64,000 bases of DNA from Halodesulfurarchaeum sp. HSR-GB. GTDB lineage: Archaea; Halobacteriota; Halobacteria; Halobacteriales; Halobacteriaceae. The notes under the pieces were generated by a model, which saw only the letters and a program-made list of their open reading frames with translations, had not been told where the DNA came from and did not search any database. The DNA lies in contig NZ_JAVKGN010000003.1 of assembly GCF_031432215.1 (NCBI RefSeq), positions 1 through 64,000 of the forward strand, given 5' to 3'. A program made the position numbers and the translations under genes. This document shows, piece by piece, positions 1-64,000 of this stretch (the stretch's first letter is position 1; every line of letters begins with the position of its first letter).

Positions 1-73
1 ATATGTTCGAATTCGGTTACTATCTTGAGAACATCGCCCCGGGGCCTCAAATGAATAATCGTTGCAACATTTG

Positions 74-1888
74 TTAGAGCCCCCAGAATGCGGCGATCCC
101 GAGGGTCGTGACAACGGCCAAGATCACCTGGAGGGGCCCGCCGACTCGGATGTAGTCACTGAAATCGTATCCACCGGGACCATAGACGAAGAGGTTGGTC
201 TGATACCCAACTGGCGACATGAACGCCGTACTGGCGGCGAACGTGACTGCAAGAACGAAGGCAAATGCGTTGGCGTTCAACTTGGCGGCCGCGTCGACAG
301 CGACGGGGATGAGCAACACGACGCTGGCCTGGTTGCTAACGAGGTTGGTAATCGCAGCGGTCAGCAGATAGAACAGTCCGAGGACGGCGATCGTGGGCAA
401 GAAGTCAGCCGTCGAGACGACGAGCGTGCTGAGCAGATCGGCACCACCCGTCTCCGATAGTGCCCTGCCGAGCGGAATGACGCCGGCTAGGAGGAAGATC
501 ACATCCCACTGAACGGCATCGTACGCCTCTGCCGGTTTGATGATACCGGCGACGATCATCACGAGGACGCCGCCGAGCGCAGCCACCATGATCGGCAGGA
601 TGCCGAGTGCCGCCACTCCGACGACCGAGAGCACGACACCGACTGCGATCGGGAGTTTCGACGACCGGAACTGCTGGACGGCGAGTTCGCCAGCCACGAT
701 CATATTCGGATCGTCCGCGAGTCGGTCGACGGTGTCGGGGTCGGACTCGATGAGGAGCAGGTCGCCCGGACGGATTCGATACTCTGTAAGGCGTTCGTAG
801 GCGGTCTCACCGCCACGACGGATGGCCAGAACAGCCGTCTGATACTGGTCTTGAAACCGTGACGACTCGGCCGTTTCGCCGACGAGATTGGACCCGGCGG
901 TAACGACGATTTCGACGAGCGTTTGCTCGGGGCCAAGCGCGTCGAAACCACCTGGCGGCGTGACTTCCGAAACAATTTCGATTCCCTCTACCCCGTGTAG
1001 CGTCCGTAACGCGTCTTCGGTGAGCCGGATCGTGAAGGTGTCCCCCTCCCGTATCGTCATGGACAGTTTCGGCTCTCGATAATAGTCACCATCACGAATC
1101 AGTTGAGTGACGTTCGCTTCGAATTCGACCGCTTCGAGCGCCTCTTGGAGCGTCAAGCCGACGAACGGCGATTCTTCGCCCACGATCACTTCCGTGAAAA
1201 ATTCTTCCTTTTGGGCCGTTTCGAGCTTACTGCGAGGTGTCACATGAGAGGGAGCAAGCCAGTATCCGATCGTAAGGAGGTACACCCCGGTGACGAGAAA
1301 TACCACGAAGCCGAGGTGGGCGAACTCGAACATCGAGAACGCGTGCAGAGATGGGTAGTCGGCAGCGAGTCGGCTCGCCACGTCGCTGGCTAGGAGGTTC
1401 GTGGACGTGCCGATGAGCGTGAGCATTCCACCAGCCATCGACGCGTAGGAAAGCGGAATGAGCAACTTTGAGGGCGACGTTCCGTTCTCGTGAGCGAGGT
1501 CGCTCACCATCGGCAACAAGATGGCGACGGCCGCGGTGTTGTTGATGATTCCCGAGAGTGGACCAACGAGCCCAACCGTTGCGCCGAGTTGTTTGTGTTC
1601 GCTTTCGCCTGTAAACGAGGCGACTATCTTCTTAAGACGCTGAATCGCCCCCGTCCGACGGACGCCTTCGCTCAGGATCATCATCGCGAGAATCGTGATC
1701 GTTGCGGGGTTCGAGAATCCGGAAACGCCTTCGCGCGGCGAAACGCCCGTCCACGGACCGAGTATCATAAGCGTCACCATGATCCCGATCGCTGTGACGT
1801 CGATCGGGACGGGTTCGGTGACGAACAAAATGAAAGCGACGAGAATAATCAGAAAGATGAGGAGCGTCCCAACAGTCACTGCAGACAT
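74..1888 (-). CDS. SLC13/DASS-type solute:sodium permease with TrkA-C domains
   Basis: This 604-aa polytopic membrane protein starts with a hydrophobic helix and has the halved architecture of the SLC13 (divalent anion:Na+ symporter) family. Residues about 1-210 form one membrane half, with GLVGPLSGIINNTAAVAILLP as the first re-entrant motif. A soluble stretch of about 215-400 holds two RCK-C/TrkA-C-like domains (GLTLQEALEAVEFEANV and LVGETAESSRFQDQY). Residues 410-604 form the second membrane half with the matching NLVSNQASVVLLIPVAV motif. The family imports sulfate, phosphate or dicarboxylates; the substrate cannot be read here. The cytoplasmic RCK-C pair suggests ligand gating. It is monocistronic, with UspA genes upstream. 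Full length. Confidence 0.88.
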   Translation of the reverse strand: MSAVTVGTLLIFLIILVAFILFVTEPVPIDVTAIGIMVTLMILGPWTGVSPREGVSGFSNPATITILAMMILSEGVRRTGAIQRLKKIVASFTGESEHKQLGATVGLVGPLSGIINNTAAVAILLPMVSDLAHENGTSPSKLLIPLSYASMAGGMLTLIGTSTNLLASDVASRLAADYPSLHAFSMFEFAHLGFVVFLVTGVYLLTIGYWLAPSHVTPRSKLETAQKEEFFTEVIVGEESPFVGLTLQEALEAVEFEANVTQLIRDGDYYREPKLSMTIREGDTFTIRLTEDALRTLHGVEGIEIVSEVTPPGGFDALGPEQTLVEIVVTAGSNLVGETAESSRFQDQYQTAVLAIRRGGETAYERLTEYRIRPGDLLLIESDPDTVDRLADDPNMIVAGELAVQQFRSSKLPIAVGVVLSVVGVAALGILPIMVAALGGVLVMIVAGIIKPAEAYDAVQWDVIFLLAGVIPLGRALSETGGADLLSTLVVSTADFLPTIAVLGLFYLLTAAITNLVSNQASVVLLIPVAVDAAAKLNANAFAFVLAVTFAASTAFMSPVGYQTNLFVYGPGGYDFSDYIRVGGPLQVILAVVTTLGIAAFWGL

Positions 1889-2017
1889 CGATATATATTA
1901 ATAATCATGGTGGTAGTTGGATGTACTGGTCGATAATCACTATCGAGCGGTTACACGGGGATTCCACGAGATGAGCCTGGCCAAGGTGATGGGTGGCGTG
2001 TATTGAATCAGTCGGTG

Positions 2018-2464
2018 TTACCTGACGACAGTGACCGGAATGGTAGTACGCTCAACTACGTCTCGTGCCACGCTGCCCAAGAACTCAATAGTTCGTTCGG
2101 ACCAGCCCCGGTGACCAACGTAGAGCGTGTCGAACTCTCCTTTCTCGGCATATTCGGGTATTCTCTTCGCCGGTTTTCCGTAGAGTAATTCTCCAGACAC
2201 GGTTTGCCCCCGCTCCGCTGCAAACTCGATCGCCTCGTCTATGATCGCTCGACCGTGCTCCTCTGCGGCGTCAAGGCTATCGATGACTAGCCGGTCCCTG
2301 CGGTCGGACCCGGATATCGGTTCTCCACCACCAGCGTCATAGATATCCGGTTCGATTGCGTGGATTACCGTGATTGATCCGCCGGTCGCGTTAGCGATGT
2401 CCGTAGCATACGCAAGTGCCCGATTGCTCTCTTCTGATCCATCAACGGCGACAAGTAGTTCCAT
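2018..2464 (-). CDS. Universal stress protein, UspA family
   Basis: This 148-aa single-domain Usp begins MELLVAVDGSEESNRAL, the typical first strand and Asp of the fold. It ends with the ATP-binding signature GHRGWSERTIEFLGSVARDV (G-2x-G-9x-G-S) followed by the final strand IPVTVVR. These proteins are cytoplasmic stress or nucleotide sensors, often placed beside transporters. Here it sits between a DASS permease and a second, divergently oriented Usp gene, so control of membrane transport is a reasonable inference, not shown. Confidence 0.9.
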   Translation of the reverse strand: MELLVAVDGSEESNRALAYATDIANATGGSITVIHAIEPDIYDAGGGEPISGSDRRDRLVIDSLDAAEEHGRAIIDEAIEFAAERGQTVSGELLYGKPAKRIPEYAEKGEFDTLYVGHRGWSERTIEFLGSVARDVVERTTIPVTVVR

Positions 2465-2617
2465 ACCAAACCTTTAGCACCAGACCGGTTAAATCGACTG
2501 CCCCGTCCGACCACCCGAGAATGGTCTTCTGCCTCTAGAGGCTCAATAGCCATATTAGCCAAGCGGAAAGAAAATAGACACCATCATTTTATCCACATTC
2601 TAACCGTAGTTGGTACT

Positions 2618-3037
2618 ATGATCTCACGGATCCTCGTTCCGATGGACGACTCGGAGATGGCCCAGCGAGCGCTCGAGTACGCCCTCGAGAACCATCCCGA
2701 CGCGGAGATCACCGTCTTGCACGTCGTGGGCGGACCGTCACTGTGGGGAGGAGCAGCCACGTCGCTTGCTCTTGAAGAGGATGTTGAAGAGGCCGCAGAG
2801 GAGCGCGCAGAGGACATATTTGATGACGCCAAGAAACTTGCCGGCGAGTACGATGTCGAGATCACCACCGAGGTTCAACTGGGCCATCCGGCTCGAGCGA
2901 TTGTGAACAGCGCCGACGATTTCGATGCGGTCGTCATCGGGAGCCACGGCGGCTCGTTAGTCGATCGACTGGTCGTCGGGAACGTCGCCCAGAAAGTGTT
3001 CCGCAACTCGCCCGTCCCTGTGATCGTCGCTCGGTGA
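2618..3037 (+). CDS. Universal stress protein, UspA family
   Basis: This 139-aa Usp domain starts MISRILVPMDDSEMAQRAL and carries the nucleotide-binding loop GSHGGSLVDRLVVGNVAQKV (G-2x-G-9x-GN), ending VPVIVAR. The acidic central helix is typical of halophiles. It is divergent from the Usp at 2018-2464 and convergent with the phosphate permease that follows; a Usp beside a Pit-type transporter is common in haloarchaea. The AT-rich spacer at 2565-2617 probably holds its promoter. Confidence 0.9.
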   Translation: MISRILVPMDDSEMAQRALEYALENHPDAEITVLHVVGGPSLWGGAATSLALEEDVEEAAEERAEDIFDDAKKLAGEYDVEITTEVQLGHPARAIVNSADDFDAVVIGSHGGSLVDRLVVGNVAQKVFRNSPVPVIVAR

Positions 3038-3077
3038 GTGGCTGCGACTGAGACCGATGGACGGACGTGGTGTTCTC

Positions 3078-4337
3078 TTAGGCGAGGAGTGAAAACAAGC
3101 CATAGGATCCCACGACCGCCATCGTCGGCGTGATGACCCAGAGCGCCACGATACGTGCCGTAGCTGCGGGGTCAAACAGACTTTCGGCGGACAGTTCCTC
3201 CGGGTCTTTCTCGCCAATGCTAGACACACGATCCCCGGATGCGTGCTGCCTGTCCGGGTGAGGAGACTCGCCTTCAGCGAGTTCGCCCACAGTCGGGCCC
3301 GCAGCGACCCCCTTGTCGTCCTCAACTGGGTGAAGTTTGAGTGCACCAGTCGTAAACGTTGGAGCGGATTCATCGGCAGGGGACTGTGTGACTATTTCTG
3401 CGAGCGTCCGCGCTCGGCTTGCACGGCCCCACCCGAGCCCAATGATGCAACTGGTGGTACTCACGGCGAGGCTGGCTGGAATTCCGAGCCACGAGAGGAT
3501 AGTGATGATCGTCGCACCCACGGTCGAAACGATGAGCGCTGCCAGAATCGGCATGTCAGTAACATCGTTGCCAACGGTTGCCAGCGTCCGCCGGGCAATC
3601 GTGAATCCGCCCACACTGATGGCCCCGACCGCGAGGAGAATCGCCGGGCTGGGGTCGAGGGAACCGTTGCCGACGAGCGGGGCGACCGCGTTCGCCGCGT
3701 TCGAGGCTCCGGCGCTGAACCCCATGTAGCAGGCAATTGCCACCACAAGCGCCGACCCGATCAGATCCCGAGGTGCCACGTTATCGTTGACCGATAGCTG
3801 TGGGAGCCCCCCCTGGGTATCGATTGCGATCAACGGGTTCGTGAGGCGACCAAATTCGAATTTGGCGTCGAGGTGCGGGTACAGATATCTGCCGATAAAC
3901 GCACCTGTGAAGACGGCGATCAACGGGGCGACGATCCATGCCGACAGGATAGTAAACATCAGCGCAGTGTTGAGCGTCCCCGTTGCCAATCCGAGTCCGA
4001 CGATTGCTGCGACGGCTGTCATCGAGGTTGACGCCGGGACACCGTAGAGGTTCGAGATCAGGAGCGCGAGCCCGGTGAAAAAGAGGACGCCAACGCTCGC
4101 TGCGGGTGTAAAGGCTGCTGCATCGACGATTTCGGTACTCATCGTCGTGATGACCTTCCGCCCGATCGTCCACGCTCCGAGGAACGCGAACACGGTAAAC
4201 AGTGCTCCAGCGGTGACTTTTCTGACGGCCCGGCTGCCGACCGCCGGACCGAAGGCAACACCGGTTGATGACCCGCCGATATTGTACCCGACGAATACTG
4301 CTACCAGAAACCCCAAGAGAATCAGTAATTCTGCCAC
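3078..4337 (-). CDS. PiT-family inorganic phosphate permease
   Basis: This 419-aa membrane protein shows the duplicated PHO4/PiT signature: YNIGGSSTGVAFGPAVG in the first half and FSAGASNAANAVAPLVG in the second, separated by a short loop. A long hydrophilic insert (about residues 310-385, rich in D/E/P) precedes the last membrane helix; such charged loops occur in haloarchaeal PiT proteins. I start it at GTG 4337 because MAELLILLGF is the usual family start. A GTG at 4382 would add 15 residues that overlap a TATA-like tract. The predicted role is low-affinity phosphate uptake coupled to a cation. Confidence 0.88.
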   Translation of the reverse strand: MAELLILLGFLVAVFVGYNIGGSSTGVAFGPAVGSRAVRKVTAGALFTVFAFLGAWTIGRKVITTMSTEIVDAAAFTPAASVGVLFFTGLALLISNLYGVPASTSMTAVAAIVGLGLATGTLNTALMFTILSAWIVAPLIAVFTGAFIGRYLYPHLDAKFEFGRLTNPLIAIDTQGGLPQLSVNDNVAPRDLIGSALVVAIACYMGFSAGASNAANAVAPLVGNGSLDPSPAILLAVGAISVGGFTIARRTLATVGNDVTDMPILAALIVSTVGATIITILSWLGIPASLAVSTTSCIIGLGWGRASRARTLAEIVTQSPADESAPTFTTGALKLHPVEDDKGVAAGPTVGELAEGESPHPDRQHASGDRVSSIGEKDPEELSAESLFDPAATARIVALWVITPTMAVVGSYGLFSLLA

Positions 4338-4795
4338 GTGTCTGCGATTCGGTTCCCACACGAAAAAATAGTGCCGTTTCACTGCTGAACTGTTGGCTAC
4401 GAGCGATAGACGCAGTAATACGGAGATTTAGTGATTCACAACTGAAGTCCCACTAGTCTCTACCGATTCGTCTCCACACGGGTTGTCCAAAGATCAGTGA
4501 CTGATATGCGCGTGTAGTAGCAGTGTCTGTCAGTCCCGTCTGTGACGCTTGCTCGGGCTGTAGACCGGCGTCAGTATTGTTAGCCTCATTAGTGGTACCG
4601 GCAGAACAGCCACACGGTACGTTTCGTCTGCCTGTAGGTCGCCAAGGCGGGGCTCTTGCTCCGGTACCTCAACCATATCGCTCGTTACACTCTTTGAACG
4701 TGCCCAAGGACAGACAACGAAGTTGCTCTGAAGTCTACATTTATAGACTTCACACCGGATACGCGACGGAGAATACAGTATTTTGCTGTCTGCAA
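4338..4795. other. Intergenic region without a recognisable gene
   Basis: This spacer of about 460 bp lies between the phosphate permease start and a small zinc protein. I see a TATA-like run near 4365 that would serve the permease, and no conserved reading frame on either strand. Confidence 0.4.
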
Positions 4796-4948
4796 CTACT
4801 CCGGCGCTACAACGTCCTCACACGCCGGATACTCAGTCCACACGCCCTCGGCGCCGTCGTCCTTCTCGTACTCAATAAGAATCCACGCTTCCGATATGTT
4901 CTCACCACATTCCGGACAGCGACCGAGAATCGATTCGTCAGCGTTCAT
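4796..4948 (-). CDS. Small zinc-ribbon-like protein (50 aa)
   Basis: This 50-aa protein starts at ATG 4948; an upstream in-frame ATG would add 17 residues unlike the rest. It contains CPECGENI near residue 11 and a later PACEDV that can supply another zinc ligand, with an acidic middle (EYEKDDGAEGVW). Haloarchaeal genomes carry many such half-ribbon microproteins, function unknown. It is a lone gene. Confidence 0.6.
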   Translation of the reverse strand: MNADESILGRCPECGENISEAWILIEYEKDDGAEGVWTEYPACEDVVAPE

Positions 4949-5109
4949 GGAAAGGGATGGAAGGAGCGTGTGACAGTGTTCCTTCCAAATGAATTTCAAT
5001 CGAGCTTGAACCTAAGCCTTTGGCGGCTTTGCGGGTCGAACGCACCGGATTTCCGGTGGATACAGATCACCAGTAGAATTAATTCATAGCCACCAAAACC
5101 TCCGAATCC

Positions 5110-5265
5110 ATGAGTGTCCGCACAGTACTTACTCGGCTGCTGCCCGGCGACGAGACAGAGGTCGTCGTGGAGTGCCGTCAGTGCGGTGAGAATCTTGGGT
5201 CGGGCGCAGATGAGTGTCCCAAGTGTGGGTCAGACGAGATAGCGCGCTTCCAGATTTCAGAGTGA
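5110..5265 (+). CDS. Zinc-ribbon microprotein (51 aa)
   Basis: Residues 21-41 form a rubredoxin-like zinc ribbon with two CxxC knuckles (CRQCGEN and CPKCGSDE), preceded by a basic-amphipathic start MSVRTVLTRLLPGDET. It is a clear paralogue of the 48-aa gene at 28725-28871 (same order: short amphipathic helix, acidic turn, two CxxC). Such proteins may act in protein-nucleic-acid contacts; function unknown. Confidence 0.68.
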   Translation: MSVRTVLTRLLPGDETEVVVECRQCGENLGSGADECPKCGSDEIARFQISE

Positions 5266-5460
5266 ACTATAGCGTTCGGGATACATCAGTCAATATCAAC
5301 CAGATATATTCTACCACTAGAAAGGTCGATATCTATGTCCTCTGTCCTGACCGGTTATGTTCTCGTAGATCAGTTCCATCTCATGCCAGAGTCGCGTCTC
5401 CCATCTTGTATGCTCCGAAGGAATCAATTTGCGGGTTGTCAGCTAATCGTGTGACCAATA

Positions 5461-5619
5461 CAAACGATCGGCCTTGTTTAGACGCTCCCGAAATCGTGAG
5501 TTAGCGCCTGTATTGGCTGAGCAGGATCAGTGTATAAGAGCCTCTCTGTCTGATTTTGTGCTTCGGATAGCAACCGTTACGTCCGATCTACACCGGGTCT
5601 AAACAAGGCCCAAACGATC
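5461..5619. mobile_element. MITE (141 bp) with 14-bp perfect inverted ends and 9-bp target duplication
   Basis: GGCCTTGTTTAGAC at 5470-5483 and its exact reverse complement at 5597-5610 bound a 141-bp non-coding insert. The 9-mer CAAACGATC is found immediately outside both ends (5461-5469 and 5611-5619), which is a target-site duplication. The 9-bp duplication and GGCYTTGTT-like ends fit a non-autonomous derivative of an IS5-family (IS903-like) transposon; that family assignment is inference. It lies upstream of the CNNM/CorC gene. Confidence 0.88.
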
Positions 5620-5846
5620 TATTCAGCAGGACCCGATGCTAATTGCCTACTGAATGTCGAGGTTCTATATCCGCTGTCAGTCGGCGAAACGAGGAGGACA
5701 GTCTATGGCCAGGGGATCCACAGGAACAACTCACTACTGACAGTAGTCAATCACCCGCGAATCCTGTAGATGGTTTTAGTAAACGTAACGAGATGCATAG
5801 CTATGGACACATTACAATCGAACGGCAGTCCGTTCTGGGAGTACCG

Positions 5847-7178
5847 ATGGTAAACGTCGCGCTCTCAGTGGGACAACTCGTCTTAGCGCTGTTTCTCGTG
5901 GTGCTCAACGGCTTTTTTGTCGCTGCAGAGTTCGCCTTCGTTCGGATTCGGGGGACATCGGTTGACCAGCTCGTCGAGGAGGGGCGCCCGGGGTCGGGGA
6001 CACTCCAAGGAGTAATGACCAATCTCGATAACTACCTCGCCACGACGCAACTCGGCATCACCATCGCCTCGCTCGGGTTGGGGTGGGTCGGCGAACCCGC
6101 CGTGGCGGCGCTCATCGAACCCGTACTGGAACCGATTCTCCCGGCGGGTCTCATCCATCTCGTCGCGTTCGCAATCGGCTTCAGTCTCATCACGTTCCTC
6201 CACGTCGTCTTCGGTGAACTCGCGCCGAAGACGATCGCAATCTCCCAAACCGAGCGACTCTCGCTGTTTCTCGCCCCGCCAATGAAGTTCTTTTATTACA
6301 TCCTCTATCCGGGAATTGTGGTGTTCAACGGGGCAGCCAACGCGTTCACGCGGTCGCTCGGTGTGCCGCCCGCTTCCGAAACGGATGAGACACTCGGTGA
6401 GCGAGAGCTCCTCCGAGTACTAACACGGTCGGGCGAGGGAGGGGACATCGACGTTGCGGAAGTGACGATGATCGAGCGGGTCTTCGATCTCGACGACATC
6501 GTGGTGCGGGAGGTCATGGTTCCACGACCGGACGTGGTGAGCGTTCCGGCCGATGCCCCCCTCTCCGACCTCCAGTCGATCATCCTCGAGGCTGGTCATA
6601 CGCGCTATCCAGTTCTCGATGCCGACGACGGCGACCAGGTGATCGGATTCGTCGACGCCAAGGACGTGTTACGAGCCGAGGTGGAGGGCGAGGACGCCGA
6701 GGTAGTCGGCGACATCGCCCGCGAGATCGTCATCGCTCCCGAGACGATGGCACTGAGCGATCTCCTGAGACAGTTCAGAGAAGATCAACAGCAAATGGTC
6801 GCAGTTATCGACGAGTGGGGGGCATTCGAGGGGATTGCAACGGTTGAAGACGTCGTCGAGGCGCTCGTTGGAGACCTCCGGGATGAGTTTGATATGGACG
6901 AGCGTGAACCCTCGATTCGCCGGCGTGGCGATGAGGGGTACGACATTGACGGGGGCGTCCCGCTATCGAAAATCAACGACATGATCGAGGGAGAGTTCAC
7001 AAGTGAAGAGGTCGAAACGATCGGTGGACTGGTACTCGAGCAACTCAACCGCGCGCCAGAACGTGGCGATCGCGTTGAGGTCGACGGGTACGTCGTCGAG
7101 GTGACGAGCGTTGAGGGGACCCGAATTTCGACGGTCTGGGTTCACGAACATGAAGAGGATGATTCAGTGGTGGACTGA
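5847..7178 (+). CDS. CNNM/CorC (HlyC) family transporter with CBS pair
   Basis: This 443-aa protein has a DUF21/CNNM membrane domain (about residues 1-190, start MVNVALSVGQLVLALFLVV, conserved GFFVAAEFAFVRIR and ATTQLGITIASLGLGW). A CBS pair at about 215-335 (VMVPRPDVVSVPAD, ELLRVLTRSGEGG before it) and a CorC_HlyC domain at about 350-435 (VIDEWGAFEGIATVEDVVEALVG) follow. It is predicted to handle Mg2+ or other cation efflux, with adenine-nucleotide control through the CBS domains. I chose ATG 5847, at the start of the first membrane helix and behind a GGGAG; the long upstream extension is not family-like. Confidence 0.9.
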   Translation: MVNVALSVGQLVLALFLVVLNGFFVAAEFAFVRIRGTSVDQLVEEGRPGSGTLQGVMTNLDNYLATTQLGITIASLGLGWVGEPAVAALIEPVLEPILPAGLIHLVAFAIGFSLITFLHVVFGELAPKTIAISQTERLSLFLAPPMKFFYYILYPGIVVFNGAANAFTRSLGVPPASETDETLGERELLRVLTRSGEGGDIDVAEVTMIERVFDLDDIVVREVMVPRPDVVSVPADAPLSDLQSIILEAGHTRYPVLDADDGDQVIGFVDAKDVLRAEVEGEDAEVVGDIAREIVIAPETMALSDLLRQFREDQQQMVAVIDEWGAFEGIATVEDVVEALVGDLRDEFDMDEREPSIRRRGDEGYDIDGGVPLSKINDMIEGEFTSEEVETIGGLVLEQLNRAPERGDRVEVDGYVVEVTSVEGTRISTVWVHEHEEDDSVVD

Positions 7179-7300
7179 TCGGGATTATGGTAGCCGGTCG
7201 GAGGTTCAGAGACCCTCGACCGGCAGAGTATGAGATTCGCATGAAAGCGAATCGATGGACGACTACGATACCATATACGCGTGTTATATTCAGCACGCTC

Positions 7301-7651
7301 TCAAAGACTTATCCGGATTCTGGAAGGACCCGAGTGCTGAATCAAGACGACTTGAACCGCCTTGTCGACGTAGTCGATTATCCCGTACTCCGACTTGGCC
7401 ACGATCCAGAGCGGGATCTGGACGGCCGTATACGGAATCCCGATCAGGTAGAGCAGTCGACGCCGATAGTCGAAGAAGAACAGCACAAGTGCGCCAGCAT
7501 AGCCAACACCTGCGAGTGCAACAGGAATCCGCCCCTCGACGATACCAGCATACACGTGGATGACACCAGTGATGACGACCAACGCAACTGCCAGCCACTG
7601 GAGCTGGGTAAGTGACCCTATCCGACCCGACGACGTATTTTGCGTAGACAT
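7301..7651 (-). CDS. Four-helix haloarchaeal membrane protein (DUF7475-like)
   Basis: This 116-aa protein has four predicted membrane helices: LQWLAVALVVITGVIHVYAG, IPVALAGVGYAGALVLFFF, RRRLLYLIGIPYTAVQIPLW and a C-terminal DYVDKAVQVVLI. The YRRRLLYLIG positive loop after helix 2 is characteristic of a small haloarchaeal family that I recall as DUF7475. Function unknown. It is convergent with the CorC gene. Confidence 0.62.
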   Translation of the reverse strand: MSTQNTSSGRIGSLTQLQWLAVALVVITGVIHVYAGIVEGRIPVALAGVGYAGALVLFFFDYRRRLLYLIGIPYTAVQIPLWIVAKSEYGIIDYVDKAVQVVLIQHSGPSRIRISL

Positions 7652-7654
7652 CAC

Positions 7655-7991
7655 AATACTAAATCGTTCGGGATAGGAGATAAGGACGGTTATTATTATA
7701 CTATAGATGTCATCATACGACGTGCATTACACGGTTGTGCCGGTTTCTCAGTCAAGATGGTTGTAGCTACGCTTTCGCCCGGAAGAGAACAGTATCCACA
7801 CAACTGATTCGTTCCTCACTACCAGCTATGCATTGAGATGGCCAGTCTCAACTTCTGTAACTCTACTGTGTCCCTCGTTGACGCTGCATCGTCAGCGCCC
7901 TCAAGATGCCAAATACTCCGGTTATAACGCTGTTCTAACGTCCCTCTCGTCTAACCTAATTCCGTTTATGCAGCCCCGAATACACCCGATA
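7655..7991. other. Intergenic region
   Basis: About 340 bp. An AT-rich block at 7690-7710 could hold the promoter of the minus-strand membrane protein. No conserved frame or repeat was seen. Confidence 0.35.
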
Positions 7992-8434
7992 ATGACCGAG
8001 ATCTCCGATTCACTGCGCTTGCTCTACGAGACGGCGCTTGAAGAACGCGAAGATGAATATGTACACACCTTGCCGAAGGAACCCGTTGAGAATAGTTCAC
8101 TCACCAACGATATCGTCTATCGTGTTGCCCTCCTGGAGTCGGCAAGCGAATCTCGGCAGTCCAAGCTGGATCCGTCCGAGACGACCCACGGGAGACCGAG
8201 CCCACCGATGAACAACGGATTGAGTCACAGGACCCACCAGTCGAAGCTGGTGGCGTCCGGTCGGTGACCATCGATACGCTCGGCGATCAGGGCGACGGGA
8301 TCGCGAAATTTGAACGTGCATACATCGTGATTGTCCCTGGCACGCAGCCCGGCGATCGTGTTGACGTCAAAATCACCAACGTTAACGACTCAGTTGCCTT
8401 CGCCGAGCCGGTTGGCAAAGCCGAAGTTCGCTAG
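7992..8434 (+). pseudogene. TRAM-domain RNA-binding protein gene, frameshifted
   Basis: The first frame, MTEISDSLRLLYETALEERE to about residue 65, matches the N-terminal region of haloarchaeal TRAM proteins. The C-terminal TRAM domain (VRSVTIDTLGDQGDGIAKFE, then AYIVIVPGTQPGDRVDVKI) lies in the -1 frame and ends at TAG 8432-8434. The switch must occur near 8185-8192 in a GGGAGACC stretch, where one missing base would restore a single reading frame of about 147 codons. The TRAM fold binds RNA in tRNA-modification and RNA-chaperone proteins. It is either a real pseudogene or a sequencing error. Confidence 0.78.
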
Positions 8435-8502
8435 CGACGTACAATCTCACCCTCTGCTGTCTGCGCATTCATCGGAGAACTCTAGGAACACAAATCATTT
8501 GG

Positions 8503-8580
8503 TGTATTCATTAGTTGTGTTCTTGGATGATGTTCATAAGATGTATTCATGAATTGTGTTCACTAGTAGTGTTCATTAGT
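8503..8580. repeat. Tandem 39-bp par-like repeats upstream of parA
   Basis: Two adjacent 39-bp units (8503-8541 and 8542-8580) share TGTATTCATNNNNTGTGTTC and then, 9 bp later, TGTTCATWAG. Between units only the 4-nt and 8-nt internal spacers vary. They end about 70 bp before the parA start, so they are good candidates for a centromere and/or parA operator on this replicon. Confidence 0.7.
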
Positions 8581-8650
8581 GTGCGTAGTGGCATTCAATA
8601 ATGAATTGATGAACCGAACTTTCAAGACGAGTTGTATCCATGGCATGAGT

Positions 8651-9526
8651 ATGTTAGCGTACTCGACGTACAGTGAGGCTGGGGGGGTTGGGAAAACCAC
8701 CACAGCTGCAAATTTAGCTGTTGCTCACGCTCGTGCCGGACTCAAACCTCTCGTTGTCCCGCTAGATCCACAGGACGGCAACCTTTCCCGATTATTCGGC
8801 GTTGACACCGACCGCACCGAATCGGTCGATAATATCGTCCGCCACATGATCCGCCGGCCACAGGGCGACTTCGACGACCTCATTCGAACGGTAGAGGGGG
8901 TGGATATCGTGCCGGAGCACAACATGCTCTCAGACCTCGCAGAGTATCTCCAGCGGGAGAAAGACCAGGCGGAAGCCATGGGTGAAGCGTTCGGGATGCA
9001 CGCACAGTTGTTACGCATACTTCGAGATGCTGGTGTGCCGGACAAGTATGACGTCCTCATCTGTGACCCACCAGCAACGGAGGGGCCACACCTCTACAAC
9101 GCGATTCACGCGACGCGATCACTGGTCATCCCGGTCGAGCCAAGCGCGAAAGGCCGGGCTGCCGTTCAAGGGCTAGAATCACTTGTGGCTGGCCTTGAAG
9201 ATCAACTGGACGTCGAGGTTGGCGTACTCGCTGCAGTCCCGATGGGGTTCAAGAATACACGGGACCAACAGACGATCCTTGACGAGATCGACTACCCGAT
9301 TCCGGAAGTAATCGGTGAGCGTGCATCCCTGATGGAGGGGTGTTGGATGGAACAGTGCTCCGCGTACACGTACGTCCGCGAACACCGTGATCGACAACGC
9401 GACTACGAGATCGAGACGCTCGCTCAGTTCGATCGCATTGCACGCCACCTGGAGGAACAGGTCGGCCTGGAAGCCCCGAATCCGCCTGAATCCGGGGACC
9501 TCGACCACGAGGTGCTATCCGTATGA
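8651..9526 (+). CDS. parA: ParA-family partition ATPase
   Basis: This 291-aa protein has a deviant Walker A (SEAGGVGKTTTAANLA, residues 7-22), Walker A' (VVPLDPQDGNLSRLFG) and Walker B (VLICDPPATEGPHL), typical of haloarchaeal plasmid ParA/Soj proteins. It would form ATP-dependent polymers or gradients on the nucleoid that segregate the replicon. The start MLAYSTYSEAGG is family-conserved; ATG 8645 two codons upstream is an alternative. The stop overlaps the next gene by ATGA (9523-9526), so the two are an operon. Tandem repeats lie upstream. Confidence 0.9.
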   Translation: MLAYSTYSEAGGVGKTTTAANLAVAHARAGLKPLVVPLDPQDGNLSRLFGVDTDRTESVDNIVRHMIRRPQGDFDDLIRTVEGVDIVPEHNMLSDLAEYLQREKDQAEAMGEAFGMHAQLLRILRDAGVPDKYDVLICDPPATEGPHLYNAIHATRSLVIPVEPSAKGRAAVQGLESLVAGLEDQLDVEVGVLAAVPMGFKNTRDQQTILDEIDYPIPEVIGERASLMEGCWMEQCSAYTYVREHRDRQRDYEIETLAQFDRIARHLEEQVGLEAPNPPESGDLDHEVLSV

Positions 9527-9930
9527 CGGGCATGAAGGAGGGCGCCGGCGAAGACCCATTCGCCAGCGATGATGACGCAAACGCGGAGCCTGCCGCGGAC
9601 GAGCGGGCCACCGGCGCTGAGGAAGAATCCGATCGCAGGACCGACGACGGCAACGGGCGCCAAGGGAAGGAGCAGCAGCAATCGATGCGGATTCCATATA
9701 AATTCCGACGCGACGGCGTCCAGGACGGTCGAGATCGCGTCCCGCTATTCATCCAGGAGGACACCAAAAGTGAGGAACGAGATGCCCAACGGGAGCTTGA
9801 AGACCGATTCGACGACGACGTCTCGCTTACGGACCTGCGCGAAGCCGTGATGAAAGCGGGGCTCCAACATCTCGACGAAGTCGAAGCAAACCTGGAAGAG
9901 TGGGGATACGGGATGACATTCAACGAGTGA
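9523..9930 (+). CDS. Small acidic ParA partner (putative ParB-like centromere binder)
   Basis: This 135-aa protein overlaps parA by four bases. Residues 1-52 are an acidic, low-complexity tail (D/E/G/A rich). Residues 53-135 are ordered: RIPYKFRRDGVQDGRDRVPL, then an acidic helix and a C-terminal helical segment DVSLTDLREAVMKAGLQHL. The position directly behind parA and the small size match the centromere-binding partner of haloarchaeal type I partition loci. No canonical ParB motif is visible, so the role is inferred from context. Confidence 0.65.
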   Translation: MTGMKEGAGEDPFASDDDANAEPAADERATGAEEESDRRTDDGNGRQGKEQQQSMRIPYKFRRDGVQDGRDRVPLFIQEDTKSEERDAQRELEDRFDDDVSLTDLREAVMKAGLQHLDEVEANLEEWGYGMTFNE

Positions 9931-10070
9931 CACAGGGTAGCAAGGGAATACTACCTGGTGGGATTACAACGTCCTTTTGCTTATAAGGAGTTTAAGTGGC
10001 GAACCTAACCCTGCTGAGACGAAAATAGGACTGAAAGACACCCTCGACGAGGCTTGAAGTGATGGATATC

Positions 10071-10868
10071 TCAGAGGATCCTCACAGGCCGTACGAAACG
10101 GAGAGACAGCCCGTCAATCGACCCGAAGAAGCGGTACGTCCGGATGGCGACAGGGTCTCCGTCGTCGACGTCGGCTTTGCGCACGTATTCGCTTTCCTCG
10201 ATCTCGTAAACCGCCGATTCGGAGAGGTCGGTCACATCGAGCGCGTCGTCGACTTTCTCCCGATCGACAGCCAGAATCCGCTCGCGGGGAATCCCCGCGT
10301 CCTCGAGCACGCCGATGACCTCGTCGTCGTCCTTCAGCGAGCGATTGCGGCGACTCGTTCGCTGGACCGACCCATACTGGCCGTGGACCGGCTGGTCGTG
10401 GTGGAGCCGCTCGAGGAGCACCTCATACACGTCCTGGCGAGATCGCCGGCGTTGCGCTGGACGTCAGAGAGGAGCGTGTAGAGGTTGATGAGCACCGGTG
10501 TCTCACAGTCCTCGAGCGCCGTCGGATCGTGGTGTTCGAGGGCATCGATCAGCAATAGCATATCGGGGTAGACGTCGAGATCGGGTTCCGTGCGATCCGC
10601 CGCATCGTCCTGGTCGGCGGCGGACCGGGTGGATGTCCCGGTGATGAGCTGGGACGTCGTCGGCTCGTCGGTTTCAGTGAGCGTCCCCGCTCGGTCGTCG
10701 ATCTCGTAGCGGGGATGGAGACTGAGAACGGCCGCGTACGGGTCTGCGTCCGGGGGTAGGCGCTGGAGGTCGAAGGTCCCGCCAGTGTCGGTAATGTGCT
10801 CGGCTATCGTTTCGAACTGCTCGCGTTGGAGCGGCTGGGAGCCGCCTGCGACGACGAACTCGATGACG
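10071..10868 (-). pseudogene. Conserved unknown gene, 5'-truncated and frameshifted
   Basis: Reading from 10868 downward gives SIVIEFVVAGGSQPLQREQF and continues through DMLLLIDALEHHDPTALED to GDLAR near 10437. There the frame breaks, and the neighbouring frame resumes with DVYEVLLERLHHDQPVHGQY and runs to a stop at 10071. The sequence reads as one soluble protein that has lost its start codon at the 10868 junction and gained a frameshift. I do not recognise the family. It is broken head-to-head against the truncated PolB. Confidence 0.7.
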
Positions 10869-10869
10869 A

Positions 10870-12672
10870 TACTGTCTGGAGACCGACGTCGATCCGACGC
10901 CGGCGAGCGAGCTGTCGATCCTCCGGCTCAGCGTTCCGTTGACCGAAACGAGCGACGACGTCTATGGGGAGCTGGCTGTCGCCGGCGACACCGTCACCGG
11001 CTCGCCGACAGATCTCTTGACCGCCGTCCAGGGGGCGCTCGACGCACACGATCCGGACATACTGGTTTGTTCGACGAGTGAGATCATCCCGACGCTATAC
11101 GAGATGGCCACGGCTGCCGGCGTCGACGACTTCTCGCTGAGTCGGTGGCCGGACGTCGACTACCAGCAGCTCGCGAGCCGGTCGACGTACTCGAGCTACG
11201 GCCGCGTCGGTCACTCCCCGGCGCGGTACAACGTGCCCGGCCGGGCAATCATCGACGAGTCGAACACGTTCTTCTACGGGGAGACGAACCTCGAGGGCGT
11301 CCTCGACCTCGTGTCGCGCTCGAAAAAACCCGTCCAGGAGCTTGCGTGGGGGTCGATCGGGAACGTCCTCACCGCGATCCAGATCTGCGAGGCCCACGAC
11401 CGCGGCGTCCTCGTCCCGTGGAACTCCTGGCACCACGAGTTCTACAAGCCGATAGGGACGCTCCACGACGCCGACCGCGGCGGCTTCATCTTCGCCCCCG
11501 AGGTCGGCCTCCACGAGAACGTCCACGAACTCGACTTCTCCTCGTTGTATCCGAACATCATCTGTACGCGGAACGTCTCGCCGGACGTCATCCGGTGTAG
11601 CTGCCACAGCGACCGCGACGACGTCCCCGACCTGGGGTACTCAATCTGCGACGACCGAGGCTACCTCGTCGACGTGCTGCAGCCGATCATCGACGCACGC
11701 GACGAGATCAAGGCGGCCATCCGTCGCGAGAAGGATCGGAACGATCCCGACGACGACCGACTGGCGGAGCTCGAGGGGCGATCGGGAGCGCTGAAGTGGA
11801 TCCTGGTCGCCTGCTTCGGCTATCAAGGGTTCAGCAACGCGAAGTTCGGGCGCATCGAGTGTCACGAGGCGATCAACGCGTTCGCTCGCGAGATTCTGTT
11901 GACGGCGAAACAACGGCTGGAAGCCGGCGGCTGGCGGGTCGTCCACGGCATCGTCGACTCCATCTGGGTGACACCGGACCCCGACGTCGACAACGATGAC
12001 CGCGAGGACCTTGAGGCGCTCGCGACGGCAATCACGGAGCGCGTCGAGATTCGGGTCGAACACGAAGCTCACTACGACTGGGTGGCGTTCGTGCCGCAGC
12101 GCGAGAGCGACGCCGGCGCGCTGACGAAGTACTTCGGCAAAGTGGCTGGCGACGACGAGTTCAAGATCAGAGGCATCGAAGCCCGGCAGCGCTCAACCCC
12201 GGCGTTCATCGAGGACGTCCAGCGGGATTGTCTCGACCGACTCGATGCCACGCGGTCACCGGACGCCGTACTCGACTATCTTCAGGACGCGATCAAGCGC
12301 CTCCACGCTGGAACGGTGCCGGTCGAGCAGCTCGTCGAACGGAATCGCGTCTCCAAGCCGCTGGAGGGATACACGCAGAACACTCAGAACGTGGCGGCGC
12401 TGAAGCGGGCTCGAGAGCAGGACCTCGCCGTCCACCCGGGACAGGATATCGAGTACGTAGTCGTCGACGACGAGAAGAGCTCGCGAGAGCGGGTCGTGTT
12501 AGCCCACGAAGAAAAAGACTCGTACGATGCGTCGTACTACGAGACGCAACTCGTCAGAGCTGTCGAGAGTGTGCTGTCACCGCTCGGATGGGACCGAACA
12601 GGGATCCGGCGGGAACTCTCCGGGACACGGGAGATGGACTTGACGGAATTTACAGCGGTCCGGAACGGATGA
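10870..12672 (+). pseudogene. polB: Family B DNA polymerase, N-terminally truncated
   Basis: Homology starts abruptly at YCLETDVDPTPASEL (10870), in the middle of what is the exonuclease-side domain of haloarchaeal plasmid-type PolB, and runs to a normal C-terminus. The palm motif A DFSSLYPNII, the KWILVACFGYQGFSNAKFG finger helix and motif C HGIVDSIWVTP (DS-I rather than DTD) are present. Roughly the first 120-130 residues are missing and a stop codon precedes 10870 in frame. An internal ATG/GTG (for example 10939) could still give a 577-aa product, probably without a complete editing domain. It is convergent with nothing and precedes the orc origin. Confidence 0.82.
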
Positions 12673-12799
12673 TTTGTTATTAGATGTCGATAGCAGCCCT
12701 CTATCGACTTATCCCTCACTGAGTTGATGACGGTGCCTCGCTCGAAGGATAGATGTCACCTGAGGTGAGCAAAAACACAAGTGGACGACGGGGTCAATC

Positions 12800-12900
12800 C
12801 CATTCACACTCCGGGGGGTGCTCCGTTCAGCAAGACCCCCCGGAGTGTGAATGGGGGGAAATCAATCACACCGAGGGTGGGCAACCTATATGTGAATGGG
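12800..12900. repeat. Replication-origin boxes upstream of orc1/cdc6
   Basis: CCATTCACACTCCGGGGGG at 12800-12818 and its perfect 19-bp reverse complement at 12836-12854 flank a 17-bp spacer. A third box, TCAATCACACCGAGGGTGG, is at 12863-12881 and a partial GTGAATGGGG at 12892-12901. This ATTCACACYSNGGGG family is repeated again downstream of the initiator gene, as expected for ORB elements recognised by the adjacent Orc1/Cdc6. Confidence 0.85.
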
Positions 12901-12916
12901 GCGAATTGGTCCGTCC

Positions 12917-14185
12917 ATGACAAACAACGATTCCACGCAAACAACCGTCGACGAGATATTAAATGTCGGTGAAGGAGATGGCGAAGACGAATCGGTCATT
13001 TTTGAGAAACCATGGTTGCTCGAGATCGATAACGTCCCTGACGCCAATCGGATCGTCGGTCGAGACGGTCACATCACGTTCTTGGCGAAGAATCTCCGGA
13101 AAATGCGGACAAATAGCGTCCCGGATAACGTCCTGGAGTGGGGTGAAACCGGGACGGGGAAGACACTAGTTGCCAGACACGTCTGTGAGCGACTCGAGGC
13201 AGCAACTGAAGGAACGGAGTCTCCGATCGTTACTGCATATATTAATCCAGATCCCATCTCTACGTATACCTCCACCTTCCGAAAGATTGCAGAACAGGTG
13301 AACGCTAAAGCAGAGAACCCGATTGATGTCCCCTATCAAGGTCTCTCAGCAGAACATTATCGGGATCAGAAGCTGTGGCCCGTTGTTGAGAGGGAGTTCT
13401 CTGGCGGTCTCGTCGTCATCATCGATGAAATCGACAAGCACGGCGAAGTCAACGAAGTACTCTACACGCTATCACGGACACAATCAAAAGATGACGTTGA
13501 CATCCCAGTCATTACAATCGGAATTTCGAACGACATCGAATTCAAAGGAGAAATCGAATCACGGGTTCAATCGACTCTCCAGCCAGAACACCGAACGTTC
13601 ACGCCGTACGAAGAAGATCAGCTTATCGCTATCCTCGAAAATCGGCGAGACGCATTTTACGATGGTGTCCTCGATAACGAGGTGATTCCAACAACAGCTG
13701 AACTCGCAGCTGAAGAACACGGTGATGCTCGACGTGCAGTCCGATTATTCCGGAATGCAGGTGAAATCGCCGACGAAGAAGGCGACGACATCGTGACAGC
13801 TAATCACGTTCTAGAGGCTGACGAACTCGTCGAAGTTGAACTCTTTATGGAGATGGTGAAGGGCACTCCGTTGTCCGGGAAATTACTCCTGTTTTCTCTC
13901 ACACGTCTTGACCGGAATGATCCGGAGAAAGAATGGTTCCGAACGTCAGAGATCCACGAGGTTTACCAGACAGTAGCACGGGACGTCGAGGTGGAGCCGA
14001 AGGGGTACAATCGTGCGCTCGAACTCCTGAACAAACACGTGACAACAGGAGTTCTTGAATCAAAAAAGAAGGAAGGCGGAGATCAAGGAAAATTCAGATC
14101 GTATTCGCTCCAGGGTGACGTAGAGAGCACTCGAGCTGGACTGATCAATTCAACACCGGAACTCCAGACGCTGATGGGATGGTAA
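12917..14185 (+). CDS. orc: Orc1/Cdc6 family replication initiator
   Basis: This 422-aa AAA+ protein has Walker A GETGTGKTLVARHV (about residues 76-89), Walker B VVIIDEIDKHG (about 172), sensor regions, and a C-terminal winged helix (about 320-410, LSGKLLLFSLTRLDRNDPE). The start MTNNDSTQTTVDEIL at 12917 is preceded by a TATA-like CCTATATGTG at 12885. It binds the neighbouring origin boxes and loads the MCM helicase. Boxes on both sides of the gene make this a self-contained origin, probably for a secondary replicon. Confidence 0.93.
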   Translation: MTNNDSTQTTVDEILNVGEGDGEDESVIFEKPWLLEIDNVPDANRIVGRDGHITFLAKNLRKMRTNSVPDNVLEWGETGTGKTLVARHVCERLEAATEGTESPIVTAYINPDPISTYTSTFRKIAEQVNAKAENPIDVPYQGLSAEHYRDQKLWPVVEREFSGGLVVIIDEIDKHGEVNEVLYTLSRTQSKDDVDIPVITIGISNDIEFKGEIESRVQSTLQPEHRTFTPYEEDQLIAILENRRDAFYDGVLDNEVIPTTAELAAEEHGDARRAVRLFRNAGEIADEEGDDIVTANHVLEADELVEVELFMEMVKGTPLSGKLLLFSLTRLDRNDPEKEWFRTSEIHEVYQTVARDVEVEPKGYNRALELLNKHVTTGVLESKKKEGGDQGKFRSYSLQGDVESTRAGLINSTPELQTLMGW

Positions 14186-14766
14186 CACCCCCACCCCTCG
14201 GTGTGAATGGTCTGCCATAGGTTACGGCGATTGTAAGGATAGAGCTGGGTTGTAGGAGCGGTTTTCATTTATCGGATGGAACAGAAACGAGTGTTGAGTG
14301 TCTTTCACGTGTTAACCCGGTTGTTTGTGGTAGCTTGCTGGTGTACCGCACCGAACTAGTAGTTATCTTTATTACACACTAGCCGAAACAATCCACCAAG
14401 TAGAATAATACTCAAAAGCGAGGCACTTGTACCGATGCCAATACTCTGTTGGAGAGGCGAGAAATCTCTAGCCGTCCCACGACTCTCACTATTAGGATCT
14501 TCTTAATTGTGGTGCACGGGGTGGTGAACCATTCACACTGAGGGGTGTGGGGGTGATTGGTTCATGAATACTCCACGTATTTCTACTCCTCCTATGGATA
14601 GGATGTAATGTCGAGCAAAGATGGTTGGCTGGCCATTCACACCGAGGGGTGTCGGCTTGACGGGCCCAATTCACACTCTGGGGGCCTCAAGTCGGCTATC
14701 CATTACGCGTTGCTGAGACAAACATCGGCCGGGTTCGTCAGCTGGTCTTCAAGTCCAGGTCTCCGC
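14186..14766. repeat. Downstream origin region with further ORB copies
   Basis: Boxes related to those upstream of orc occur at 14187-14210 (reverse: CACCCCTCGGTGTGAATGG), 14530-14550 (CATTCACACTGAGGGGTG), 14633-14652 (CCATTCACACCGAGGGGTGT) and 14669-14687 (ATTCACACTCTGGGGGCC). Between them, 14340-14430 is AT-rich and could be the unwinding element. There is no protein gene in this 580-bp stretch. Confidence 0.8.
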
Positions 14767-15342
14767 TCAGAGAGTGTTAACACACTCGACGAGATCGTCT
14801 TCAGTAACCCACCGACACAATCGACCTCCGTCGTCCAACATCTCGAAAATAGCCGTCTGCATTCCGCTATACGGATTCTTACTCGTGACTCCGGTATCAA
14901 CGTGTTCCAGATCGAGGGGTTCGTATTCGCGCTTGAATACGTGCGTTTTCGCGAAATATTCCTTGAGGGCCGTGAAGTAGCCCTGTTCGACCAGAAACCC
15001 TCCTTGGGAGTGTTCGGCGACACCGACGATCGTATCCGTATAATCGGCGAGCAGCCGAAACTTGAGATAGGTATTCGTCCACTCGCTCCGGATGTCAACC
15101 ATCAAAAATGCATACGCGCCGGATTGTCGATTGAGACGGTCTTTCACCAACTGGAGACGGCGAATCTCGGGTTGGCCATAGCTGCCGAGGACGAAGTACG
15201 CTTTCTCAGCCGAGAAAATCGGGGTGAGTTCCGCGACGCTCTGTTTGAGCGCTTCGTACTCCTCTGGAGTGAGTGAGGTTTCATGGAGATACTCGTCGGC
15301 CTTCTCCGCGAGTTCGTCGACAGTGACCGGATCCTCACTCAT
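14767..15342 (-). CDS. Conserved haloarchaeal protein paired with a winged-helix gene (copy 1)
   Basis: This 191-aa soluble protein has a helical N-terminus (residues 1-40), then an alpha/beta domain with YFVLGSYGQPEIRRLQLVKD, AYAFLMVDIRSEWTN, KFRLLADYTDTIVGVAEH, GGFLVEQGY and YFAKTHVFKREY. The motif order resembles nucleotide-handling Rossmann-like (TIR or deoxyribosyltransferase-type) folds, but I cannot assign an activity; I recall the family as a DUF (possibly DUF7509). It is divergent from the winged-helix gene at 15464. A second such pair occurs at 25537-26627. Confidence 0.72.
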   Translation of the reverse strand: MSEDPVTVDELAEKADEYLHETSLTPEEYEALKQSVAELTPIFSAEKAYFVLGSYGQPEIRRLQLVKDRLNRQSGAYAFLMVDIRSEWTNTYLKFRLLADYTDTIVGVAEHSQGGFLVEQGYFTALKEYFAKTHVFKREYEPLDLEHVDTGVTSKNPYSGMQTAIFEMLDDGGRLCRWVTEDDLVECVNTL

Positions 15343-15463
15343 CTAACCGAGATTACTCGGGTCGCGTGCTTTAATGTGGCGACCTTATTATAGACCGATT
15401 CGCCTACAACCAATTCGTATTTAAACGAAACGTTTTTGAGCGTACCACCCGAACAGCGAAGTA

Positions 15464-15874
15464 ATGAGCACGTCCGATCACCCGCCAAGCGAGCTAGAAT
15501 CCGTTCGGGAACGACTCAACGTCGTCACCCAGGAGACGCGGTTCGCGCTCCTCCAGGACATCCTCGGGCATCCGTTGGAACTACCGACGCTGAAGGAACT
15601 CGACTACGTCAACCCGAGCAAGAGCCAGACGACGATTCGCCAGCACCTCCAGCAGCTCGTCGACGCCGACATCGTCGAGGAAGCGCTCCTGCCAGAAAAC
15701 CGTCGGCAGAACGATCTGCCGTACAAGTTCTACGGAATCAGCGAAAGTGGTCGGCAGTTCCTCGAGGAGCACAAACTTCTCCGCGCACAAGACACGCTTC
15801 GAGAAATTTACGACCGAGTGGAGAAAACCGAGGACATCAAACGGTACGAGACTGCCCCACGTCCTGAACACTGA
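15464..15874 (+). CDS. Winged-helix regulator (copy 1)
   Basis: This 136-aa protein is an ArsR/PadR-like winged helix: VVTQETRFALLQDILGHP, then the recognition region SKSQTTIRQHLQQLVDADIV, and the wing NDLPYKFYGISESGRQFLEE. It ends in the conserved tail RYETAPRPEH. It is paralogous to the regulator at 25537-25950 and divergent from its own partner gene. The intergenic region has the imperfect palindrome TCGTATTTAAACGA (15414-15427), which could be its operator. Confidence 0.82.
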   Translation: MSTSDHPPSELESVRERLNVVTQETRFALLQDILGHPLELPTLKELDYVNPSKSQTTIRQHLQQLVDADIVEEALLPENRRQNDLPYKFYGISESGRQFLEEHKLLRAQDTLREIYDRVEKTEDIKRYETAPRPEH

Positions 15875-15945
15875 CAGCGCTAGCTTTTATATCGTAGACG
15901 GGGTCTCTCCGAACTTTTGACCACCCGATTGAGACGTAGTTCCGT

Positions 15946-16269
15946 CTATTCGTCCGGATTGACGGGGCGTTTATATTTTGACTTCACCCGATCTCCCTCT
16001 CGCCACTGCCAGTAGTAGTAGCGATTGTCGTTGATTTCCTTGATCGTGATCGTCGCTTTTGCAGGGACGTCGTCCGGGAGGTCGTCTGGTCGCTTCTCCA
16101 CCTTTTTTTGGTCCGCTTCCTCCTCGAGACGAGCCTCGCGTTCCTTGTACTCGGATAGCGCTTCGGCGTACGTGGCAACGTCTCGGAGATAATCCGGAGT
16201 CGACTCGTTGAGCGTTTTGATCAAATCCGTCGAGAGGCTTGTTGGTGGGGTCGGTGGTTCGGAGGACAT
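15946..16269 (-). CDS. DUF6788-like small protein
   Basis: This 107-aa protein has an N-terminal helical, charged part (ATYAEALSEYKEREARLEEE) and a C-terminal beta-rich domain ATITIKEINDNRYYYWQWRE, GDRVKSKYKRPV. The Y-Y-W-x-W-R-x-G-x-x-x-x-x-Y pattern is typical of the small DUF6788 family that often sits beside HTH or toxin-like genes in archaea; possibly nucleic-acid binding. One copy of the GTTAACCAAC inverted repeat lies 14 bp upstream of its start. Confidence 0.62.
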   Translation of the reverse strand: MSSEPPTPPTSLSTDLIKTLNESTPDYLRDVATYAEALSEYKEREARLEEEADQKKVEKRPDDLPDDVPAKATITIKEINDNRYYYWQWREGDRVKSKYKRPVNPDE

Positions 16270-16282
16270 CGGCTACTCTCGC

Positions 16283-16325
16283 GTTAACCAACACGGACCG
16301 CTAATCCATAGTTTTGTTGGTTAAG
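16283..16325. repeat. Inverted-repeat element E1 (GTTAACCAAC-N23-GTTGGTTAAG)
   Basis: The left arm is 16283-16292 and the right arm 16316-16325, with a 23-nt spacer. It is one of seven such elements in the window and lies in the divergent promoter region of 16269(-) and 16408(+). Confidence 0.75.
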
Positions 16326-16407
16326 ACGGTGGTGGCGGTTCCTGTGCCCTCTAACTGTAACACTACTCGAAACTTATTTATATACAAATTTCGTACTATG
16401 TTACACT

Positions 16408-17334
16408 GTGCTCCGGAGAATCGAACTTGAGGTCCTCGCGACCGTCGAACGCGGCGACACGATCTCCGAGCTCGCGACGAAGCTTGACTATAGCGAGAGC
16501 CACCTCTCTCGTGCCGTCGGAGACCTCGTCGAGAAGGGGCTCGTCTACACGGAACGCGACGGCCGCCGAAAGCGGGTCGTCCCTTCAGATGCTCGAGCCG
16601 TGGAAGTCTACCAGGACCTCGTCCGTCAGCACTCCCACATCGACTTTTCTGAATTGTTGACCGGCAAGGCACTCGAGGTGCTGTACTATCTCAATCAGCC
16701 GCGGACCGTTTCCGAGATTGCCGACCTGAGCGACAACTACCGCAACACGGTCAACCGAGTCCTCAAGCGGCTTCGCGACCGTGGTCTCGTCGGCACGGAC
16801 GACGGCCGCTACGACTTCAACGGCGACTTCGATCAACTCCACGAGTTCGCACGCGAACTAGCTCATCATCTTCACCGACAACGCCTCGAAGCGGTCGCCC
16901 CGAAGGGGACGATTCTCTGGGAGGGCTACGATGAATTCCTCGCCCAGACAGAGACGGAGATCGACGCGGCGCCGTTCCACGAAACCGGCCTCGTTCGGTT
17001 CGCGGCCTTCGATCTCCAGTTCCTGCTCACCGGCCACCGCTACTACGTCTACTCCGAGGAGCTCAACGCAGTCTCGCCGGCGGAGCTGTGTTGTCACACG
17101 CTGCTCATCGACGACGGCAGCCGCCACCGCTCGTACTGTCTCCTCCTGCTCAGCCACGTCGACGTCGACGAGGAGGATCTCCGAGAGCAGGCGGTGAAGT
17201 ATGGCCTCGAAGACGAAATCGACGCCTTGCTCCGCTACCTCGAGACGCACGGCGAGGTCGACGACGACCGTCTTCCGGAGTGGGACGAGTTCCAGGAGCT
17301 GGCGGCTGATTATAAGGTGCCACTACCACAATGA
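16408..17334 (+). CDS. Double-winged-helix regulator paired with a nucleotidyltransferase
   Basis: This 308-aa protein has two HTH segments (EVLATVERGDTISELATKLD and EVLYYLNQPRTVSEIADLSD) followed by a domain of about 180 aa with conserved ETGLVRFAAFDLQFLLTGHR and CCHTLLIDDGSRHRSYCLLL. A strong TATA-like TTATTTATATAC about 25 bp upstream supports leaderless translation from GTG 16408. Its stop overlaps the next gene by ATGA. HTH plus nucleotidyltransferase couples are frequent in haloarchaea and resemble MNT/HEPN or AbiE-like toxin-antitoxin loci; here the regulator is intact and its partner is cut. Confidence 0.78.
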   Translation: MLRRIELEVLATVERGDTISELATKLDYSESHLSRAVGDLVEKGLVYTERDGRRKRVVPSDARAVEVYQDLVRQHSHIDFSELLTGKALEVLYYLNQPRTVSEIADLSDNYRNTVNRVLKRLRDRGLVGTDDGRYDFNGDFDQLHEFARELAHHLHRQRLEAVAPKGTILWEGYDEFLAQTETEIDAAPFHETGLVRFAAFDLQFLLTGHRYYVYSEELNAVSPAELCCHTLLIDDGSRHRSYCLLLLSHVDVDEEDLREQAVKYGLEDEIDALLRYLETHGEVDDDRLPEWDEFQELAADYKVPLPQ

Positions 17335-17775
17335 GACCAACATTCGGGCGCGAGTACATCGAGAACGAGTTCCAGCGAATCGGGGATGGACTGTCTGAAC
17401 CGCTCACGGTCTACTTGATCGGTGGTGGCGCGATGTCGCTGCGCGACCTCAAGGGGGCGACGAAGGATACCGACCTGGTCGTTGCCGACGGCGACGCGTA
17501 CGGCCAGCTGTGGGCTGTCCTGATGGATCTTGGGTATGCGGAGGTACAATCGCTGGACGCCGATTACTGGGCGCTGGGTGCGACCAGTTGCGTCGAGAAC
17601 GACGATGGGTGTCGTCTCGACATCTTCAACCAGCAGGTCGCGAACAAGCTCGTGCTGACCGAGGGGATGCGCGACCGGAGCGAGCCGTTCCTCGCGACGG
17701 AGCGATTGACGGTCCGGCTGGTCAGCAACGAGGATATCTTCCTGTTCAAACTGATCGCGGGTCGCGACGACGACC
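17331..17775 (+). pseudogene. DUF6036-like nucleotidyltransferase, 3'-truncated
   Basis: Homology covers LSEPLTVYLIGGGAMSLRDLKG (the GG..S nucleotidyltransferase loop), DTDLVVADGDAYGQLW (catalytic Asp pair) and NEDIFLFKLIAGRDDD. It then stops at about 17775, where the frame continues as unrelated residues to a stop at 17867. The missing part is the C-terminal helical half. The first catalytic motifs are intact. It overlaps the upstream HTH gene by ATGA. Confidence 0.75.
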
Positions 17776-17856
17776 TCCACCCCCGGATTTGGCCTCGGAA
17801 CGGCGATACTAGCGCTGATTGGTGCTGTACTGATCGCGCTTCGGCCAACAGTGTAG
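17776..17856 (+). pseudogene. PGF-CTERM anchor remnant
   Basis: In the frame ending at TAG 17854-17856, the DNA reads STPGFGLGTAILALIGAVLI followed by ALRPTV. This is a PGF motif, a hydrophobic helix and a basic end, as in haloarchaeal PGF-CTERM (archaeosortase-processed) surface proteins. No upstream part of the gene exists: it is fused directly to the truncated nucleotidyltransferase, so only the tail of a surface glycoprotein remains. Confidence 0.6.
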
Positions 17857-17927
17857 CACCCCACTGATTGCACGGCTGTTGATTTCCGCCGTCGACCGTC
17901 TGCTGATAAACCACGCTGGCGGCCGAC

Positions 17928-18479
17928 TTAGCCGAGGTCGATCGTCCGGTCGCTCCAGGCTCGGAATTCGTCGAGGACTGCTTTCTCGCGACGGGAAACG
18001 GGGTCGTCCGTTCCGAGTTCTTCGCTCTCGAAGGCGTTGAGCACCACGTGGTCGGCAGAGTCCAGGGCGTTCGTCAGTCGCTCGGGCTCTAGCGAGTCGT
18101 GTTGGAAGGGAATCGTCGCGTCGTTGACGAAGGCGGCGACTGGGTCTGGACATGCTTCGATTACCTGCCTGGCCATCGTCGCGTTCTCGCGGGCGAGCGC
18201 CTGCGTCTCCTCGGGTGTTTCACCCTCGGCTCGTGGCGCGTGCGCTTCGATGACCCCGTACCACACGGCATCGGGGATCGTGGTGAATCGATCGAGTCGC
18301 CCGCCGAGGATCGTTCCGTCGCGCTCGAACTCCGGGGCAAAATCCAGGACGACGACACCGTCGGTTCCTTCCTCGTCGATCCAGGACTCCAGGGCGCGGG
18401 CCGTGCGTCGGGTTTTACCGGTTTGCGAGGGGCCGAGGATCAACGTTCGTCCCTCGTGGAGCGCTGGTGGTTTCGTCAC
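17928..18479 (-). CDS. P-loop NTPase of unknown role, end of the thiamine-salvage operon
   Basis: This 183-aa protein has Walker A LILGPSQTGKTRRTARALE (about residues 12-30) and a Walker-B-like GVVVLDFAPEFER. The rest is unfamiliar, with a conserved AAFVNDATIPFQHDSLEPERL segment. It overlaps the NRAMP-like permease gene by ATGA (18476-18479) and is therefore translationally coupled to it. Its function in the cluster is not evident; it could energise or regulate the transporter. Confidence 0.65.
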   Translation of the reverse strand: MTKPPALHEGRTLILGPSQTGKTRRTARALESWIDEEGTDGVVVLDFAPEFERDGTILGGRLDRFTTIPDAVWYGVIEAHAPRAEGETPEETQALARENATMARQVIEACPDPVAAFVNDATIPFQHDSLEPERLTNALDSADHVVLNAFESEELGTDDPVSRREKAVLDEFRAWSDRTIDLG

Positions 18480-19801
18480 GAAGTGAGGACCTCTTCGCGC
18501 AGGAACTTCCCGATTACGACGAACGTCGCCAGACCCAGAATTACGGCGAACACTAGAACCGCTCCGGAGAGCGGCCCGACGCCAGCGCCCAGTTGTTCGC
18601 GGACGAAATTAGCAGCCAGGGTGCCCGAGACGACCAGGAGGAGCCCGCCGCCTACGTTGGCGAGTATCGAGTTCGACGCCGGCACTGCGTCGGCGTTCAA
18701 CAAGTAGAGGACGATGGCGATGGCGAACGGCGTGCCGATGGTTCCAAGCGCCAGAACGAGGACGAGTTGGCCGAGGACCCTGCCGCCGATGAACGCACCG
18801 GGCGCAGAGAGCAGGGCGAACGCCGCCACGAGACCGCGATAGCGCGTGTCCTCGACGCTGGTCTGCCAGCCGAGCTTGTCCGCGACGAGGAAGGGCGGAA
18901 CGATCGTGTTACCGCCCAGCGTCGAGACGGCGGCCCCGCCGAGGCCGAGCAAGAACAGCCACTTGGCGCTCTCGCCGACCAGGGGGCCAAGCGCCTGGGC
19001 GGCACCCACAGTAGACAAGCTGGGATCCGAGAGGACGCTCGCCGCGACCAGGAAGATGGCGATGCTGTAGATTCCAAAGGCAACGAGCATTGAGGCGATT
19101 ACGTCGAAGGTGGCGAGTCCGTAATTGCCAACCGACCAGTCACGGGCCTGCATCGTGTAGGAGTGCATCGTGATGAGGGTGATGTGGACGGCGCCGCCGA
19201 GAATACCGGCTGCGACCAGAGCGGTACCGCCGGGAAGCGTCGGAACGAGCCCGTTCACCGCCTGGCCCACGTCGAGGGGGACGACGAACGCCGAGGCGAC
19301 AAAGGCGATGACGACGCCACTCACGAGAAGCTTGGCCGCGATTTCGAGGAGTCGATACCCGCGACCGGCGAGGCCGAGGGCGACGATGACCGCCCAGACG
19401 ACCCCCCACGTCCCGGTCCCGATTCCGGTGATCGTCGCGGAGACCGTCGCGACCGTTTTCATGATGACGAGTTGTGCAACACCGGCTGCGATAACGACGT
19501 CTGCGACGAGAAGCCAGGCCCATTTCTCGCCCAGTGATTGCTCGACGACGGTAACGATTCCAGCCTCGGTGAGCAGTCCCAATCGCATCGCCAGATATTG
19601 TGCGAGTGCGCCCGCGATGGGCGAGAGGAGGACGACCCACAGGAGTGTGTAGTCGAAGCCTGCACCAGCCGCGATGAGGCTCGCCATCGAGGCCGGGCCG
19701 GCAGCAATCGATCCCGCGACCCAGGAGGGCCCCATTGCACGGAGATACTCGGGGATAGATCCCTCCAGGATGGCGGTCATATCGGAGCTGTTCGTGGGCA
19801 T
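18476..19801 (-). CDS. NRAMP-related permease
   Basis: This 441-aa protein has 11-12 membrane helices. The first helix region MGPSWVAGSIAAGPASMASL aligns with the NRAMP start, but the metal-binding DPGN is replaced by AAGPAS; helix 6 reads LGGAVHITLITMHSY where NRAMP has MPH. Loss of the canonical metal ligands, and the location in a thiamine-precursor operon, suggest an organic substrate (HMP or thiamine fragments) rather than Mn2+/Fe2+; that is inference. A TATA-like AATAATATAAG lies just upstream (19820-19835). Confidence 0.75.
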   Translation of the reverse strand: MPTNSSDMTAILEGSIPEYLRAMGPSWVAGSIAAGPASMASLIAAGAGFDYTLLWVVLLSPIAGALAQYLAMRLGLLTEAGIVTVVEQSLGEKWAWLLVADVVIAAGVAQLVIMKTVATVSATITGIGTGTWGVVWAVIVALGLAGRGYRLLEIAAKLLVSGVVIAFVASAFVVPLDVGQAVNGLVPTLPGGTALVAAGILGGAVHITLITMHSYTMQARDWSVGNYGLATFDVIASMLVAFGIYSIAIFLVAASVLSDPSLSTVGAAQALGPLVGESAKWLFLLGLGGAAVSTLGGNTIVPPFLVADKLGWQTSVEDTRYRGLVAAFALLSAPGAFIGGRVLGQLVLVLALGTIGTPFAIAIVLYLLNADAVPASNSILANVGGGLLLVVSGTLAANFVREQLGAGVGPLSGAVLVFAVILGLATFVVIGKFLREEVLTS

Positions 19802-19861
19802 ACCTCGATGGTAACACTGGATAATAATATAAGCGACGGCTCACCTCGCCGTCGTGTCAAA

Positions 19862-19963
19862 TCACCGTCTGACTACCATCGCGAGGACGTAGAGGAATAC
19901 CGCGAAAACGGCCAGCATACTCCCCCAGACTAACACCGCGAACAGCGTCGCACCGATGGTCAT
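19862..19963 (-). CDS. Single-helix small subunit of the SSS transporter (33 aa)
   Basis: This 33-aa peptide begins at ATG 19963, overlapping the symporter stop by ATGA. It is one membrane helix (LFAVLVWGSMLAVFAVFLYV) with a short basic C-terminus MVVRR. It resembles the MetS-like small accessory subunits that follow sodium-solute symporters. Size, topology and coupling make it a likely transporter subunit. Confidence 0.72.
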   Translation of the reverse strand: MTIGATLFAVLVWGSMLAVFAVFLYVLAMVVRR

Positions 19964-21534
19964 CGTGACCACTCCTCCTGTTTTCCGTCGGTCGATTCAC
20001 GTGGTGCCCCGCCGTCTGTGGCCGTGGACGGGTCCTCAAGGCGGGTTATCTCCTCTGAAAGGGAACTGAGATCGAAATCGTGGTCCGAATGCCACGCGAG
20101 GAGGATACTAGCCACCGTCGAGACGAGGAACGCCCCGGCAAAGGGGACGAGATAGGTTGCATCAGGTGTCGGAAGCAGGCCGCCGAGCCACTTATCGATG
20201 AGCCCGTGGAGGCCGAAGGGGAACGGGAAGAACGCGCTCCCGACCGCGAGCCCGCTCACGCTACTGAGGAGTGCGCGTGGCCCCGTGAGACTCTCATCGT
20301 AGAGGCCATATATGAGCGGGAACGCCACCGCCGCGCCGAGGAGATCCGCAACGAAGAATAGGCGGAGCACGCTTCTTGCTCGCAAACTGACCGCGATCGC
20401 AGCGATCGCGACGGCGATCGTGAAGAGTCGAGCCCCCACCCTCAACGTTCGGTCGTCGGGATCAGCGAGAAGTCGTGGGAGGTCTGCGGTGACGAGACTC
20501 GAGAGGGCGTTGAACAGCGTATCCGTCGTACTCATGACGAGCGCGAGCGCGAGTACGACCACGCCGATAACCACTGGCCCACCGACCGCCTCCTCGAGGA
20601 GGACGAAAAACGCGATGCCGGCATTGTAATTCTGGCTTCCGAATTCCGTGACGACCGGTGCAGCGCCGACCGCCACGAGCCCCAACAGCGTGGCGAGTAG
20701 CAGGATGAACCCGTTAGCGACCGTCGCCGTTCGGAAACTCCGGCGAACGGCCGCCGCGCCATCACCGGCGTAGATCCGTTGCCACCACGTCTGGTTGATG
20801 AGTTCTGCACCGAGAACGGCGAAGACGAGTGCGATGCCGAAGCGGATGCCCGGGACAAATCCAGGGTCCAGAAGCGATGCGTTCGTGGCCTGGATTCCCT
20901 GATAGACGCTCGCGGTTCCGCCCAACGAGACGATCGCGAAGGCCACGCTGCCAACGAGGAGTGGGAGGATCACCAGCGTTTGTACGGTGTCGGTGACGAT
21001 GCTGGCGGTGAGCCCTCCATAGCCCGTGTAGGCCAGTACGAAGAGGCCGACCAGGACGGCGGTCTGCCACTGTGGAATTCCCGCTAGGTAATCGAGTGCC
21101 AGCGAGATACCCGTCAGTTCTGCCGCCAGAAAGACGAACATGTAGAGCACGCTGACCGCGATGACGAACGCGTACATGGCGGGCCCATATCGGACGTATG
21201 CGTACTCGGTCAGCGTGTGTCCATTAGGGATCATTTTACGAATTCGCGGGCCGAGGGAGGAGTACGCCAGCATCGGCACGGCTTCGGCGATGCCATAGCC
21301 GATCACGGCACCGATCCCGTACAGTGCGCCGGCTTCGGGGGCCGACAGCAGGATCCAGACGCCCATCACCGACGCGACGAGGGTGGCCGTCAGCCGACCC
21401 TGCCCGGCTGAATTTCGCGCCGTGATGAGGTCCTCGGCAGAGTCGACCCCGCCCCGTGAGAACCAGAGACCGACGACGGTGAAGCCGACCAATACTGCAA
21501 CAGTCAGCCCAAGCGCTAGGCTCGTACTCACCAC
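19960..21534 (-). CDS. thiV: Sodium:solute symporter, probable HMP transporter (ThiV-like)
   Basis: This 524-aa SSS-family protein has about 13 membrane helices; GLWFSRGGVDSAEDLITARN and SVMGVWILLSAPEAGALYGI match the family's first two helices, and AYTGYGGLTASIVTDTVQTL the helix-5 signature. It starts at GTG 21531/21534, overlapping the tenA stop. SSS transporters next to tenA have been named ThiV and predicted to import the pyrimidine moiety of thiamine; the gene order here supports that. The C-terminal 60 residues are hydrophilic and acidic. Confidence 0.8.
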   Translation of the reverse strand: MVSTSLALGLTVAVLVGFTVVGLWFSRGGVDSAEDLITARNSAGQGRLTATLVASVMGVWILLSAPEAGALYGIGAVIGYGIAEAVPMLAYSSLGPRIRKMIPNGHTLTEYAYVRYGPAMYAFVIAVSVLYMFVFLAAELTGISLALDYLAGIPQWQTAVLVGLFVLAYTGYGGLTASIVTDTVQTLVILPLLVGSVAFAIVSLGGTASVYQGIQATNASLLDPGFVPGIRFGIALVFAVLGAELINQTWWQRIYAGDGAAAVRRSFRTATVANGFILLLATLLGLVAVGAAPVVTEFGSQNYNAGIAFFVLLEEAVGGPVVIGVVVLALALVMSTTDTLFNALSSLVTADLPRLLADPDDRTLRVGARLFTIAVAIAAIAVSLRARSVLRLFFVADLLGAAVAFPLIYGLYDESLTGPRALLSSVSGLAVGSAFFPFPFGLHGLIDKWLGGLLPTPDATYLVPFAGAFLVSTVASILLAWHSDHDFDLSSLSEEITRLEDPSTATDGGAPRESTDGKQEEWSR

Positions 21535-22313
21535 GGTCCATCACCTCCCATGACTGCGGTTTCCATCTCGTCGTCTTCCGGTTGGAACGCAGCATCGAAG
21601 AACGCGACTTCCAGTTCGACCGTTCGTCCAAACAGCCTCGCCAGGCGCTCCTGTCGCCGTTGCGAGGCGGCTGCGCCCTCCCGGTCCAGTTCTGTCCGGA
21701 GCCAGGAGACGAACTCGTCGAACGCAGGAGTGTCGTGGAGGGCGATCCACTCGGCGAGGTAATCCCGCTCTGGCGCTTCCGCGCGTTCCGTTTCGGCCCA
21801 CGTGCGGTAGATCCACTCAGCTGGGACGAGGACCGCGAGGGTTTCTGCATACCCACCCTCCCGAGAGGCACGCCCGAGCAGATCCTGTAACGCTCGCGTT
21901 ACGGGGTGCAACGCTGGATCGGTGCGATCGATATCGGGGACGTCGAGTGCCTCGAAGGACCGCTCGAAGTAGTCGTTCTCGTCGCCGGTGATCGTTCCGA
22001 GGAAGTCGGTAAGCCGGGATTTGGAAGCCATCGACGGTGCGTCACCGAGCGCATGGTCGAACGTCCCAACCAACATCTCGAGAAAGGCGTAGTCCTGGAC
22101 GAGATACCGGCGGAACACGTCGTCGTCCAGCGTTCCGGCATGTAGTTGCTCGGTAAATCGGTGTTCGGTCGCGCCAGTCCAGTTGGGTTGCGCACGCGTG
22201 CGACACCAGGTAGTAAACCGTGGGGCGTCGCCGTCCTCGCCATTGGTGACCCCCGATTCGACGTTCTCAGGGTACTTCTCGAAGGTTTCACTGACGGTCT
22301 CTCGAGTGCTCAT
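21528..22313 (-). CDS. tenA: TenA family protein, TenA_E type
   Basis: This 261-aa TenA fold starts at ATG 22313, overlapping the upstream tenA stop (ATGA). Residues DDDVFRRYLVQDYAFLEMLV and LAVLVPAEWIYRTWAETERA are the diagnostic segments; the position of the catalytic Cys of thiaminase-II proteins is occupied by the AE of VPAEW, as in the TenA_E subgroup. In plants TenA_E acts on oxidised or formylated aminopyrimidines. Together with the Cys-type TenA next to it, it would salvage HMP from thiamine breakdown products. Confidence 0.85.
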   Translation of the reverse strand: MSTRETVSETFEKYPENVESGVTNGEDGDAPRFTTWCRTRAQPNWTGATEHRFTEQLHAGTLDDDVFRRYLVQDYAFLEMLVGTFDHALGDAPSMASKSRLTDFLGTITGDENDYFERSFEALDVPDIDRTDPALHPVTRALQDLLGRASREGGYAETLAVLVPAEWIYRTWAETERAEAPERDYLAEWIALHDTPAFDEFVSWLRTELDREGAAASQRRQERLARLFGRTVELEVAFFDAAFQPEDDEMETAVMGGDGPW

Positions 22314-22975
22314 ACCGACCACTCCTCTTCGCGCCACGCGGCGTCCCAGAACCGGTACTCGTAGCGCGCGGACGTCCGGAACAGGTCCACGTATCGGTTA
22401 CGTTGGGTCTCGGTCGCATCCGCGGCAACCGTATCCATCAGGTCTTTCGTCCAGCGCGTGAGTTCCGCGAACTCCTCGCCGGTGTACATCTCGATCCAGT
22501 CGGCGTATCGGTCGTCTTCGGGTGACCCTCGCTCTGCGAGTCGGGTTGCCGTCTCGTGGAACCCCCACATACAGGGGAGGAGAGCGGCGACGAGTTCGCC
22601 GAACTCGCCCGTCGCGGCGGTGCGAACGAGAAAGTCGGTGTACGCCTGCGTCGTCGGCGAGGGTTCGGTCGCCGCCAGTTCGGATTCGTCGATGTCGAAG
22701 GACGCCGCGTAGTCGCGATGGAGTTCCATCTCTGTCGTGAGTGTCGATTCGAGCAGTTCCGCGAACGTTGTCATCCTCTCGAGATCCGGCGCCTTGCTGG
22801 CGCCGAGAGCGAATACCCGCGAGTACTCCTGGAGGTAGACGTAATCCTGGCGGACCCAGTATCTGAACGGTTTCACGTCGAGCGTTCCCTTGCCCAGCTG
22901 GGTCACCATCGGATGATCGACGATGGCGTCCCAGATTGGGCGGGCAATCGGCTCGAGTTCGTCGGTGAACGTCAT
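22310..22975 (-). CDS. tenA: TenA family aminopyrimidine aminohydrolase, Cys type
   Basis: This 221-aa protein starts at ATG 22975 (MTFTDELEPIARPIW). WVRQDYVYLQEYSRVFALGA carries the substrate-binding Asp/Tyr set, and LVAALLPCMWGFHETATRLA holds the catalytic Cys of TenA_C enzymes, which convert 4-amino-5-aminomethyl-pyrimidine to HMP. It is the first gene of the minus-strand salvage operon (tenA, tenA, thiV, small peptide, permease, ATPase). Confidence 0.88.
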   Translation of the reverse strand: MTFTDELEPIARPIWDAIVDHPMVTQLGKGTLDVKPFRYWVRQDYVYLQEYSRVFALGASKAPDLERMTTFAELLESTLTTEMELHRDYAASFDIDESELAATEPSPTTQAYTDFLVRTAATGEFGELVAALLPCMWGFHETATRLAERGSPEDDRYADWIEMYTGEEFAELTRWTKDLMDTVAADATETQRNRYVDLFRTSARYEYRFWDAAWREEEWSV

Positions 22976-22998
22976 GAATCGAATCGAACGTCTCCGCA

Positions 22999-23022
22999 GT
23001 AATATAACTTTGTAATATAACT
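22999..23022. promoter_or_regulatory. Direct repeat GTAATATAACT in the tenA-thiR divergent promoter
   Basis: The 11-mer occurs twice, 22999-23009 and 23012-23022, 13 bp apart, between the divergent tenA and thiR genes. The repeats contain TATA-like ATATAA and could combine promoter and ThiR operator functions; this is inference. Confidence 0.5.
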
Positions 23023-23072
23023 CCCTTATCTCAGCCTGACGACTTAAGAACCGGCGCCCACAAGGGGGAGCC

Positions 23073-23993
23073 ATGACGTTGCGATTGCCGAGTGAGGTCG
23101 TCGTCGAGCGGGTGCTTCCGACTCTTCGGGTCCAACTCGCCGACGCTCTCTCGGAACGAGGACTCACCCAGCAGGAGATCGCGACCCACCTCGGTGTCAC
23201 GCAGGCGGCCGTCTCGCAGTACCTCGACGACCCCGACGTCGACGGTCGAATCGCGGACCACCCTCGCACACGTGAAACGGTCAAACGCATCGCCGATGGA
23301 TTCACGACACAGGAGATGGACGGGTACGACGCCCTCTCGGCGATGCTCTCCCTGCTCCGGGACTTCGTGGACCGGGGGCCGATCTGCACACTGCACGAAG
23401 AGGCGATGCCGTCGTTGGAAAACGTGGGCTGCGATCTCTGCGTTCGCGGGCCGGACGAAGGGGTCACCGAGGAACGCGACGTTCTCGCCGACGTCCGGAA
23501 AGCGGCGCGTGTCCTCTCGACGACCCCTGGGATGGCCGCGTACGTTCCCAACGTCGGGACTAACGTCGGGGCGGCGCTTCGGGACGCCACTGACGCGATC
23601 GACGTGGCGGCCATACCGGGTCGCATCTACGCACGGGGCGATGCCGTCGAGGTGCCCGCTAACCCCGAGTTCGGAGCTTCGCGCCACGTTGCGACCGTCG
23701 TCCTGGCTGCGATGACGGTCGATCCCACGAAGCGGGCCGCCCTCAACGTAGCGACCGACGACGCACTCATCACGGCGGCCCGCGACCGAGGCGACGATAC
23801 CCTCGAGTTCGATTCCGGATACGAGGACCGCGAGAGCCGCCTCACGGAGCGCTTCGAAACCCATGGGTCCGTCCCCACGGTCGTCTACCATCGAGGCGCG
23901 TTCGGCATCGAGCCAATCACCTACGTTATCGCCGAGAGTGCCGAGGGGGCCGCCAGGTACGTGCGCACCCTTCTCGAGGACATGCCTGTGTAA
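23073..23993 (+). CDS. thiR: ThiR, HTH plus ThiN-domain regulator of thiamine genes
   Basis: This 306-aa protein has an N-terminal Xre-like HTH ([20 protein letters not shown], about residues 27-46), a linker with CTLHEE..CDLC cysteines, and a C-terminal ThiN-like domain ([40 protein letters not shown]). ThiN domains bind thiamine phosphates, and archaeal HTH-ThiN proteins (ThiR) repress thiamine genes. It is divergent from the salvage operon and followed by thiDN. GGGGGAG precedes ATG 23073. Confidence 0.88.
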
Positions 23994-24104
23994 ATAGGTC
24001 TTTTCTCCCTGGTCAGCTCCCCAGTTCGGCGGCGCAGGTTCTGGTCAAGCGCGACGTTGGTCTCGACCATTACGGGTTTGTAGTACCAGGTTATACACTC
24101 GACC

Positions 24105-25496
24105 ATGAGTGAGCGCAGACGACCGGCCCCCATCGACAGACCCGTAGCGATGACCGTCGCCGGCAGTGATTCAGGCGGTGGCGCCGGCATCCAGGCGGAC
24201 CTCAAGACGCTGGAGGCCCTGGGCACGTTCGGGACGAGCGCCATCACGAGCGTCACCGCTCAGAACACGCAGGGAGTGGACTCGATTCATCCCGTCCCAC
24301 TCGAGGAGGTCCGGGCACAAATCGAGTCGATCCGTTCGGACTTCGCCGTCGAGGGCGCGAAAACGGGAATGTTGGGCCGCGAACCCGTCATCCGCGAAAT
24401 GACCACCCACGCGACGGAAATGGACGCCCCACTGGTGGTCGATCCCGTGATGGTCGCGGCGACAGGCGATCGCCTCCTCGATCCAGGCGCGGAGACGGCG
24501 TACGAGGCACTGATCGGCGAGGCGACGCTCGTCACTCCCAACGTCGACGAAGCCGAGATACTCACGGGCGTTGACGTGGAGGACGTGGACGACCTCCACG
24601 CAGCTGGGGAGCGACTTCGTGAGATGGGAGCCCCCGCCGCGCTCGTAAAGGGTGGCCACCTCAACACTGACGACGGCGCCGTTCGGGACGCGTTCGTCGG
24701 GCCGACCGAGACGACGACGTTCACTCATCCACGCGTCGATTCGACGGCGACCCACGGGTCGGGCTGCACGCTCTCCAGTGCGATCACCGCACGTCTGGCA
24801 CAGGGCGACGACCTCCTGGATGCCGTCACGGCCGGAATCGAGTTCATGACCCGGGCCGTTCGCTATCCACTCGACGTGGGTGCGGGCCCGGGCTCCGTCC
24901 ATCACCTCGTTTCGATTCGCGATCGTGCGGCGGCACCGTCGACACAGGAGGCAGTCGAGGACGTCGTGGCCACCCTCGTCAGGGAGGACGCCAGGCCGCT
25001 GGTCCCGGAGGTGGGTATGAACGTCGTTGGCGCGACGCCGTACGCGGAATCTGTCGAGGACACCGTGGGCGTCGAGGGCCGGATTAGCCGTACGGAGACC
25101 GGCATCCGAACCACGCGGGGCACGCGGTTTGGCGCGTCGAGCCACGTCGCTCGATTCCTCCTTTCCGCCCGCGAGCACGACCCGGCGCTTCGGTTTGCTG
25201 CGAACGTCCGGTGCGATGCAGCTGTCGCCTCGGCCCTCGAAACGCTCGATGGACCCGTCGTCGAGATTGACCGGACGCAGGAGCCCCGGGCCGACGAGGA
25301 GGGCTCGACGATGGGCTGGGCAGCCGGTCGGGCCTTCGAGGCAGCGGCCGACACGCCGGTTGCCATCGTCGACGAGGGCGCCGTCGGCAAAGAGCCGATG
25401 ACCCGAGTACTCGCCACCGACGCGCAGACACTGACAGAACGCTTGCTTGGAGTGTTGGACGCCCTCGAGGATCGCTCCGAGGACAACGCAGTGTGA
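24105..25496 (+). CDS. thiDN: Bifunctional HMP/HMP-P kinase and thiamine-phosphate synthase (ThiD-ThiN)
   Basis: This 463-aa fusion has a ThiD ribokinase fold at residues about 10-270 ([39 protein letters not shown], and the anion hole [19 protein letters not shown]). A ThiN domain follows at about 285-455 ([40 protein letters not shown]). It phosphorylates HMP twice and joins HMP-PP with thiazole phosphate, replacing ThiE as is usual in archaea. It has its own promoter region at 24060-24100 and a short gap after thiR. Confidence 0.93.
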
Positions 25497-25536
25497 AAAG
25501 CCTAGTGTAGCTCCACACTACTTCCAATTTGTGTGC

Positions 25537-25950
25537 TTATTTTTCGTTCGGCCGCGGCGCATTCTCGTACTTACTCATCTTCTCGGGCTTGTCTGAGATT
25601 GTCTCGTAGATCTGTTGGAGCGTCTCCTCGGCGGCGAGCAGATTGTGCTCCTCCAGGAACTTGCGACCCTCCTCCGTAAGCCCGTAGAACTTCCAGGGAT
25701 ACCCTTGCCGGCGCTGGTCGTCATCGAGGGCGACCTCCTTCACAATGCTAACGTCGATCAGCTTCTGGATGTGCTTGTAGACGGTGGCATCGCTCACGCT
25801 GGGGTTGAGCTCCTCGAGTTCGTACATCGACGGGAGCTGATCGGGATGCTGGAGGATGTTGTTGATGAGGGAGAATCGCGTCTGCTGGGTGACGAAGTGG
25901 ACGAGTTCGCGAGGCTCCATCTCCTCAGCAGTCCCAAGTTCGGTGTTCAT
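25537..25950 (-). CDS. Winged-helix regulator (copy 2)
   Basis: This 137-aa paralogue of the gene at 15464-15874 has HFVTQQTRFSLINNILQHPD, the recognition region SDATVYKHIQKLIDVSIVKE and wing YPWKFYGLTEEGRKFLEEHN, with the same tail (YENAPRPNEK). I start it at ATG 25950. It is divergent from its partner at 26079 and separated from it by palindromic sequence that is probably its operator. Confidence 0.82.
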   Translation of the reverse strand: MNTELGTAEEMEPRELVHFVTQQTRFSLINNILQHPDQLPSMYELEELNPSVSDATVYKHIQKLIDVSIVKEVALDDDQRRQGYPWKFYGLTEEGRKFLEEHNLLAAEETLQQIYETISDKPEKMSKYENAPRPNEK

Positions 25951-25981
25951 ACCGTACGGTACACGACGCGGCGACAAGTAG

Positions 25982-26040
25982 TTTACTCTTGAGTAAATCA
26001 CTTTACAGTGAACCGCAATTACTTGAACGAGTGATTTACT
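25982..26040. promoter_or_regulatory. Palindromic operator between the copy-2 divergent genes
   Basis: TTTACTCTTGAGTAAA (25982-25997) is a perfect 7-bp-arm palindrome. AGTAAATCA (25992-26000) is repeated as its reverse complement TGATTTACT at 26032-26040. Together they cover the divergent promoter, suiting a dimeric winged-helix repressor such as the adjacent one. Confidence 0.65.
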
Positions 26041-26078
26041 CCATAAACCATATCTCTCCGCCACGAGAAGCTCGCAGT

Positions 26079-26627
26079 ATGCCTGATGAGGAGTCGCCCG
26101 TTCCTGATGACGTTCTCAAAAGTGCCAAAGACCAACTTGACGAGGAGGAAATAATGCTGGCGGATAACGAAGAGATCCTCCACGCCCTGAGCGAGTTGAC
26201 CCCGGTCTACGAGAACGACCGGTCGTACTTCGTACTCGGGAACTACGACCGGGAGCCGATCCGACGGCTGAACCTGGTAGTGGACCGTCTCAATCGTCGC
26301 ACCGACGCGTACGCGTTCCGAATGGTCGATATCCGTGGGGAGTGGGACAACAGCATTCAGAAGTTCTGCCTGATTGCCGATATCGTGACGTACCTCGTCG
26401 GTGTCGCCGAGAAGGAGCCAAATGATTTCCTCGTCGAACAGGGGTTGCTCGTCGGCACGACCGAGTACTTCGCGAAAAGTCACGTCCTCAAGCGGAAGTA
26501 CGAGGATGAGGAGCACCCGTTCGGCTGGATGCAGGACGGTGTCTTCGAGTTGTTTGACCGGGAGGGACGGCTGTATCGCTGGCGAACCGAGGAGGACCTC
26601 GTTGACGTGACTGGCGAGCTGCCGTAA
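26079..26627 (+). CDS. Conserved haloarchaeal protein paired with a winged-helix gene (copy 2)
   Basis: This 182-aa paralogue of 14767-15342 is colinear throughout: YFVLGNYDREPIRRLNLVVD, DAYAFRMVDIRGEWDNSIQK, YLVGVAEKEPNDFLVEQGLL, YFAKSHVLKRKYEDEE, RWRTEEDLVDVTGELP. Its start is ATG 26079 after CTCGCAGT. The strict conservation of the VDR/LNR, MVDIR and VEQG segments in both copies marks the probable active or binding site. Function unknown. Confidence 0.72.
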   Translation: MPDEESPVPDDVLKSAKDQLDEEEIMLADNEEILHALSELTPVYENDRSYFVLGNYDREPIRRLNLVVDRLNRRTDAYAFRMVDIRGEWDNSIQKFCLIADIVTYLVGVAEKEPNDFLVEQGLLVGTTEYFAKSHVLKRKYEDEEHPFGWMQDGVFELFDREGRLYRWRTEEDLVDVTGELP

Positions 26628-26656
26628 CAGCGGGTGGGACGACCGATACTGCCTGC

Positions 26657-26699
26657 GTTAACCAACGCAAGCGCGGTCTGGAGAGCTCTGTTGGTTAAC
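26657..26699. repeat. Inverted-repeat element E2
   Basis: GTTAACCAAC at 26657-26666 and GTTGGTTAAC at 26690-26699 are separated by 23 nt. The element lies between two convergent genes, 5 bp from the stop of the SWIM gene. Confidence 0.75.
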
Positions 26700-26704
26700 C
26701 AGGA

Positions 26705-27526
26705 TTAGTTCGGGCCAGTTGGGAGTCGGCCATCTGGTCGGGGAACCCGCCCCTGTTTGATCTCGTGATCTACTCGACGCACATGCTTACAGCCACCCTC
26801 GGGTGTTCGCTGCTGCCAGTCGGGGCAGGTACACGACTCGCCGATGACATCGACTTCGTACCGGTTTCCCGATGCGGACTGCACCTCGTACCGACCACCT
26901 TTTGAGAGTAGCGAGACGTCCATCGCTTCGTCGACGGCGCGCTGGGTACGTGGCTCGAAGTTGTTCTGTGGGTTTGGGTGATCGTCGACGACCAGCCGGT
27001 CGCGGACGTCGCCGGTTCGTCCACCGTCCGGAGCCACGGCCGTCTCAGAACCAGTGAGTCGCTCGTGGAGGAGGTCCTCGACCGGATGGCCCTCTGGCCA
27101 GAGGTAGTGGACTTCGCGGCGCTCGCGATGGTCGTAGGATCCGCACGCGGCAGCGCTGCCGGTCCAGACCCGCCAGGCACCGAGCGCGGCCATCACGTCG
27201 ACGATGACGCGTGGTACGGTTTGATGGTCGTCTGGGAAGAACACCCGGAAGCGGGTACACGCGTCCTGCGGCGGGACTGTCTCCCACCAGTCTTCGCTGG
27301 AGCCCCAGCTGTCGAACATTGCTTCGTCACTCCCGTAGCCGACAGTCAGGCCATCGCTCGGCGGCACGGTTCCTGGTGTCGCATCAGGCTCACCTTCGAG
27401 CACCCGGAGAACCGCGTATCGAAGATACTCGTGTGCAGGCTGGTCTGTCGACCGGGCGATTTGGTCGTGCTGTTCTGCAACTCGTTCCGCCTCCTCGAGG
27501 ACGGCGGTTAGATACTGGTCACTCAT
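26705..27526 (-). CDS. SWIM zinc-finger protein
   Basis: This 273-aa protein starts at ATG 27526 (MSDQYLTAVLEEAERV). A C-terminal SWIM finger is at about residues 205-255: YEVQSASGNRYEVDV, then CTCPDWQQ and CKHVRRVDHE (CxC...CxH). The N-terminal 150 residues include RFRVFFPDDHQTVPRVIVDV and are unfamiliar. SWIM fingers bind DNA or proteins in recombination and transposition proteins. It is the last gene of the minus-strand accessory array; a hairpin leader element lies upstream. Confidence 0.75.
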   Translation of the reverse strand: MSDQYLTAVLEEAERVAEQHDQIARSTDQPAHEYLRYAVLRVLEGEPDATPGTVPPSDGLTVGYGSDEAMFDSWGSSEDWWETVPPQDACTRFRVFFPDDHQTVPRVIVDVMAALGAWRVWTGSAAACGSYDHRERREVHYLWPEGHPVEDLLHERLTGSETAVAPDGGRTGDVRDRLVVDDHPNPQNNFEPRTQRAVDEAMDVSLLSKGGRYEVQSASGNRYEVDVIGESCTCPDWQQRTPEGGCKHVRRVDHEIKQGRVPRPDGRLPTGPN

Positions 27527-27546
27527 GGGTCGGTGGAGACGAGACT

Positions 27547-27578
27547 GCGCCTCCGCCCCTCGGCGGGCGCTGATAAAC
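27547..27578 (-). promoter_or_regulatory. Hairpin leader element H1
   Basis: On the plus strand GCGCCTCCGCC-CCTC-GGCGGGCGC forms a hairpin followed by TGATAAAC. In gene sense (minus) the T-rich tract comes first, then the stem, 21 bp before the SWIM start. Confidence 0.6.
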
Positions 27579-27638
27579 GTACCCAACAAATAGAGCGGAT
27601 TACATCCGACTGTTGGGTACTACTGGGAGCACGATGGC

Positions 27639-28568
27639 TCAGTTTTCGACAACTGATCCGATGATTTCCTGAGCCGTCGAACTGATCCGACCGAGACGAT
27701 CTAGAATCGCCTCCGAGTCATCGCCCTGCCACGCGGCCACGTAGAACGCGGACCCGCTCGTATCCAGCTCGAAATATCGCCCGACGATGTACGCGACGGC
27801 TTCCGCTTCGACCTCGCGTTTCGCCCGTTCAGCCTCGTCGGTGACATCTGCGTGAAGGAGCGCGTGGGCGTACTCGTGAATGAGTGTCACGGCGAGATCA
27901 GCCTGATTCGTGCGGGCTTTCGCCTCGACGACTGGGTGGAGATCACGCGTACTCCGGTATTTGCAGACGCCCGTTGCGTCGCCATGCTCCCACTCGTCAG
28001 CAGCGACGATACGAACTGTCACGCCGACATCAGCGGCTGCATCCTCGAGTGCGGGCACGAGGTCATCGGCGTCGCCAGTCGCCTCAGTCTCCAGCTCGGG
28101 GAGCGACTCACCCTCGGTCTGGGACACATCGAAGACAGCCGTTGGCTTGAATCCGACAAGCCCTTTCGACCACTCGTCCGGCGGCGTCTCGTCGTATTCA
28201 CAGTAACTTTGCTCGTGGTAGCTGGGCGAATTCTCGCACTCCGGGCACTGCGTGGTGATAATGGGTGCCCAGATCCAGATGCCCTGTTCGCCTTCCTGGA
28301 CGTGTCGGTCGAACTCGTTCCGCCAGGTGTTGTAGCCGGCGACCTTCGTCGCTTCGGGACACTGGAGGGTGATGAGGAGCGTGTTTCGATGGGAGTAGTC
28401 GTGGAAGCGACTCTGGATGTCGAGCCACTCCTGGAACTCCTCGGTGGCCTGCGCGTCGTCGACGTGGTCGACGAGGTCGTCGATCCATGCTTCGATGGTA
28501 CTGTGCATCTCGTCGTGTCGGGTGTCGGTCTGATTGAAGGAGACCGACGAGTCACTGGTCGTAGCCAT
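27639..28568 (-). CDS. ArdC-like ssDNA-binding protein with IrrE-type metallopeptidase domain
   Basis: This 309-aa protein has an N-terminal ArdC-like domain (about 20-200): SHRNTLLITLQCPEA, VAGYNTWRNEFDRHVQEGEQ, then a CPEC zinc insert and GLVGFKPTAVFDVSQTEGES. A C-terminal zincin (about 225-300) with TLIHEYAHALLHAD (HExxH) and the downstream EAVAYIVG follows. ArdC proteins protect incoming plasmid DNA from host restriction, so this is a marker of a transferable element. The start MATTSDSSVSF is at 28568. Confidence 0.85.
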   Translation of the reverse strand: MATTSDSSVSFNQTDTRHDEMHSTIEAWIDDLVDHVDDAQATEEFQEWLDIQSRFHDYSHRNTLLITLQCPEATKVAGYNTWRNEFDRHVQEGEQGIWIWAPIITTQCPECENSPSYHEQSYCEYDETPPDEWSKGLVGFKPTAVFDVSQTEGESLPELETEATGDADDLVPALEDAAADVGVTVRIVAADEWEHGDATGVCKYRSTRDLHPVVEAKARTNQADLAVTLIHEYAHALLHADVTDEAERAKREVEAEAVAYIVGRYFELDTSGSAFYVAAWQGDDSEAILDRLGRISSTAQEIIGSVVEN

Positions 28569-28613
28569 GGGTTTCAGGAAATCGCGTTCACGGCGACTGC
28601 GTCAGTTCAGATC

Positions 28614-28644
28614 GCGCCGCACCCTTGGGGGCGCACAAAAAACA
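28614..28644 (-). promoter_or_regulatory. Hairpin leader element H2
   Basis: Plus strand GCGCCGCACCC-TT-GGGGGCGC, then ACAAAAAACA. In gene sense: TGTTTTTTGT, hairpin, then 45 bp to the ArdC start. The stem has a 3-nt bulge. Confidence 0.65.
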
Positions 28645-28724
28645 CGGCTCCGCGAACGCGGTTTATATGGGGGCGGCTGTCGGGGACAGGTGTTAACAAC
28701 TGGACGAACCTCAGTCAAGCCAGA

Positions 28725-28871
28725 ATGGGACTCCTCAGTACGCTTCGTAGGGGCGTCGACGGTGAGACTTCGACCCTGTGGGAGTGTAGAAACTGCGGGC
28801 AGACACTCTCCGAGGACGCTGATGAGTGCCCAACCTGCGGTGCTGAGAGTATCGCCAGCTACGAGTTCTGA
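28725..28871 (+). CDS. Zinc-ribbon microprotein (48 aa)
   Basis: MGLLSTLRRGVDGETSTLWE is followed by CRNCGQTLSEDADECPTCG and a short tail. Two CxxC knuckles form a ribbon. It is paralogous to the gene at 5110-5265. A TATA-like GGTTTATATGGG at 28660-28671 is the expected promoter; this is the only plus-strand gene inside the accessory array and it has no hairpin element. Confidence 0.68.
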   Translation: MGLLSTLRRGVDGETSTLWECRNCGQTLSEDADECPTCGAESIASYEF

Positions 28872-29219
28872 TTAGCGAAGCGCTGCGTTCTCGTCAGCGA
28901 AGCCGACCGCAACCAGATACTCGAGGAACTCATCGAACTGATCCACGTCGCTGGGCGTGTCGGTCGCGAGATGACGCGCCCACTCGATAGCCCATCGGAA
29001 CGCAGGGTCGGTCCCACCCTTCCCGTGGATGTACCACCACCGGGCCGCTTTCAACACGACCAGCGGATTCGTTGGTGGCTGGTCGCTCGCGAGCCCACGA
29101 GTGATTGACCGGATCTCCTCGGGCACATCGGCGGGCTTGACCGCACCGGATTGGGTGTTCGCGATATCGACTGGAATCGCATCGATCGAGACGTCGTTCG
29201 GACTCTGTTGTTGACTCAC
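28872..29219 (-). CDS. Unknown accessory protein (115 aa)
   Basis: This soluble 115-aa protein has a conserved-looking core NPLVVLKAARWWYIHGKGGT followed by DPAFRWAIEWARHLATDTPS. Family not recognised. Its stop abuts the stop of the convergent zinc-ribbon gene. A hairpin element lies 32 bp upstream. Confidence 0.6.
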   Translation of the reverse strand: MSQQQSPNDVSIDAIPVDIANTQSGAVKPADVPEEIRSITRGLASDQPPTNPLVVLKAARWWYIHGKGGTDPAFRWAIEWARHLATDTPSDVDQFDEFLEYLVAVGFADENAALR

Positions 29220-29250
29220 AGGAGTTCACCTCTGTGTGAAGGCCCTCTTT

Positions 29251-29283
29251 CGAGCCCTCGCCCTCTCTGGGCGCGAAAAAACA
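29251..29283 (-). promoter_or_regulatory. Hairpin leader element H3
   Basis: Plus strand GCCCTCTCTGGGCGCGAAAAAAC. In gene sense GTTTTTTCGC then a GCCC/GGGC stem, between the stop of the gene ending at 29293 and the start at 29219. Confidence 0.65.
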
Positions 29284-29292
29284 CTCGTGGCG

Positions 29293-30294
29293 TCACGCTG
29301 GCGGGAAGGAGACGCTCTGCTCACCGGCGAGCTCCTCGAGATCGTTCCGGTGCCGGTGCGAGAAGTAGCAGTCGTAGCTACAGTATCCACAGATCTCGCC
29401 CGTGCCGTACTCGGCGACGTAGGGACTGCGCTCGGTTGTCCAGACATTCGATCCACACTCGACACAGGCGGCGCTGTCGAGATCGCTCGGTGACGGGCCT
29501 TCGTAGGCGACGGCGATATCGTCCTCTTGTGGTGTCGTTTCAGGCCAGATCCCGTGATCCTGCCAGAACTCCTGAATACGACTGAGGCTGTGCCGGACAG
29601 TCTTGCGAACTGTAACATGGTCAGCGTCGCGACCGCTGTCGTCCCACCCATCAGCTGACCAGAACTCCCCGAACTGCGCCCCGCGATGCAGGCCGTTCCA
29701 GTCGAGGCCGACGATGTCGGCCGGTGGGTCGTCCGTGAGGGTCGGTCGAGTCAGCTGCTGGATGACGTCGAGCTGTTTGGGTGGACTCCCACCGAGGATA
29801 TGAACGCGCTGGCCACGCCAGTCAGTTGGCGCGGAGAAGTCGTGGGCCAACCGGTCGGCGTACCCGCGCGAATACCCGAGAACGATGTCCTCGGGAATCG
29901 CGTCGATTACCGCTTGGCACTTTGGGACGATGATGAGTTCAGCCTCGGGGTAGCTGCCATAGATCTTGCGAGCGGCAGCGACGTGGTCGTCGACGTCAGC
30001 AGGTTCGTAGACGTCGCCGATGACACCGACCTGTGGCTCGTGCTCGAAGAAGCGATCGACGAACCGCTCCAGATCGGGATTCCGGAAGTCGTTGTCGAGC
30101 ATTCCGACGGGGAGGGTGAGGTTCTGATGTTGGGTCTCCTGATACCCACAGTCCTCCCGAAAGCCGGGAAGGAAGCCGAGGGCCAACGCGTCGGCGACGA
30201 ACGGCGCTCGATGAAGGAACGCTACATGGTCTGCTTGTCTGGCTTCGGCAATCTTGCGAGCAGTACTGGCGTTAGCACTCAGATCGAGAGACAT
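29293..30294 (-). CDS. TGT/DpdA-like accessory protein (DUF6610-like)
   Basis: This 333-aa protein begins at ATG 30294. Its central part reads like a TIM-barrel tRNA-guanine-transglycosylase relative: VGMLDNDFRNPDLERF, LIIVPKCQAVIDAIPED, VHILGGSPPKQLDVIQQL and DIVGLDWNGLHRGAQFGEF. The C-terminus carries a Cys cluster (CVECGS..CGYCSYDCYFSH) suited to zinc. Viral relatives (DpdA) insert 7-deazaguanine in DNA against restriction. I recall similar proteins as DUF6610; catalytic residues are not proven. Confidence 0.58.
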   Translation of the reverse strand: MSLDLSANASTARKIAEARQADHVAFLHRAPFVADALALGFLPGFREDCGYQETQHQNLTLPVGMLDNDFRNPDLERFVDRFFEHEPQVGVIGDVYEPADVDDHVAAARKIYGSYPEAELIIVPKCQAVIDAIPEDIVLGYSRGYADRLAHDFSAPTDWRGQRVHILGGSPPKQLDVIQQLTRPTLTDDPPADIVGLDWNGLHRGAQFGEFWSADGWDDSGRDADHVTVRKTVRHSLSRIQEFWQDHGIWPETTPQEDDIAVAYEGPSPSDLDSAACVECGSNVWTTERSPYVAEYGTGEICGYCSYDCYFSHRHRNDLEELAGEQSVSFPPA

Positions 30295-30327
30295 GACTGA
30301 ACTTGCGAGGCCGCTGCTGGCCGCCCC

Positions 30328-30352
30328 GCACCCTTTCAAGGGTACGAAAAAC
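30328..30352 (-). promoter_or_regulatory. Hairpin leader element H4
   Basis: Plus strand GCACCCTTTCAAGGGTACGAAAAAC: an ACCC/GGGT stem then an A-tract. It lies 34 bp before the start at 30294. Confidence 0.6.
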
Positions 30353-30366
30353 GGGAACTACACTCT

Positions 30367-30409
30367 ATTAACCTACAACCGGTGAATCTACTCGCAGGTG
30401 TTGGTTAAG
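30367..30409. repeat. Inverted-repeat element E3
   Basis: ATTAACCTAC (30367-30376) and GTTGGTTAAG (30400-30409) with a 23-nt spacer; this copy has one arm change. It lies 9 bp past the stop at 30418 and upstream of the gene starting at 30294. Confidence 0.7.
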
Positions 30410-30417
30410 AGCGGAGC

Positions 30418-30639
30418 TTACTCCTCGTCTTCACGCAGCTCTTCAACTTTCCACTTGAGCCGTCGCAGAATCTGCGTCCGGTTCTGGTGGGCGTTTTCGT
30501 AGGCAACACACTCCTGAAGGGTCTCCATATCGGGGATCGTCGCGATACCGGCCTCGACCAATCGGTAATTCGGTGCTTCGAGACGCTTCTCAGGTGGTTA
30601 TTCGTCGTCATTCCCGTCGCTGATCGTGGTCTGCTCCAT
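30418..30639 (-). pseudogene. Small accessory gene with an internal stop codon
   Basis: From ATG 30639 the frame reads MEQTTISDGNDDE, then TAA (30598-30600). It continues in the same frame as PPEKRLEAPNYRLVEAGIAT, then IPDMETLQECVAYENAHQNR, to a stop at 30418. It is a clear paralogue of the intact 73-aa gene at 34181-34402, so the TAA is a nonsense mutation. No good start codon follows it until a late ATG. Confidence 0.75.
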
Positions 30640-30646
30640 CTCTGTA

Positions 30647-30675
30647 GCCCTCCACCCCTCGAGGGCGAGAAAGAC
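30647..30675 (-). promoter_or_regulatory. Hairpin leader element H5
   Basis: Plus strand GCCCTCCACCCCTCGAGGGC followed by GAGAAAGAC; the stem is GCCCT/AGGGC. It lies 8 bp upstream of the pseudogene start at 30639. Confidence 0.55.
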
Positions 30676-30705
30676 AGAACAGACGACTACATCACCGTCG
30701 CGGCG

Positions 30706-31261
30706 TCACGCCATCGTGTCCTGGAATCGCTCGCGAAGTGCATCCTCGCGCTCCTCGAATTGGTCCACCTTCTCTTGCAGGTCGTCGCTGACGCGCTCGA
30801 TGCTCGCCAGCGCTCGTTCGCCGGCCAGCGACGCCTGCGAACCGTCGTCGCCGTCCCCCTCCAGTTGCTGCTCGTACGCCTGCTCGACGCGTTCGATGGT
30901 GCCCTCCGGGTTGAACAGAATGTCGTTGGCGATGCGAACGTACTGATCGAGGGATGCCCCCCTCTTTCCCCTGGAAGAAATGCGTTAGTGCGTACGTCGC
31001 ACCGGAATGGAGCGTCCACATATCGATCTCTCCGGCGTGGACGAGACTCGTCTGTGAATCTGCCTCTTCGTGAAGCAGATCGACGAGTGCGAACTGCGCG
31101 CAGGCAGTGAACGAACAGGCCTCGTTGCGACACCATACATCGGCGTAGACGATATCGGTCTGCTCACCAGCGTAAACGGGGTTCCCGATCCCAAGGTGAG
31201 AGTCGCAGTCGTCACGGGGGCAGATCGGCTCGATACGCGTGAACGTGGGCGAGTCCTCCAT
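30706..31261 (-). pseudogene. Cysteine-rich accessory protein gene, frameshifted
   Basis: The first frame (start 31261) gives MEDSPTFTRIEPICPRDDCD, a zinc-type Cys set (ICPRDDC..WCRNEAC), and runs to YALTHFFQGK. A run of A/G residues near 30956-30968 then breaks the frame. The neighbouring frame continues RGASLDQYVRIANDILFNPE and a coiled coil ERVSDDLQEKVDQFEEREDA to TGA 30706-30708. One inserted or lost base in the purine run would restore a protein of about 185 aa. Real mutation or sequencing error cannot be separated here. Confidence 0.72.
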
Positions 31262-31271
31262 AGAGTTCATC

Positions 31272-31691
31272 TCAGTAGGGAGAATGATTCGGCGTGATAT
31301 CGCCGGTTAGAACGCTGCTCTCGACGGCGTCAGTCTCGCTGCCCTCGAGATCGATGATTCGATAGACTGCGTCGCCGCTCCACTCACAGTGGTCGTTGGA
31401 ACACATCGCGCTTGCGTACGCGCCATTCTCAGTGTTCAGATGGACGCTCAGGAGGTCGAGTTTCTCGCTACAGAGTGGACACTCTGCTGGGACCTGCACG
31501 TAGCGATAGCCCGTCGCGACGGTGATGTGGTCTTGGTCCACTTCGACGTCGTGGCGCTCTCCGAGTCGGTCACGGACCACTGTGCGAAGATCGTCGAGGA
31601 GTGCATGGCGCACCTCCTCGTCGACGGGGAGATCGGCATCGTCGACGGTGATCGTTAGCCGGTACGCTGTCGTCTGGTCTGTATCTTTCAT
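31272..31691 (-). CDS. Small zinc-binding accessory protein (139 aa)
   Basis: The start is ATG 31691 (MKDTDQTTAYRLTITVDDAD). A CPLCSEKLDLLSVH and CSNDHCEW pair forms a probable zinc site in the second half, with an N-terminal ferredoxin-like strand-helix segment before it. Family not recognised. It is followed almost directly by the frameshifted gene ending at 30706, so the two are likely cotranscribed. Confidence 0.62.
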   Translation of the reverse strand: MKDTDQTTAYRLTITVDDADLPVDEEVRHALLDDLRTVVRDRLGERHDVEVDQDHITVATGYRYVQVPAECPLCSEKLDLLSVHLNTENGAYASAMCSNDHCEWSGDAVYRIIDLEGSETDAVESSVLTGDITPNHSPY

Positions 31692-31720
31692 TCTGGTCAC
31701 CTCTTGGGGCACGTTCGGTC

Positions 31721-31753
31721 GCGCCCGCGCCCCTCTCGGGCGCTCAAAAAACA
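31721..31753 (-). promoter_or_regulatory. Hairpin leader element H6
   Basis: Plus strand GCGCCCGCGCCCCTCTCGGG CGCTCAAAAAAC: a GCGCCC/GGGCGC stem then six A residues. It lies 30 bp upstream of the start at 31691. Confidence 0.65.
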
Positions 31754-31975
31754 GCCTCGTTCAGTGTCAGTGTCCTTGTCTCGCCTCATCTCGCGGTTCA
31801 GCCGCCGTCTATCAGTAATTCTGGATTTAAGTGATGTATAAGACTAGCTGAGGTGCACGCTACAACAGAGAGTCAAAACTCTGGTCTACTGATGCATAAT
31901 TCTACACTCTCGGTGACTGATCGTCCCATAGAGACGGTACCATCTGGTGTAGAGCGAATGTGTTGGGAGAGACCG

Positions 31976-33157
31976 TTACGATTCTGAGAGTGGTTTGTCG
32001 AGACGTTTGTAAATGTCGGTAGCTTGGTATAGCTGACTACGCCCGTCGCTTTCAACCGCGGTGAGGACACCGTCTTCTTCGAGTGTTTCGATGAGCGAGT
32101 ATGCGGTCGTGTGGGAGAACCCGAACTGCTGTTCGGCTTGCTTGGCCGTGATGTAGGGGTTCTTGAAGAGTTGTTGGGTGAGTGGGAGAATGTACTCTGA
32201 GCGATGGGTTTGATACTCGGTGACGTATGTTCGCCGGAGTTCTAGCAGTTGTTCACCCCGCTCGACGGCTTCCTTCGCTTGCTGCCAGACACCCCGAAGG
32301 AAGAAATGGAGCCAATCGTCCCACGCACCGTGAGTACGAACGTGCGTGAGGAGGTTCGTGTAGTCATCGCGGTATTCGTTGAAGTATGCACTGAGGTATA
32401 GATACGGTTCTGTGAGGAGTTCTTCGCGCTGGAGCCCAAGACTGACTAAGAGACGGCCAAGGCGGCCGTTCCCGTCGCGGAAGGGGTGGATGGTTTCGAA
32501 CTGGTAGTGGACGAGACCGAGCTTGATGAGCGAGTGAATTGGTTGCGGGACGTTCGTGTACTCGAGGAGCTCGTCGAGTTTTTCACGGGCTTGCTTGGGT
32601 GGCGCCGGGACAAATGTTGCCTGTGAGATATCTGCGGCCTCGAAGGAAGCGAGGTAGTTTTGGATGTCCCGGATTTCGCCGGGTGATGGATCTTCGCTTC
32701 GGACGCCGTCGAGGAGAATCGAGTGCATCTCACAGAGGGTGTCTGTGGTGATCTGTTCGTCTTGGTCGATGGCGTTGAGTCCGGTTTGGAGGGCCGTGAG
32801 ATAGTTTTTTGCCTGTCGTGCCCCTTCGGTATCGGAGGAGGCTTCACCGACAGCTTGCTGCGCCTCATATCGATACACATCTGAGAGTGTGACCTGGGTC
32901 CCTTCGATACGAGAGGATTGGACTGCCTCTTTCCGGGCGAACGCTTCGATGAGCATCGTACTGGAGCCTGCTTTTGGACCGAGGTATTCGAGTGCGCCGA
33001 GCATCCGCATTGCCTGCCCGATTTCCTTCGTGAAGTCACCCTGGTCCAGGTCGATTGCATGGAGATCGTCGGGGATGAATGAGGATGACTCGTATCCGTC
33101 GACGGTGGTGGTGACAAGCTCCCCAGGGGCGTTTTCTGTGAACTGGTCCTGATCCAT
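31976..33157 (-). CDS. Fic-domain protein (AMPylase type) with C-terminal winged helix
   Basis: This 393-aa protein has an N-terminal Fic_N region (about 30-110, SSRIEGTQVTLSDVYRYEAQ, whose S-x-x-x-E-G matches the inhibitory SxxxE(G/N) helix), a Fic core with HPFRDGNGRLGRLL (about residue 225), and a C-terminal winged helix (ITAKQAEQQFGFSHTTAYSL). Fic enzymes transfer AMP to Tyr/Ser/Thr of target proteins; the intact inhibitory helix predicts self-inhibition. The fused winged helix suggests autoregulation at the repeated TTCAAC sites upstream. Confidence 0.9.
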   Translation of the reverse strand: MDQDQFTENAPGELVTTTVDGYESSSFIPDDLHAIDLDQGDFTKEIGQAMRMLGALEYLGPKAGSSTMLIEAFARKEAVQSSRIEGTQVTLSDVYRYEAQQAVGEASSDTEGARQAKNYLTALQTGLNAIDQDEQITTDTLCEMHSILLDGVRSEDPSPGEIRDIQNYLASFEAADISQATFVPAPPKQAREKLDELLEYTNVPQPIHSLIKLGLVHYQFETIHPFRDGNGRLGRLLVSLGLQREELLTEPYLYLSAYFNEYRDDYTNLLTHVRTHGAWDDWLHFFLRGVWQQAKEAVERGEQLLELRRTYVTEYQTHRSEYILPLTQQLFKNPYITAKQAEQQFGFSHTTAYSLIETLEEDGVLTAVESDGRSQLYQATDIYKRLDKPLSES

Positions 33158-33200
33158 GTCGTATAATCTCTTCGGGGCGACTAAAGGTTTAGTAGTTATG

Positions 33201-33404
33201 GTTGAATGAAGATGGGGTCAGTTCAACCTAGCCCGAATCGACACACAGGCCATTCAACGTTTTCGGGTTGAGAGTTGAATATTGAGTGGCGGGAGTCAGT
33301 ACAGAATTGAATCAGAACGAGTCCCATTCCAGCTTCCGACTCTACACTTGAACGGTTGAGGGGACGAGTCGACCCACGCTGAATTAGCCACTCGCCGGTT
33401 CAAC
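33201..33404. repeat. Cluster of GTTGAA/TTCAAC half-sites upstream of the Fic gene
   Basis: Copies occur at 33201 (GTTGAAT), 33221 (GTTCAAC), 33253 (TTCAAC), 33274 (GTTGAAT), 33306 (ATTGAAT), 33348 (TTGAAC) and 33398 (GTTCAAC), with further GGTTGAG variants. Seven good matches in about 200 bp of otherwise empty DNA suggest a multi-site operator, probably for the winged helix of the Fic protein. Confidence 0.5.
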
Positions 33405-33433
33405 TTTTAGCTAATTACAGGCGCTAAGCCCCC

Positions 33434-33793
33434 GTCCTCAAGAAGCAACGCAGGGAGCGGAGCGACCGAGTAGCGCAGTGGGGCGAAGGCACGCACTTCG
33501 TGGAAGTTGACCCCGAAGGCACGACAAAAGAGTGTGCCAACTGCGGCGTCGAAACCGAAAAGCCACTCTGAGTGCGTGAACACTCTTGTCCAGCCTGTGG
33601 CTTCGAAGCGGACAGGGACGCGAACACGGCGTGGAATTTTCTTTCTCGCGGTCTTTCGAAACTAGGAGTGGGACACTCCGAAGGCACGCCTGTGGAGACT
33701 GCGCTCCCTACGGGAACCACGGTGGTTCCTGTAAAGTGCGTCGTGGAAACAGGAAGCCCCTGCCTCAAGGAGCGAGCGCAAGCGAGCGAGTAG
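33434..33793 (+). pseudogene. tnpB: TnpB (IS200/IS605) C-terminal remnant
   Basis: One frame reads VLKKQRRERSDRVAQWGEGT, FVEVDPEGTTKECANCGVET, a TGA at 33569-33571 where TnpB normally has Trp, then VREHSCPACGFEADRDANTA and WNFLSRGL. This is the zinc ribbon and final RuvC segment (D-R-D-A-N-A) of an IS1341-type TnpB. The N-terminal two thirds are absent. Dead element. Confidence 0.85.
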
Positions 33794-33804
33794 ACAGGGG
33801 TAGT

Positions 33805-34125
33805 TCACCAGGTGTCGTCAGCTCCGGCGTCTTCGAAGAGACATTGCCCAGCAGCCTGCTCACCGGCGAGCGTCTGCTGATCTTCGTCCGCATCGGTGAA
33901 GAGGGTCGACTGGTCACCCTCGGAAGATTGTTCTACCTCCGGACGGTCGTCGACGCCGAACTCACTTGCCTCCGGCCGGTCAAGCCGTGAATCACGGTCG
34001 CGGTGATCCACGTCCGCACCGAAGTCCTCGAGCGAGGTTTCGACGCTCGTTTCGGTCACTTCGAGCTGGCCATCCTCGCCGAACGCCGTTTGTTGCTGAA
34101 TCTCGATCTCTGGTCGATTGCTCAT
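33805..34125 (-). CDS. Acidic unknown accessory protein (106 aa)
   Basis: MSNRPEIEIQQQTAFGEDGQ starts a very acidic, apparently disordered chain ending in DADEDQQTLAGEQAAGQCLF EDAGADDTW. No domain is recognised; similar short acidic proteins are common in haloarchaeal plasmid arrays. A hairpin element lies 8 bp upstream. Confidence 0.55.
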   Translation of the reverse strand: MSNRPEIEIQQQTAFGEDGQLEVTETSVETSLEDFGADVDHRDRDSRLDRPEASEFGVDDRPEVEQSSEGDQSTLFTDADEDQQTLAGEQAAGQCLFEDAGADDTW

Positions 34126-34132
34126 GTGTATC

Positions 34133-34162
34133 GAGCCTCCACCTAATGGAGGCTCCGAAAAA
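34133..34162 (-). promoter_or_regulatory. Hairpin leader element H7
   Basis: Plus strand GAGCCTCC-ACCTAAT-GGAGGCTC then CGAAAAAC: an uninterrupted 8-bp stem. It lies 8 bp upstream of the start at 34125. Confidence 0.68.
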
Positions 34163-34180
34163 CTCCCCGTGAGCGCCGTC

Positions 34181-34402
34181 TCAGTCCTCTTGAGAGCAGA
34201 GTTCGTTGGCTCGGTGTTCGAGACGTCGAAGGATCTGGACGCGGTTCTGGTGGGCGTTTTCGTAGGCGACGCAGGCTCGCAGCGTCTCCATGTCGTTGAT
34301 CGTCACGATGCCGGCGTTGAGAAGTCCCGTATTTGGTGGTTCGAGACGCTGCTCCGGTGATAGACCATCCGAGTCTATAGATTGCTCTGGCGAGTTACTC
34401 AC
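34181..34402 (-). CDS. Small accessory protein (73 aa)
   Basis: MSNSPEQSIDSDGLSPEQRL is followed by a helical hairpin LNAGIVTINDMETLRACVAY and ENAHQNRVQILRRLEHRANE. It is paralogous to the nonsense-interrupted gene at 30418-30639. Likely an all-helical protein, function unknown. Confidence 0.62.
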   Translation of the reverse strand: MSNSPEQSIDSDGLSPEQRLEPPNTGLLNAGIVTINDMETLRACVAYENAHQNRVQILRRLEHRANELCSQED

Positions 34403-34409
34403 TTGTGTT

Positions 34410-34439
34410 CGCCTCCGCCCTCTCGAGGCGATGACAAAC
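34410..34439 (-). promoter_or_regulatory. Hairpin leader element H8
   Basis: Plus strand CGCCTC-CGCCCTCTC-GAGGCG then ATGACAAAC. It lies 8 bp upstream of the start at 34402. The A-tract is short in this copy. Confidence 0.55.
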
Positions 34440-34526
34440 AGCCCAGTTCACTCCCTGTCTTGCTTACCCTCTCAGCGACACCCAGTCACAGATACCGTCG
34501 ATGCTGGAGTCACGATGGGCGGCGTC

Positions 34527-35222
34527 TCACCGCTGTTGTCGCTTGAGGAATTCGAGGAGTGTCTCGATGTCTTCGGCCGAGGCCGACGATTGGCCGAACA
34601 TACTCTTGAACCGGTGATCGAGCCCGCCGTCTTCGATGAACGCGTGTGCCTCACTGAGCTGTTCCCGGAGGGCATCAGCATCGCCGCGATGCAGATGCGT
34701 CTCGACCATGTCTAAGTCGATTGACGGGATTGCAGCGAGGACATCAGCGAGATCCGTTTTCCGGCCACTATGGAGCTTGGCCGCGACGAGTACTTCCCCG
34801 TCAGCTGCTCGTGCGGTCGTCGACCGGGTTCCTCCCGAAATCATCGTTAGGGTACTATACTCACGCAGATAGTCGAACGACCACTCGGCTTTGGTCTGTC
34901 GGCAGCCCAGACCGTTCACGAGAATGTCCACGCCGACCGGGTGAGGCAGTCCTTCGGTTCGCTCGAACAGTTCGATTTCTCGGTTGTAGATTGTCTCTTC
35001 CGGTGGGACTTCGAGATCGGCTGTTCGTTCGAAGTCGCGTGCTTCGAGGAATGCAATGACTTCGTCGTAGTCGTCTGGTGCGATGACGAGATCGAGATCG
35101 GTCGAGAATCGTGGTTCGAACTGACTGATCGCATATCCGCCAACGAGGACGAACCCGATATCTGACTGCTCCAGTTCTTCGAGCACGTCGATGAGTGCCT
35201 CGCTTCGGTCTTCTTGACTCAT
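34527..35222 (-). CDS. Nucleotidyltransferase (AbiEii/MNT-like) of a toxin-antitoxin-type pair
   Basis: This 231-aa protein carries the nucleotidyltransferase loop FVLVGGYAISQFEPRFSTDL and DLDLVIAPDDYDEVIAF (catalytic Asp pair), then GVDILVNGLG with a third acidic residue, and VLVAAKLHSGRKTDLADVLA, which is typical of AbiEii/DUF1814-like proteins. It begins 2 bp after the HTH gene at 35225-35890 ends. Such enzymes can inactivate tRNA or proteins by nucleotide transfer. Full length. Confidence 0.8.
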   Translation of the reverse strand: MSQEDRSEALIDVLEELEQSDIGFVLVGGYAISQFEPRFSTDLDLVIAPDDYDEVIAFLEARDFERTADLEVPPEETIYNREIELFERTEGLPHPVGVDILVNGLGCRQTKAEWSFDYLREYSTLTMISGGTRSTTARAADGEVLVAAKLHSGRKTDLADVLAAIPSIDLDMVETHLHRGDADALREQLSEAHAFIEDGGLDHRFKSMFGQSSASAEDIETLLEFLKRQQR

Positions 35223-35224
35223 GT

Positions 35225-35890
35225 TCAGGCTGGCTCCATGCGGTAGCTCGCGTCAGTGTCGACCTCGTCGTACATTCGGCCGAGCATGTCGAGGGCGGAC
35301 TGGAAGGTCGCATAGTACTCGTTTGCGAACGCCACGGTTTCCTGGAGCGGAATGACGGGCCGGCCGTCGACCAGCTCGGCATCTATCTGTGACCGTGGCT
35401 CCAGAACGACCTGGATGGCGCCATCGAGGTCTTCGGCGGGCTGGCGCTCTTCCGAAGTCGGGATTCCGAACCGATCGAAGAACGCCGTCCAGGCGTCGAG
35501 GTCGGACTCGTGGACGGCGATGAACAGCGGATAGTCCTCTGGGTCGCGAGCGACTTGGTAGCCTCCGCGGGTCCAGACGTAGACCGCATCGATGGCAGTG
35601 TATGCATAGTCCATGCCGGCGAACTGTGGGAGGACGTACGCTTCCGAAATTGACGGCGGCGAGGTAGCCGCTGCTGCAGCCAGGAACTCGAGTCCGACGT
35701 CTTGGATCGTCTGATCAACGACCTGGAGTCCATCATCGTATGCGATGTACCCTGCCTCTTCGATGCGGTTCACGACGCGCCGGATCGTCTCCCGGTTCTC
35801 GTCGATCTTCCGCGCGACGCCCGAGATGGAATCTCCTGGGTCGAGCGCGAGGATGACCTTGAGTTCCTTCTCACCACACACTTCGTACAT
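35225..35890 (-). CDS. HTH regulator/antitoxin of the nucleotidyltransferase pair
   Basis: This 221-aa protein starts at ATG 35890 (MYEVCGEKELKVILALDPGD); an upstream TTG would overlap the operator. It has an N-terminal winged helix (SISGVARKIDENRETIRRVV) and a domain of about 150 aa with AYVLPQFAGMDYAYTAIDAV and YPLFIAVHESDLDAWTAFFD. It is functionally parallel to the HTH-nucleotidyltransferase pair at 16408-17775, though the sequences differ. It probably represses the operon via the palindrome just upstream. Confidence 0.75.
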   Translation of the reverse strand: MYEVCGEKELKVILALDPGDSISGVARKIDENRETIRRVVNRIEEAGYIAYDDGLQVVDQTIQDVGLEFLAAAAATSPPSISEAYVLPQFAGMDYAYTAIDAVYVWTRGGYQVARDPEDYPLFIAVHESDLDAWTAFFDRFGIPTSEERQPAEDLDGAIQVVLEPRSQIDAELVDGRPVIPLQETVAFANEYYATFQSALDMLGRMYDEVDTDASYRMEPA

Positions 35891-35896
35891 CCTATA

Positions 35897-35916
35897 GTTA
35901 CACAATTCTGTGCAAC
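35897..35916. promoter_or_regulatory. Palindromic operator of the HTH-nucleotidyltransferase operon
   Basis: GTTACACAATTCTGTGCAAC: arms GTT-CACA and TGTG-AAC around ATTC with one mismatched pair. It lies 7 bp before the HTH start, a classic autorepression position. Confidence 0.65.
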
Positions 35917-35927
35917 ACTCAAAAGAA

Positions 35928-36209
35928 TTACTCTTCGTGTGAGTCTGCTGGTTGGATCTGTCGAGCGTCTTCGGCGAGGTCGTGGATGTACTCGCGAAGC
36001 GTCTCCATATCCTCGCGGGCGTCCTCGAGCGTCTTGCCTTTCGCTTTCGCGATCACCTCATCCTGATCTCGGGTCCCGGTTCCGCGTTTGAGCTTCACGG
36101 TCAGCGAGACACCGACGTCGCTGCGCTCGACGTGCTCCGTTGGTGACGGTTGTTCATTGGTTTCTGTCGATTCGACATCTGCACGAGACGGTTGGGTGTG
36201 TTCCGACAT
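35928..36209 (-). CDS. DUF7389-like accessory protein (93 aa)
   Basis: An acidic N-terminal tail precedes GVSLTVKLKRGTGTRDQDEV, AKAKGKTLEDAREDMETLRE and a C-terminal helix. The V-x-V-K-x-K-R-G-x-G-T-R-D-Q-D pattern is common in haloarchaeal plasmid and integrative-element arrays (I recall DUF7389). Possibly nucleic-acid binding; function unknown. Confidence 0.65.
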   Translation of the reverse strand: MSEHTQPSRADVESTETNEQPSPTEHVERSDVGVSLTVKLKRGTGTRDQDEVIAKAKGKTLEDAREDMETLREYIHDLAEDARQIQPADSHEE

Positions 36210-36232
36210 ATGTTACTCTCGGTGATCGCTGT

Positions 36233-36634
36233 TCAGATGGACGGTGCGATTACTTCGTCGGAGATTTCGCGAAGGGCTGCGTCGATATCACCGCCGGTGA
36301 GTCGCCAGTGCCCGTCGCGACCAGTGCAGTCCAGTTGGCTCACGACCTTGTTTTTGAACTCGGTGTAGTGCGCGAGGGCGACCGCTTCATCATCGGTAAA
36401 ATCGAGCAGGAGCGCGAGCGCGAGTTGCGCTGGGCCACTGCCACCGTATCCCCACTCGAAGCCCGAGGGACTGTGGTTCGCCAGCTCGAGACTCCGACGT
36501 GGGGTTAGCCGTTCCTGTTCGGGGAGTTTCTCCACAATGGCGCGTCCGCGCTGTCGGTAGCCGACGTAGACGACGTCGCGGTCCCTTCTCGGGCGTGTCT
36601 GTTCGACTGATTGTGTGTTGATAGTTCCACTCAT
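36233..36634 (-). CDS. DUF6166-like accessory protein (133 aa)
   Basis: It starts at ATG 36634. DVVYVGYRQRGRAIVEKLPE is followed by the hallmark HSPSGFEWGYGGSGPAQLAL and a helical end. The GFEWGYGGSGPAQLALAIL-type motif is widely conserved in phage and plasmid small proteins (DUF6166), role unknown. A hairpin element lies 27 bp upstream. Confidence 0.72.
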   Translation of the reverse strand: MSGTINTQSVEQTRPRRDRDVVYVGYRQRGRAIVEKLPEQERLTPRRSLELANHSPSGFEWGYGGSGPAQLALALLLDFTDDEAVALAHYTEFKNKVVSQLDCTGRDGHWRLTGGDIDAALREISDEVIAPSI

Positions 36635-36660
36635 CGTTTTGTTCGAGGAATGCTCGTTTG

Positions 36661-36692
36661 AGCACCCCCGCACCCCTCAGGGGTGAAAAAAC
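36661..36692 (-). promoter_or_regulatory. Hairpin leader element H9
   Basis: Plus strand CACCCCTCAGGGGTGAAAAAAC: a CACCCC/GGGGTG stem then six A residues. It lies upstream of the start at 36634. Confidence 0.68.
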
Positions 36693-36736
36693 GCTCTGCG
36701 GTCACTGCGTCACGGATCAGGAGCTGGCTTGTTCCC

Positions 36737-37228
36737 TTAGAAGTGGACGTCCGCCGGGACGATCCAGAGATCGTCACTCTCGTCGAGAATCCGATCGAGC
36801 TGTCCTCGATGTCGGATACCGCTTCCATGTTCGTCGTACAGGAACACTGAGGGCCCGTCGTACGCGCCGACCTGGTGGAATGCGTGCCGGGCGAGGTCCT
36901 CGTCGCGCATGATGTCCTCGTCGCTGAATTCGTCGAGCGCCCTCTTCACGCGGTCGAGATTCCGCTGGAACTCCTCCTTCGTGGCTTCCCAGCCACGTTC
37001 GAGCAGCTCCTTGCCCTCGTCGGATTCCACAGTGGCTGCAACCGGGAGTTCGCCCCAGCGGGCCGTGCCAGCAACGGTTGTCTCATCGTCGTCGAAGCAG
37101 ATATAGTAGTCAAACACAGCACCTGCGTGTGGAACAGCGCCGACGAGTCGATCGAACACTGTCTTTCCGGTGGCGAGTGCGTCATCTCGTGTCGATGCCT
37201 CTACGAGCGTGTAAATGACCATATGCAT
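36737..37228 (-). CDS. Unknown accessory protein (163 aa)
   Basis: AGGTGA lies 8 bp before ATG 37228, favouring this start. The protein begins MHMVIYTLVEASTRDDALAT and ends with a segment FLYDEHGSGIRHRGQLDRIL that recurs in the protein at 38671-39564 (FLYDETGNGVRDEARLATLR, then WLVPA). The central part is rich in helices (FQRNLDRVKRALDEFSDEDI). Unknown family limited to haloarchaeal mobile arrays as far as I recall. Confidence 0.6.
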   Translation of the reverse strand: MHMVIYTLVEASTRDDALATGKTVFDRLVGAVPHAGAVFDYYICFDDDETTVAGTARWGELPVAATVESDEGKELLERGWEATKEEFQRNLDRVKRALDEFSDEDIMRDEDLARHAFHQVGAYDGPSVFLYDEHGSGIRHRGQLDRILDESDDLWIVPADVHF

Positions 37229-37284
37229 CGGTGTTCACCTCGGTCTGCCGACGCACGTGACTGCACTCCGCTACGCTGCTTGGT

Positions 37285-37316
37285 GCGCCGGCACCCATCG
37301 CCGGCGCAATACAAAC
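37285..37316 (-). promoter_or_regulatory. Hairpin leader element H10
   Basis: Plus strand GCGCCGG-CACCCATCG-CCGGCGC then AATACAAAC: an uninterrupted 7-bp stem, 57 bp upstream of the start at 37228. Confidence 0.62.
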
Positions 37317-37336
37317 GCCACCGGAACACGCAGTCG

Positions 37337-37774
37337 TTAGGACTCGTCTTGCTCCGACTCGGTGACCTCCTCGACGGTAATCGTCAGGTCTCCAGTTTCG
37401 TAGTCGGCCTCGAAATCGACAGCAAACGCCTCTGACCCGTAGGCGGCGTGGTAGGCGCGATGCCGTTGGAGCGACCCCGTCGCCTTGAAGTGGAAGAACG
37501 CCGCTGCCGTGTACGATTTGCTGGCGGTTTCGATCTGTGCCCCGACCGACGCTTGCAGCGCAATCTGCGGAGTGTCGCTGTCAATTCCGGCGGCAAAGGA
37601 TCGAGCTTCGTCGACGCTTGCTTGTGAATGCTCGGGCGTCTCGCCGGTCAGTACGTTCACGGGCGTCTCTGTCTCGTCGGTGAACAGGACGCCCTCGTAG
37701 ATTTGTGTCCCGAGGATTGCATCGGGGCCTAGCTCACAGTCCTCGAATGAGTTGTCGGGTGGTTGTTCAGACAT
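37337..37774 (-). CDS. Unknown accessory protein (145 aa)
   Basis: This soluble acidic protein MSEQPPDNSFEDCELGPDAI has YTAAAFFHFKATGSLQRHRA and a beta-rich C-terminus FAVDFEADYETGDLTITVEE. Family not recognised. Confidence 0.55.
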   Translation of the reverse strand: MSEQPPDNSFEDCELGPDAILGTQIYEGVLFTDETETPVNVLTGETPEHSQASVDEARSFAAGIDSDTPQIALQASVGAQIETASKSYTAAAFFHFKATGSLQRHRAYHAAYGSEAFAVDFEADYETGDLTITVEEVTESEQDES

Positions 37775-37794
37775 GGAATCACGAAGCCCAGTGT

Positions 37795-37823
37795 GGGGCT
37801 CAGTCCGTCAGCCCCCGATAAAC
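37795..37823 (-). promoter_or_regulatory. Hairpin leader element H11
   Basis: Plus strand GGGGCT-CAGTCCGTC-AGCCCC then CGATAAAC. It lies 21 bp upstream of the start at 37774. Confidence 0.55.
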
Positions 37824-37857
37824 GCCTCTTCTGCATCCGCCAAGGGTTCCTCACCAG

Positions 37858-38238
37858 TTACTCGTCGATCGGGTCGAGTCCGCTGAGATCGGCGTGAAGG
37901 ACCTCACCGTCGCGAACGACGTACCGTGTGGCGAGCACCGGGAATCGACACTTCGTATACCCGGCCGTCTGGATGTCGATCTCCTGGTCGCCGTCGATGT
38001 ACTCGGCGAGTTGTCTGAGGAACTCGTGGGTCACGATCCCACCCTCGTAGTCGGGGAGGCCGTCGTCACGGGCTTCATAGACCTCGAAGCTATCGTAGCC
38101 CCAGATGGTGAGTTCGCCGTCTTCGTCCACTTCCCAGTTGAGGGTCTCGAAGCAATAGCTCTCGCAGAGCTGGCGGACTGTCTGTGCGTCTGATACGATG
38201 GCGCCGGTCGATGTCGTCGCTGCTTGGAGCGTTGCCAT
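37858..38238 (-). CDS. Unknown accessory protein (126 aa)
   Basis: MATLQAATTSTGAIVSDAQT starts a compact alpha/beta protein with NWEVDEDGELTIWGYDSFEV and YTKCRFPVLATRYVVRDGEV. Family not recognised. It is part of the minus-strand array; a hairpin element lies 26 bp upstream. Confidence 0.55.
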   Translation of the reverse strand: MATLQAATTSTGAIVSDAQTVRQLCESYCFETLNWEVDEDGELTIWGYDSFEVYEARDDGLPDYEGGIVTHEFLRQLAEYIDGDQEIDIQTAGYTKCRFPVLATRYVVRDGEVLHADLSGLDPIDE

Positions 38239-38263
38239 TGTTCGTACTCGGGGGCGTTCTTCT

Positions 38264-38296
38264 GCCCCACACCCCTTTCAGGGGAATAACAAAACC
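38264..38296 (-). promoter_or_regulatory. Hairpin leader element H12
   Basis: Plus strand GCCCCACACCCCTTTCAGGG GAATAACAAAAC, with stem CCCCT/AGGGG. It lies upstream of the start at 38238. Confidence 0.55.
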
Positions 38297-38340
38297 ATTC
38301 TGAGACGAACCAGGAAGAACCGCTACTCGAGGATCGTGTA

Positions 38341-38529
38341 TCAGGATTCTACCTGGACGCCGGCGTCCTCCGTGGCAGGTGGTCGAGTGAGGAGACTTAC
38401 CTGCTCCAGGAGCGTGACCGCTGTGTCGATTCGCTTCCGATCAGCGGGATCCAATTCATCGATGTCAATATTGCTGATATTGCTGAGCGCGCGGTGCAGC
38501 CGGTAACCAGGTGTGTCTCGTGGGTCCAT
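38341..38529 (-). CDS. Small helical accessory protein (62 aa)
   Basis: MDPRDTPGYRLHRALSNISN, then IDIDELDPADRKRIDTAVTL and a tail. Likely two or three helices. Unknown function. A hairpin element abuts the start and element E4 lies 87 bp upstream. Confidence 0.55.
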   Translation of the reverse strand: MDPRDTPGYRLHRALSNISNIDIDELDPADRKRIDTAVTLLEQVSLLTRPPATEDAGVQVES

Positions 38530-38534
38530 GTGTA

Positions 38535-38565
38535 CGCCTCCGCCGATTTTCGGCGCGGAAAAACG
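38535..38565 (-). promoter_or_regulatory. Hairpin leader element H13
   Basis: Plus strand CGCC-GATTTT-CGGCG then CGGAAAAACG. It lies 6 bp upstream of the start at 38529. Confidence 0.58.
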
Positions 38566-38615
38566 CCAGGGGCGGATAGCAAGACATCTCCAAGATGGTT
38601 CTTGACTCGTCTTCG

Positions 38616-38659
38616 GTTAACCAACGATTCCAGAACTCCACTCTCTGGCGTTGGTTAAG
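38616..38659. repeat. Inverted-repeat element E4
   Basis: GTTAACCAAC (38616-38625) and GTTGGTTAAG (38650-38659) with a 24-nt spacer. It lies 11 bp after the stop of the 38671 gene and upstream of 38529. Confidence 0.75.
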
Positions 38660-38670
38660 CTCGACATCCT

Positions 38671-39564
38671 CTACTGATCTGCGTCTGGTTCCGGCCCGTA
38701 TCGAGGAGTTCCGCATACTTGGCACTCCCACATCGGCTGCCCGGTCCACCCGTTGTCAGGCACGGCTTCGAATTCGTTGAATCGATGCTCAGTCTCTCGA
38801 TTGCACTCCCGACACTCGAGGTGACCTCTGTTCGGGCTCGGGTGTCGCGGACTTTCGGTACCGGTATCCTTGGAGGATCGCTGAAGCGCAATCGCCGGTA
38901 CCAGCCAGACGTCATCGTCTGCGTCCTCACGGAGGGTCGCAAGACGAGCCTCGTCGCGAACACCGTTCCCGGTTTCGTCGTAGAGGAACGCCGCGTGCTC
39001 GCCGTCGTGAGACGACTGCGTCGTGTCTCGCAACGTCGTCCGCTCACGCGCCGCCGCGAGCAACTGTACGCCGCTCTCGGACGTGACCCGTTTCGCCGAA
39101 GGGAGTGAGGGCCACTGGTCGGTAAGCTGCGCTGCAGGTTCCTCGTCGAGATCGTAGATGAGCTGGCAGTCACCGACCGCAGAATCAGAATTCGACTTCT
39201 CGAGGAGAGAGGCCGCAGCGGATCCCTTTGCGACGGCGCCGTAGAACGTCGAGGACTCGACGAGAGCGTGGATGACATGGAGGAGATTCCACTCCGAATC
39301 AGGGGTGTTCTGGTCATCGGAGGGTGCATTGAGATGATTCGTGAGACAGAACCGGCATTTCGTCTGGCCAGCGGGGATCGACGCCCCACAGGAGACACAC
39401 TCGGCCGCCGTTGCCGCCGAATCGTCTGGATAGCCTGCGTGAGCTTCGCCTGTTCGTTTGCGAACTGGCCTCCCATCGCCACTGCTGGAGAGTTCATTGT
39501 CGGGAAGATGCGTCGCTTCGCCAAGCGGCCGGAGCTCTTCGTAGTCAGAGTTACGTCCGGTCAT
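38671..39564 (-). CDS. Double zinc-ribbon accessory protein (297 aa)
   Basis: It starts at ATG 39564 (MTGRNSDYEELRPLGEATHL). A first ribbon ECVSCGASIPAGQTKCRFC is at about 60-78 and a second, CRECNRETEH...CQVCGTPRYG, at the C-terminus. Between them the segment FLYDETGNGVRDEARLATLR with WLVPA is shared with the protein at 36737-37228. Unknown function; a nucleic-acid or protein adaptor is plausible. Confidence 0.6.
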   Translation of the reverse strand: MTGRNSDYEELRPLGEATHLPDNELSSSGDGRPVRKRTGEAHAGYPDDSAATAAECVSCGASIPAGQTKCRFCLTNHLNAPSDDQNTPDSEWNLLHVIHALVESSTFYGAVAKGSAAASLLEKSNSDSAVGDCQLIYDLDEEPAAQLTDQWPSLPSAKRVTSESGVQLLAAARERTTLRDTTQSSHDGEHAAFLYDETGNGVRDEARLATLREDADDDVWLVPAIALQRSSKDTGTESPRHPSPNRGHLECRECNRETEHRFNEFEAVPDNGWTGQPMWECQVCGTPRYGPEPDADQ

Positions 39565-39662
39565 AGAGTCGTCTGATAGCCACATGCTTCGTCTTCGTTT
39601 TTAAAGGATTGCTCTCACGTCAATTCCTCTACAGACACGCAAATCCACCGAATGAGCGTCTT

Positions 39663-40589
39663 TTAGACAGCTAGTTCATCCAGCGCGTCTCGGTGAGTTC
39701 GGACGGTTACCGGTGAGACGTTCGCGACCTCTGCGACCGCTGACTGTGTGAGCAACTGGCCGTGTTCGTGCCCTGCTTTGTACAGGCAGGCGGCGGCGAA
39801 TCCTGACGGGCGGACGCCCGTGGTAACTCCCGTCGATTCGGAATCTTCTGCCAACTTCCTGGCTCGTTGACGGATCTGATCTGGGACGTCGAGTTCCGAC
39901 GCGAGCCGCGGAACGAACGCACTGGGCGTCACGGGCTTGGCTGGGAGGCCGAGTTCCGTATTCAGCGTCTTGTACGCGTTCGTCACGCGCGACTGCTCGA
40001 CGCGCGCCGGGTCGGTGACATCGTCGAGCGTGCGCGAGATCCCGTTACACCGACAGGCTCCGTAGACGCTCGCGGTGGCCATCGCTTCGATCGACCGGCC
40101 CGGCAGGAGGTCTTCGTTCTGGGCGCTCCGGAAGAGCTGGCACGCCTGGTCACGAATCGTCTCGGACAGCTCGAGTGTACTCACGATCCGGCGGACCTCT
40201 CCAAGGCCATGTGCGAGGTTTCGCTCGGCTTTCGACTGAAACCGCCCACGAGTCTGTTCCCGGCGCATCCGGGCGACTTGACGGCGCTTCCGTCCGGAGA
40301 GTGTGTTTCCATTCGCGTCAGTCCCACGGCCGATCTCGGTCGATAGGCCCCGATCGTGCCGCGCCGCCGTGAGCGGCGCACCCGTCCGTTCCCGTTCGTC
40401 CTCGTCGAATGCTCGCCATTCGGGCCCGTGATCGATCTGGTGCTCATTGACGACGAGGCCACACTCCTCGCAGACGGTTTCGACCGCATTGGTGGTGACC
40501 CGACCGTCGCATTCGGGGCACTGGTTCGCGCTGGAGTGAGTCTGTACGTCTTCGTCGAACGTCGTCTCGTAGATCTCTCTGGTTGCCAT
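39663..40589 (-). CDS. tfb: Transcription initiation factor B (TFB), mobile-element copy
   Basis: This 308-aa protein starts at ATG 40589 (MATREIYETTFDEDVQTHSS). It has the zinc ribbon CPECDGRVTTNAVETVCEEC, a B-finger region, and two cyclin repeats (LETIRDQACQLFR-like LSETIRDQACQLFRSAQNED; IRQRARKLAEDSESTGVTTG) ending in an HTH (QSAVAEVANVSPVTVRTHRD). It recruits RNA polymerase to TBP-bound promoters. Extra TFBs on haloarchaeal elements may redirect transcription to element promoters. A truncated sister lies at 59315-59600. Confidence 0.92.
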   Translation of the reverse strand: MATREIYETTFDEDVQTHSSANQCPECDGRVTTNAVETVCEECGLVVNEHQIDHGPEWRAFDEDERERTGAPLTAARHDRGLSTEIGRGTDANGNTLSGRKRRQVARMRREQTRGRFQSKAERNLAHGLGEVRRIVSTLELSETIRDQACQLFRSAQNEDLLPGRSIEAMATASVYGACRCNGISRTLDDVTDPARVEQSRVTNAYKTLNTELGLPAKPVTPSAFVPRLASELDVPDQIRQRARKLAEDSESTGVTTGVRPSGFAAACLYKAGHEHGQLLTQSAVAEVANVSPVTVRTHRDALDELAV

Positions 40590-40631
40590 GATACTCAGAG
40601 GGACATTCCAATGAATCGCGCCTCTCGGAAT

Positions 40632-40660
40632 GCCCCTCACCCATCAGGGGCACATAAATA
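40632..40660 (-). promoter_or_regulatory. Hairpin leader element H14
   Basis: Plus strand GCCCC-TCACCCATCA-GGGGC then ACATAAATAC. It lies 43 bp upstream of the tfb start. Confidence 0.58.
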
Positions 40661-40800
40661 CCCAGCGGGACGGAGCCGGCGCAGTGCTCTGCTGTGGCGA
40701 AAGCCCGGCGGCTCTGTGAGCCGCCCGGAACGTGGAGGCGGGTGGGGCGGTGGGAAGTGGGTGAACGGGCATCAGCAAAAAAGAAGGCCGCGTTAGCCGA

Positions 40801-41697
40801 CTACTCCCACCACCGACCGCGCTCTGGGAAGTGCACGGTGCTCCACCCGGTCAGGGCCACTGAGACGCGCTCTTGATACCAGTTCCGCGCCGCCCCGTGA
40901 ATCCGCACGCGCTCGCCTTCTTCGATCCAGGGTTGATTCGATTTCTCCCAGACGGTCACCTTCGTTCGTCCGCTCTCGTCCTCGATGAGCCCGACTTGCT
41001 GAATGGCCGATGAATCCGCATCCCACAACTGGGTCACGGCCCCTTCGATGCTCACCTCCTTCCGGTTCACGTCCTCGACCTTCCCTATTGGGATCACCTG
41101 TCCCGGCGCCGTCTGGAGCTCCTCGAACACCCCGACGACCGCACTCGTCATGTCTCTCCCCATGACGACCGCTTCGGCCAGCCGCCGACTGATCGCCGCC
41201 CGCGACCACCCATCCAGCTTCTCGGCCAACCGCATCGACTGCTTGTTCACAGCCGCCAACTGCTCCTGTTTGAGTTCTGCACGTGGGTCCGGCCGATCCG
41301 GGTCTGCCATTGGGTCCACGCTCGCTCTCCGCCTCTGGAACTCCGTCCGACGCTTCGCACTTTGTTTTGCCGCGATATCTCGCGTTCGCTTCTCCCGACC
41401 CTCCTGTGTCCCGAGTTCGGCTTGGGCACTGATGCGCTCCAACTCAGCCTCCCGCGCCTTGATGCGTTCTTCCTGTTCGAGGGTCTTCCCGAACAGGTGA
41501 TCCGGCCCTGCTTCGACCCGCGCGTCCGGATGGTTTGAATCGACTTTCGCCTGCACTTCCATATCGACCGTCGCCCGGAACTCCGGGGTCTCATCGACGA
41601 CCTCGAAGCCATTCTCGTCGACCTCGGCTTCATCGTGTTTCTCGAATGCCTGTTCATCGACCGAAACTACTTCACTGGAGACGTTCTTACTTGACAT
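40801..41697 (-). CDS. OB-fold ssDNA-binding protein (RPA-like)
   Basis: This 298-aa protein starts at ATG 41697 (MSSKNVSSEVVSVDEQAFEK). An N-terminal half with coiled coil (KAREAELERISAQAELGTQE) precedes a C-terminal OB fold, VNRKEVSIEGAVTQLWDADS, GLIEDESGRTKVTVWEKSNQ, EEGERVRIHGAARNWYQERV. This is the RPA/single-strand-binding type found on haloarchaeal plasmids. The function is probably in element replication or conjugation. A long hairpin and the 255-bp repeat lie upstream. Confidence 0.8.
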   Translation of the reverse strand: MSSKNVSSEVVSVDEQAFEKHDEAEVDENGFEVVDETPEFRATVDMEVQAKVDSNHPDARVEAGPDHLFGKTLEQEERIKAREAELERISAQAELGTQEGREKRTRDIAAKQSAKRRTEFQRRRASVDPMADPDRPDPRAELKQEQLAAVNKQSMRLAEKLDGWSRAAISRRLAEAVVMGRDMTSAVVGVFEELQTAPGQVIPIGKVEDVNRKEVSIEGAVTQLWDADSSAIQQVGLIEDESGRTKVTVWEKSNQPWIEEGERVRIHGAARNWYQERVSVALTGWSTVHFPERGRWWE

Positions 41698-41787
41698 GGC
41701 GGAACCTCGAAGGCGCTCACTCGGCGTCTTCTTTCGACACCACGACTCTCCAGCCGTGGCTGTCCACAACGACCAACATCATCCATC

Positions 41788-41841
41788 GCGCGCTCTCGCT
41801 TGCGCCTTCGCGAGCGCCCTAGGGCGCGAGCGAGAGCGCGC
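41788..41841. repeat. Long GC hairpin upstream of the RPA-like gene
   Basis: A 19-bp arm (41788-41806, starting GCGCGCTCTCGCTTGCG) pairs with 41823-41841; the only non-Watson-Crick position is T801:G828, a wobble pair in plus-strand RNA. The 16-nt loop itself contains GCGAGCGCCCTAGGG. It lies 90 bp upstream of the start at 41697. Confidence 0.7.
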
Positions 41842-41910
41842 CAGGAGGCCACCCATCCAGCACCGCGCGCCGACCCGCCCGGAGCGAGCGGCCAGCTTTA
41901 AGCCGTTTCT

Positions 41911-42165
41911 CGCGTCCGGCCCGGACTGCGGGTCCGTGTCCAGGGCGACGGTCGTGAGCACGGCGAGCCGTGGTGTGGCTCGCCGCGCGGAACGGGCCAA
42001 AGCGCTGGAACGCGAAAGCCCGCGAGGGGCGCAACCGAAAACGCGCTTAATGCTGGCGTCGAGACCAGATTTACTTTAGCCCGGAACGGGCGCGGGCGGT
42101 GCGGAGAGCGCCCGCACGCCCGGAATGGTCGGTCGCGAGTGACGCGGAGGGCGGAATGCGGCGAG
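41911..42165. ncRNA. Candidate structured RNA, copy 1 (255 bp)
   Basis: It aligns without length change to 46311-46565 (offset exactly 4400). Several blocks are identical, including 40, 19, 44 and 25 nt stretches. At 41962-41984 the hairpin GGCGAGCC-GTGGTGT-GGCTCGCC occupies the same positions as CGCGCGCC-ACACCGC-GGCGCGCG in copy 2: two base pairs change in a compensated manner and the 7-nt loop differs. GCCCG-GAA-CGGGC (42080-42092) and GTGCGG-AGAGCGC-CCGCAC are conserved stems. It is non-coding; transcription strand unknown, flanking genes are minus. It could be a leader of the RPA gene or an independent RNA. Confidence 0.6.
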
Positions 42166-42347
42166 CGGGACGGGCCGGAGAGAAACACCAAAATAGGAGG
42201 TGTCAGTGCGCCTGCTTACCGAACCTCGATCTTGTGCTGAAATTTCTATAATTTGAGAAAACAGGCCTGCTGCATACAGACCATCTATTTAGTAGAGCGG
42301 TAGCGATGGATTGTCTTGATATCTGAGAGGGCGGCGTGTGGGTTGGC

Positions 42348-42623
42348 TCACATTCCCATATCGACAGCTTCACCGGGGATTGGAAGATCTGGAGGGGCGA
42401 CCCCGAGCAGTTCAGCTGCGTGATCGAGCGCCATGTCGAACCCATAGTACCGCTCCAGTTCATCGCCATCCGGTGTCGTTCGCACTTTCACCATCGCATA
42501 CCCTTCTCGATTCTGAATCACTGCCGCGGTACGTCCTGCATGTCCAAATTCAAGCACCCGCTCTGACTCGGTTTCAAAATACCGAGTTGTAATCCCATTT
42601 TCTTCCAGCGTCACGTTTATCAT
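42348..42623 (-). CDS. Unknown haloarchaeal protein (91 aa), pdxS neighbour
   Basis: MINVTLEENGITTRYFETES, VLEFGHAGRTAAVIQNREGY and LERYYGFDMALDHAAELLGV form a small alpha/beta protein. Divergent from pdxS. I recall similar proteins as haloarchaeal DUFs; no function known. Confidence 0.6.
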   Translation of the reverse strand: MINVTLEENGITTRYFETESERVLEFGHAGRTAAVIQNREGYAMVKVRTTPDGDELERYYGFDMALDHAAELLGVAPPDLPIPGEAVDMGM

Positions 42624-42746
42624 AGCTCTTCGTAGGATGCCAGGATACAGTCACACTTGTTGGTTTCCGTCGAATTGTCATGATCGTCACTACACTTCCA
42701 CCTGTCCATCGAAGCCTTTAGAAACCTGAATGGGGGAATGGTTCTC

Positions 42747-43655
42747 ATGGCTGAAGCGACAGATCTTGAGGAACTTCGTCACGGCACTGATCTCGTCAAG
42801 CAGGGATTTGCCCGGATGCAGAAAGGGGGCGTCATTATGGACGTCGTCAACCGGAAGCAGGCCCGGATCGCCGAGGATGCAGGGGCCGTCGCAGTGATGG
42901 CGCTTGAGGCCGTTCCGGCAGATATCCGCAAGCGTGGCGGTGTTGCCCGGATGGCCGATCCCGGGGAGGTCCGGGAAATAATCGATGAGGTATCGATTCC
43001 AGTCATGGGTAAATCACGGATCGGCCACACGAAAGAGGCAGAGATCTTGGAGACGACAGGCGTCGACATGATCGATGAGAGCGAGGTGCTTACTCCTGCG
43101 GACGACCGCTATCATATCGATAAACGCGAATTTACCGCGCCGTTCGTCTGTGGCGCTCGCGACCTCGGCGAAGCACTCCGGCGGATCGATGAAGGCGCCG
43201 CCATGATTCGTACCAAAGGAGAGGCCGGAACCGGTGACGTGAACCAGGCCGTCCATCACCAGCGCAATATCAAGGGCGCAATCCGGCAGCTTGAAGGGAT
43301 GACTCATGAAGAGCGGGAGTCATGGGCTCGTGAACACGAGGCTCCTGCAGAACTCGTCCACGAAACTGCGGAAATGGGTCGGCTGCCAGTGGTGAACTTC
43401 GCTGCTGGTGGCATAGCCACACCAGCGGACGCGGCGCTGATGATGCACCACGGTTGCGACGGCATCTTCGTCGGTAGCGGCATCTTTGGTGCCGAGAATC
43501 CTCAGGCGATGGGTGAAGCGATAGTTGAGGCGGTCAACAACTGGGACTCCCCCGAGACGCTGGCTGCGATTGCTGAAGGTGCTGGTCAGGGGATGGAAGG
43601 CGAAGCCAACGCAGATATCCCCGAAGATGAGCGCCTTCAGGGGCGCGGTGTGTGA
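42747..43655 (+). CDS. pdxS: Pyridoxal 5'-phosphate synthase, synthase subunit
   Basis: This 302-aa TIM barrel has [20 protein letters not shown], the Schiff-base lysine segment [37 protein letters not shown], the phosphate loop [20 protein letters not shown] and GIFVGSGIF. It makes PLP from ribose 5-phosphate, glyceraldehyde 3-phosphate and ammonia from PdxT. ATG 42747 has a GGGGG 10 bp upstream; ATG 42738 lies too close to it. Followed by pdxT after 25 bp. Confidence 0.96.
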
Positions 43656-43680
43656 ACACGAGTCATCTCGAACTGGAATT

Positions 43681-44280
43681 ATGACCCTGACTGCTGGTGT
43701 CATTGCTCTGCAAGGCGACGTGAGTGAGCATGTCACCGCCATCGAACACGCTGGATCCCGCCACGGAGAGACAGTTGAAGTGCTGGAAGTTCGTGAATCG
43801 GGACAAGTTCCTGAGTGTGATGTTTTGTCGATGCCAGGGGGAGAGTCCACGGCTATTTCCCAGTTCATCCATCGTGAAGGAATCGCTTCAGAAATCGTCG
43901 ACCATGTTAATGCCGGAAAGCCACTTTTGGCGACATGTGCTGGATTGATCCTTGCAGCACAAGACGCCCAAGATAGCCGCGTAGAGACGTTAGACTTGAT
44001 TGAAGTTAGCGTCGATCGGAATGCATTCGGTCGGCAGAAAGATAGCTTTGAAACGAATCTACAAATCAGAGGGTTAGATGAGCCGTTTCCAGCCGTCTTT
44101 ATCCGGGCTCCCTCGATAACAGAAGTGGGAGAGGGGGTTGAGGTGCTTGCTGAGCATGATGGGCGGGTTGTTGCCGTCCGGGAACCTCCTGTTGTTGGCA
44201 CCGCGTTTCATCCTGAACTGACCGGGGCTTCCCAAATACATGATTTGGTGTTTTTCGAGTCGGATTTACCTCCACAATAA
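43681..44280 (+). CDS. pdxT: Pyridoxal 5'-phosphate synthase, glutaminase subunit
   Basis: This 199-aa class I glutaminase has GVIALQGDVSEHVTAIEHAG, SMPGGESTAISQF (oxyanion), KPLLATCAGLILAAQ with the nucleophile Cys, and the His-Glu dyad VVGTAFHPEL. It supplies ammonia to PdxS. It is shorter in codon bias and slightly more AT-rich than pdxS. Downstream is the IS1341-type element on the opposite strand. Confidence 0.95.
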   Translation: MTLTAGVIALQGDVSEHVTAIEHAGSRHGETVEVLEVRESGQVPECDVLSMPGGESTAISQFIHREGIASEIVDHVNAGKPLLATCAGLILAAQDAQDSRVETLDLIEVSVDRNAFGRQKDSFETNLQIRGLDEPFPAVFIRAPSITEVGEGVEVLAEHDGRVVAVREPPVVGTAFHPELTGASQIHDLVFFESDLPPQ

Positions 44281-44399
44281 CCAGGTCGCAGATATCGTTA
44301 TTTTCAACATTACGGAGTTTGCTGCATTCGCGCCCTGTATACAGCACGCTCCTGAGAATGTGTCTGAATTTAGTAATACTATTCAGAGCTGTAATAGGT

Positions 44400-44517
44400 G
44401 TGTTCGGCGTATCAGTTCAAAAAGCAAGCGACCAGCGGGTCGACATCCACTCCACAGATAGGAGCGTCCGCTCGCTAGCGTTGAGGACGCTACGGCGGCA
44501 CCTCGCGGGTCTGTGCG
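44400..44517 (-). ncRNA. Candidate TnpB guide RNA (omega RNA) and IS right end
   Basis: Reading on the minus strand just past the TnpB stop, AGCGTCC...GGACGCT (44464-44492) forms a hairpin, followed by TGTGGAGTGGATGTCGAC and the element end. TnpB guide RNAs are encoded at exactly this location. The exact end of the transposon is not determined. Confidence 0.45.
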
Positions 44518-45759
44518 CTATTCGTTGGGCGTCACTGTGGCTCCCTCGACGGGAAACCACTGGTGATCGTCCCACTGGAACCGCACGGGCCGTGCCGTCG
44601 GCCTGACTGTTGTGTTCGTTGCTCGTTCGAGCAATGTTCTCGAAGCAACGAGGTCGGCGTGGCCGTCGAAACCACACGGACAGGTGAGCGTCTCTCGATG
44701 CCGGCGTGTTCGGTCCCGTTCGCCACATTCTGGACAGGTTTGGGACGTCCACGCCTCCGAGAGTGCTCCTACGTCGATTCCGTACTCTTCACAGACTGAT
44801 TCGAGTCGATCGATACACTGCCGGTGAGCCCAGAAGGTCTGTGCTTTGAGGTTCGCTTCGACTGACCAGTACTCACCGAGCACCCCGGTGAGATCGCCGT
44901 GGTAGAGCGTTGAGACACCAGCCGCCTCTAAACGCTCGACTAAGTCCCGAAGGAGTGCGTTCACTGCATGGTCACGTCGCCGCGAGCGTTTGCGATAGAG
45001 CCGTTTGATTCGTTGACTCGTGTGTCGTCCATCAGGGAGTTTCGCTTGAGCGCTGGCGATAGCGTTAGTCGTCTCTCGAAACTGCTCGAACGGGGTTTGT
45101 CCACTGTAGAGATACTGCTCCTCGGTCGTTGTCGTACAGGCAACGAGCACGTTTGCACCGAGATCGAGTGCAGCGGCCTCGGAGCCATCTGATCTGCTCT
45201 CTTCGACGTCGTCGATGGTTACGGATTGATGCACACGGTACGTCTCTTCGACCGAGTCGTACGAGATTTCGAGTCGACCACTGTCTCCACGCCACTTCGG
45301 ATTGCCCCGAACCGGTAACCGAAGCCGTTCGTACATTCCGAATCCGTACTCGTCTTTGAGATCCATGCCGATGCGGATTTCCAGTCGGGACCGCCTGTTC
45401 CACTGAATGGTGTACGAATCGTTTCGAATGTACGTTCGGAGTTCTCGGCCATCGTCTTGATTCCCCCAGTAGCCGGGGGGACTCGGATCGTACTCAGGAT
45501 CGTTGAGAAGTTCGAAGAAGGATCGCCATGCAGTATCGTTCACGCGAGCAATCTGTTGGGTCGTCGCTCCGCTTAGCACGTCGACGTACTCGTCGTAGTA
45601 GCCATCGCACTCCCAGACACTTTCGCCGTCGAAGAACTGCTGGCGGCGGTCGTAGGTGAGTTTATTCCAGAGACTTGCCGACGCGTCCAGCACTCGCGTA
45701 AGGATTTCTTCTGTTGTTTCAGAGTCGGGAGCAATATCGAATGTATTCGTTCGTTTCAT
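44518..45759 (-). CDS. tnpB: TnpB RNA-guided endonuclease, IS1341-type (no tnpA seen)
   Basis: This 413-aa protein has an N-terminal helical region and the RuvC motifs: first Asp in [20 protein letters not shown] (about 194), a middle region with [20 protein letters not shown], and the last Asp in [17 protein letters not shown] zinc ribbon [21 protein letters not shown] sits between. All expected catalytic residues except a clearly assignable RuvC-II Glu can be seen. No partner transposase TnpA is near, as in IS1341-type elements. Confidence 0.9.
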
Positions 45760-45898
45760 GGATCTGAACGATATTACATCCAGGGCACGCCTTCGCCGAT
45801 TCCAGTTGACTGCACGATTCTCGGAAAACTACTGTCGGAGCTGGTCTGGCAACGTCGTCTCGTTTTCAATTCCTCTCTGGTGAAGGCACGATCACGTC

Positions 45899-45930
45899 GC
45901 GCCTCCGCCCGTTCCGGGCGCGAAAAACCA
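45899..45930 (-). promoter_or_regulatory. Hairpin leader element H15 (orphan)
   Basis: Plus strand GCGCCTCCGCCCGTTCCGGG CGCGAAAAACC. The gene it would precede on the minus strand (about 45875 and below) is missing; only a short relic remains before the TnpB element, which suggests the insertion replaced it. Confidence 0.6.
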
Positions 45931-45957
45931 ACACAAGCAAGTCGAGTTGGGGTCACA

Positions 45958-46134
45958 TCATTGGTCGCTGTGACCCCACATCCGCGGGACATAGCCGAGA
46001 TGCTCGATGTCGTCAGCGTAGTCACGAAGGAGCCCCATGAGGACGACTTCGGGAACGCCGGATTCGGCTTGGTCGACCAGCCAGTCTTCCAGTTCGTCTT
46101 CGGCCTGCTCAATCCCGTTAAGATCAACGGACAT
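45958..46134 (-). CDS. Small acidic accessory protein (58 aa)
   Basis: ATG 46134 opens MSVDLNGIEQAEDELEDWLV, followed by GVPEVVLMGLLRDYADDIEH and a short tail ending at TGA 45958-45960. Helical, acidic. Function unknown. A hairpin element and candidate RNA copy 2 lie upstream. Confidence 0.6.
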   Translation of the reverse strand: MSVDLNGIEQAEDELEDWLVDQAESGVPEVVLMGLLRDYADDIEHLGYVPRMWGHSDQ

Positions 46135-46228
46135 CCGGCCAGTCCCCCGCTGATTGACGATACACCTGTCGCCGGTGGCGTTGTTCCATCAGAAATCACC
46201 TGTATTACCATGCAGGCACGATCGCTTC

Positions 46229-46258
46229 GAGCCTGCACCCATTGCAGGCGCAAAAAGA
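46229..46258 (-). promoter_or_regulatory. Hairpin leader element H16
   Basis: Plus strand GCCTGC-ACCCATT-GCAGGC then GCAAAAAGAAC. It lies 95 bp upstream of the start at 46134. Confidence 0.6.
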
Positions 46259-46310
46259 ACCACCGGCGACGTAGTCAGTGCAGAGGTGTGCCGATACCGA
46301 TATGCCCGCT

Positions 46311-46565
46311 CGTGTCCGGCCCGGACTGTGGGTTCGTGTCCAGAGCGACTGTCGCCGAGAACGCGCGCCACACCGCGGCGCGCGACAGCGCAGGCGGGAC
46401 AAAGCGCTGGAACGCGAAAGCCCGCGAGGGGCGCAACCGACGGGGATACCCGCTGGCGTCGAGGGCACATTCATTTTAGCCCGGAACGGGCGCTCGCGGT
46501 GCGGAGAGCGCCCGCACGCCCGGAATGGTCGGTCGCGAGCGACGCGGAGGGCGGAATGCGGCGAG
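46311..46565. ncRNA. Candidate structured RNA, copy 2 (255 bp)
   Basis: Colinear with 41911-42165. The stem 46362-46369/46377-46384 (CGCGCGCC/GGCGCGCG) shows compensated changes against copy 1. CTGTCG (46349-46354) and CGACAG (46383-46388) could add an outer helix, and CGGG-GATA-CCCG (46441-46452) is a hairpin specific to this copy. It lies between the recQ stop and the small gene at 46134, upstream of that gene. Open reading frames through both copies are not conserved as protein. Confidence 0.6.
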
Positions 46566-46651
46566 TGGGGCGTGCCGGGAACGACACAACGGCCTCATCA
46601 CGGAGATGAATCGTCACCGAACAGAGATGGCTCGGACAGCAACGGCCGGTG

Positions 46652-48733
46652 TTACCACCGGGTCCGTTCTGCCAACGCAAAGGGATAAACTGGACCGCTC
46701 CCGGCATCGCGAAGCATCAGTGCCGCCTCTGTGAAACTCCACCGTGAGCCGACAGTGTCGTCGATCAGCAGGACAGGCTCGGCCCGAACCTCATCAGTCG
46801 TCGCGAACGCCCCCTCGACGTTCCAGCGTTTCTGGTAGGAGTTCGCCAGTTCGTGCTGGGGCTGCATCGGTTCGACCTGTTCGACGGCGTGGACGTAATC
46901 GATTCCCAGTCCGGTCGCGATTCGTCTGGCGAGATCCTGAACCTTCTCCTCGCCCGTCGGGGAGGGAACAGCAGTGACCCAGGTCGGACTTGATGACGGT
47001 GTCCACTCCTGTTTGATGTACTCGACTGCGGCGTCAACCAGCTTCTGGCTGTACCCATTGTCTTGGTCAAACTGTTGGCTGACCAGCGCGCCATACCCTG
47101 GGTCACCGTAAACTGCCAATGCACGCCCCGGTTCAGGTTTCCGCTCTTCAGCGATTTTCGAGCGGCCGTCTTCCTTGGGCATGTAGTATCGGGGCGATAT
47201 CTCGGCTACCGATTCAGCCCGGTAGTGCTCTACGGCCGCCGAAACGAGGCTTTCGTCCTGCACCTCCGTCGGGAGGACCGGCCCCCTACAGGAGGCACAG
47301 CGGCCACAATCCTCCTCGAGGGAGCCATCTAATTCGTCGTCGATGAACCGGGTCAGACAGTCGTCGGTTTGGACGAACTGCTTGATACGCTCGAGCTCCC
47401 GTCGACGTTGCTGGGTGACTGACGCGATGCGGTCGTGGTCGTAGTTCCAGTCGGCGGCTGTCCGCTCAAATCCGTCCTCAACCCGAATGACGGCGTTGTC
47501 GACCCGAACCATGTCTAGACACTGGGAGGCCGCCTTCCAGGAGATGTTCGCCCGTTTGAGGAGCTGGTACTTGTGCAATGGCACCTCGCTGTCCGCCAGC
47601 GTCGAAAGTACGATCTCGAACTCCTCGGGGTCGGGAAACGCTTCCTCGATGAAGTACTCCGCAATCTGGTTGTCCTCGTCGCCGGAGAGAAGGACAGCGA
47701 AGGCGTCGTCTAGGTCACGCCCCGCCCGTCCAATCTCCTGGTAGTACCGGATAAGATTCGGCGGACGTTGGAAGTGAATAACCCAGCCCAGATCTGGTTT
47801 GTTGAACCCCATCCCGAGGGCATTCGTGGCTGCCAGGCCGTCCACTTCGTTCGCCATGAGTTGGGCTTCCAGTTCGCGGCGACGCTCGTCGTCCATTCCG
47901 CCATGGTATGGCTCGAACTCGAGGCCCTGTTGTCGCATCCACTCGGCGACCGTCTCAACCTCGTCGGTCGTCAGGCAGTACACGATGCCCGAGGATGGCA
48001 GGTCGGGGACGTTCTCAGCGAGCCAGGCGAGCCGCCGGGCCCGTGACCCCAGCTTGTTTGTCTGGAGACGCAGTGACTTCCGGACGAGATCACCACGGAT
48101 TACCTGGAGATCGGGAACTTGATTGGTAACATCATCGACGACTCGATCGTTGGCGGTTGCAGTCGTCGCCGCCACCGGGATGTGGTCCGGTAGCTGCTGG
48201 AGGATGCGTCTAATTCGGCGGTAATCCGGGCGGAAATCGTGCCCCCAATCGGAGATACAGTGCGCTTCGTCCACGACAAGAAGCCCGAACTCCTCGTCCA
48301 TCGCGAGTAACACATCCTCCTGGAACTCGGGATTCGCCAGTCGCTCCGGTGAGATCAGCAGCAGATCACAGCGCCCCTCGCGAACGGCGTCTTTTGCCTC
48401 GGACCACTCCTCTTTGTTCTTGGAGTTGATGGTCCACGCGTTCAGGTCGAGCTGCGTTTCGGCGTCCTGGATCTGGTTACGCATCAGCGCCAGTAGCGGA
48501 CTGATGATGAGCGTTGGGCCGTGGCCCTGTTCACGGAGTAGTTTAGTTGCGATGAAGTACACCGTGCTCTTGCCCCACCCAGTCCGCTGAACGAGGAAGA
48601 CTCGCTCCTGTCGGTTGACCAGCCGGTCAATAGCCTCCCACTGATCTGTGCGGAATTCCGCCCCCGGTCCGATACTACGTTCCAAGAGCTCCTGCGCCCG
48701 GCGCTTGGTACTCTCGCTCGAATCCCCGTTCAC
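46652..48733 (-). CDS. recQ: RecQ-type helicase with C-terminal phosphoribosyltransferase domain
   Basis: The helicase core is residues about 25-480: FRTDQWEAIDRLVNRQERVF, the unusual Walker A VQRTGWGKSTVYFIATK, DEAH box LLVVDEAHCISDWGHDFRPD, and motif VI RYYQEIGRAGRDL; a zinc-binding CGRCASCRG follows. The last 150 residues hold a phosphoribosyltransferase-like domain with VLLIDDTVGSRWSFTEAALM (PRPP loop, D-D-T-x-x-S/T). I start it at GTG 48733 (VNGDSSEST); upstream in-frame residues look unrelated. It follows the HTH and PIN genes, overlapping the latter. Confidence 0.85.
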   Translation of the reverse strand: MNGDSSESTKRRAQELLERSIGPGAEFRTDQWEAIDRLVNRQERVFLVQRTGWGKSTVYFIATKLLREQGHGPTLIISPLLALMRNQIQDAETQLDLNAWTINSKNKEEWSEAKDAVREGRCDLLLISPERLANPEFQEDVLLAMDEEFGLLVVDEAHCISDWGHDFRPDYRRIRRILQQLPDHIPVAATTATANDRVVDDVTNQVPDLQVIRGDLVRKSLRLQTNKLGSRARRLAWLAENVPDLPSSGIVYCLTTDEVETVAEWMRQQGLEFEPYHGGMDDERRRELEAQLMANEVDGLAATNALGMGFNKPDLGWVIHFQRPPNLIRYYQEIGRAGRDLDDAFAVLLSGDEDNQIAEYFIEEAFPDPEEFEIVLSTLADSEVPLHKYQLLKRANISWKAASQCLDMVRVDNAVIRVEDGFERTAADWNYDHDRIASVTQQRRRELERIKQFVQTDDCLTRFIDDELDGSLEEDCGRCASCRGPVLPTEVQDESLVSAAVEHYRAESVAEISPRYYMPKEDGRSKIAEERKPEPGRALAVYGDPGYGALVSQQFDQDNGYSQKLVDAAVEYIKQEWTPSSSPTWVTAVPSPTGEEKVQDLARRIATGLGIDYVHAVEQVEPMQPQHELANSYQKRWNVEGAFATTDEVRAEPVLLIDDTVGSRWSFTEAALMLRDAGSGPVYPFALAERTRW

Positions 48734-49046
48734 GCTGAACGTGATTGGTTGATCCGTGAAAAGAGTTCTCGATGTACCGCTGCACACCGTCCATCGCCCG
48801 CGAGACGATGGAATCAGAAAACTTGGGCGGCGACGCGACTGTTGTCCACTCCTCGTCGATCGCGGCGTCGATGGGCGGTGCCTCGACGTCAGGGTCGTCG
48901 ACGGCCAACTCGTCGCACATCCGTTCAGGGAGGACGAAGGTGATGTCGTTCCGGCGAGCGAATCGCCGAACAGCCTGGTAACGGCTGTTCGACGGCTGGC
49001 CCATTGCGACGAACAGGCCGGTGTCGGCGATGTGGAGCGCGCTCAC
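48675..49046 (-). pseudogene. PIN-domain protein, C-terminally truncated
   Basis: It begins SALHIADTGLFVAMGQPSNS (first catalytic Asp), with VLPERMCDEL as the second acidic region, and PPKFSDSIVSRAMDGVQRYI. In PIN proteins the third and fourth acidic residues follow, but here the frame runs into FHGSTNHVQRERGFEREYQA, which overlaps the recQ 5' end. The start is GTG 49046, overlapping the HTH stop (GTGA). I judge the nuclease half to be lost at the recQ junction near 48770. Confidence 0.65.
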
Positions 49047-49642
49047 GCGTCGTTAGCTGTGTCGCCGTCGTCGACGTCCAGTTCGTCGAGTGACGCGCCC
49101 GAAGCCTCGATGTTGTGGTGCTCGTGGACGACGGGCCGGAGCGCCTGCAGGGTCATCTCCGCAGCTAGCGGGGAGATATCGAGATCCTCGGCCATCAGCC
49201 AGTGGGTCACCTCGCCGCGTTCGCGGGCGACGGCGTAGGTGAGTGCTGTTGCGAGGCCGGCGACGCCGTGGCGGTCGATGTAGGTGTCGATATCGCCGTT
49301 GGTTTCGCGACGGCCGACCGCGTCGATCAGCACCGGCGTGATCGTGTACTCCCGGTCGCCCGCGGTCGTCGTCACGGTCAGGTCGATCTCGCGAGCGGCG
49401 TACCGCCGAGGCTGCTCGTCCTGCGTGACCTCGACGACGCCGGTGTCAACGAGTCGGTTGGCGTAGCTGTAGGCCGTCCCCTGGGCGAGCTCGAGTTCGT
49501 CCATCACATCCTGGACGGTCGCCTCGTCCTCTCGAGCGAGATACGCGTACAGCTGGGCCAGCTGCGGCTCCTCGAGGAGGTCCGCGACCGAGAGGAAGTC
49601 CCGGACGATGTCGCCGTTGGCGCGGTTTGAGGTGCGTGACAC
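49043..49642 (-). CDS. HTH protein of a PIN-associated pair (DUF7437-like)
   Basis: This 199-aa protein starts at GTG 49642 (VSRTSNRANGDIVRDFLSVA). It has a winged helix (ATVQDVMDELELAQGTAYSY) and a domain with TPVLIDAVGRRETNGDIDTY and HGVAGLATALTYAVARERGE. HTH plus PIN pairs are very common in haloarchaea and look like toxin-antitoxin units. Here the PIN partner is truncated. An upstream spacer (49643-49690) is AT-rich with TTACAGTTTACAG-type sequence. Confidence 0.75.
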   Translation of the reverse strand: MSRTSNRANGDIVRDFLSVADLLEEPQLAQLYAYLAREDEATVQDVMDELELAQGTAYSYANRLVDTGVVEVTQDEQPRRYAAREIDLTVTTTAGDREYTITPVLIDAVGRRETNGDIDTYIDRHGVAGLATALTYAVARERGEVTHWLMAEDLDISPLAAEMTLQALRPVVHEHHNIEASGASLDELDVDDGDTANDA

Positions 49643-49691
49643 GGGTCGTTCTTGATTACAGTTTACAGAAAAACAGTAAAGAGTGTTTGGG

Positions 49692-50027
49692 TCACTCTGC
49701 CGGCGTCGCGACGAGATGCTCCTTGAGGTCGCGCGTCCAGTACGTCGCGAGCCCGCCTGGGCTACAGTGCTCGCACAGTTGCAACGGGCCTTCGAGATGT
49801 CCGAGTTCAACGCGGAACCGCGTCAGCGCCGCGAGCGCGTCGACGACGAGCCCACACCCGTCGCAGGCGAAGTGATCACGCTCGTCGGGATCCGGCTCCA
49901 CCTGGATGGCACAGTCGACACAGACCGGATGGGTGACCCGCTCGTCCTGTCCCCAGGTATGTGCCTCGCCAGTCTCGGCGCCTGGAGGTGCATCGCAGAA
50001 GGCACAGCCGGTAAGCGTCTGCTGCAT
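49692..50027 (-). CDS. Zinc-binding small protein (111 aa)
   Basis: MQQTLTGCAFCDAPPGAETG, then VCVDCAIQ, HFACDGCGLVVDAL and LCEHCSPGG: four CxxC knuckles, hence two zinc ribbons. ATG 50027 overlaps the previous stop (TGATG), so it is coupled to the gene at 50027-50317. Family not recognised with certainty (I recall DUF7558). Confidence 0.62.
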   Translation of the reverse strand: MQQTLTGCAFCDAPPGAETGEAHTWGQDERVTHPVCVDCAIQVEPDPDERDHFACDGCGLVVDALAALTRFRVELGHLEGPLQLCEHCSPGGLATYWTRDLKEHLVATPAE

Positions 50028-50317
50028 CACTCGCCCTCCTTGTCGGCGTCGCGGCCGGCCGTCCAGCCCTGGTGGAAGACGGCTAGCTGCGTGGATGAAT
50101 CGAACGCGTTACCGCTCGGCTCGTGGACCAGAACTTGGTCCTCGGGAACGAGTGTGACGACGTCCGCGTCGACGAGTTCGCTGACCAGGTTCTGGGCCGT
50201 CGCGTCGTCGACGTCCGCCGTGTCGACGCCGGCGATGTCGCGGTCCTGGGCGAGAAGTTCGGCCTCGAACTGTTCGTAGTCGGCACTTGTGTCGTCGCGA
50301 GGATTGGGATCAGACAT
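50027..50317 (-). CDS. Unknown accessory protein (96 aa)
   Basis: It starts at ATG 50317 (MSDPNPRDDTSADYEQFEAE) and contains AQNLVSELVDADVVTLVPED and QLAVFHQGWTAGRD. Acidic, soluble. A hairpin element lies 10 bp upstream. Coupled to the zinc protein at 49692. Confidence 0.58.
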   Translation of the reverse strand: MSDPNPRDDTSADYEQFEAELLAQDRDIAGVDTADVDDATAQNLVSELVDADVVTLVPEDQVLVHEPSGNAFDSSTQLAVFHQGWTAGRDADKEGE

Positions 50318-50326
50318 GGTGATCAC

Positions 50327-50383
50327 GCCGCGCACGCTGTCGCGCGCTGCACGCCTCGCGGCGCCGACAAACAGGCCAGGTCG
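50327..50383 (-). promoter_or_regulatory. Hairpin leader element H17
   Basis: Plus strand contains GCGCCG near 50327 and GGCGCC at 50370-50375 around a GC-rich loop, then GACAAAC. Less regular than other copies. Confidence 0.45.
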
Positions 50384-50390
50384 GACAGCG

Positions 50391-50915
50391 TCAGTCCGGT
50401 CGCGGGTCGCGATAGCCGATAACGGCGACGTCGTCGATGAACAGGACGCCCTTCATGAAGTCGAGTTTCGTCAGACTGTGCTGGTACAGGTTATGTTGTC
50501 CGAGATAGTTCAGCGGCACGATCAGGCAGCCGAACTCGATCTTCGGCCGGCCGTCCTTCTTGGTGCGATGCCCTTTCTGGAACTTGAGCAGGTCGTCGCT
50601 GACGTTTTTCCGATCGCTCTTCTCGACCTCGATGCCGATGCGGGCGTCGGCGTCGTAGAGGTCGACGCTGTAGTTGAAGCCCAGATGCGACCAGAGCTTG
50701 CAGTTCGGGTTGTAGCCGCCGGTGGCGTCCCCTTCGTACCCGTACTGGGGGGGGGGGAGGCCGTCGGCGATCGCGGCATCGAACGCGCCGATTTCGCTGT
50801 GTTTCGTCGAGCCGTCGAAGACGCTCGCCGGGACGGCATCGACGGCCGACCGAATCGACACAAGTGCTTCGTCCGGGAACGCCTCGGACGAGGTCTGGGT
50901 GCGGCGCTCGCTCAA
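50391..50915 (-). CDS. Restriction-endonuclease-like protein (BglII/BstYI type)
   Basis: This 174-aa protein has the PD-(D/E)xK-like core DLYDADARIGIEVEKSDRKN (D and E-x-E/K), then DDLLKFQKGHRTKKDGRPKI and FGCLIVPLNY. The EVEK..K..DLLKFQ arrangement resembles BglII/BstYI-family restriction enzymes. No DNA methyltransferase lies nearby, so it is an orphan or a maintenance or defence nuclease. A run of G near 50750 is a possible frameshift spot but the frame is intact. Confidence 0.7.
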   Translation of the reverse strand: MSERRTQTSSEAFPDEALVSIRSAVDAVPASVFDGSTKHSEIGAFDAAIADGLPPPQYGYEGDATGGYNPNCKLWSHLGFNYSVDLYDADARIGIEVEKSDRKNVSDDLLKFQKGHRTKKDGRPKIEFGCLIVPLNYLGQHNLYQHSLTKLDFMKGVLFIDDVAVIGYRDPRPD

Positions 50916-51073
50916 TCAGGTGACCTGCTCGACGACGACCATACTGGCCTTCGACGACCAGCGGCCCGATAAAACCCGTCGCGACGAACGTTCGGGCCGA
51001 CCGGCCGCCAGGTTACGCTACCTTGAGGGACTGGGCGACGGGTGGGGTCGGGGGAGTGTATCCAGCCCTCAGC

Positions 51074-51117
51074 GTTAACCAACACTGTGCCGGAGTCAGA
51101 CCGGGATGTTGGTTAAG
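51074..51117. repeat. Inverted-repeat element E5
   Basis: GTTAACCAAC (51074-51083) and GTTGGTTAAG (51108-51117) with a 24-nt spacer. It lies 8 bp after the stop at 51126 and upstream of the nuclease gene starting at 50915. Confidence 0.75.
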
Positions 51118-51125
51118 ATTAACCG

Positions 51126-51566
51126 CTATGGAGCCTGGAGTTCTCGAACTGGCTTCACCGCGAACGTGTCTGGCTCGCTAGCTGCCGCCTCACGTGGGTG
51201 CTCCGTCATCGGGGATGCTGACTGCGTGAGCTGGGTGATGAGCTCGTCTCGAACAGTCCGTCGAGGGACGGTGGTCTCGTGCCAGCCCAGCCGGTCGTCG
51301 AAGTGGCGCTTCTGGAACTGCTCGCCGACGTCGTCGACGGCGACGTACTGGGTGCGCGTCGACCGCCCGACCTGCCGTGAGACGAAGACGGCACCCACGG
51401 CCTCGTGCGTCAACTCGACGAGAGCACACTCCACGAGCGCGACGACCGACGCGTGATCCCGGTCGGTCGGCACTGTCACCTCGATATCCGCCCACGGAGC
51501 CTCACCGTCGGGATTGGTTCCTGCTTGATCCGCTGACCGTTTCTCGCTGATTCGTTCCGAAGCCAT
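51126..51566 (-). CDS. Unknown accessory protein (146 aa)
   Basis: MASERISEKRSADQAGTNPD starts a protein with VALVECALVELTHEAVGAVF and TRTQYVAVDDVGEQFQKRHF, then HETTVPRRTVRDELITQLTQ. Family not recognised. A hairpin element lies 24 bp upstream. Confidence 0.55.
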   Translation of the reverse strand: MASERISEKRSADQAGTNPDGEAPWADIEVTVPTDRDHASVVALVECALVELTHEAVGAVFVSRQVGRSTRTQYVAVDDVGEQFQKRHFDDRLGWHETTVPRRTVRDELITQLTQSASPMTEHPREAAASEPDTFAVKPVRELQAP

Positions 51567-51589
51567 CGTCTATCGGGGGCACATGATGT

Positions 51590-51618
51590 GCCCCGCCACC
51601 CCCTCGCGGGGGCGACAG
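51590..51618 (-). promoter_or_regulatory. Hairpin leader element H18
   Basis: Plus strand GCCCC-GCCACCCCCTCGC-GGGGGC then GACAGAC. It lies 24 bp upstream of the start at 51566. Confidence 0.52.
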
Positions 51619-52143
51619 ACACCACCGAAATGCATCTGTTCACTCTATCCACTAAATCTGATATATCTCTGAATCCAATATCCCTGTGATGGCCCTCGGC
51701 CTGAGAGAGCCGGCGGCCTTCGCACATTGCATATCGCCTCTTTCTTTGGACGAAAACCGCGATATGCAAGGCAAAATAACGCGCTCAAATCGCAGAAGAA
51801 CCTCGTCGGGCCAATTTGAGACGGTAGAAAATACCTCGACGAGCTGCCGACTCACCACTATTTCGCTAAAATTGCTCGACCACGGGGTAAGCGGGGTAAA
51901 TTCGGGAAGTACTGATGAGAGATACGAATAGCCCTGTGTCAAGAACGCCTTGCTGGATGGCTGCGCTCTCCCGTGAGATGCCGAAAGAGACCCCCGATTC
52001 CCGCGAATTCGGGACGCTAAACCCACTCAAAATTGCCCGACGGGGTTTCAGTACAAGGTAGACAGTACTACAACCCATCATCTCGATATACTGAGGGGAC
52101 GGCTTGTTCACAGTCCGAACTCGACAGTGGACAAGTACGGGCT
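51619..52143. other. Gene-free region with an 11-bp perfect stem-loop
   Basis: TTGCATATCGC (51727-51737) and its reverse complement GCGATATGCAA (51759-51769) enclose 21 nt. The rest has no conserved frame on either strand; it may be decayed DNA. A possible relic end lies just before E6. Confidence 0.5.
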
Positions 52144-52186
52144 GTTAACCAACAATCCGAATCAGGAACAGAGTTTGTTGGTTAAT
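52144..52186. repeat. Inverted-repeat element E6
   Basis: GTTAACCAAC (52144-52153) and GTTGGTTAAT (52177-52186) with a 23-nt spacer. It lies 88 bp upstream of the lipoprotein gene (52275, plus). Confidence 0.75.
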
Positions 52187-52274
52187 ATTCTGCCCCCTCC
52201 ACTGTTTCCGGAGCTATTGCTGTCTTCGTCTGTCCGACACAAGGCTTTTCGAGCGTCTCCGTGGAATCACGATT

Positions 52275-53231
52275 ATGCGCCGCCGTGCCCTCCTCGCGAC
52301 CGCCGCTACGTCCCTCCCCGCAGTAGTCGCTGGCTGCACCAGTCCCGGTGGGTTGGGTGGAAGCAACGCCGCTGCAGAAGCCCCTACAGCACGCCTCGAA
52401 CTGACGACGATTGCCGACGCAAAACTCCCGACGAAGGTCCTCTATACAGTCCGCCCTGCTGAAGGCAACGACGAAACGGCACAACTGTTCGATCGGATTC
52501 TCGACGGTGGCACGACAACGAAGGCCACACGGCCGCCACTGCCCGAACAACAACATATCGCCTACCAAGACGGCGTCTACGAGCTGGCATACGAAGTGAT
52601 CGAGAAAACGCCGGCCACCAGGTACTCCGTGAAGGTGGATATCGTCACCGGCTCGGTGACCGAGGCAGAGGCTATCCAGTTCGCTGACCTCCCCGAAGTT
52701 GATCAAGAGGAATTTGCCGCGCACGGACTCGCTGATGGTGACCCGGTCGGGATCGGGACGACGTTCCTCTATACGGATGCCGAACGCGAGCAATCCGTCC
52801 TCATCCCCAAGTCGGAGTACTCGTATATCATCTGGGACGATGGGACTGAAGCCGAATGGGTCGTCGACGACGCGTATGACACGACGCTGAACACCTATCG
52901 CTACACGGCTGACCAGGTGGCACCGGCCGCCGAGTACGGCCAACAGATGCGCGAGCGGTTTACGTTCGAACTTACGGATCTTCCAGACGCCCAACGAGAG
53001 ATCGTCAAGACGGCGATCACGGACGGACCGTACGTTGTCGGGCCCGATGAGACGTCGTCTGATGCACTTGTGGCGCTCGCAACCAGGTTTCGTGGACACG
53101 AACAGGCCCACGGGCTCAACGAAGACGGTAAAGGTGACCTGAGCGGCACGTATCTGGTTCGGTACCAAGACGACGTGTATTGGACAACGCTCGTCGTCCA
53201 ACGGGATACCCTCACGACGACGGAGGGGTGA
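52275..53231 (+). CDS. Tat-exported lipoprotein of unknown role
   Basis: This 318-aa protein begins MRRRALLATAATSLPAVVAG then C: twin-arginine signal and lipobox (VVAGC), so it is probably lipid-anchored outside. The mature part (TARLELTTIADAKLPTKVLY) has two similar-looking halves with YQDGVYELAYEV and VRYQDDVYWTTLVV. No family recognised. It sits in the accessory region behind E6. Confidence 0.75.
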   Translation: MRRRALLATAATSLPAVVAGCTSPGGLGGSNAAAEAPTARLELTTIADAKLPTKVLYTVRPAEGNDETAQLFDRILDGGTTTKATRPPLPEQQHIAYQDGVYELAYEVIEKTPATRYSVKVDIVTGSVTEAEAIQFADLPEVDQEEFAAHGLADGDPVGIGTTFLYTDAEREQSVLIPKSEYSYIIWDDGTEAEWVVDDAYDTTLNTYRYTADQVAPAAEYGQQMRERFTFELTDLPDAQREIVKTAITDGPYVVGPDETSSDALVALATRFRGHEQAHGLNEDGKGDLSGTYLVRYQDDVYWTTLVVQRDTLTTTEG

Positions 53232-53286
53232 ACGGGTAAGCCGTGATGACTCACGAGAATCTGTCGACCCAAATCTAGCGTTGATA

Positions 53287-54102
53287 CTATCTATGCTGCT
53301 GGAGGACCTGGAGTGCGGTACTGAGCCGGGCGATGTACTCGTCGGGCGGGAACCGCCACCAGACTTGCCCACTCATATGCGCTAAGGGAAGCACGTAGGT
53401 ATCGACGGGATCGCTGATCCGATGCAGCGTTCCGTGAATGTCCATCACACTAGCTGGATCAGCATCCGTCTCTACAACGGGCTCCGGTGACGTGTGCCGG
53501 CGAAGTGCCGGCCACGCGTTGCCGCCAAAGGAGAACACCACCTCCGGATCGAGCGCTTGGAGTTCTCGCTCGAGCAGCGCGTGATACGATACACGTTCCT
53601 CCCTCGTTCCAAACCCGTCGACACGGTATTTCACTACATCACCGAGGTAGAAGTCGTGGTAGAACTGCCCAGAGGCGACGTACTGGTGCCAGCCATTGGG
53701 GAGCGAGATGAGATCGTGGTTCGCAAGCGTCTCGAAGAATCGTTCGGTGAAATCGGCGTTGCGGCCAGTCAACCAGCTCTGTCCGAACGCCCGGTAGACA
53801 CCAATCTGATCGCGGGCAGCACAGTCGCCTGCAAGCGGATTGTGGGGCCGCAGTTCCGAGAGGTGTCGCTCGTGGAGGTTCCCCGGATCTTGTACCAGCA
53901 ACACGTAATCCGGATCGTCAGTTTCCCAGTCGTAGTAGAACGTGTACGAGAGACGCCTGCAAACCTCTGCTTGAACGGGGAAGCCTGCCTGTGACAGAAC
54001 CGACTCGATATCGTCGATGGCTGACTCCTGTAACGCTTGTAACTCGCGCTGCGATGGTTGGTCAATCAGAGAAAGAAGATCGCGAGCCGTCGTCTCGTCC
54101 AT
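53287..54102 (-). CDS. Uracil-DNA-glycosylase-like protein
   Basis: From ATG 54102 the protein is 271 aa; GTG 54192 is an alternative start. The motifs DPDYVLLVQDPGNLHERHLS, DPEVVFSFGGNAWPALRRHT and the C-terminal YVLPLAHMSGQVWWRFPPDE occupy the positions of UDG-superfamily motif A (GxDP), the central strand and the H-P-S loop, with substitutions. Catalysis is therefore uncertain; it could be a divergent glycosylase or a phage-type UDG-fold protein. Confidence 0.55.
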   Translation of the reverse strand: MDETTARDLLSLIDQPSQRELQALQESAIDDIESVLSQAGFPVQAEVCRRLSYTFYYDWETDDPDYVLLVQDPGNLHERHLSELRPHNPLAGDCAARDQIGVYRAFGQSWLTGRNADFTERFFETLANHDLISLPNGWHQYVASGQFYHDFYLGDVVKYRVDGFGTREERVSYHALLERELQALDPEVVFSFGGNAWPALRRHTSPEPVVETDADPASVMDIHGTLHRISDPVDTYVLPLAHMSGQVWWRFPPDEYIARLSTALQVLQQHR

Positions 54103-54283
54103 TCGTGGGTAAGCAATCTCGTGCCCCCCAATTGAGACTTTGGGCGTGAGCGATACAAAATACGACGGCGACAAGCGGTCGGAAGCTGTCACGACCCACA
54201 GCTCACTGAATTCTAAGAGAAATGGCTATAGGAAATTCTATAGATATTATTATAGCAATTGCGAGAGTAGATTGCATCGCGAC

Positions 54284-54324
54284 GATAACCAACAGAACGG
54301 GTCGAATCGGGTGTGTTGGTTAAT
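54284..54324. repeat. Inverted-repeat element E7
   Basis: GATAACCAAC (54284-54293) and GTTGGTTAAT (54315-54324) with a 21-nt spacer and one arm change. It lies 120 bp upstream of the gene at 54444 (plus). Confidence 0.7.
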
Positions 54325-54443
54325 CGGAGGAAGCCCCTCCATCGTTTCCGGAGCTTTGGCTGTCCCCGATAATCCGAGACCACCTCGATGACACTGGACA
54401 AAGACAACTCACAGGCTCGACCAAACCCGTGAAGGTGGCCTGA

Positions 54444-54983
54444 ATGAGCCTATTCTACCGGTATCTTTATTTAACAGATGCGACTTCGTTGCAGTCCGAC
54501 ATGTATGGGGAACTCGGTCGAGGCGATTGGCGGAACGGGATTACCCAGCTCAATATCGTGGATGGCAGCACCGTCGAACCAGTTCAAGACTATGCAAAAG
54601 CGGAAGTCGGCTACGAATTCCGGTCTAAATTCAAAGACGACACCCGAAACCCACCAGCTGTCCGATTCACACCGGCAGAACTCCGGGCAATGATTGAGCA
54701 AGTCAAATCTGAGGTTGACGATCCCTTTACTGCGCCGAATTTCGAACCGCTTCGTGGCTGGCTCGAGACACACGGTGACGATGTTATCGCTGAGGTCGGT
54801 CACGAGGACAGTCTTCGCAAACAGTTCCGGATGAAATGGAATGACGACACTGGGACTCCGTATATCAAGGTTCAACGCCGTCGCCAGGACTGGAAGACTG
54901 GGGACGATTCTTGGCTGATCTCGTCACCAACACTCGGGCCGGGCGAGTTTGAGGGAGTCTTCGAGGACGTTGCCGTACCATAA
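54444..54983 (+). CDS. Unknown protein (179 aa)
   Basis: MSLFYRYLYLTDATSLQSDM begins a soluble protein with RFTPAELRAMIEQVKSEVDD and WNDDTGTPYIKVQRRRQDWK. No family recognised. The spacer behind E7 (54325-54443) carries its promoter region. Confidence 0.55.
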   Translation: MSLFYRYLYLTDATSLQSDMYGELGRGDWRNGITQLNIVDGSTVEPVQDYAKAEVGYEFRSKFKDDTRNPPAVRFTPAELRAMIEQVKSEVDDPFTAPNFEPLRGWLETHGDDVIAEVGHEDSLRKQFRMKWNDDTGTPYIKVQRRRQDWKTGDDSWLISSPTLGPGEFEGVFEDVAVP

Positions 54984-55028
54984 CAGCTCCAAAATCACCT
55001 ATGTACAGTGTCGACGATGACGCCGCAT

Positions 55029-56255
55029 CTAACGGCCGAATCGTTGCCGCATTTGCCTGTGGAAGTCCTCGGAATACTTCTCCCAAGCTGCTTGGCCGAA
55101 TTCTTCCGGTTCCACCTCTTCAGGATGCTCTCGTTCCTCACCGACAATCCAGCCGTGGTCGACGTAGAACTGTAGAATACGCGTAGAATCCTTTGTTGAG
55201 ATTACCAGCACATCTGTGATATGTGTCGGAATTTCATCCACCACCTCGTCCGGATTCGGGAACGTCCCCCGGACAAACGGAAGCTGCTCGTCTAGTTTCT
55301 CAACAGTAGATTTCGTCAACGGCTTGTTTGGCAAGCTATCGACTTTCCTGTGATTTGTGAAACAAACAGGACACTCCTCCTCATCTAAATAATCCAGGAG
55401 GTCGTGCTCAGCGTACTGACGCCGCATCTCTGCGAGCTGCGCTTCGAAGTAGTCCGACTCGAAAAATCGCTCCGGGTCCTCTAGAATACGGTCTTGTACC
55501 TTCTCACGTTCCGATTCAGACATCGATACCTGTCCGAATATCTCAGCCCGACCGTACAGGAAACTCCCCCATAGCTCACCCAGTTCCTGCGGTTGCTCGA
55601 TAATCCCCTCTCCGTCGATACGAGTCCCTGTGAATCCACCCGGATCCTGAGGGACAATCGTCGAGAAAAACAGGATTCTGGGGAATTTGAAATAGGCGTG
55701 GATTTGGTCGTCACCGTAGACACTAGTGCCGTCAAGGTTCCGCTGTATATACACCTCAAACCCCTCGGGTGCCCCCGGATCTGACTTGACTAGGTCGATC
55801 TCGTCGGCAAAGAAGATGTGGTGCTGAGAGGGGTCCTCCGAGATCGGTTTCTCACCCAGCAAAATCGCTTCCCACGTCTCCAACCGCTCTTCGACGACCG
55901 CATTCTGAGGGTGATCTTCTTCGTGCCAGACAGCCATTTCGGAGACAAGAAGCCGCCAAGAGACAGATAGAACAAACTTGTACAACCACTCACCGTACTC
56001 GAACTCCTCCTTCTCGCCACGAATATGCGGGTAGAACACTTGAGAGGCGAATTTGGCCTCCCAGTCGGAGAAAACCTGTTCGCAATCTTCGCAGAGTAGC
56101 TTTTCGTGATGGTCTTGAATCCGAGTATTCGGATCAACCGCTTTTCTGAGAAAGGGGGTCGGACCAGACTTCTTCATCCACCGAATCACAAATCGAGGGA
56201 TGATGTGGCTGTTCTGTAGCTCGCGTGTTTCTCCACAGAGCCTACACTCATCCAT
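55029..56255 (-). CDS. HNH-like zinc protein (408 aa)
   Basis: It starts at ATG 56255: MDECRLCGETRELQNSHIIP, with HEKLLCEDCEQVFSDWEAKF next. The CxxC...SHIIPR...CxxC layout is that of HNH endonuclease-like ribbons whose first His is in SHI. The remaining 330 residues (FRILFFSTIVPQDPGG-like FPRILFFSTIVPQDPGGFTG, then CPVCFTNHRK) form an unknown domain that is seen in defence-island proteins. Possibly a nuclease; not proven. Confidence 0.6.
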   Translation of the reverse strand: MDECRLCGETRELQNSHIIPRFVIRWMKKSGPTPFLRKAVDPNTRIQDHHEKLLCEDCEQVFSDWEAKFASQVFYPHIRGEKEEFEYGEWLYKFVLSVSWRLLVSEMAVWHEEDHPQNAVVEERLETWEAILLGEKPISEDPSQHHIFFADEIDLVKSDPGAPEGFEVYIQRNLDGTSVYGDDQIHAYFKFPRILFFSTIVPQDPGGFTGTRIDGEGIIEQPQELGELWGSFLYGRAEIFGQVSMSESEREKVQDRILEDPERFFESDYFEAQLAEMRRQYAEHDLLDYLDEEECPVCFTNHRKVDSLPNKPLTKSTVEKLDEQLPFVRGTFPNPDEVVDEIPTHITDVLVISTKDSTRILQFYVDHGWIVGEEREHPEEVEPEEFGQAAWEKYSEDFHRQMRQRFGR

Positions 56256-56381
56256 TGTATATCGAATTGCCTGGCATCGTACAATTTTCTGGTGGTAACT
56301 GGAGTTCGCTATGTGAGTCGCGCTGGAACGGAGTTTCAAGGCCACGGCACCATTAGAACAACATAATCGAGGATACGACCA

Positions 56382-57347
56382 ATGGTACGCGCACCACCTG
56401 AAACACAAACGCAAGCTGACGACGTCTTCGAGGACTGGTCCCCGCCGGCGCTCGATATTCTCTGGGCGATCGCGCAGTGGTACAACGGCGCCGTTCTGGA
56501 GCGAGACGACCAACGGTATCACATCGGGTGGCACCGTCCGCCAGATCTCCAGACGCTCCTCGGCTGTTCCGACACAGAGTGGGAGCAACGATACGAAGAT
56601 GTATTCACCGACCTCCAGTCCCCCGCGACGTCGCCGACGCTCGTCGACGACCGGCACAGCGGCCAGAGCGAGGAGTCACAGCCGTGGCTCACGGAGCAGT
56701 ACATCCTCCGACGCAAGGTTCGGTGGACACCGACCCGGAGCGCCCGAACCGCGATGGACACGCTCTTTGCCGGGCTGTTCGACGACGACCTCCCGCAGCA
56801 CCAGCACGAGCCCGACATCGGCCTCGTCGGCGACTGGGACGAGTCGCTTTTCCACCGCACCGGCGTCGCCGTCGTGGCCGCGGTCTGGCGCCAGCAGGGA
56901 CGCTCAGTCGAGCTGTATCCTGGCGAACAGGGGCAGGCCCAACCGGACATTCGGAGTACAGCACTCGACGGTACCACCTGGGAAGCCGAAGTGCTGACTG
57001 ACCACCACGACCGAACGATGCCCCGTTCGAAGTTCGCGACCTTCGCCGAACGGCCGGAGCGACAGCACCTCTGGATCTTCGAGAACAGACAAACGGCCTT
57101 CGAGACGCTGAACCGGCTCCACGAGGCCAGCGACGTCGACTGCCGGATCGCGAACGCGCCGTTCGATACGCCAGAAAACTACAGCATCCAAGTCGGCAAC
57201 CGCTACCTCGACCAGAGCCACACCGACGCCGACTACCACTGTCCCGGCATCGACCGGATCGACACGATCACCGGCTGGTACGGCCGCCACTACGACGCCG
57301 CCGCTCGCACCCGCCTCGCGACACCACCAGCCACCACCCACTCCTGA
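56382..57347 (+). CDS. Plasmid-type protein with nuclease-like core (321 aa)
   Basis: An N-terminal helical part (PPALDILWAIAQWYNGAVLE) precedes an alpha/beta core: GVAVVAAVWRQQGRSVELYP, QAQPDIRSTALDGTTWEAEV, then MPRSKFATFAERPERQHLWI. The D..E-x-E..K order resembles a PD-(D/E)xK fold (P-D-I ... W-E-A-E-V ... K). I have the impression that relatives sit near haloarchaeal plasmid origins. Function unproven. Confidence 0.55.
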   Translation: MVRAPPETQTQADDVFEDWSPPALDILWAIAQWYNGAVLERDDQRYHIGWHRPPDLQTLLGCSDTEWEQRYEDVFTDLQSPATSPTLVDDRHSGQSEESQPWLTEQYILRRKVRWTPTRSARTAMDTLFAGLFDDDLPQHQHEPDIGLVGDWDESLFHRTGVAVVAAVWRQQGRSVELYPGEQGQAQPDIRSTALDGTTWEAEVLTDHHDRTMPRSKFATFAERPERQHLWIFENRQTAFETLNRLHEASDVDCRIANAPFDTPENYSIQVGNRYLDQSHTDADYHCPGIDRIDTITGWYGRHYDAAARTRLATPPATTHS

Positions 57348-57612
57348 TATCCCTCACCTCTCGAACATACCTCACCTAGACACCTCTCTCGAAGAATAAC
57401 CAACCCTCACTCCCCCTAATAATCGCGGAGATTTACGGAGGTGAGAGCCACCGATTCGAGAGTGTTTCAGTACCCAGAACCTACAGAATAGTCCTGAAAC
57501 ACCTGTGTAAACGCCCACTCTCAGATCGGGACCAATTTACGGAGGTTCAAACCCGGAGTGGTAAAAATACTAGAACAGGTCCTGACGAATCGCACAAATT
57601 GCTGCGTTGGAT
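57348..57612. repeat. Intergenic repeats between convergent genes
   Basis: ATTTACGGAGGT occurs at 57431-57442 and 57535-57546. Between them GTGTTTCAG (57462-57470) and CTGAAACAC (57494-57502) form a 9-bp inverted repeat with a 23-nt spacer. No gene. This could be a bidirectional terminator or a plasmid control site. Confidence 0.55.
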
Positions 57613-58335
57613 CTATGGCTCAAACGTATATTCAACTGTATCATAGGTATTCAAATCAATCCCATACACACTGAAATCGACTGACGGGTAAGACTCTTCC
57701 AGAGAGACGAAACACGTTGAACAAATAGCGTCCCCCAATTTGTACGCAATACCCTCCTGAACAAGTTCTACAGACGATCTGGCATCTTCGTAATCACCGA
57801 GATGGTCGGTTAGTCTGGTCATTTCCCAAGGGAGATAATACGAGTCACGTCGGTTAGCGTCTTCACAGAAAGAGCAGGGCGCAGTTCCTGGATGGTGATG
57901 ATGACCCTCATAATCACCGTCAGTAACAGTGTCCCAGATGTCTTCCTTGAACTCTTCTGGGCTGCGATCATACTTCGCTTGGACAGTCTCCTCAGAGGCT
58001 TCTATGTTACATCCATGGAGGAATCGCTCTTTGTCGGTTAAATCTATTTTTGCTTGGATCGGACAGTTAGTACCTGTAATCTTGCAATGCCAACTATCGA
58101 TAGGAACTTCAACTCGTCCGAATTGGCAGGTCACCCAGTCACCACCGCTAGCGAACTCATCCACGTAATGTATCCCCGTGTCTGCTATGTACTGTTCAAT
58201 CGTGTTCTCGATTTCTTCATCCAATAGTTCGGCGTCGTCGATATCAAGAACTAATTGAGGCCCAGCTCGCTCGAGCCAATGTGTTTTGACCTCGCTATGT
58301 GTGTGCTCAACGAGGATCTCACCACTGAATTTCAT
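57613..58335 (-). CDS. Unknown zinc-site protein (240 aa)
   Basis: MKFSGEILVEHTHSEVKTHW begins it. It has a His-rich GHHHHPGTAPCSFCEDANRR with a later ICSTCFVSL: possible zinc site CxxC..CxxC. The N-terminal half is beta-rich (VTCQFGRVEVPIDSWHCKIT). No family recognised. Confidence 0.55.
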   Translation of the reverse strand: MKFSGEILVEHTHSEVKTHWLERAGPQLVLDIDDAELLDEEIENTIEQYIADTGIHYVDEFASGGDWVTCQFGRVEVPIDSWHCKITGTNCPIQAKIDLTDKERFLHGCNIEASEETVQAKYDRSPEEFKEDIWDTVTDGDYEGHHHHPGTAPCSFCEDANRRDSYYLPWEMTRLTDHLGDYEDARSSVELVQEGIAYKLGDAICSTCFVSLEESYPSVDFSVYGIDLNTYDTVEYTFEP

Positions 58336-58401
58336 ACTCAGTCACTCAAGGCCGCGACGTACATTCTTACCGGCTTTTTGAATCGGGGATCCGGAGAGCT
58401 C

Positions 58402-59313
58402 TCAAAGCCTACCAGGTTCTGACTGGGGATCGTGGTAATCGTCGACAAGCTCGAGTGCCTGTTCGATAGTTCGCTCGTCGTACAGCGTATCCTCTGAAAC
58501 AAGACTCACCCACTCGGCTCGATTTCGATCCGATTGTCGAACCAGCCGTTCTATTTGCTCGCCGTCACCGCCAGTCCAATACGCGAGCTGGCTGCAGAAT
58601 GCGACGTCAGCCTCCGTTTGACTTGCATACCCTGCACTACTGCCAGTCCATAACCGCCGGAAGACGTCACTAGCGGGCCCGTACTGTGCCCGTTCGATGA
58701 CTGCGGTATCACTCAAATCAACGTCGACACTGGGCTCTGATGGCAACCCACCGAATTCCTGAACATCGACGACAGACAGCGTCGCCGCGGCTTCGGCTGG
58801 GTCGGCAGCTCCTTTCCACGCCTTGTAGACACCCCGGAGTTCCGTCGTTCGCTCGGTAACTGTCGCCGGCGTCGACGACAGCCGATCACCCGTAATCGGT
58901 ATGTAGAACTCCGCATCACAGATGTCGATCGGCCCGGAGGTCCAACTCGGTGGCTGCCCCGCAACGATAATCCGAATGGTCTGACCGTCGTATGCAGCTT
59001 CAGTATAGGAATCAAGCGTCTCAATCACCGTCCGGGCCCAGCCATCGAGGTCGCCGGTCTCAGGATCACGACAGGCGGAGAGTTCGACAGCAGTAAATGG
59101 GTCATCGTGTGTGGGATAGAAGGCGAGTCCGTCGACATCGAGTTCGGACGCCGTCGCCGTGGCGTATGCATCCTCAAAACCACTCCACGTATCTTCGTCA
59201 TCGAAGGTTGCGCGCTCGCCGGTCGCCGGATCGATCGGTGTGAGTGAAATCCCGTCTGCCGAGTCGTCAGTATCAGCTGCCCGCCAACAGACCCACTGCT
59301 CCCGATCGGGGAT
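58402..59313 (-). pseudogene. PrimPol-type replication protein fragment
   Basis: Reading from 59313: IPDREQWVCWRAADTDDSAD, DDEDTWSGFEDAYATATASE, LDVDGLAFYPTHDDPFTAVE and later FCSQLAYWTGGDGEQIERLV RQSDRNRAEWVSLV. These are the head and linker of phage/plasmid primase-polymerases (REQWVCWR..., W-x-x-F-x-x-A). No start codon belongs to it and the helicase half after YDERTIEQALELV is absent. It is fused out of frame to a TFB fragment. Confidence 0.75.
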
Positions 59314-59314
59314 T

Positions 59315-59600
59315 CGTTCCCCTTTGCGTCGGTGCCGCTACCGATTTCCGTCGACAAGCCTCCATCGTGGCGGGCCGCAGTGAGTGGGGCGCACGTTCGC
59401 TCGCTCTCCTTGTCGTCGTATGCCCGCCACCCCGGCCCGTGATTGATGCGTTGTTCGTCGATGACCAGGTCACAGTCCTCACATACCGTTTCCACAGCGT
59501 TAGTCGTGACCCGGCCGTCGCACTCGGGACACTGGTTCGCACTCGACTCCATTTTGACGTCTTCGTCGAAGCCAGTTTCGTAGATATCTCTGGTTGCCAT
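59315..59600 (-). pseudogene. tfb: TFB N-terminal fragment
   Basis: From ATG 59600: MATRDIYETGFDEDVKMESS, zinc ribbon CPECDGRVTTNAVETVCEDC, then HDGGLSTEIGSGTDAKGNE, matching the first 95 residues of the TFB at 39663-40589 and the same leader architecture. After that the frame runs into the PrimPol fragment in another register. Probably a deletion joint; the product would be a non-functional ribbon peptide. Confidence 0.85.
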
Positions 59601-59636
59601 CGTTCTCACCGTGTTCAGGGAACTCGCCAGCACTGC

Positions 59637-59668
59637 GACCCCCTCACCCTTTGAGGGGACAATAGACG
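59637..59668 (-). promoter_or_regulatory. Hairpin leader element H19
   Basis: Plus strand CCCCT-CACCCTTTG-AGGGG then ACAATAGAC. It lies 37 bp upstream of the truncated TFB start, the same position as H14 before the intact TFB. Confidence 0.58.
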
Positions 59669-59795
59669 ACACCGACTCCTTACCAAGAAAATCGATCTTG
59701 AGGGCTTTTCCTCCGAAATGGGGAGAGCTGTATAAGATCTGTCTGACCTTTCGAAGGGGGTCCAGATAGCTATCGAGGTTAAATATGCCGTCTAA

Positions 59796-60254
59796 TCATC
59801 TGAGGACGCTGTTCTCTGCATAATCTGGATATTTGGAGTAAACTATATCAATAAGATCTGGCAACCGAATATCTCCGTATTCCCGTACTATCCGTTCTGC
59901 CTCTTGGACTATCCGTTCAATATCTCCGTCAGAGATCTTTTCTCCGACAAAATCCCGCCCCTCCGGCTTGAGTTGATACTTGTACTTGACTATGTCATCC
60001 TCTTCGTCAAGTTTCTCTTTCGAGTCATCGATTAAACCCCGCTCGATGTGAGCATCTAAATCGTCGTACAGTCTACTGGAGAAGGGCCCGTAATCGTATG
60101 GTTCGAACCGATATGTGTCGGTGGGAGTTAAGTTTTCCAGATTCCCTTCCATCTGCATCAGGAAAATGAGCTTCTGGAATCGGGTACGCCCGTCAATCTG
60201 ATGCTCCTCATGAGCGTACAATAACGCGAGCGGGAGCATCTTTCTGGTGTTCAT
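59796..60254 (-). CDS. SocA/Panacea-type (DUF4065-like) protein
   Basis: This 152-aa protein has MLPLALLYAHEEHQIDGRTR FQKLIFLMQ, then YRFEPYDYGPFSSRLYDDLD. The R-x-Q-K-L-x-F-L and Y-D-Y-G-P-F/Y-S segments are the hallmark of the SocA/Panacea antitoxin domain. Its start overlaps the stop of the TrmB-like gene (ATGA), so it is second in a two-gene operon. Likely an antitoxin-like or protein-stability adaptor. Confidence 0.75.
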   Translation of the reverse strand: MNTRKMLPLALLYAHEEHQIDGRTRFQKLIFLMQMEGNLENLTPTDTYRFEPYDYGPFSSRLYDDLDAHIERGLIDDSKEKLDEEDDIVKYKYQLKPEGRDFVGEKISDGDIERIVQEAERIVREYGDIRLPDLIDIVYSKYPDYAENSVLR

Positions 60255-60988
60255 GTTTGAGCCTCAACTTCTTCGTGCGCGTATGTTTGAAAGTCATCCA
60301 CCATAATTCTTGCAACGTCTGAATCTTCAAATGAGAGTGTTGCGTCCTGTGTGCCGATATTCAGGAGCACTCGCTTTTCGTCTACAACGTAGTAAGATGA
60401 ACGATTGTGGTTGTCGTCTATGTTCGTGGTAGCGCCGGATTCTTCTAATCGGTCTAATGTGTCTGAAGAGTGCGGTGTCCCGATGATGTTGACATCGATA
60501 TCGTTCTCCAGAGCCTCTTCGATTGCTTCAATTACGTCGCGGGTGGCCCAGGCTAATCGAGTATCGAATCCGATGATGGAATCCTCGGCATCCTCGATCA
60601 GGTTCCTCAATTCGGTATTCATACCATCCTGTCCAGACAGTACCCACGCGGAGTCATCGGCGTCGGGCCCCCGTTCGATCTGTACTTCCCACGCTTCTTC
60701 GAGACTTTCGAGAATTTCGTCCGACTCTGCCTCGAACCGCTCCCGTTCTTTTTCGATTACGTGACGGGGATTCTGAGCGACATACCGCTTCGGATTCTCT
60801 CCTCGAACCTTGACGTATCCCTGTTCATGAAGACTGTTTAGCGGCTGATACACCTTTGCGGGTTGAGCGTCGATCCGAGCTGCTACCTGACTCGCCTTCA
60901 TTTCTCCAAACTTTACGAGCGCATGGTAACAAGTTGATTCATACTTTCCCCATCCGAGGCGGCCCAACTCATCGCCTAATTGTTCCAT
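60251..60988 (-). CDS. TrmB-family regulator
   Basis: This 245-aa protein has an N-terminal winged helix (SQVAARIDAQPAKVYQPLNS, EQGYVKVRGENPKRYVAQNP), a coiled linker (FEAESDEILESLEEAWEVQI) and a C-terminal phospholipase-D-like TrmB sensor domain (NTELRNLIEDAEDSIIGFDT, DVNIIGTPHSSDTLDRLEE). It would sense a ligand and control its operon, which includes the SocA-like gene. Confidence 0.82.
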   Translation of the reverse strand: MEQLGDELGRLGWGKYESTCYHALVKFGEMKASQVAARIDAQPAKVYQPLNSLHEQGYVKVRGENPKRYVAQNPRHVIEKERERFEAESDEILESLEEAWEVQIERGPDADDSAWVLSGQDGMNTELRNLIEDAEDSIIGFDTRLAWATRDVIEAIEEALENDIDVNIIGTPHSSDTLDRLEESGATTNIDDNHNRSSYYVVDEKRVLLNIGTQDATLSFEDSDVARIMVDDFQTYAHEEVEAQT

Positions 60989-61126
60989 TCTACTACTTAT
61001 ATCATAAAGTCAGACAACATCAATTCTGTGGTGAGCCACACTACTACTCAAAAGAAGTTGATGACGACTTCTTCATCTAGAATATCAGGAAAACTACTAA
61101 GTAACACCCTCACATACGCCAGCGTG

Positions 61127-61462
61127 ATGGAAAGAGCGCATTCGTGGAACGCCGCTTTCCACATGGCTCAGCAGGAGTACGGCAAGAGAGTCAAGATCCC
61201 AAAGGTGGCCACTGGGCGCCTACCGCCACAGTTCACGGAGTCGCCGATGTCACTACACATGGGGGCGAACAAGGTTTACCGTGACCAGCGGATTACGGAT
61301 AGCTTCCAGATTCGGGAATACGACGACTACCACACGGTGCAGATGGATAGACATAATCCGGATGACGGTAACGCCGTCAAGCACGCGATGACTGACGCCC
61401 TCCCTTACACACTGGCGGCAGTCGGTGTCGGTGCGATGATCTTCGGTGGTGGCGGGGGGTAA
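61127..61462 (+). CDS. Unknown protein with C-terminal membrane helix (111 aa)
   Basis: It starts at ATG 61127 (MERAHSWNAAFHMAQQEYGK), soluble for about 85 residues, then ALPYTLAAVGVGAMIFGGGG as a short membrane helix ending in a glycine tail. First gene of a three-gene membrane operon; the next starts 6 bp later. Unknown family. Confidence 0.6.
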   Translation: MERAHSWNAAFHMAQQEYGKRVKIPKVATGRLPPQFTESPMSLHMGANKVYRDQRITDSFQIREYDDYHTVQMDRHNPDDGNAVKHAMTDALPYTLAAVGVGAMIFGGGGG

Positions 61463-61468
61463 GATCAG

Positions 61469-61771
61469 ATGTCAGTTCAGGTCGTCTATCTAGGTGCGAT
61501 TGTTGGATTTGTCGTCGGCGTTCTGTTTAATGCCCGACTATTCGGGCAGACGTCGAGGGCGGGCTACCACGGTCGGAGTGGACAATTCAGAACAAAATCA
61601 GATGCCATGTTCGGAAAGGCGGCGTCTATCGCCTTCACCACCGTAGCCGGGTTTTTTGCTGGCCCAATGCTCTACGGATTCTTCGTCACTAACCCATTCG
61701 TGGGAGTTGTTGGGATCCTCGGCCTCCTCTACGTAGGGCTACACAAAGAGGTCGATGCGTGGAACCCTTGA
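61469..61771 (+). CDS. Small membrane protein (100 aa)
   Basis: MSVQVVYLGAIVGFVVGVLF is helix 1, SIAFTTVAGFFAGPMLYGFF helix 2 and VGVVGILGLLYVGL helix 3, with a basic loop between 1 and 2. Second in the operon with the TraB-like gene. Confidence 0.6.
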   Translation: MSVQVVYLGAIVGFVVGVLFNARLFGQTSRAGYHGRSGQFRTKSDAMFGKAASIAFTTVAGFFAGPMLYGFFVTNPFVGVVGILGLLYVGLHKEVDAWNP

Positions 61772-61778
61772 GGTTATC

Positions 61779-62531
61779 ATGAGTGGTAGCAATTACTTCA
61801 AAACGACGAGCGACGTAGTGATCAAAGGGGAAGTCCACTCCAGCAGAGGCGACTTCGAAGAAGAGCGAGAACTCCTCGCCGAGGGAGTTGATACGCTCGT
61901 GGTTGAGGGGAGCCAGGATGAAACTGAAGTCGGCTGGCTCCACGGCTGGTTCGGTATTGCGATGATGATCTTTGAGTACCTGTTCGCTAGCTTTCTATAC
62001 ACCGACCACCAGACGCTGGTGGACATAGCGAAGGGACAAGGAGCAGACGTGGTGTACACCCGAGAGACAGACGCGGCCCTCATCGAGAATTCGCACAAAC
62101 TGGTGGTAGCGTCAGCGTTTGTCTTGTTCTACTTCCTCGTCTTCCTCTCGGCACTATTCGGTCTTCTCGGTGCGCAAGTATACGGCGCCGCGACTCTACT
62201 GATGGCCGGCCTTGGGCCAATCATCATACTGCGAATTCACGAGACTCGGAAGTCTGGTGACAACCGCGACAAGAAAATCGCCGAGAAAATTGAGGGTGTC
62301 GCGGGGAACGGGGATCGGGTCGTCGCGGTTATGGGCCAGAGCCACGCAAAGAAGGTGCCCGACTACCTTCCAGATGAGATTGACCCCGACGTCCGCGAGC
62401 CAAAATATGGCTTCTTATCGCTGTCGATGGGGCGCGACCTGTTCGTTCCTGCGGTTCGGATGATGGGAATGATGGCGATTGTGTACCCAGCGTTCCTCGC
62501 AGTCTTTCAGACTTACTTCGCGTTCATCTGA
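61779..62531 (+). CDS. TraB/PrgY-like membrane protein
   Basis: This 250-aa protein starts at ATG 61779 (MSGSNYFKTTSDVVIKGEVH). The N-terminal part has VVIKGEVHSSRGDFEEEREL and VDTLVVEGSQDETEVGWLHG, reminiscent of TraB (G-x-x-H near the start and an E after the strand). Membrane helices are at about 115-160 and 228-250, and RVVAVMGQSHAKKVPDYLPD is the second signature. TraB/PrgY proteins inhibit pheromone or act in membrane homeostasis. Assignment is tentative. Confidence 0.55.
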   Translation: MSGSNYFKTTSDVVIKGEVHSSRGDFEEERELLAEGVDTLVVEGSQDETEVGWLHGWFGIAMMIFEYLFASFLYTDHQTLVDIAKGQGADVVYTRETDAALIENSHKLVVASAFVLFYFLVFLSALFGLLGAQVYGAATLLMAGLGPIIILRIHETRKSGDNRDKKIAEKIEGVAGNGDRVVAVMGQSHAKKVPDYLPDEIDPDVREPKYGFLSLSMGRDLFVPAVRMMGMMAIVYPAFLAVFQTYFAFI

Positions 62532-62598
62532 CGTGGCTACAGTTGTCGAACTAAGTTTTACTTCCCCCAACTCTTGCGTCGGTATTGAAGGGCATTTT

Positions 62599-62961
62599 TC
62601 AAATCGCGTCAAGGAGGTCAACACCGCGCTGTAGTGCTACCATCCCCAATCTCGATGCCAGTTGGGTACTCGTTTCCCGTACGAAAGGGATGATATCAAG
62701 CATATTGTCTTTATCGGGGTTTTCGTCTTCTAATTCCAACTCAAACTCCTCCACACGCTCCTCAATGCGCTCCTTCTCCTCTGTTGAGGTCATCAGCCGG
62801 TTAATTTTCTCGTGAATTTCTTCGATAGTGATGTACTGTTCCTGACTCTGCTCCTGAGAAGAAACCTGAGTGACAGCAGATAGTCGGTGAGTACGTTGAT
62901 TGGGATAGATGCTTGATGAAGATGCTGTTTGAGGAGAAATCACGGAAAAATGGCTCAACAC
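62599..62961 (-). CDS. Possible coiled-coil protein (about 120 aa)
   Basis: The frame opens at GTG 62961 and contains a long helix: QYITIEEIHEKINRLMTSTE and EKERIEERVEEFELELEDEN, ending LASRLGMVALQRGVDLLDAI. No ATG start before a late Met, and no homology recognised. The amino-acid composition supports a real gene, but with low confidence. Confidence 0.35.
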   Translation of the reverse strand: MLSHFSVISPQTASSSSIYPNQRTHRLSAVTQVSSQEQSQEQYITIEEIHEKINRLMTSTEEKERIEERVEEFELELEDENPDKDNMLDIIPFVRETSTQLASRLGMVALQRGVDLLDAI

Positions 62962-63002
62962 CAAGCTTATGCCACTGTAACACAGATTGAGATGTAAGAA
63001 TC

Positions 63003-63560
63003 ATGGCTCCTAGCGCGTCCGAAGACCCTCCGCTTGAGCTGGACTCTGACGATAAGCAGGAGCTGAAGGAAATAGTCGTAGAGTTCCTCTCTCGCTATGA
63101 GGGCCTCTACGAGAAGCGGATTCAGAAGCTTATCTTCTACGGAGAGATAGCGACTGCGATTAAGACGGGGCAGCGCTTGACGGACGCGGATTTTATGCCG
63201 TATGATTACGGTCCCTACTCCCGGGCAATCACAAACGTCCTAGACGAATTAGTTGAAGAGGGTCGTATATCGATCCGAGAGGATGGCCAGTATGCGACGA
63301 CTTTGTCTGGTGGGAATATCTCTCCGAAGAAGACCTATCTAATCGGGAAGATACACTCGGAGACGAAGCGGATGAGTACTGACGAACTTGTTGACCGTGC
63401 GAAGAATACGTGGCTCTGGAAGAACTACGAATACGGAGAGGATATGGATTTCGCCGAGTACATTGACGAGGTCATAATGTCCCCGAATGAGAGGGATATG
63501 GCCCGAGAGCCAGAGAGAGACCCCGTGGAAGATGCCGACATGGAACGACTTCTTTCCTAG
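63003..63560 (+). CDS. Panacea/SocA-type antitoxin-like protein
   Basis: This 185-aa protein has KRIQKLIFYGEIATAIKTGQ and LTDADFMPYDYGPYSRAITN, the two signature segments of the DUF4065/Panacea domain, then a helical C-terminus. ATG 63003 is 3 bp after an AT-rich tract. The downstream gene starts 3 bp after its stop, so they form an operon. In Panacea systems this protein neutralises the linked toxin. Confidence 0.78.
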   Translation: MAPSASEDPPLELDSDDKQELKEIVVEFLSRYEGLYEKRIQKLIFYGEIATAIKTGQRLTDADFMPYDYGPYSRAITNVLDELVEEGRISIREDGQYATTLSGGNISPKKTYLIGKIHSETKRMSTDELVDRAKNTWLWKNYEYGEDMDFAEYIDEVIMSPNERDMAREPERDPVEDADMERLLS

Positions 63561-63563
63561 CTG

Positions 63564-64000
63564 ATGGGCCAACTCCCGACTGATGTTCCTTGGGACGTAA
63601 ATTGGGACAAGAAATTCGAATCCCAGCTGGAAGAGCTCAAACAGAGTGGCTCATTCGATACGTATCGGAAGAAAACAATCCGCATTATACGGAATCCAAT
63701 CAGAGAAGGGTCATATAAGAGTGAAAACCTAAAAGGCCTCAAAACAGCACACGTCTCGGGGAACTACCAAGACATCATCTGCTTCGAGCTTACTCCGGGT
63801 GTAAACCACCAGTCGCAGCAAGAGAAACTGGAGGAAGTCTACCTCCACTTTATAGATCACTGGGACAACTACGATTCGGCATTAAGCAGTCGTAATGCGG
63901 CAGGGCGAACAGTCGAATTTACAATCGAGATGCCGTATCTCGAAGAGGGCTATGACGTAGAGCGGGCAAAGAATACTGTCTACAAAGCCGTAAAAGATCT
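63564..64000 (+). CDS. RelE-like toxin gene, cut by the window end
   Basis: From ATG 63564, 145 codons are visible without a stop. The region RIIRNPIREGSYKSENLKGL KTAHVSGNYQDIICFEL resembles the RelE/ParE core (K-x-x-L-x-G-L...H-V-G-N-Y-R-x-x-y-x-l), followed by a helical extension (EEVYLHFIDHWDNYDSALSS). It is directly downstream of the Panacea-like gene. Longer than typical RelE, so it may be a new toxin subtype. Confidence 0.65.
   Translation, partial: MGQLPTDVPWDVNWDKKFESQLEELKQSGSFDTYRKKTIRIIRNPIREGSYKSENLKGLKTAHVSGNYQDIICFELTPGVNHQSQQEKLEEVYLHFIDHWDNYDSALSSRNAAGRTVEFTIEMPYLEEGYDVERAKNTVYKAVKD

Follow-up and report, generated by a model that had tools for sequence, protein, structure and literature searches.

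A 64,000-nucleotide stretch of Halodesulfurarchaeum sp. HSR-GB (the window of this study, part of contig C3 of 104.9 kb in a 2.25 Mb genome) contains two related blocks with a GC content of 72–73%, compared with 58% window-wide; this raises the question as to what these repeats are and what preserves them. An earlier note had described them as a duplicated 255-bp structured RNA with compensatory base changes. Comparison with homologues supports that reading, namely selection on base pairing in a haloarchaeal RNA family outside Rfam; the observation holds, yet understates the element, which is two to three times longer, gene-anchored, modular and widespread. The repeats are probably truncated copies of modular structured RNAs, about 540–700 nt long, that form a family common among haloarchaea and adjoin the gene of a single-strand DNA-binding protein (SSB) or of a TFIIB-type protein.

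The repeat pair and the complete element

The two blocks start 4400 bp apart, at 41911 and 46311, as first reported. Their alignment, described as gap-free, is not: an ungapped overlay agrees at only 183 of 255 positions, the best non-self repeat of the window (84% identity over 274 bp, E ~1e-68) contains six gap openings, and the spacing is maintained by compensating indels. The 255-bp boundaries are also too narrow, as conservation in copy A begins where the divergent SSB gene has its start codon (41697) and stops abruptly at about 42175–42189. The genes and copies concerned are as follows:

39663–40640, minus strand: TFIIB paralogue that immediately follows the SSB gene; in other loci a TFIIB-type gene replaces the SSB gene beside the element
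40801–41697, minus strand: SSB/RPA-type protein of the Rfa5/Rfa6 family, 298 aa, with one C-terminal OB fold; divergent partner of copy A
~41698–42189, plus strand: copy A, without the 3′ domain M4 and with a degenerate first hairpin (H1)
46299–46578, plus strand: copy B, a central fragment with M2 and M3; helix P lacks its 5′ strand, and the 5′ domain and M4 are missing

Both copies had been placed about 200 bp upstream of a minus-strand accessory gene. This is apt for copy A, where the gene is that of the SSB, and not meaningful for copy B, whose nearest large genes are tnpB, with its start ~550 bp away on the left, and, on the right, a RecQ-like gene with its 3′ end ~77 bp away; a hypothetical ORF of ~58 codons, annotated in a relative, lies ~175 bp away. 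Both copies recur, with the 4.4 kb spacing kept, on plasmid pHSR2-01 of Halanaeroarchaeum sulfurireducens, where the counterpart of copy B has an internal tandem duplication. H1 is damaged in copy A and intact in a close relative (L034); the SSB reading frame of the window is intact. With its 3′ domain and first hairpin gone, copy A is incomplete, as is the fragment that makes up copy B; each is therefore probably a relic or a reduced form and unlikely to function as a full copy.

The DNA between the copies holds pdxS and pdxT (vitamin B6 synthesis; 42738–44280, plus strand), an arrangement shared with pHSR2-01, and a tnpB-type gene (44518–45759, minus strand; 413 aa, with a Cas12f1-like TNB domain), relatives of which (about 71–93% identity) are found between two element copies in several other plasmids. 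Two similar hairpin-like sequences of the form GGCACGATC...GGCGC(G)AAAAA (45885–45926 and 46210–46253) flank a small ORF ~330 bp apart, and the RecQ-like helicase (46652–48787, minus strand) carries a phosphoribosyltransferase-like C-terminal stretch with a weak GntX match. Elsewhere in the window, a 140-bp direct repeat of 78% identity occupies 30457–30596 and 34220–34359.

Measured from the start codon, the element spans 539–715 nt in 77 of the 78 copies measured. Its modules follow one another in the order H1 (at the start codon), H2, H3, the palindrome M0, M1, helix P around M2, M3, a linker and M4. In the window, where copy A serves as the reference, these parts and the candidate promoter preceding them are located as follows:

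41650–41667, plus strand: CTGTTCATCGACCGAAAC in SSB codons 11–16, constrained at the DNA level; candidate core promoter
41698–41708, plus strand: H1, a hairpin abutting the SSB start codon
41709–41731, plus strand: H2, hairpin GAAGGCGC...GGCGTCTTC, which holds a G–U pair on the plus strand
41740–41759, plus strand: H3, hairpin CCACG...CGTGG (CCGCGATG...CATCGCGG in most homologues)
41788–41839, plus strand: M0, a long GC-rich hairpin; near-perfect inverted repeat, conserved in SSB-linked loci
41858–41889, plus strand: M1, block CAGCACCGCGCGCC...GAGCGAGC, conserved in SSB-linked loci
41890–42058, plus strand: long helix P (GGCCAGC...GCTGGC) around the optional M2; its inner pairs covary, with at most three pair types
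41962–41984, plus strand: hairpin of helix 6, the stem seen first, with double changes in 5 of 10 pairs
42007–42036, plus strand: near-invariant M2 block GGAACGCGAAAGCCCGCGAGGGGCGCAACC, made of invariant columns in alignment A3
42059–42176, plus strand: M3 core, comprising TTTAGCCCGGAA, a variable apical hairpin (42087–42114), GCCCGGAATGGTCGG and a hairpin (42131–42143)
42177–42189, plus strand: GGAGAGAAACACC, the last recognisable stretch of copy A, beyond which M4 is absent

Homologues continue past the point where copy A ends into the 3′ domain M4, which has the terminus GGCCGAGGGCTTTC. The architecture is variable in a regular manner: M2 is one of several alternative modules that the long helix P can enclose, and hairpins are gained, lost or swapped at fixed points, an example being a GUCGC/GCGAC hairpin tip in L234. 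M4 likewise varies by the insertion or removal of hairpins and is cut down to its closing stem in one copy. M3 is the most widely shared module (57 copies). Solitary M3 or M3 + M4 copies occur in six loci (L036, L041, L045, L046, L051 and L056), in the same orientation as the SSB-linked copy and 3–13 kb from it; the solitary and SSB-linked M3 then form direct repeats around variable cargo, which could mark recombination at the element.

Base pairing and strand

The stem noted at relative positions 52–74 is real (41962–41984 in copy A, 46363–46383 in copy B) and corresponds to helix 6 of the family structure. The paired changes described in it extend to half of its ten pairs when 30 sequences covering the region are compared (alignment A3), and the covariation check proposed at the outset succeeds across many homologues. 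A consensus fold of A3 calculated with RNAalifold contains 76 pairs, 14 of them with compensatory changes; in these 30 sequences, 98.4% of the paired cells are filled by pairs, compared with 33–44% in slid controls. The covariation score is 0.178 in A3 against 0.088 in shuffles, and none of 500 shuffles reaches the observed value in four of five measures, the fifth, further pair types, not rising above shuffles. As the shuffles ignore relatedness and the structure is tested on the alignment from which it derives, it is the slid control and the independent helices that carry weight. Among the latter, H1 exists elsewhere in 47 distinct versions, nearly all foldable as hairpins, with native arms pairing at −6.3 kcal/mol and swapped arms at −3.2 kcal/mol (arm-swap p = 2e-4); H3, helix P and the apical hairpin of M3 behave alike. 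A blind stem scan found little, because variable hairpins misalign, and is superseded by these anchored arm-swap tests; sequence-only mutual information over the full alignment was swamped by differences between M2 subtypes and is retained for helix P alone. As judged from the aligned homologues, the element is under strong selection to base-pair.

The proposal that the blocks do not encode protein is borne out: no reading frame is conserved between the copies, indels and hairpin insertions are not multiples of three, and no annotated gene lies under most matches.

Folding energies and wobble pairs suggest which strand would be transcribed. In A3, the mean per-sequence fold is −157.7 on the plus strand versus −140.2 on the minus strand, and the consensus fold of the region −230.9 versus −205.7. 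In the plus reading, the basal stem of M4 shows 13 G–U against one A–C; the listed pairs of helix P and M4 share this plus-favouring tendency, and one helix-6 pair runs through the series CG/UG/UA. A crude strand count over multibranched regions (A–C 230 versus G–U 185) was discarded as unreliable because conserved mismatches entered the tally. The plus strand, which leads away from the SSB gene, is thus held to be the likely RNA strand with good though not full confidence, since for subtypes S1 and S3 the minus strand gives a slightly better consensus fold of the whole element.

A candidate start for such an RNA lies inside the SSB gene. Within codons 11–16, the DNA identity of GTT, TCG, GAT, GAA and CAG is 0.97–1.00 and that of GTC (codon 13) 0.81; identity in later codons is 0.65–0.73. 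Elements adjoining TFIIB genes retain a comparable block, CCGAAA/CCGAAG, on their upstream side. The CGAAAC within CTGTTCATCGACCGAAAC is presumably a BRE, judging from general knowledge of archaeal promoters. CTGTTCATCGACCGAAAC is therefore proposed at the motif level as a candidate core promoter of the plus-strand RNA, one without a canonical TATA box.

Neighbour genes and distribution

Full-length copies begin right at the first codon of a divergently oriented gene, which is usually a plasmid-type SSB/RPA gene and sometimes a TFIIB paralogue. Most copies in the fetched loci lie about 200–380 bp from an SSB/OB gene that points away from them. In an independent set of copies fetched by an exact core motif, 71 are informative: the neighbour is an SSB gene in 56 and a TFIIB gene in six (62 of 71 together), and the remaining nine are without the 5′ start motif. 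Presence of the element also follows that of the SSB gene among 98 genomes (39 with both, seven with the RNA only, eight with the SSB only, 44 with neither), with an odds ratio of 31 and p = 3e-12, figures that stem from related genomes. The divergent partner of full-length copies is an SSB gene of the Rfa5/6 type or a gene of the TFIIB type.

The OB fold of the SSB is indicated by Pfam (below cut-off) and NCBIfam matches and further supported by a PDB profile match (2kbn) and the best AlphaFold/Foldseek match (2ken). With about 300 aa, one OB fold, a plasmid location and homology to proteins of pNRC100 and pNRC200, the protein is of the Rfa5/Rfa6 type; it is assigned to this family because these two plasmid proteins share 81% identity, the figure given for Rfa5 and Rfa6 of the Halobacterium salinarum minichromosomes in PMC5924565. 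The same source lists the Haloferax volcanii homologues HVO_A0019, A0374 and A0409, assigns three SSB homologues to pHV4, and reports that deletions of Rfa5/Rfa6 genes cause mitomycin C sensitivity, with about 15-fold lower survival. As for the TFIIB paralogue of the window, a segment of it (40305–40589) is repeated with 76% identity at 59316–59600; the short ORF holding this second repeat (59025–59672) starts like this paralogue (39663–40640), then diverges, and is probably a broken copy.

The family is widespread within one order. Matches occur in 235 of 394 genomes across the order (~60%), in 215 of 347 good genomes and in 74 of 95 genera; homologues are found in 51 of 98 relatives, and between 149 and 160 plasmid records are matched. 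Of the fetched loci, 58 of 60 reside on contigs of up to about 1.1 Mb, and a genome can hold up to eight matches, with several on a plasmid. Among 295 genomes drawn from the whole phylum, matches are confined to Halobacteriales, and in a collection of bacterial and archaeal genomes every named match among the matches listed is haloarchaeal. Phage records yield no match, and viral contigs (IMG/VR) none to a 20-base exact core. No Rfam 15 family reaches its gathering threshold in the window, and a permissive Rfam search with the window and a full-length homologue (L042) returns chance matches only. The open-access literature searched covers the SSB genes but yielded no description of the element, whose novelty, judged from that literature, is provisional. 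Provisionally, then, the element belongs to the large, ornate kind of structured RNA and falls outside every named family.

Possible roles of the element

The plus strand would be transcribed from the promoter overlapping SSB codons 11–16, where the BRE-like CGAAA lies ~33 nt upstream of the first G in H1, a distance consistent with a start at H1; the RNA would thus begin near H1, at the start codon, and end near GGGCTTTC. It may work with the divergent gene, for instance as a ribonucleoprotein with the SSB, as their position and co-occurrence suggest. Alternatively, the element may control the SSB: no TATA-like box is evident just upstream of the SSB start, so that the SSB message probably crosses the DNA of the element on the opposite strand, and the two transcripts would then be complementary. 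As the partner may instead be of the TFIIB type, coupling of expression is favoured at least as much as a ribonucleoprotein. Plasmid countertranscript RNAs are likewise structured and adjoin the start of a gene on a plasmid, to whose leader they may be complementary; in comparison, the present element is archaeal, much larger and known from sequence alone, and its neighbour is an SSB gene instead of a replication gene. Of the possible functions, acting with the SSB or controlling it is the favoured guess, though a speculative one. A more specific version, in which a hitherto undescribed class of large RNA, confined to Halobacteriales and borne on plasmids by most members of the order, forms a ribonucleoprotein with a plasmid SSB for DNA crosslink repair or plasmid maintenance, is put forward tentatively and is more doubtful than probable.

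The same layout could belong to a cis-regulatory RNA on the minus strand, with the SSB (or TFIIB) mRNA carrying a long structured leader at its 5′ end. Full-length copies do reach exactly as far as the neighbouring start codon, with H1 abutting the ATG, no TATA-like box stands at leaderless-transcript distance from the SSB, and the S1 and S3 folds are marginally better on this strand. However, the wobble pairs in helix P and M4 favour the plus strand, the DNA to the right of the element has no AT-rich promoter signal, the conserved CGAAAC motif is on the SSB side, and two unrelated protein families use the element; a 5′ leader is thus an unlikely explanation. The question also arises as to whether DNA itself is the functional form, its hairpins, in single-stranded or cruciform state, acting for example as SSB-bound sites in plasmid replication, transfer or recombination. 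A role as replication origin is set aside because of the multiple copies per replicon, up to eight matches per genome and several per plasmid being a poor fit to a single origin. The neighbouring single-strand DNA-binding protein, the mostly plasmid-borne location, the strong palindromes and the ability of M3 copies to flank cargo as direct repeats agree with a DNA-level role, and hairpins in single-stranded DNA would give similar covariation. An internal loop of M4 resembling tandem GA and the asymmetry of wobble pairs between the strands nevertheless suit RNA better, and the apical hairpin insertions recall large RNAs; RNA rather than single-stranded DNA would thus be the form under selection, and a DNA-level element is very unlikely.

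Debris of mobile elements, either a MITE or the guide RNA of a nearby TnpB, is brought to mind by the tnpB gene between both copies here and in several other loci, and by the truncated or solitary state of some copies. Full-length copies, however, adjoin an SSB or TFIIB gene and not tnpB, the side and distance relative to tnpB vary, and a matching tnpB is absent from the fetched flank of most full-length copies. TnpB guide RNAs overlap or follow the 3′ end of tnpB, while copy B lies ~550 bp 5′ of its start, and the compensatory changes indicate selection on structure; this origin is highly improbable.

The structured RNA family preferred here has its closest parallels in OLE, GOLLD and ROOL (PMC12286853), which also extend over several hundred nucleotides and are large, with many helices and modular peripheral hairpins. 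These RNAs are described from bacteria, whereas the present element is haloarchaeal, lies beside an SSB or TFIIB gene and matches no Rfam model. The Rfa5/Rfa6 SSB provides the protein neighbour; the passages of PMC5924565 on its genes do not mention an adjacent structured element.

Present in about 60% of the sampled genomes, in species that include the lab-tractable Halobacterium salinarum and Haloferax mediterranei, with intact copies on pNRC100 (about 146.7–147.1 kb) and pHME132 (about 120.2–121.0 kb) respectively, the element would rank among the largest and most widespread RNA families of Archaea without a known function. The mitomycin C sensitivity reported in PMC5924565 for deletions of the neighbouring gene makes the function of the element directly testable, and existing deletions of the SSB gene or of its 5′ end may have disturbed the RNA as well.
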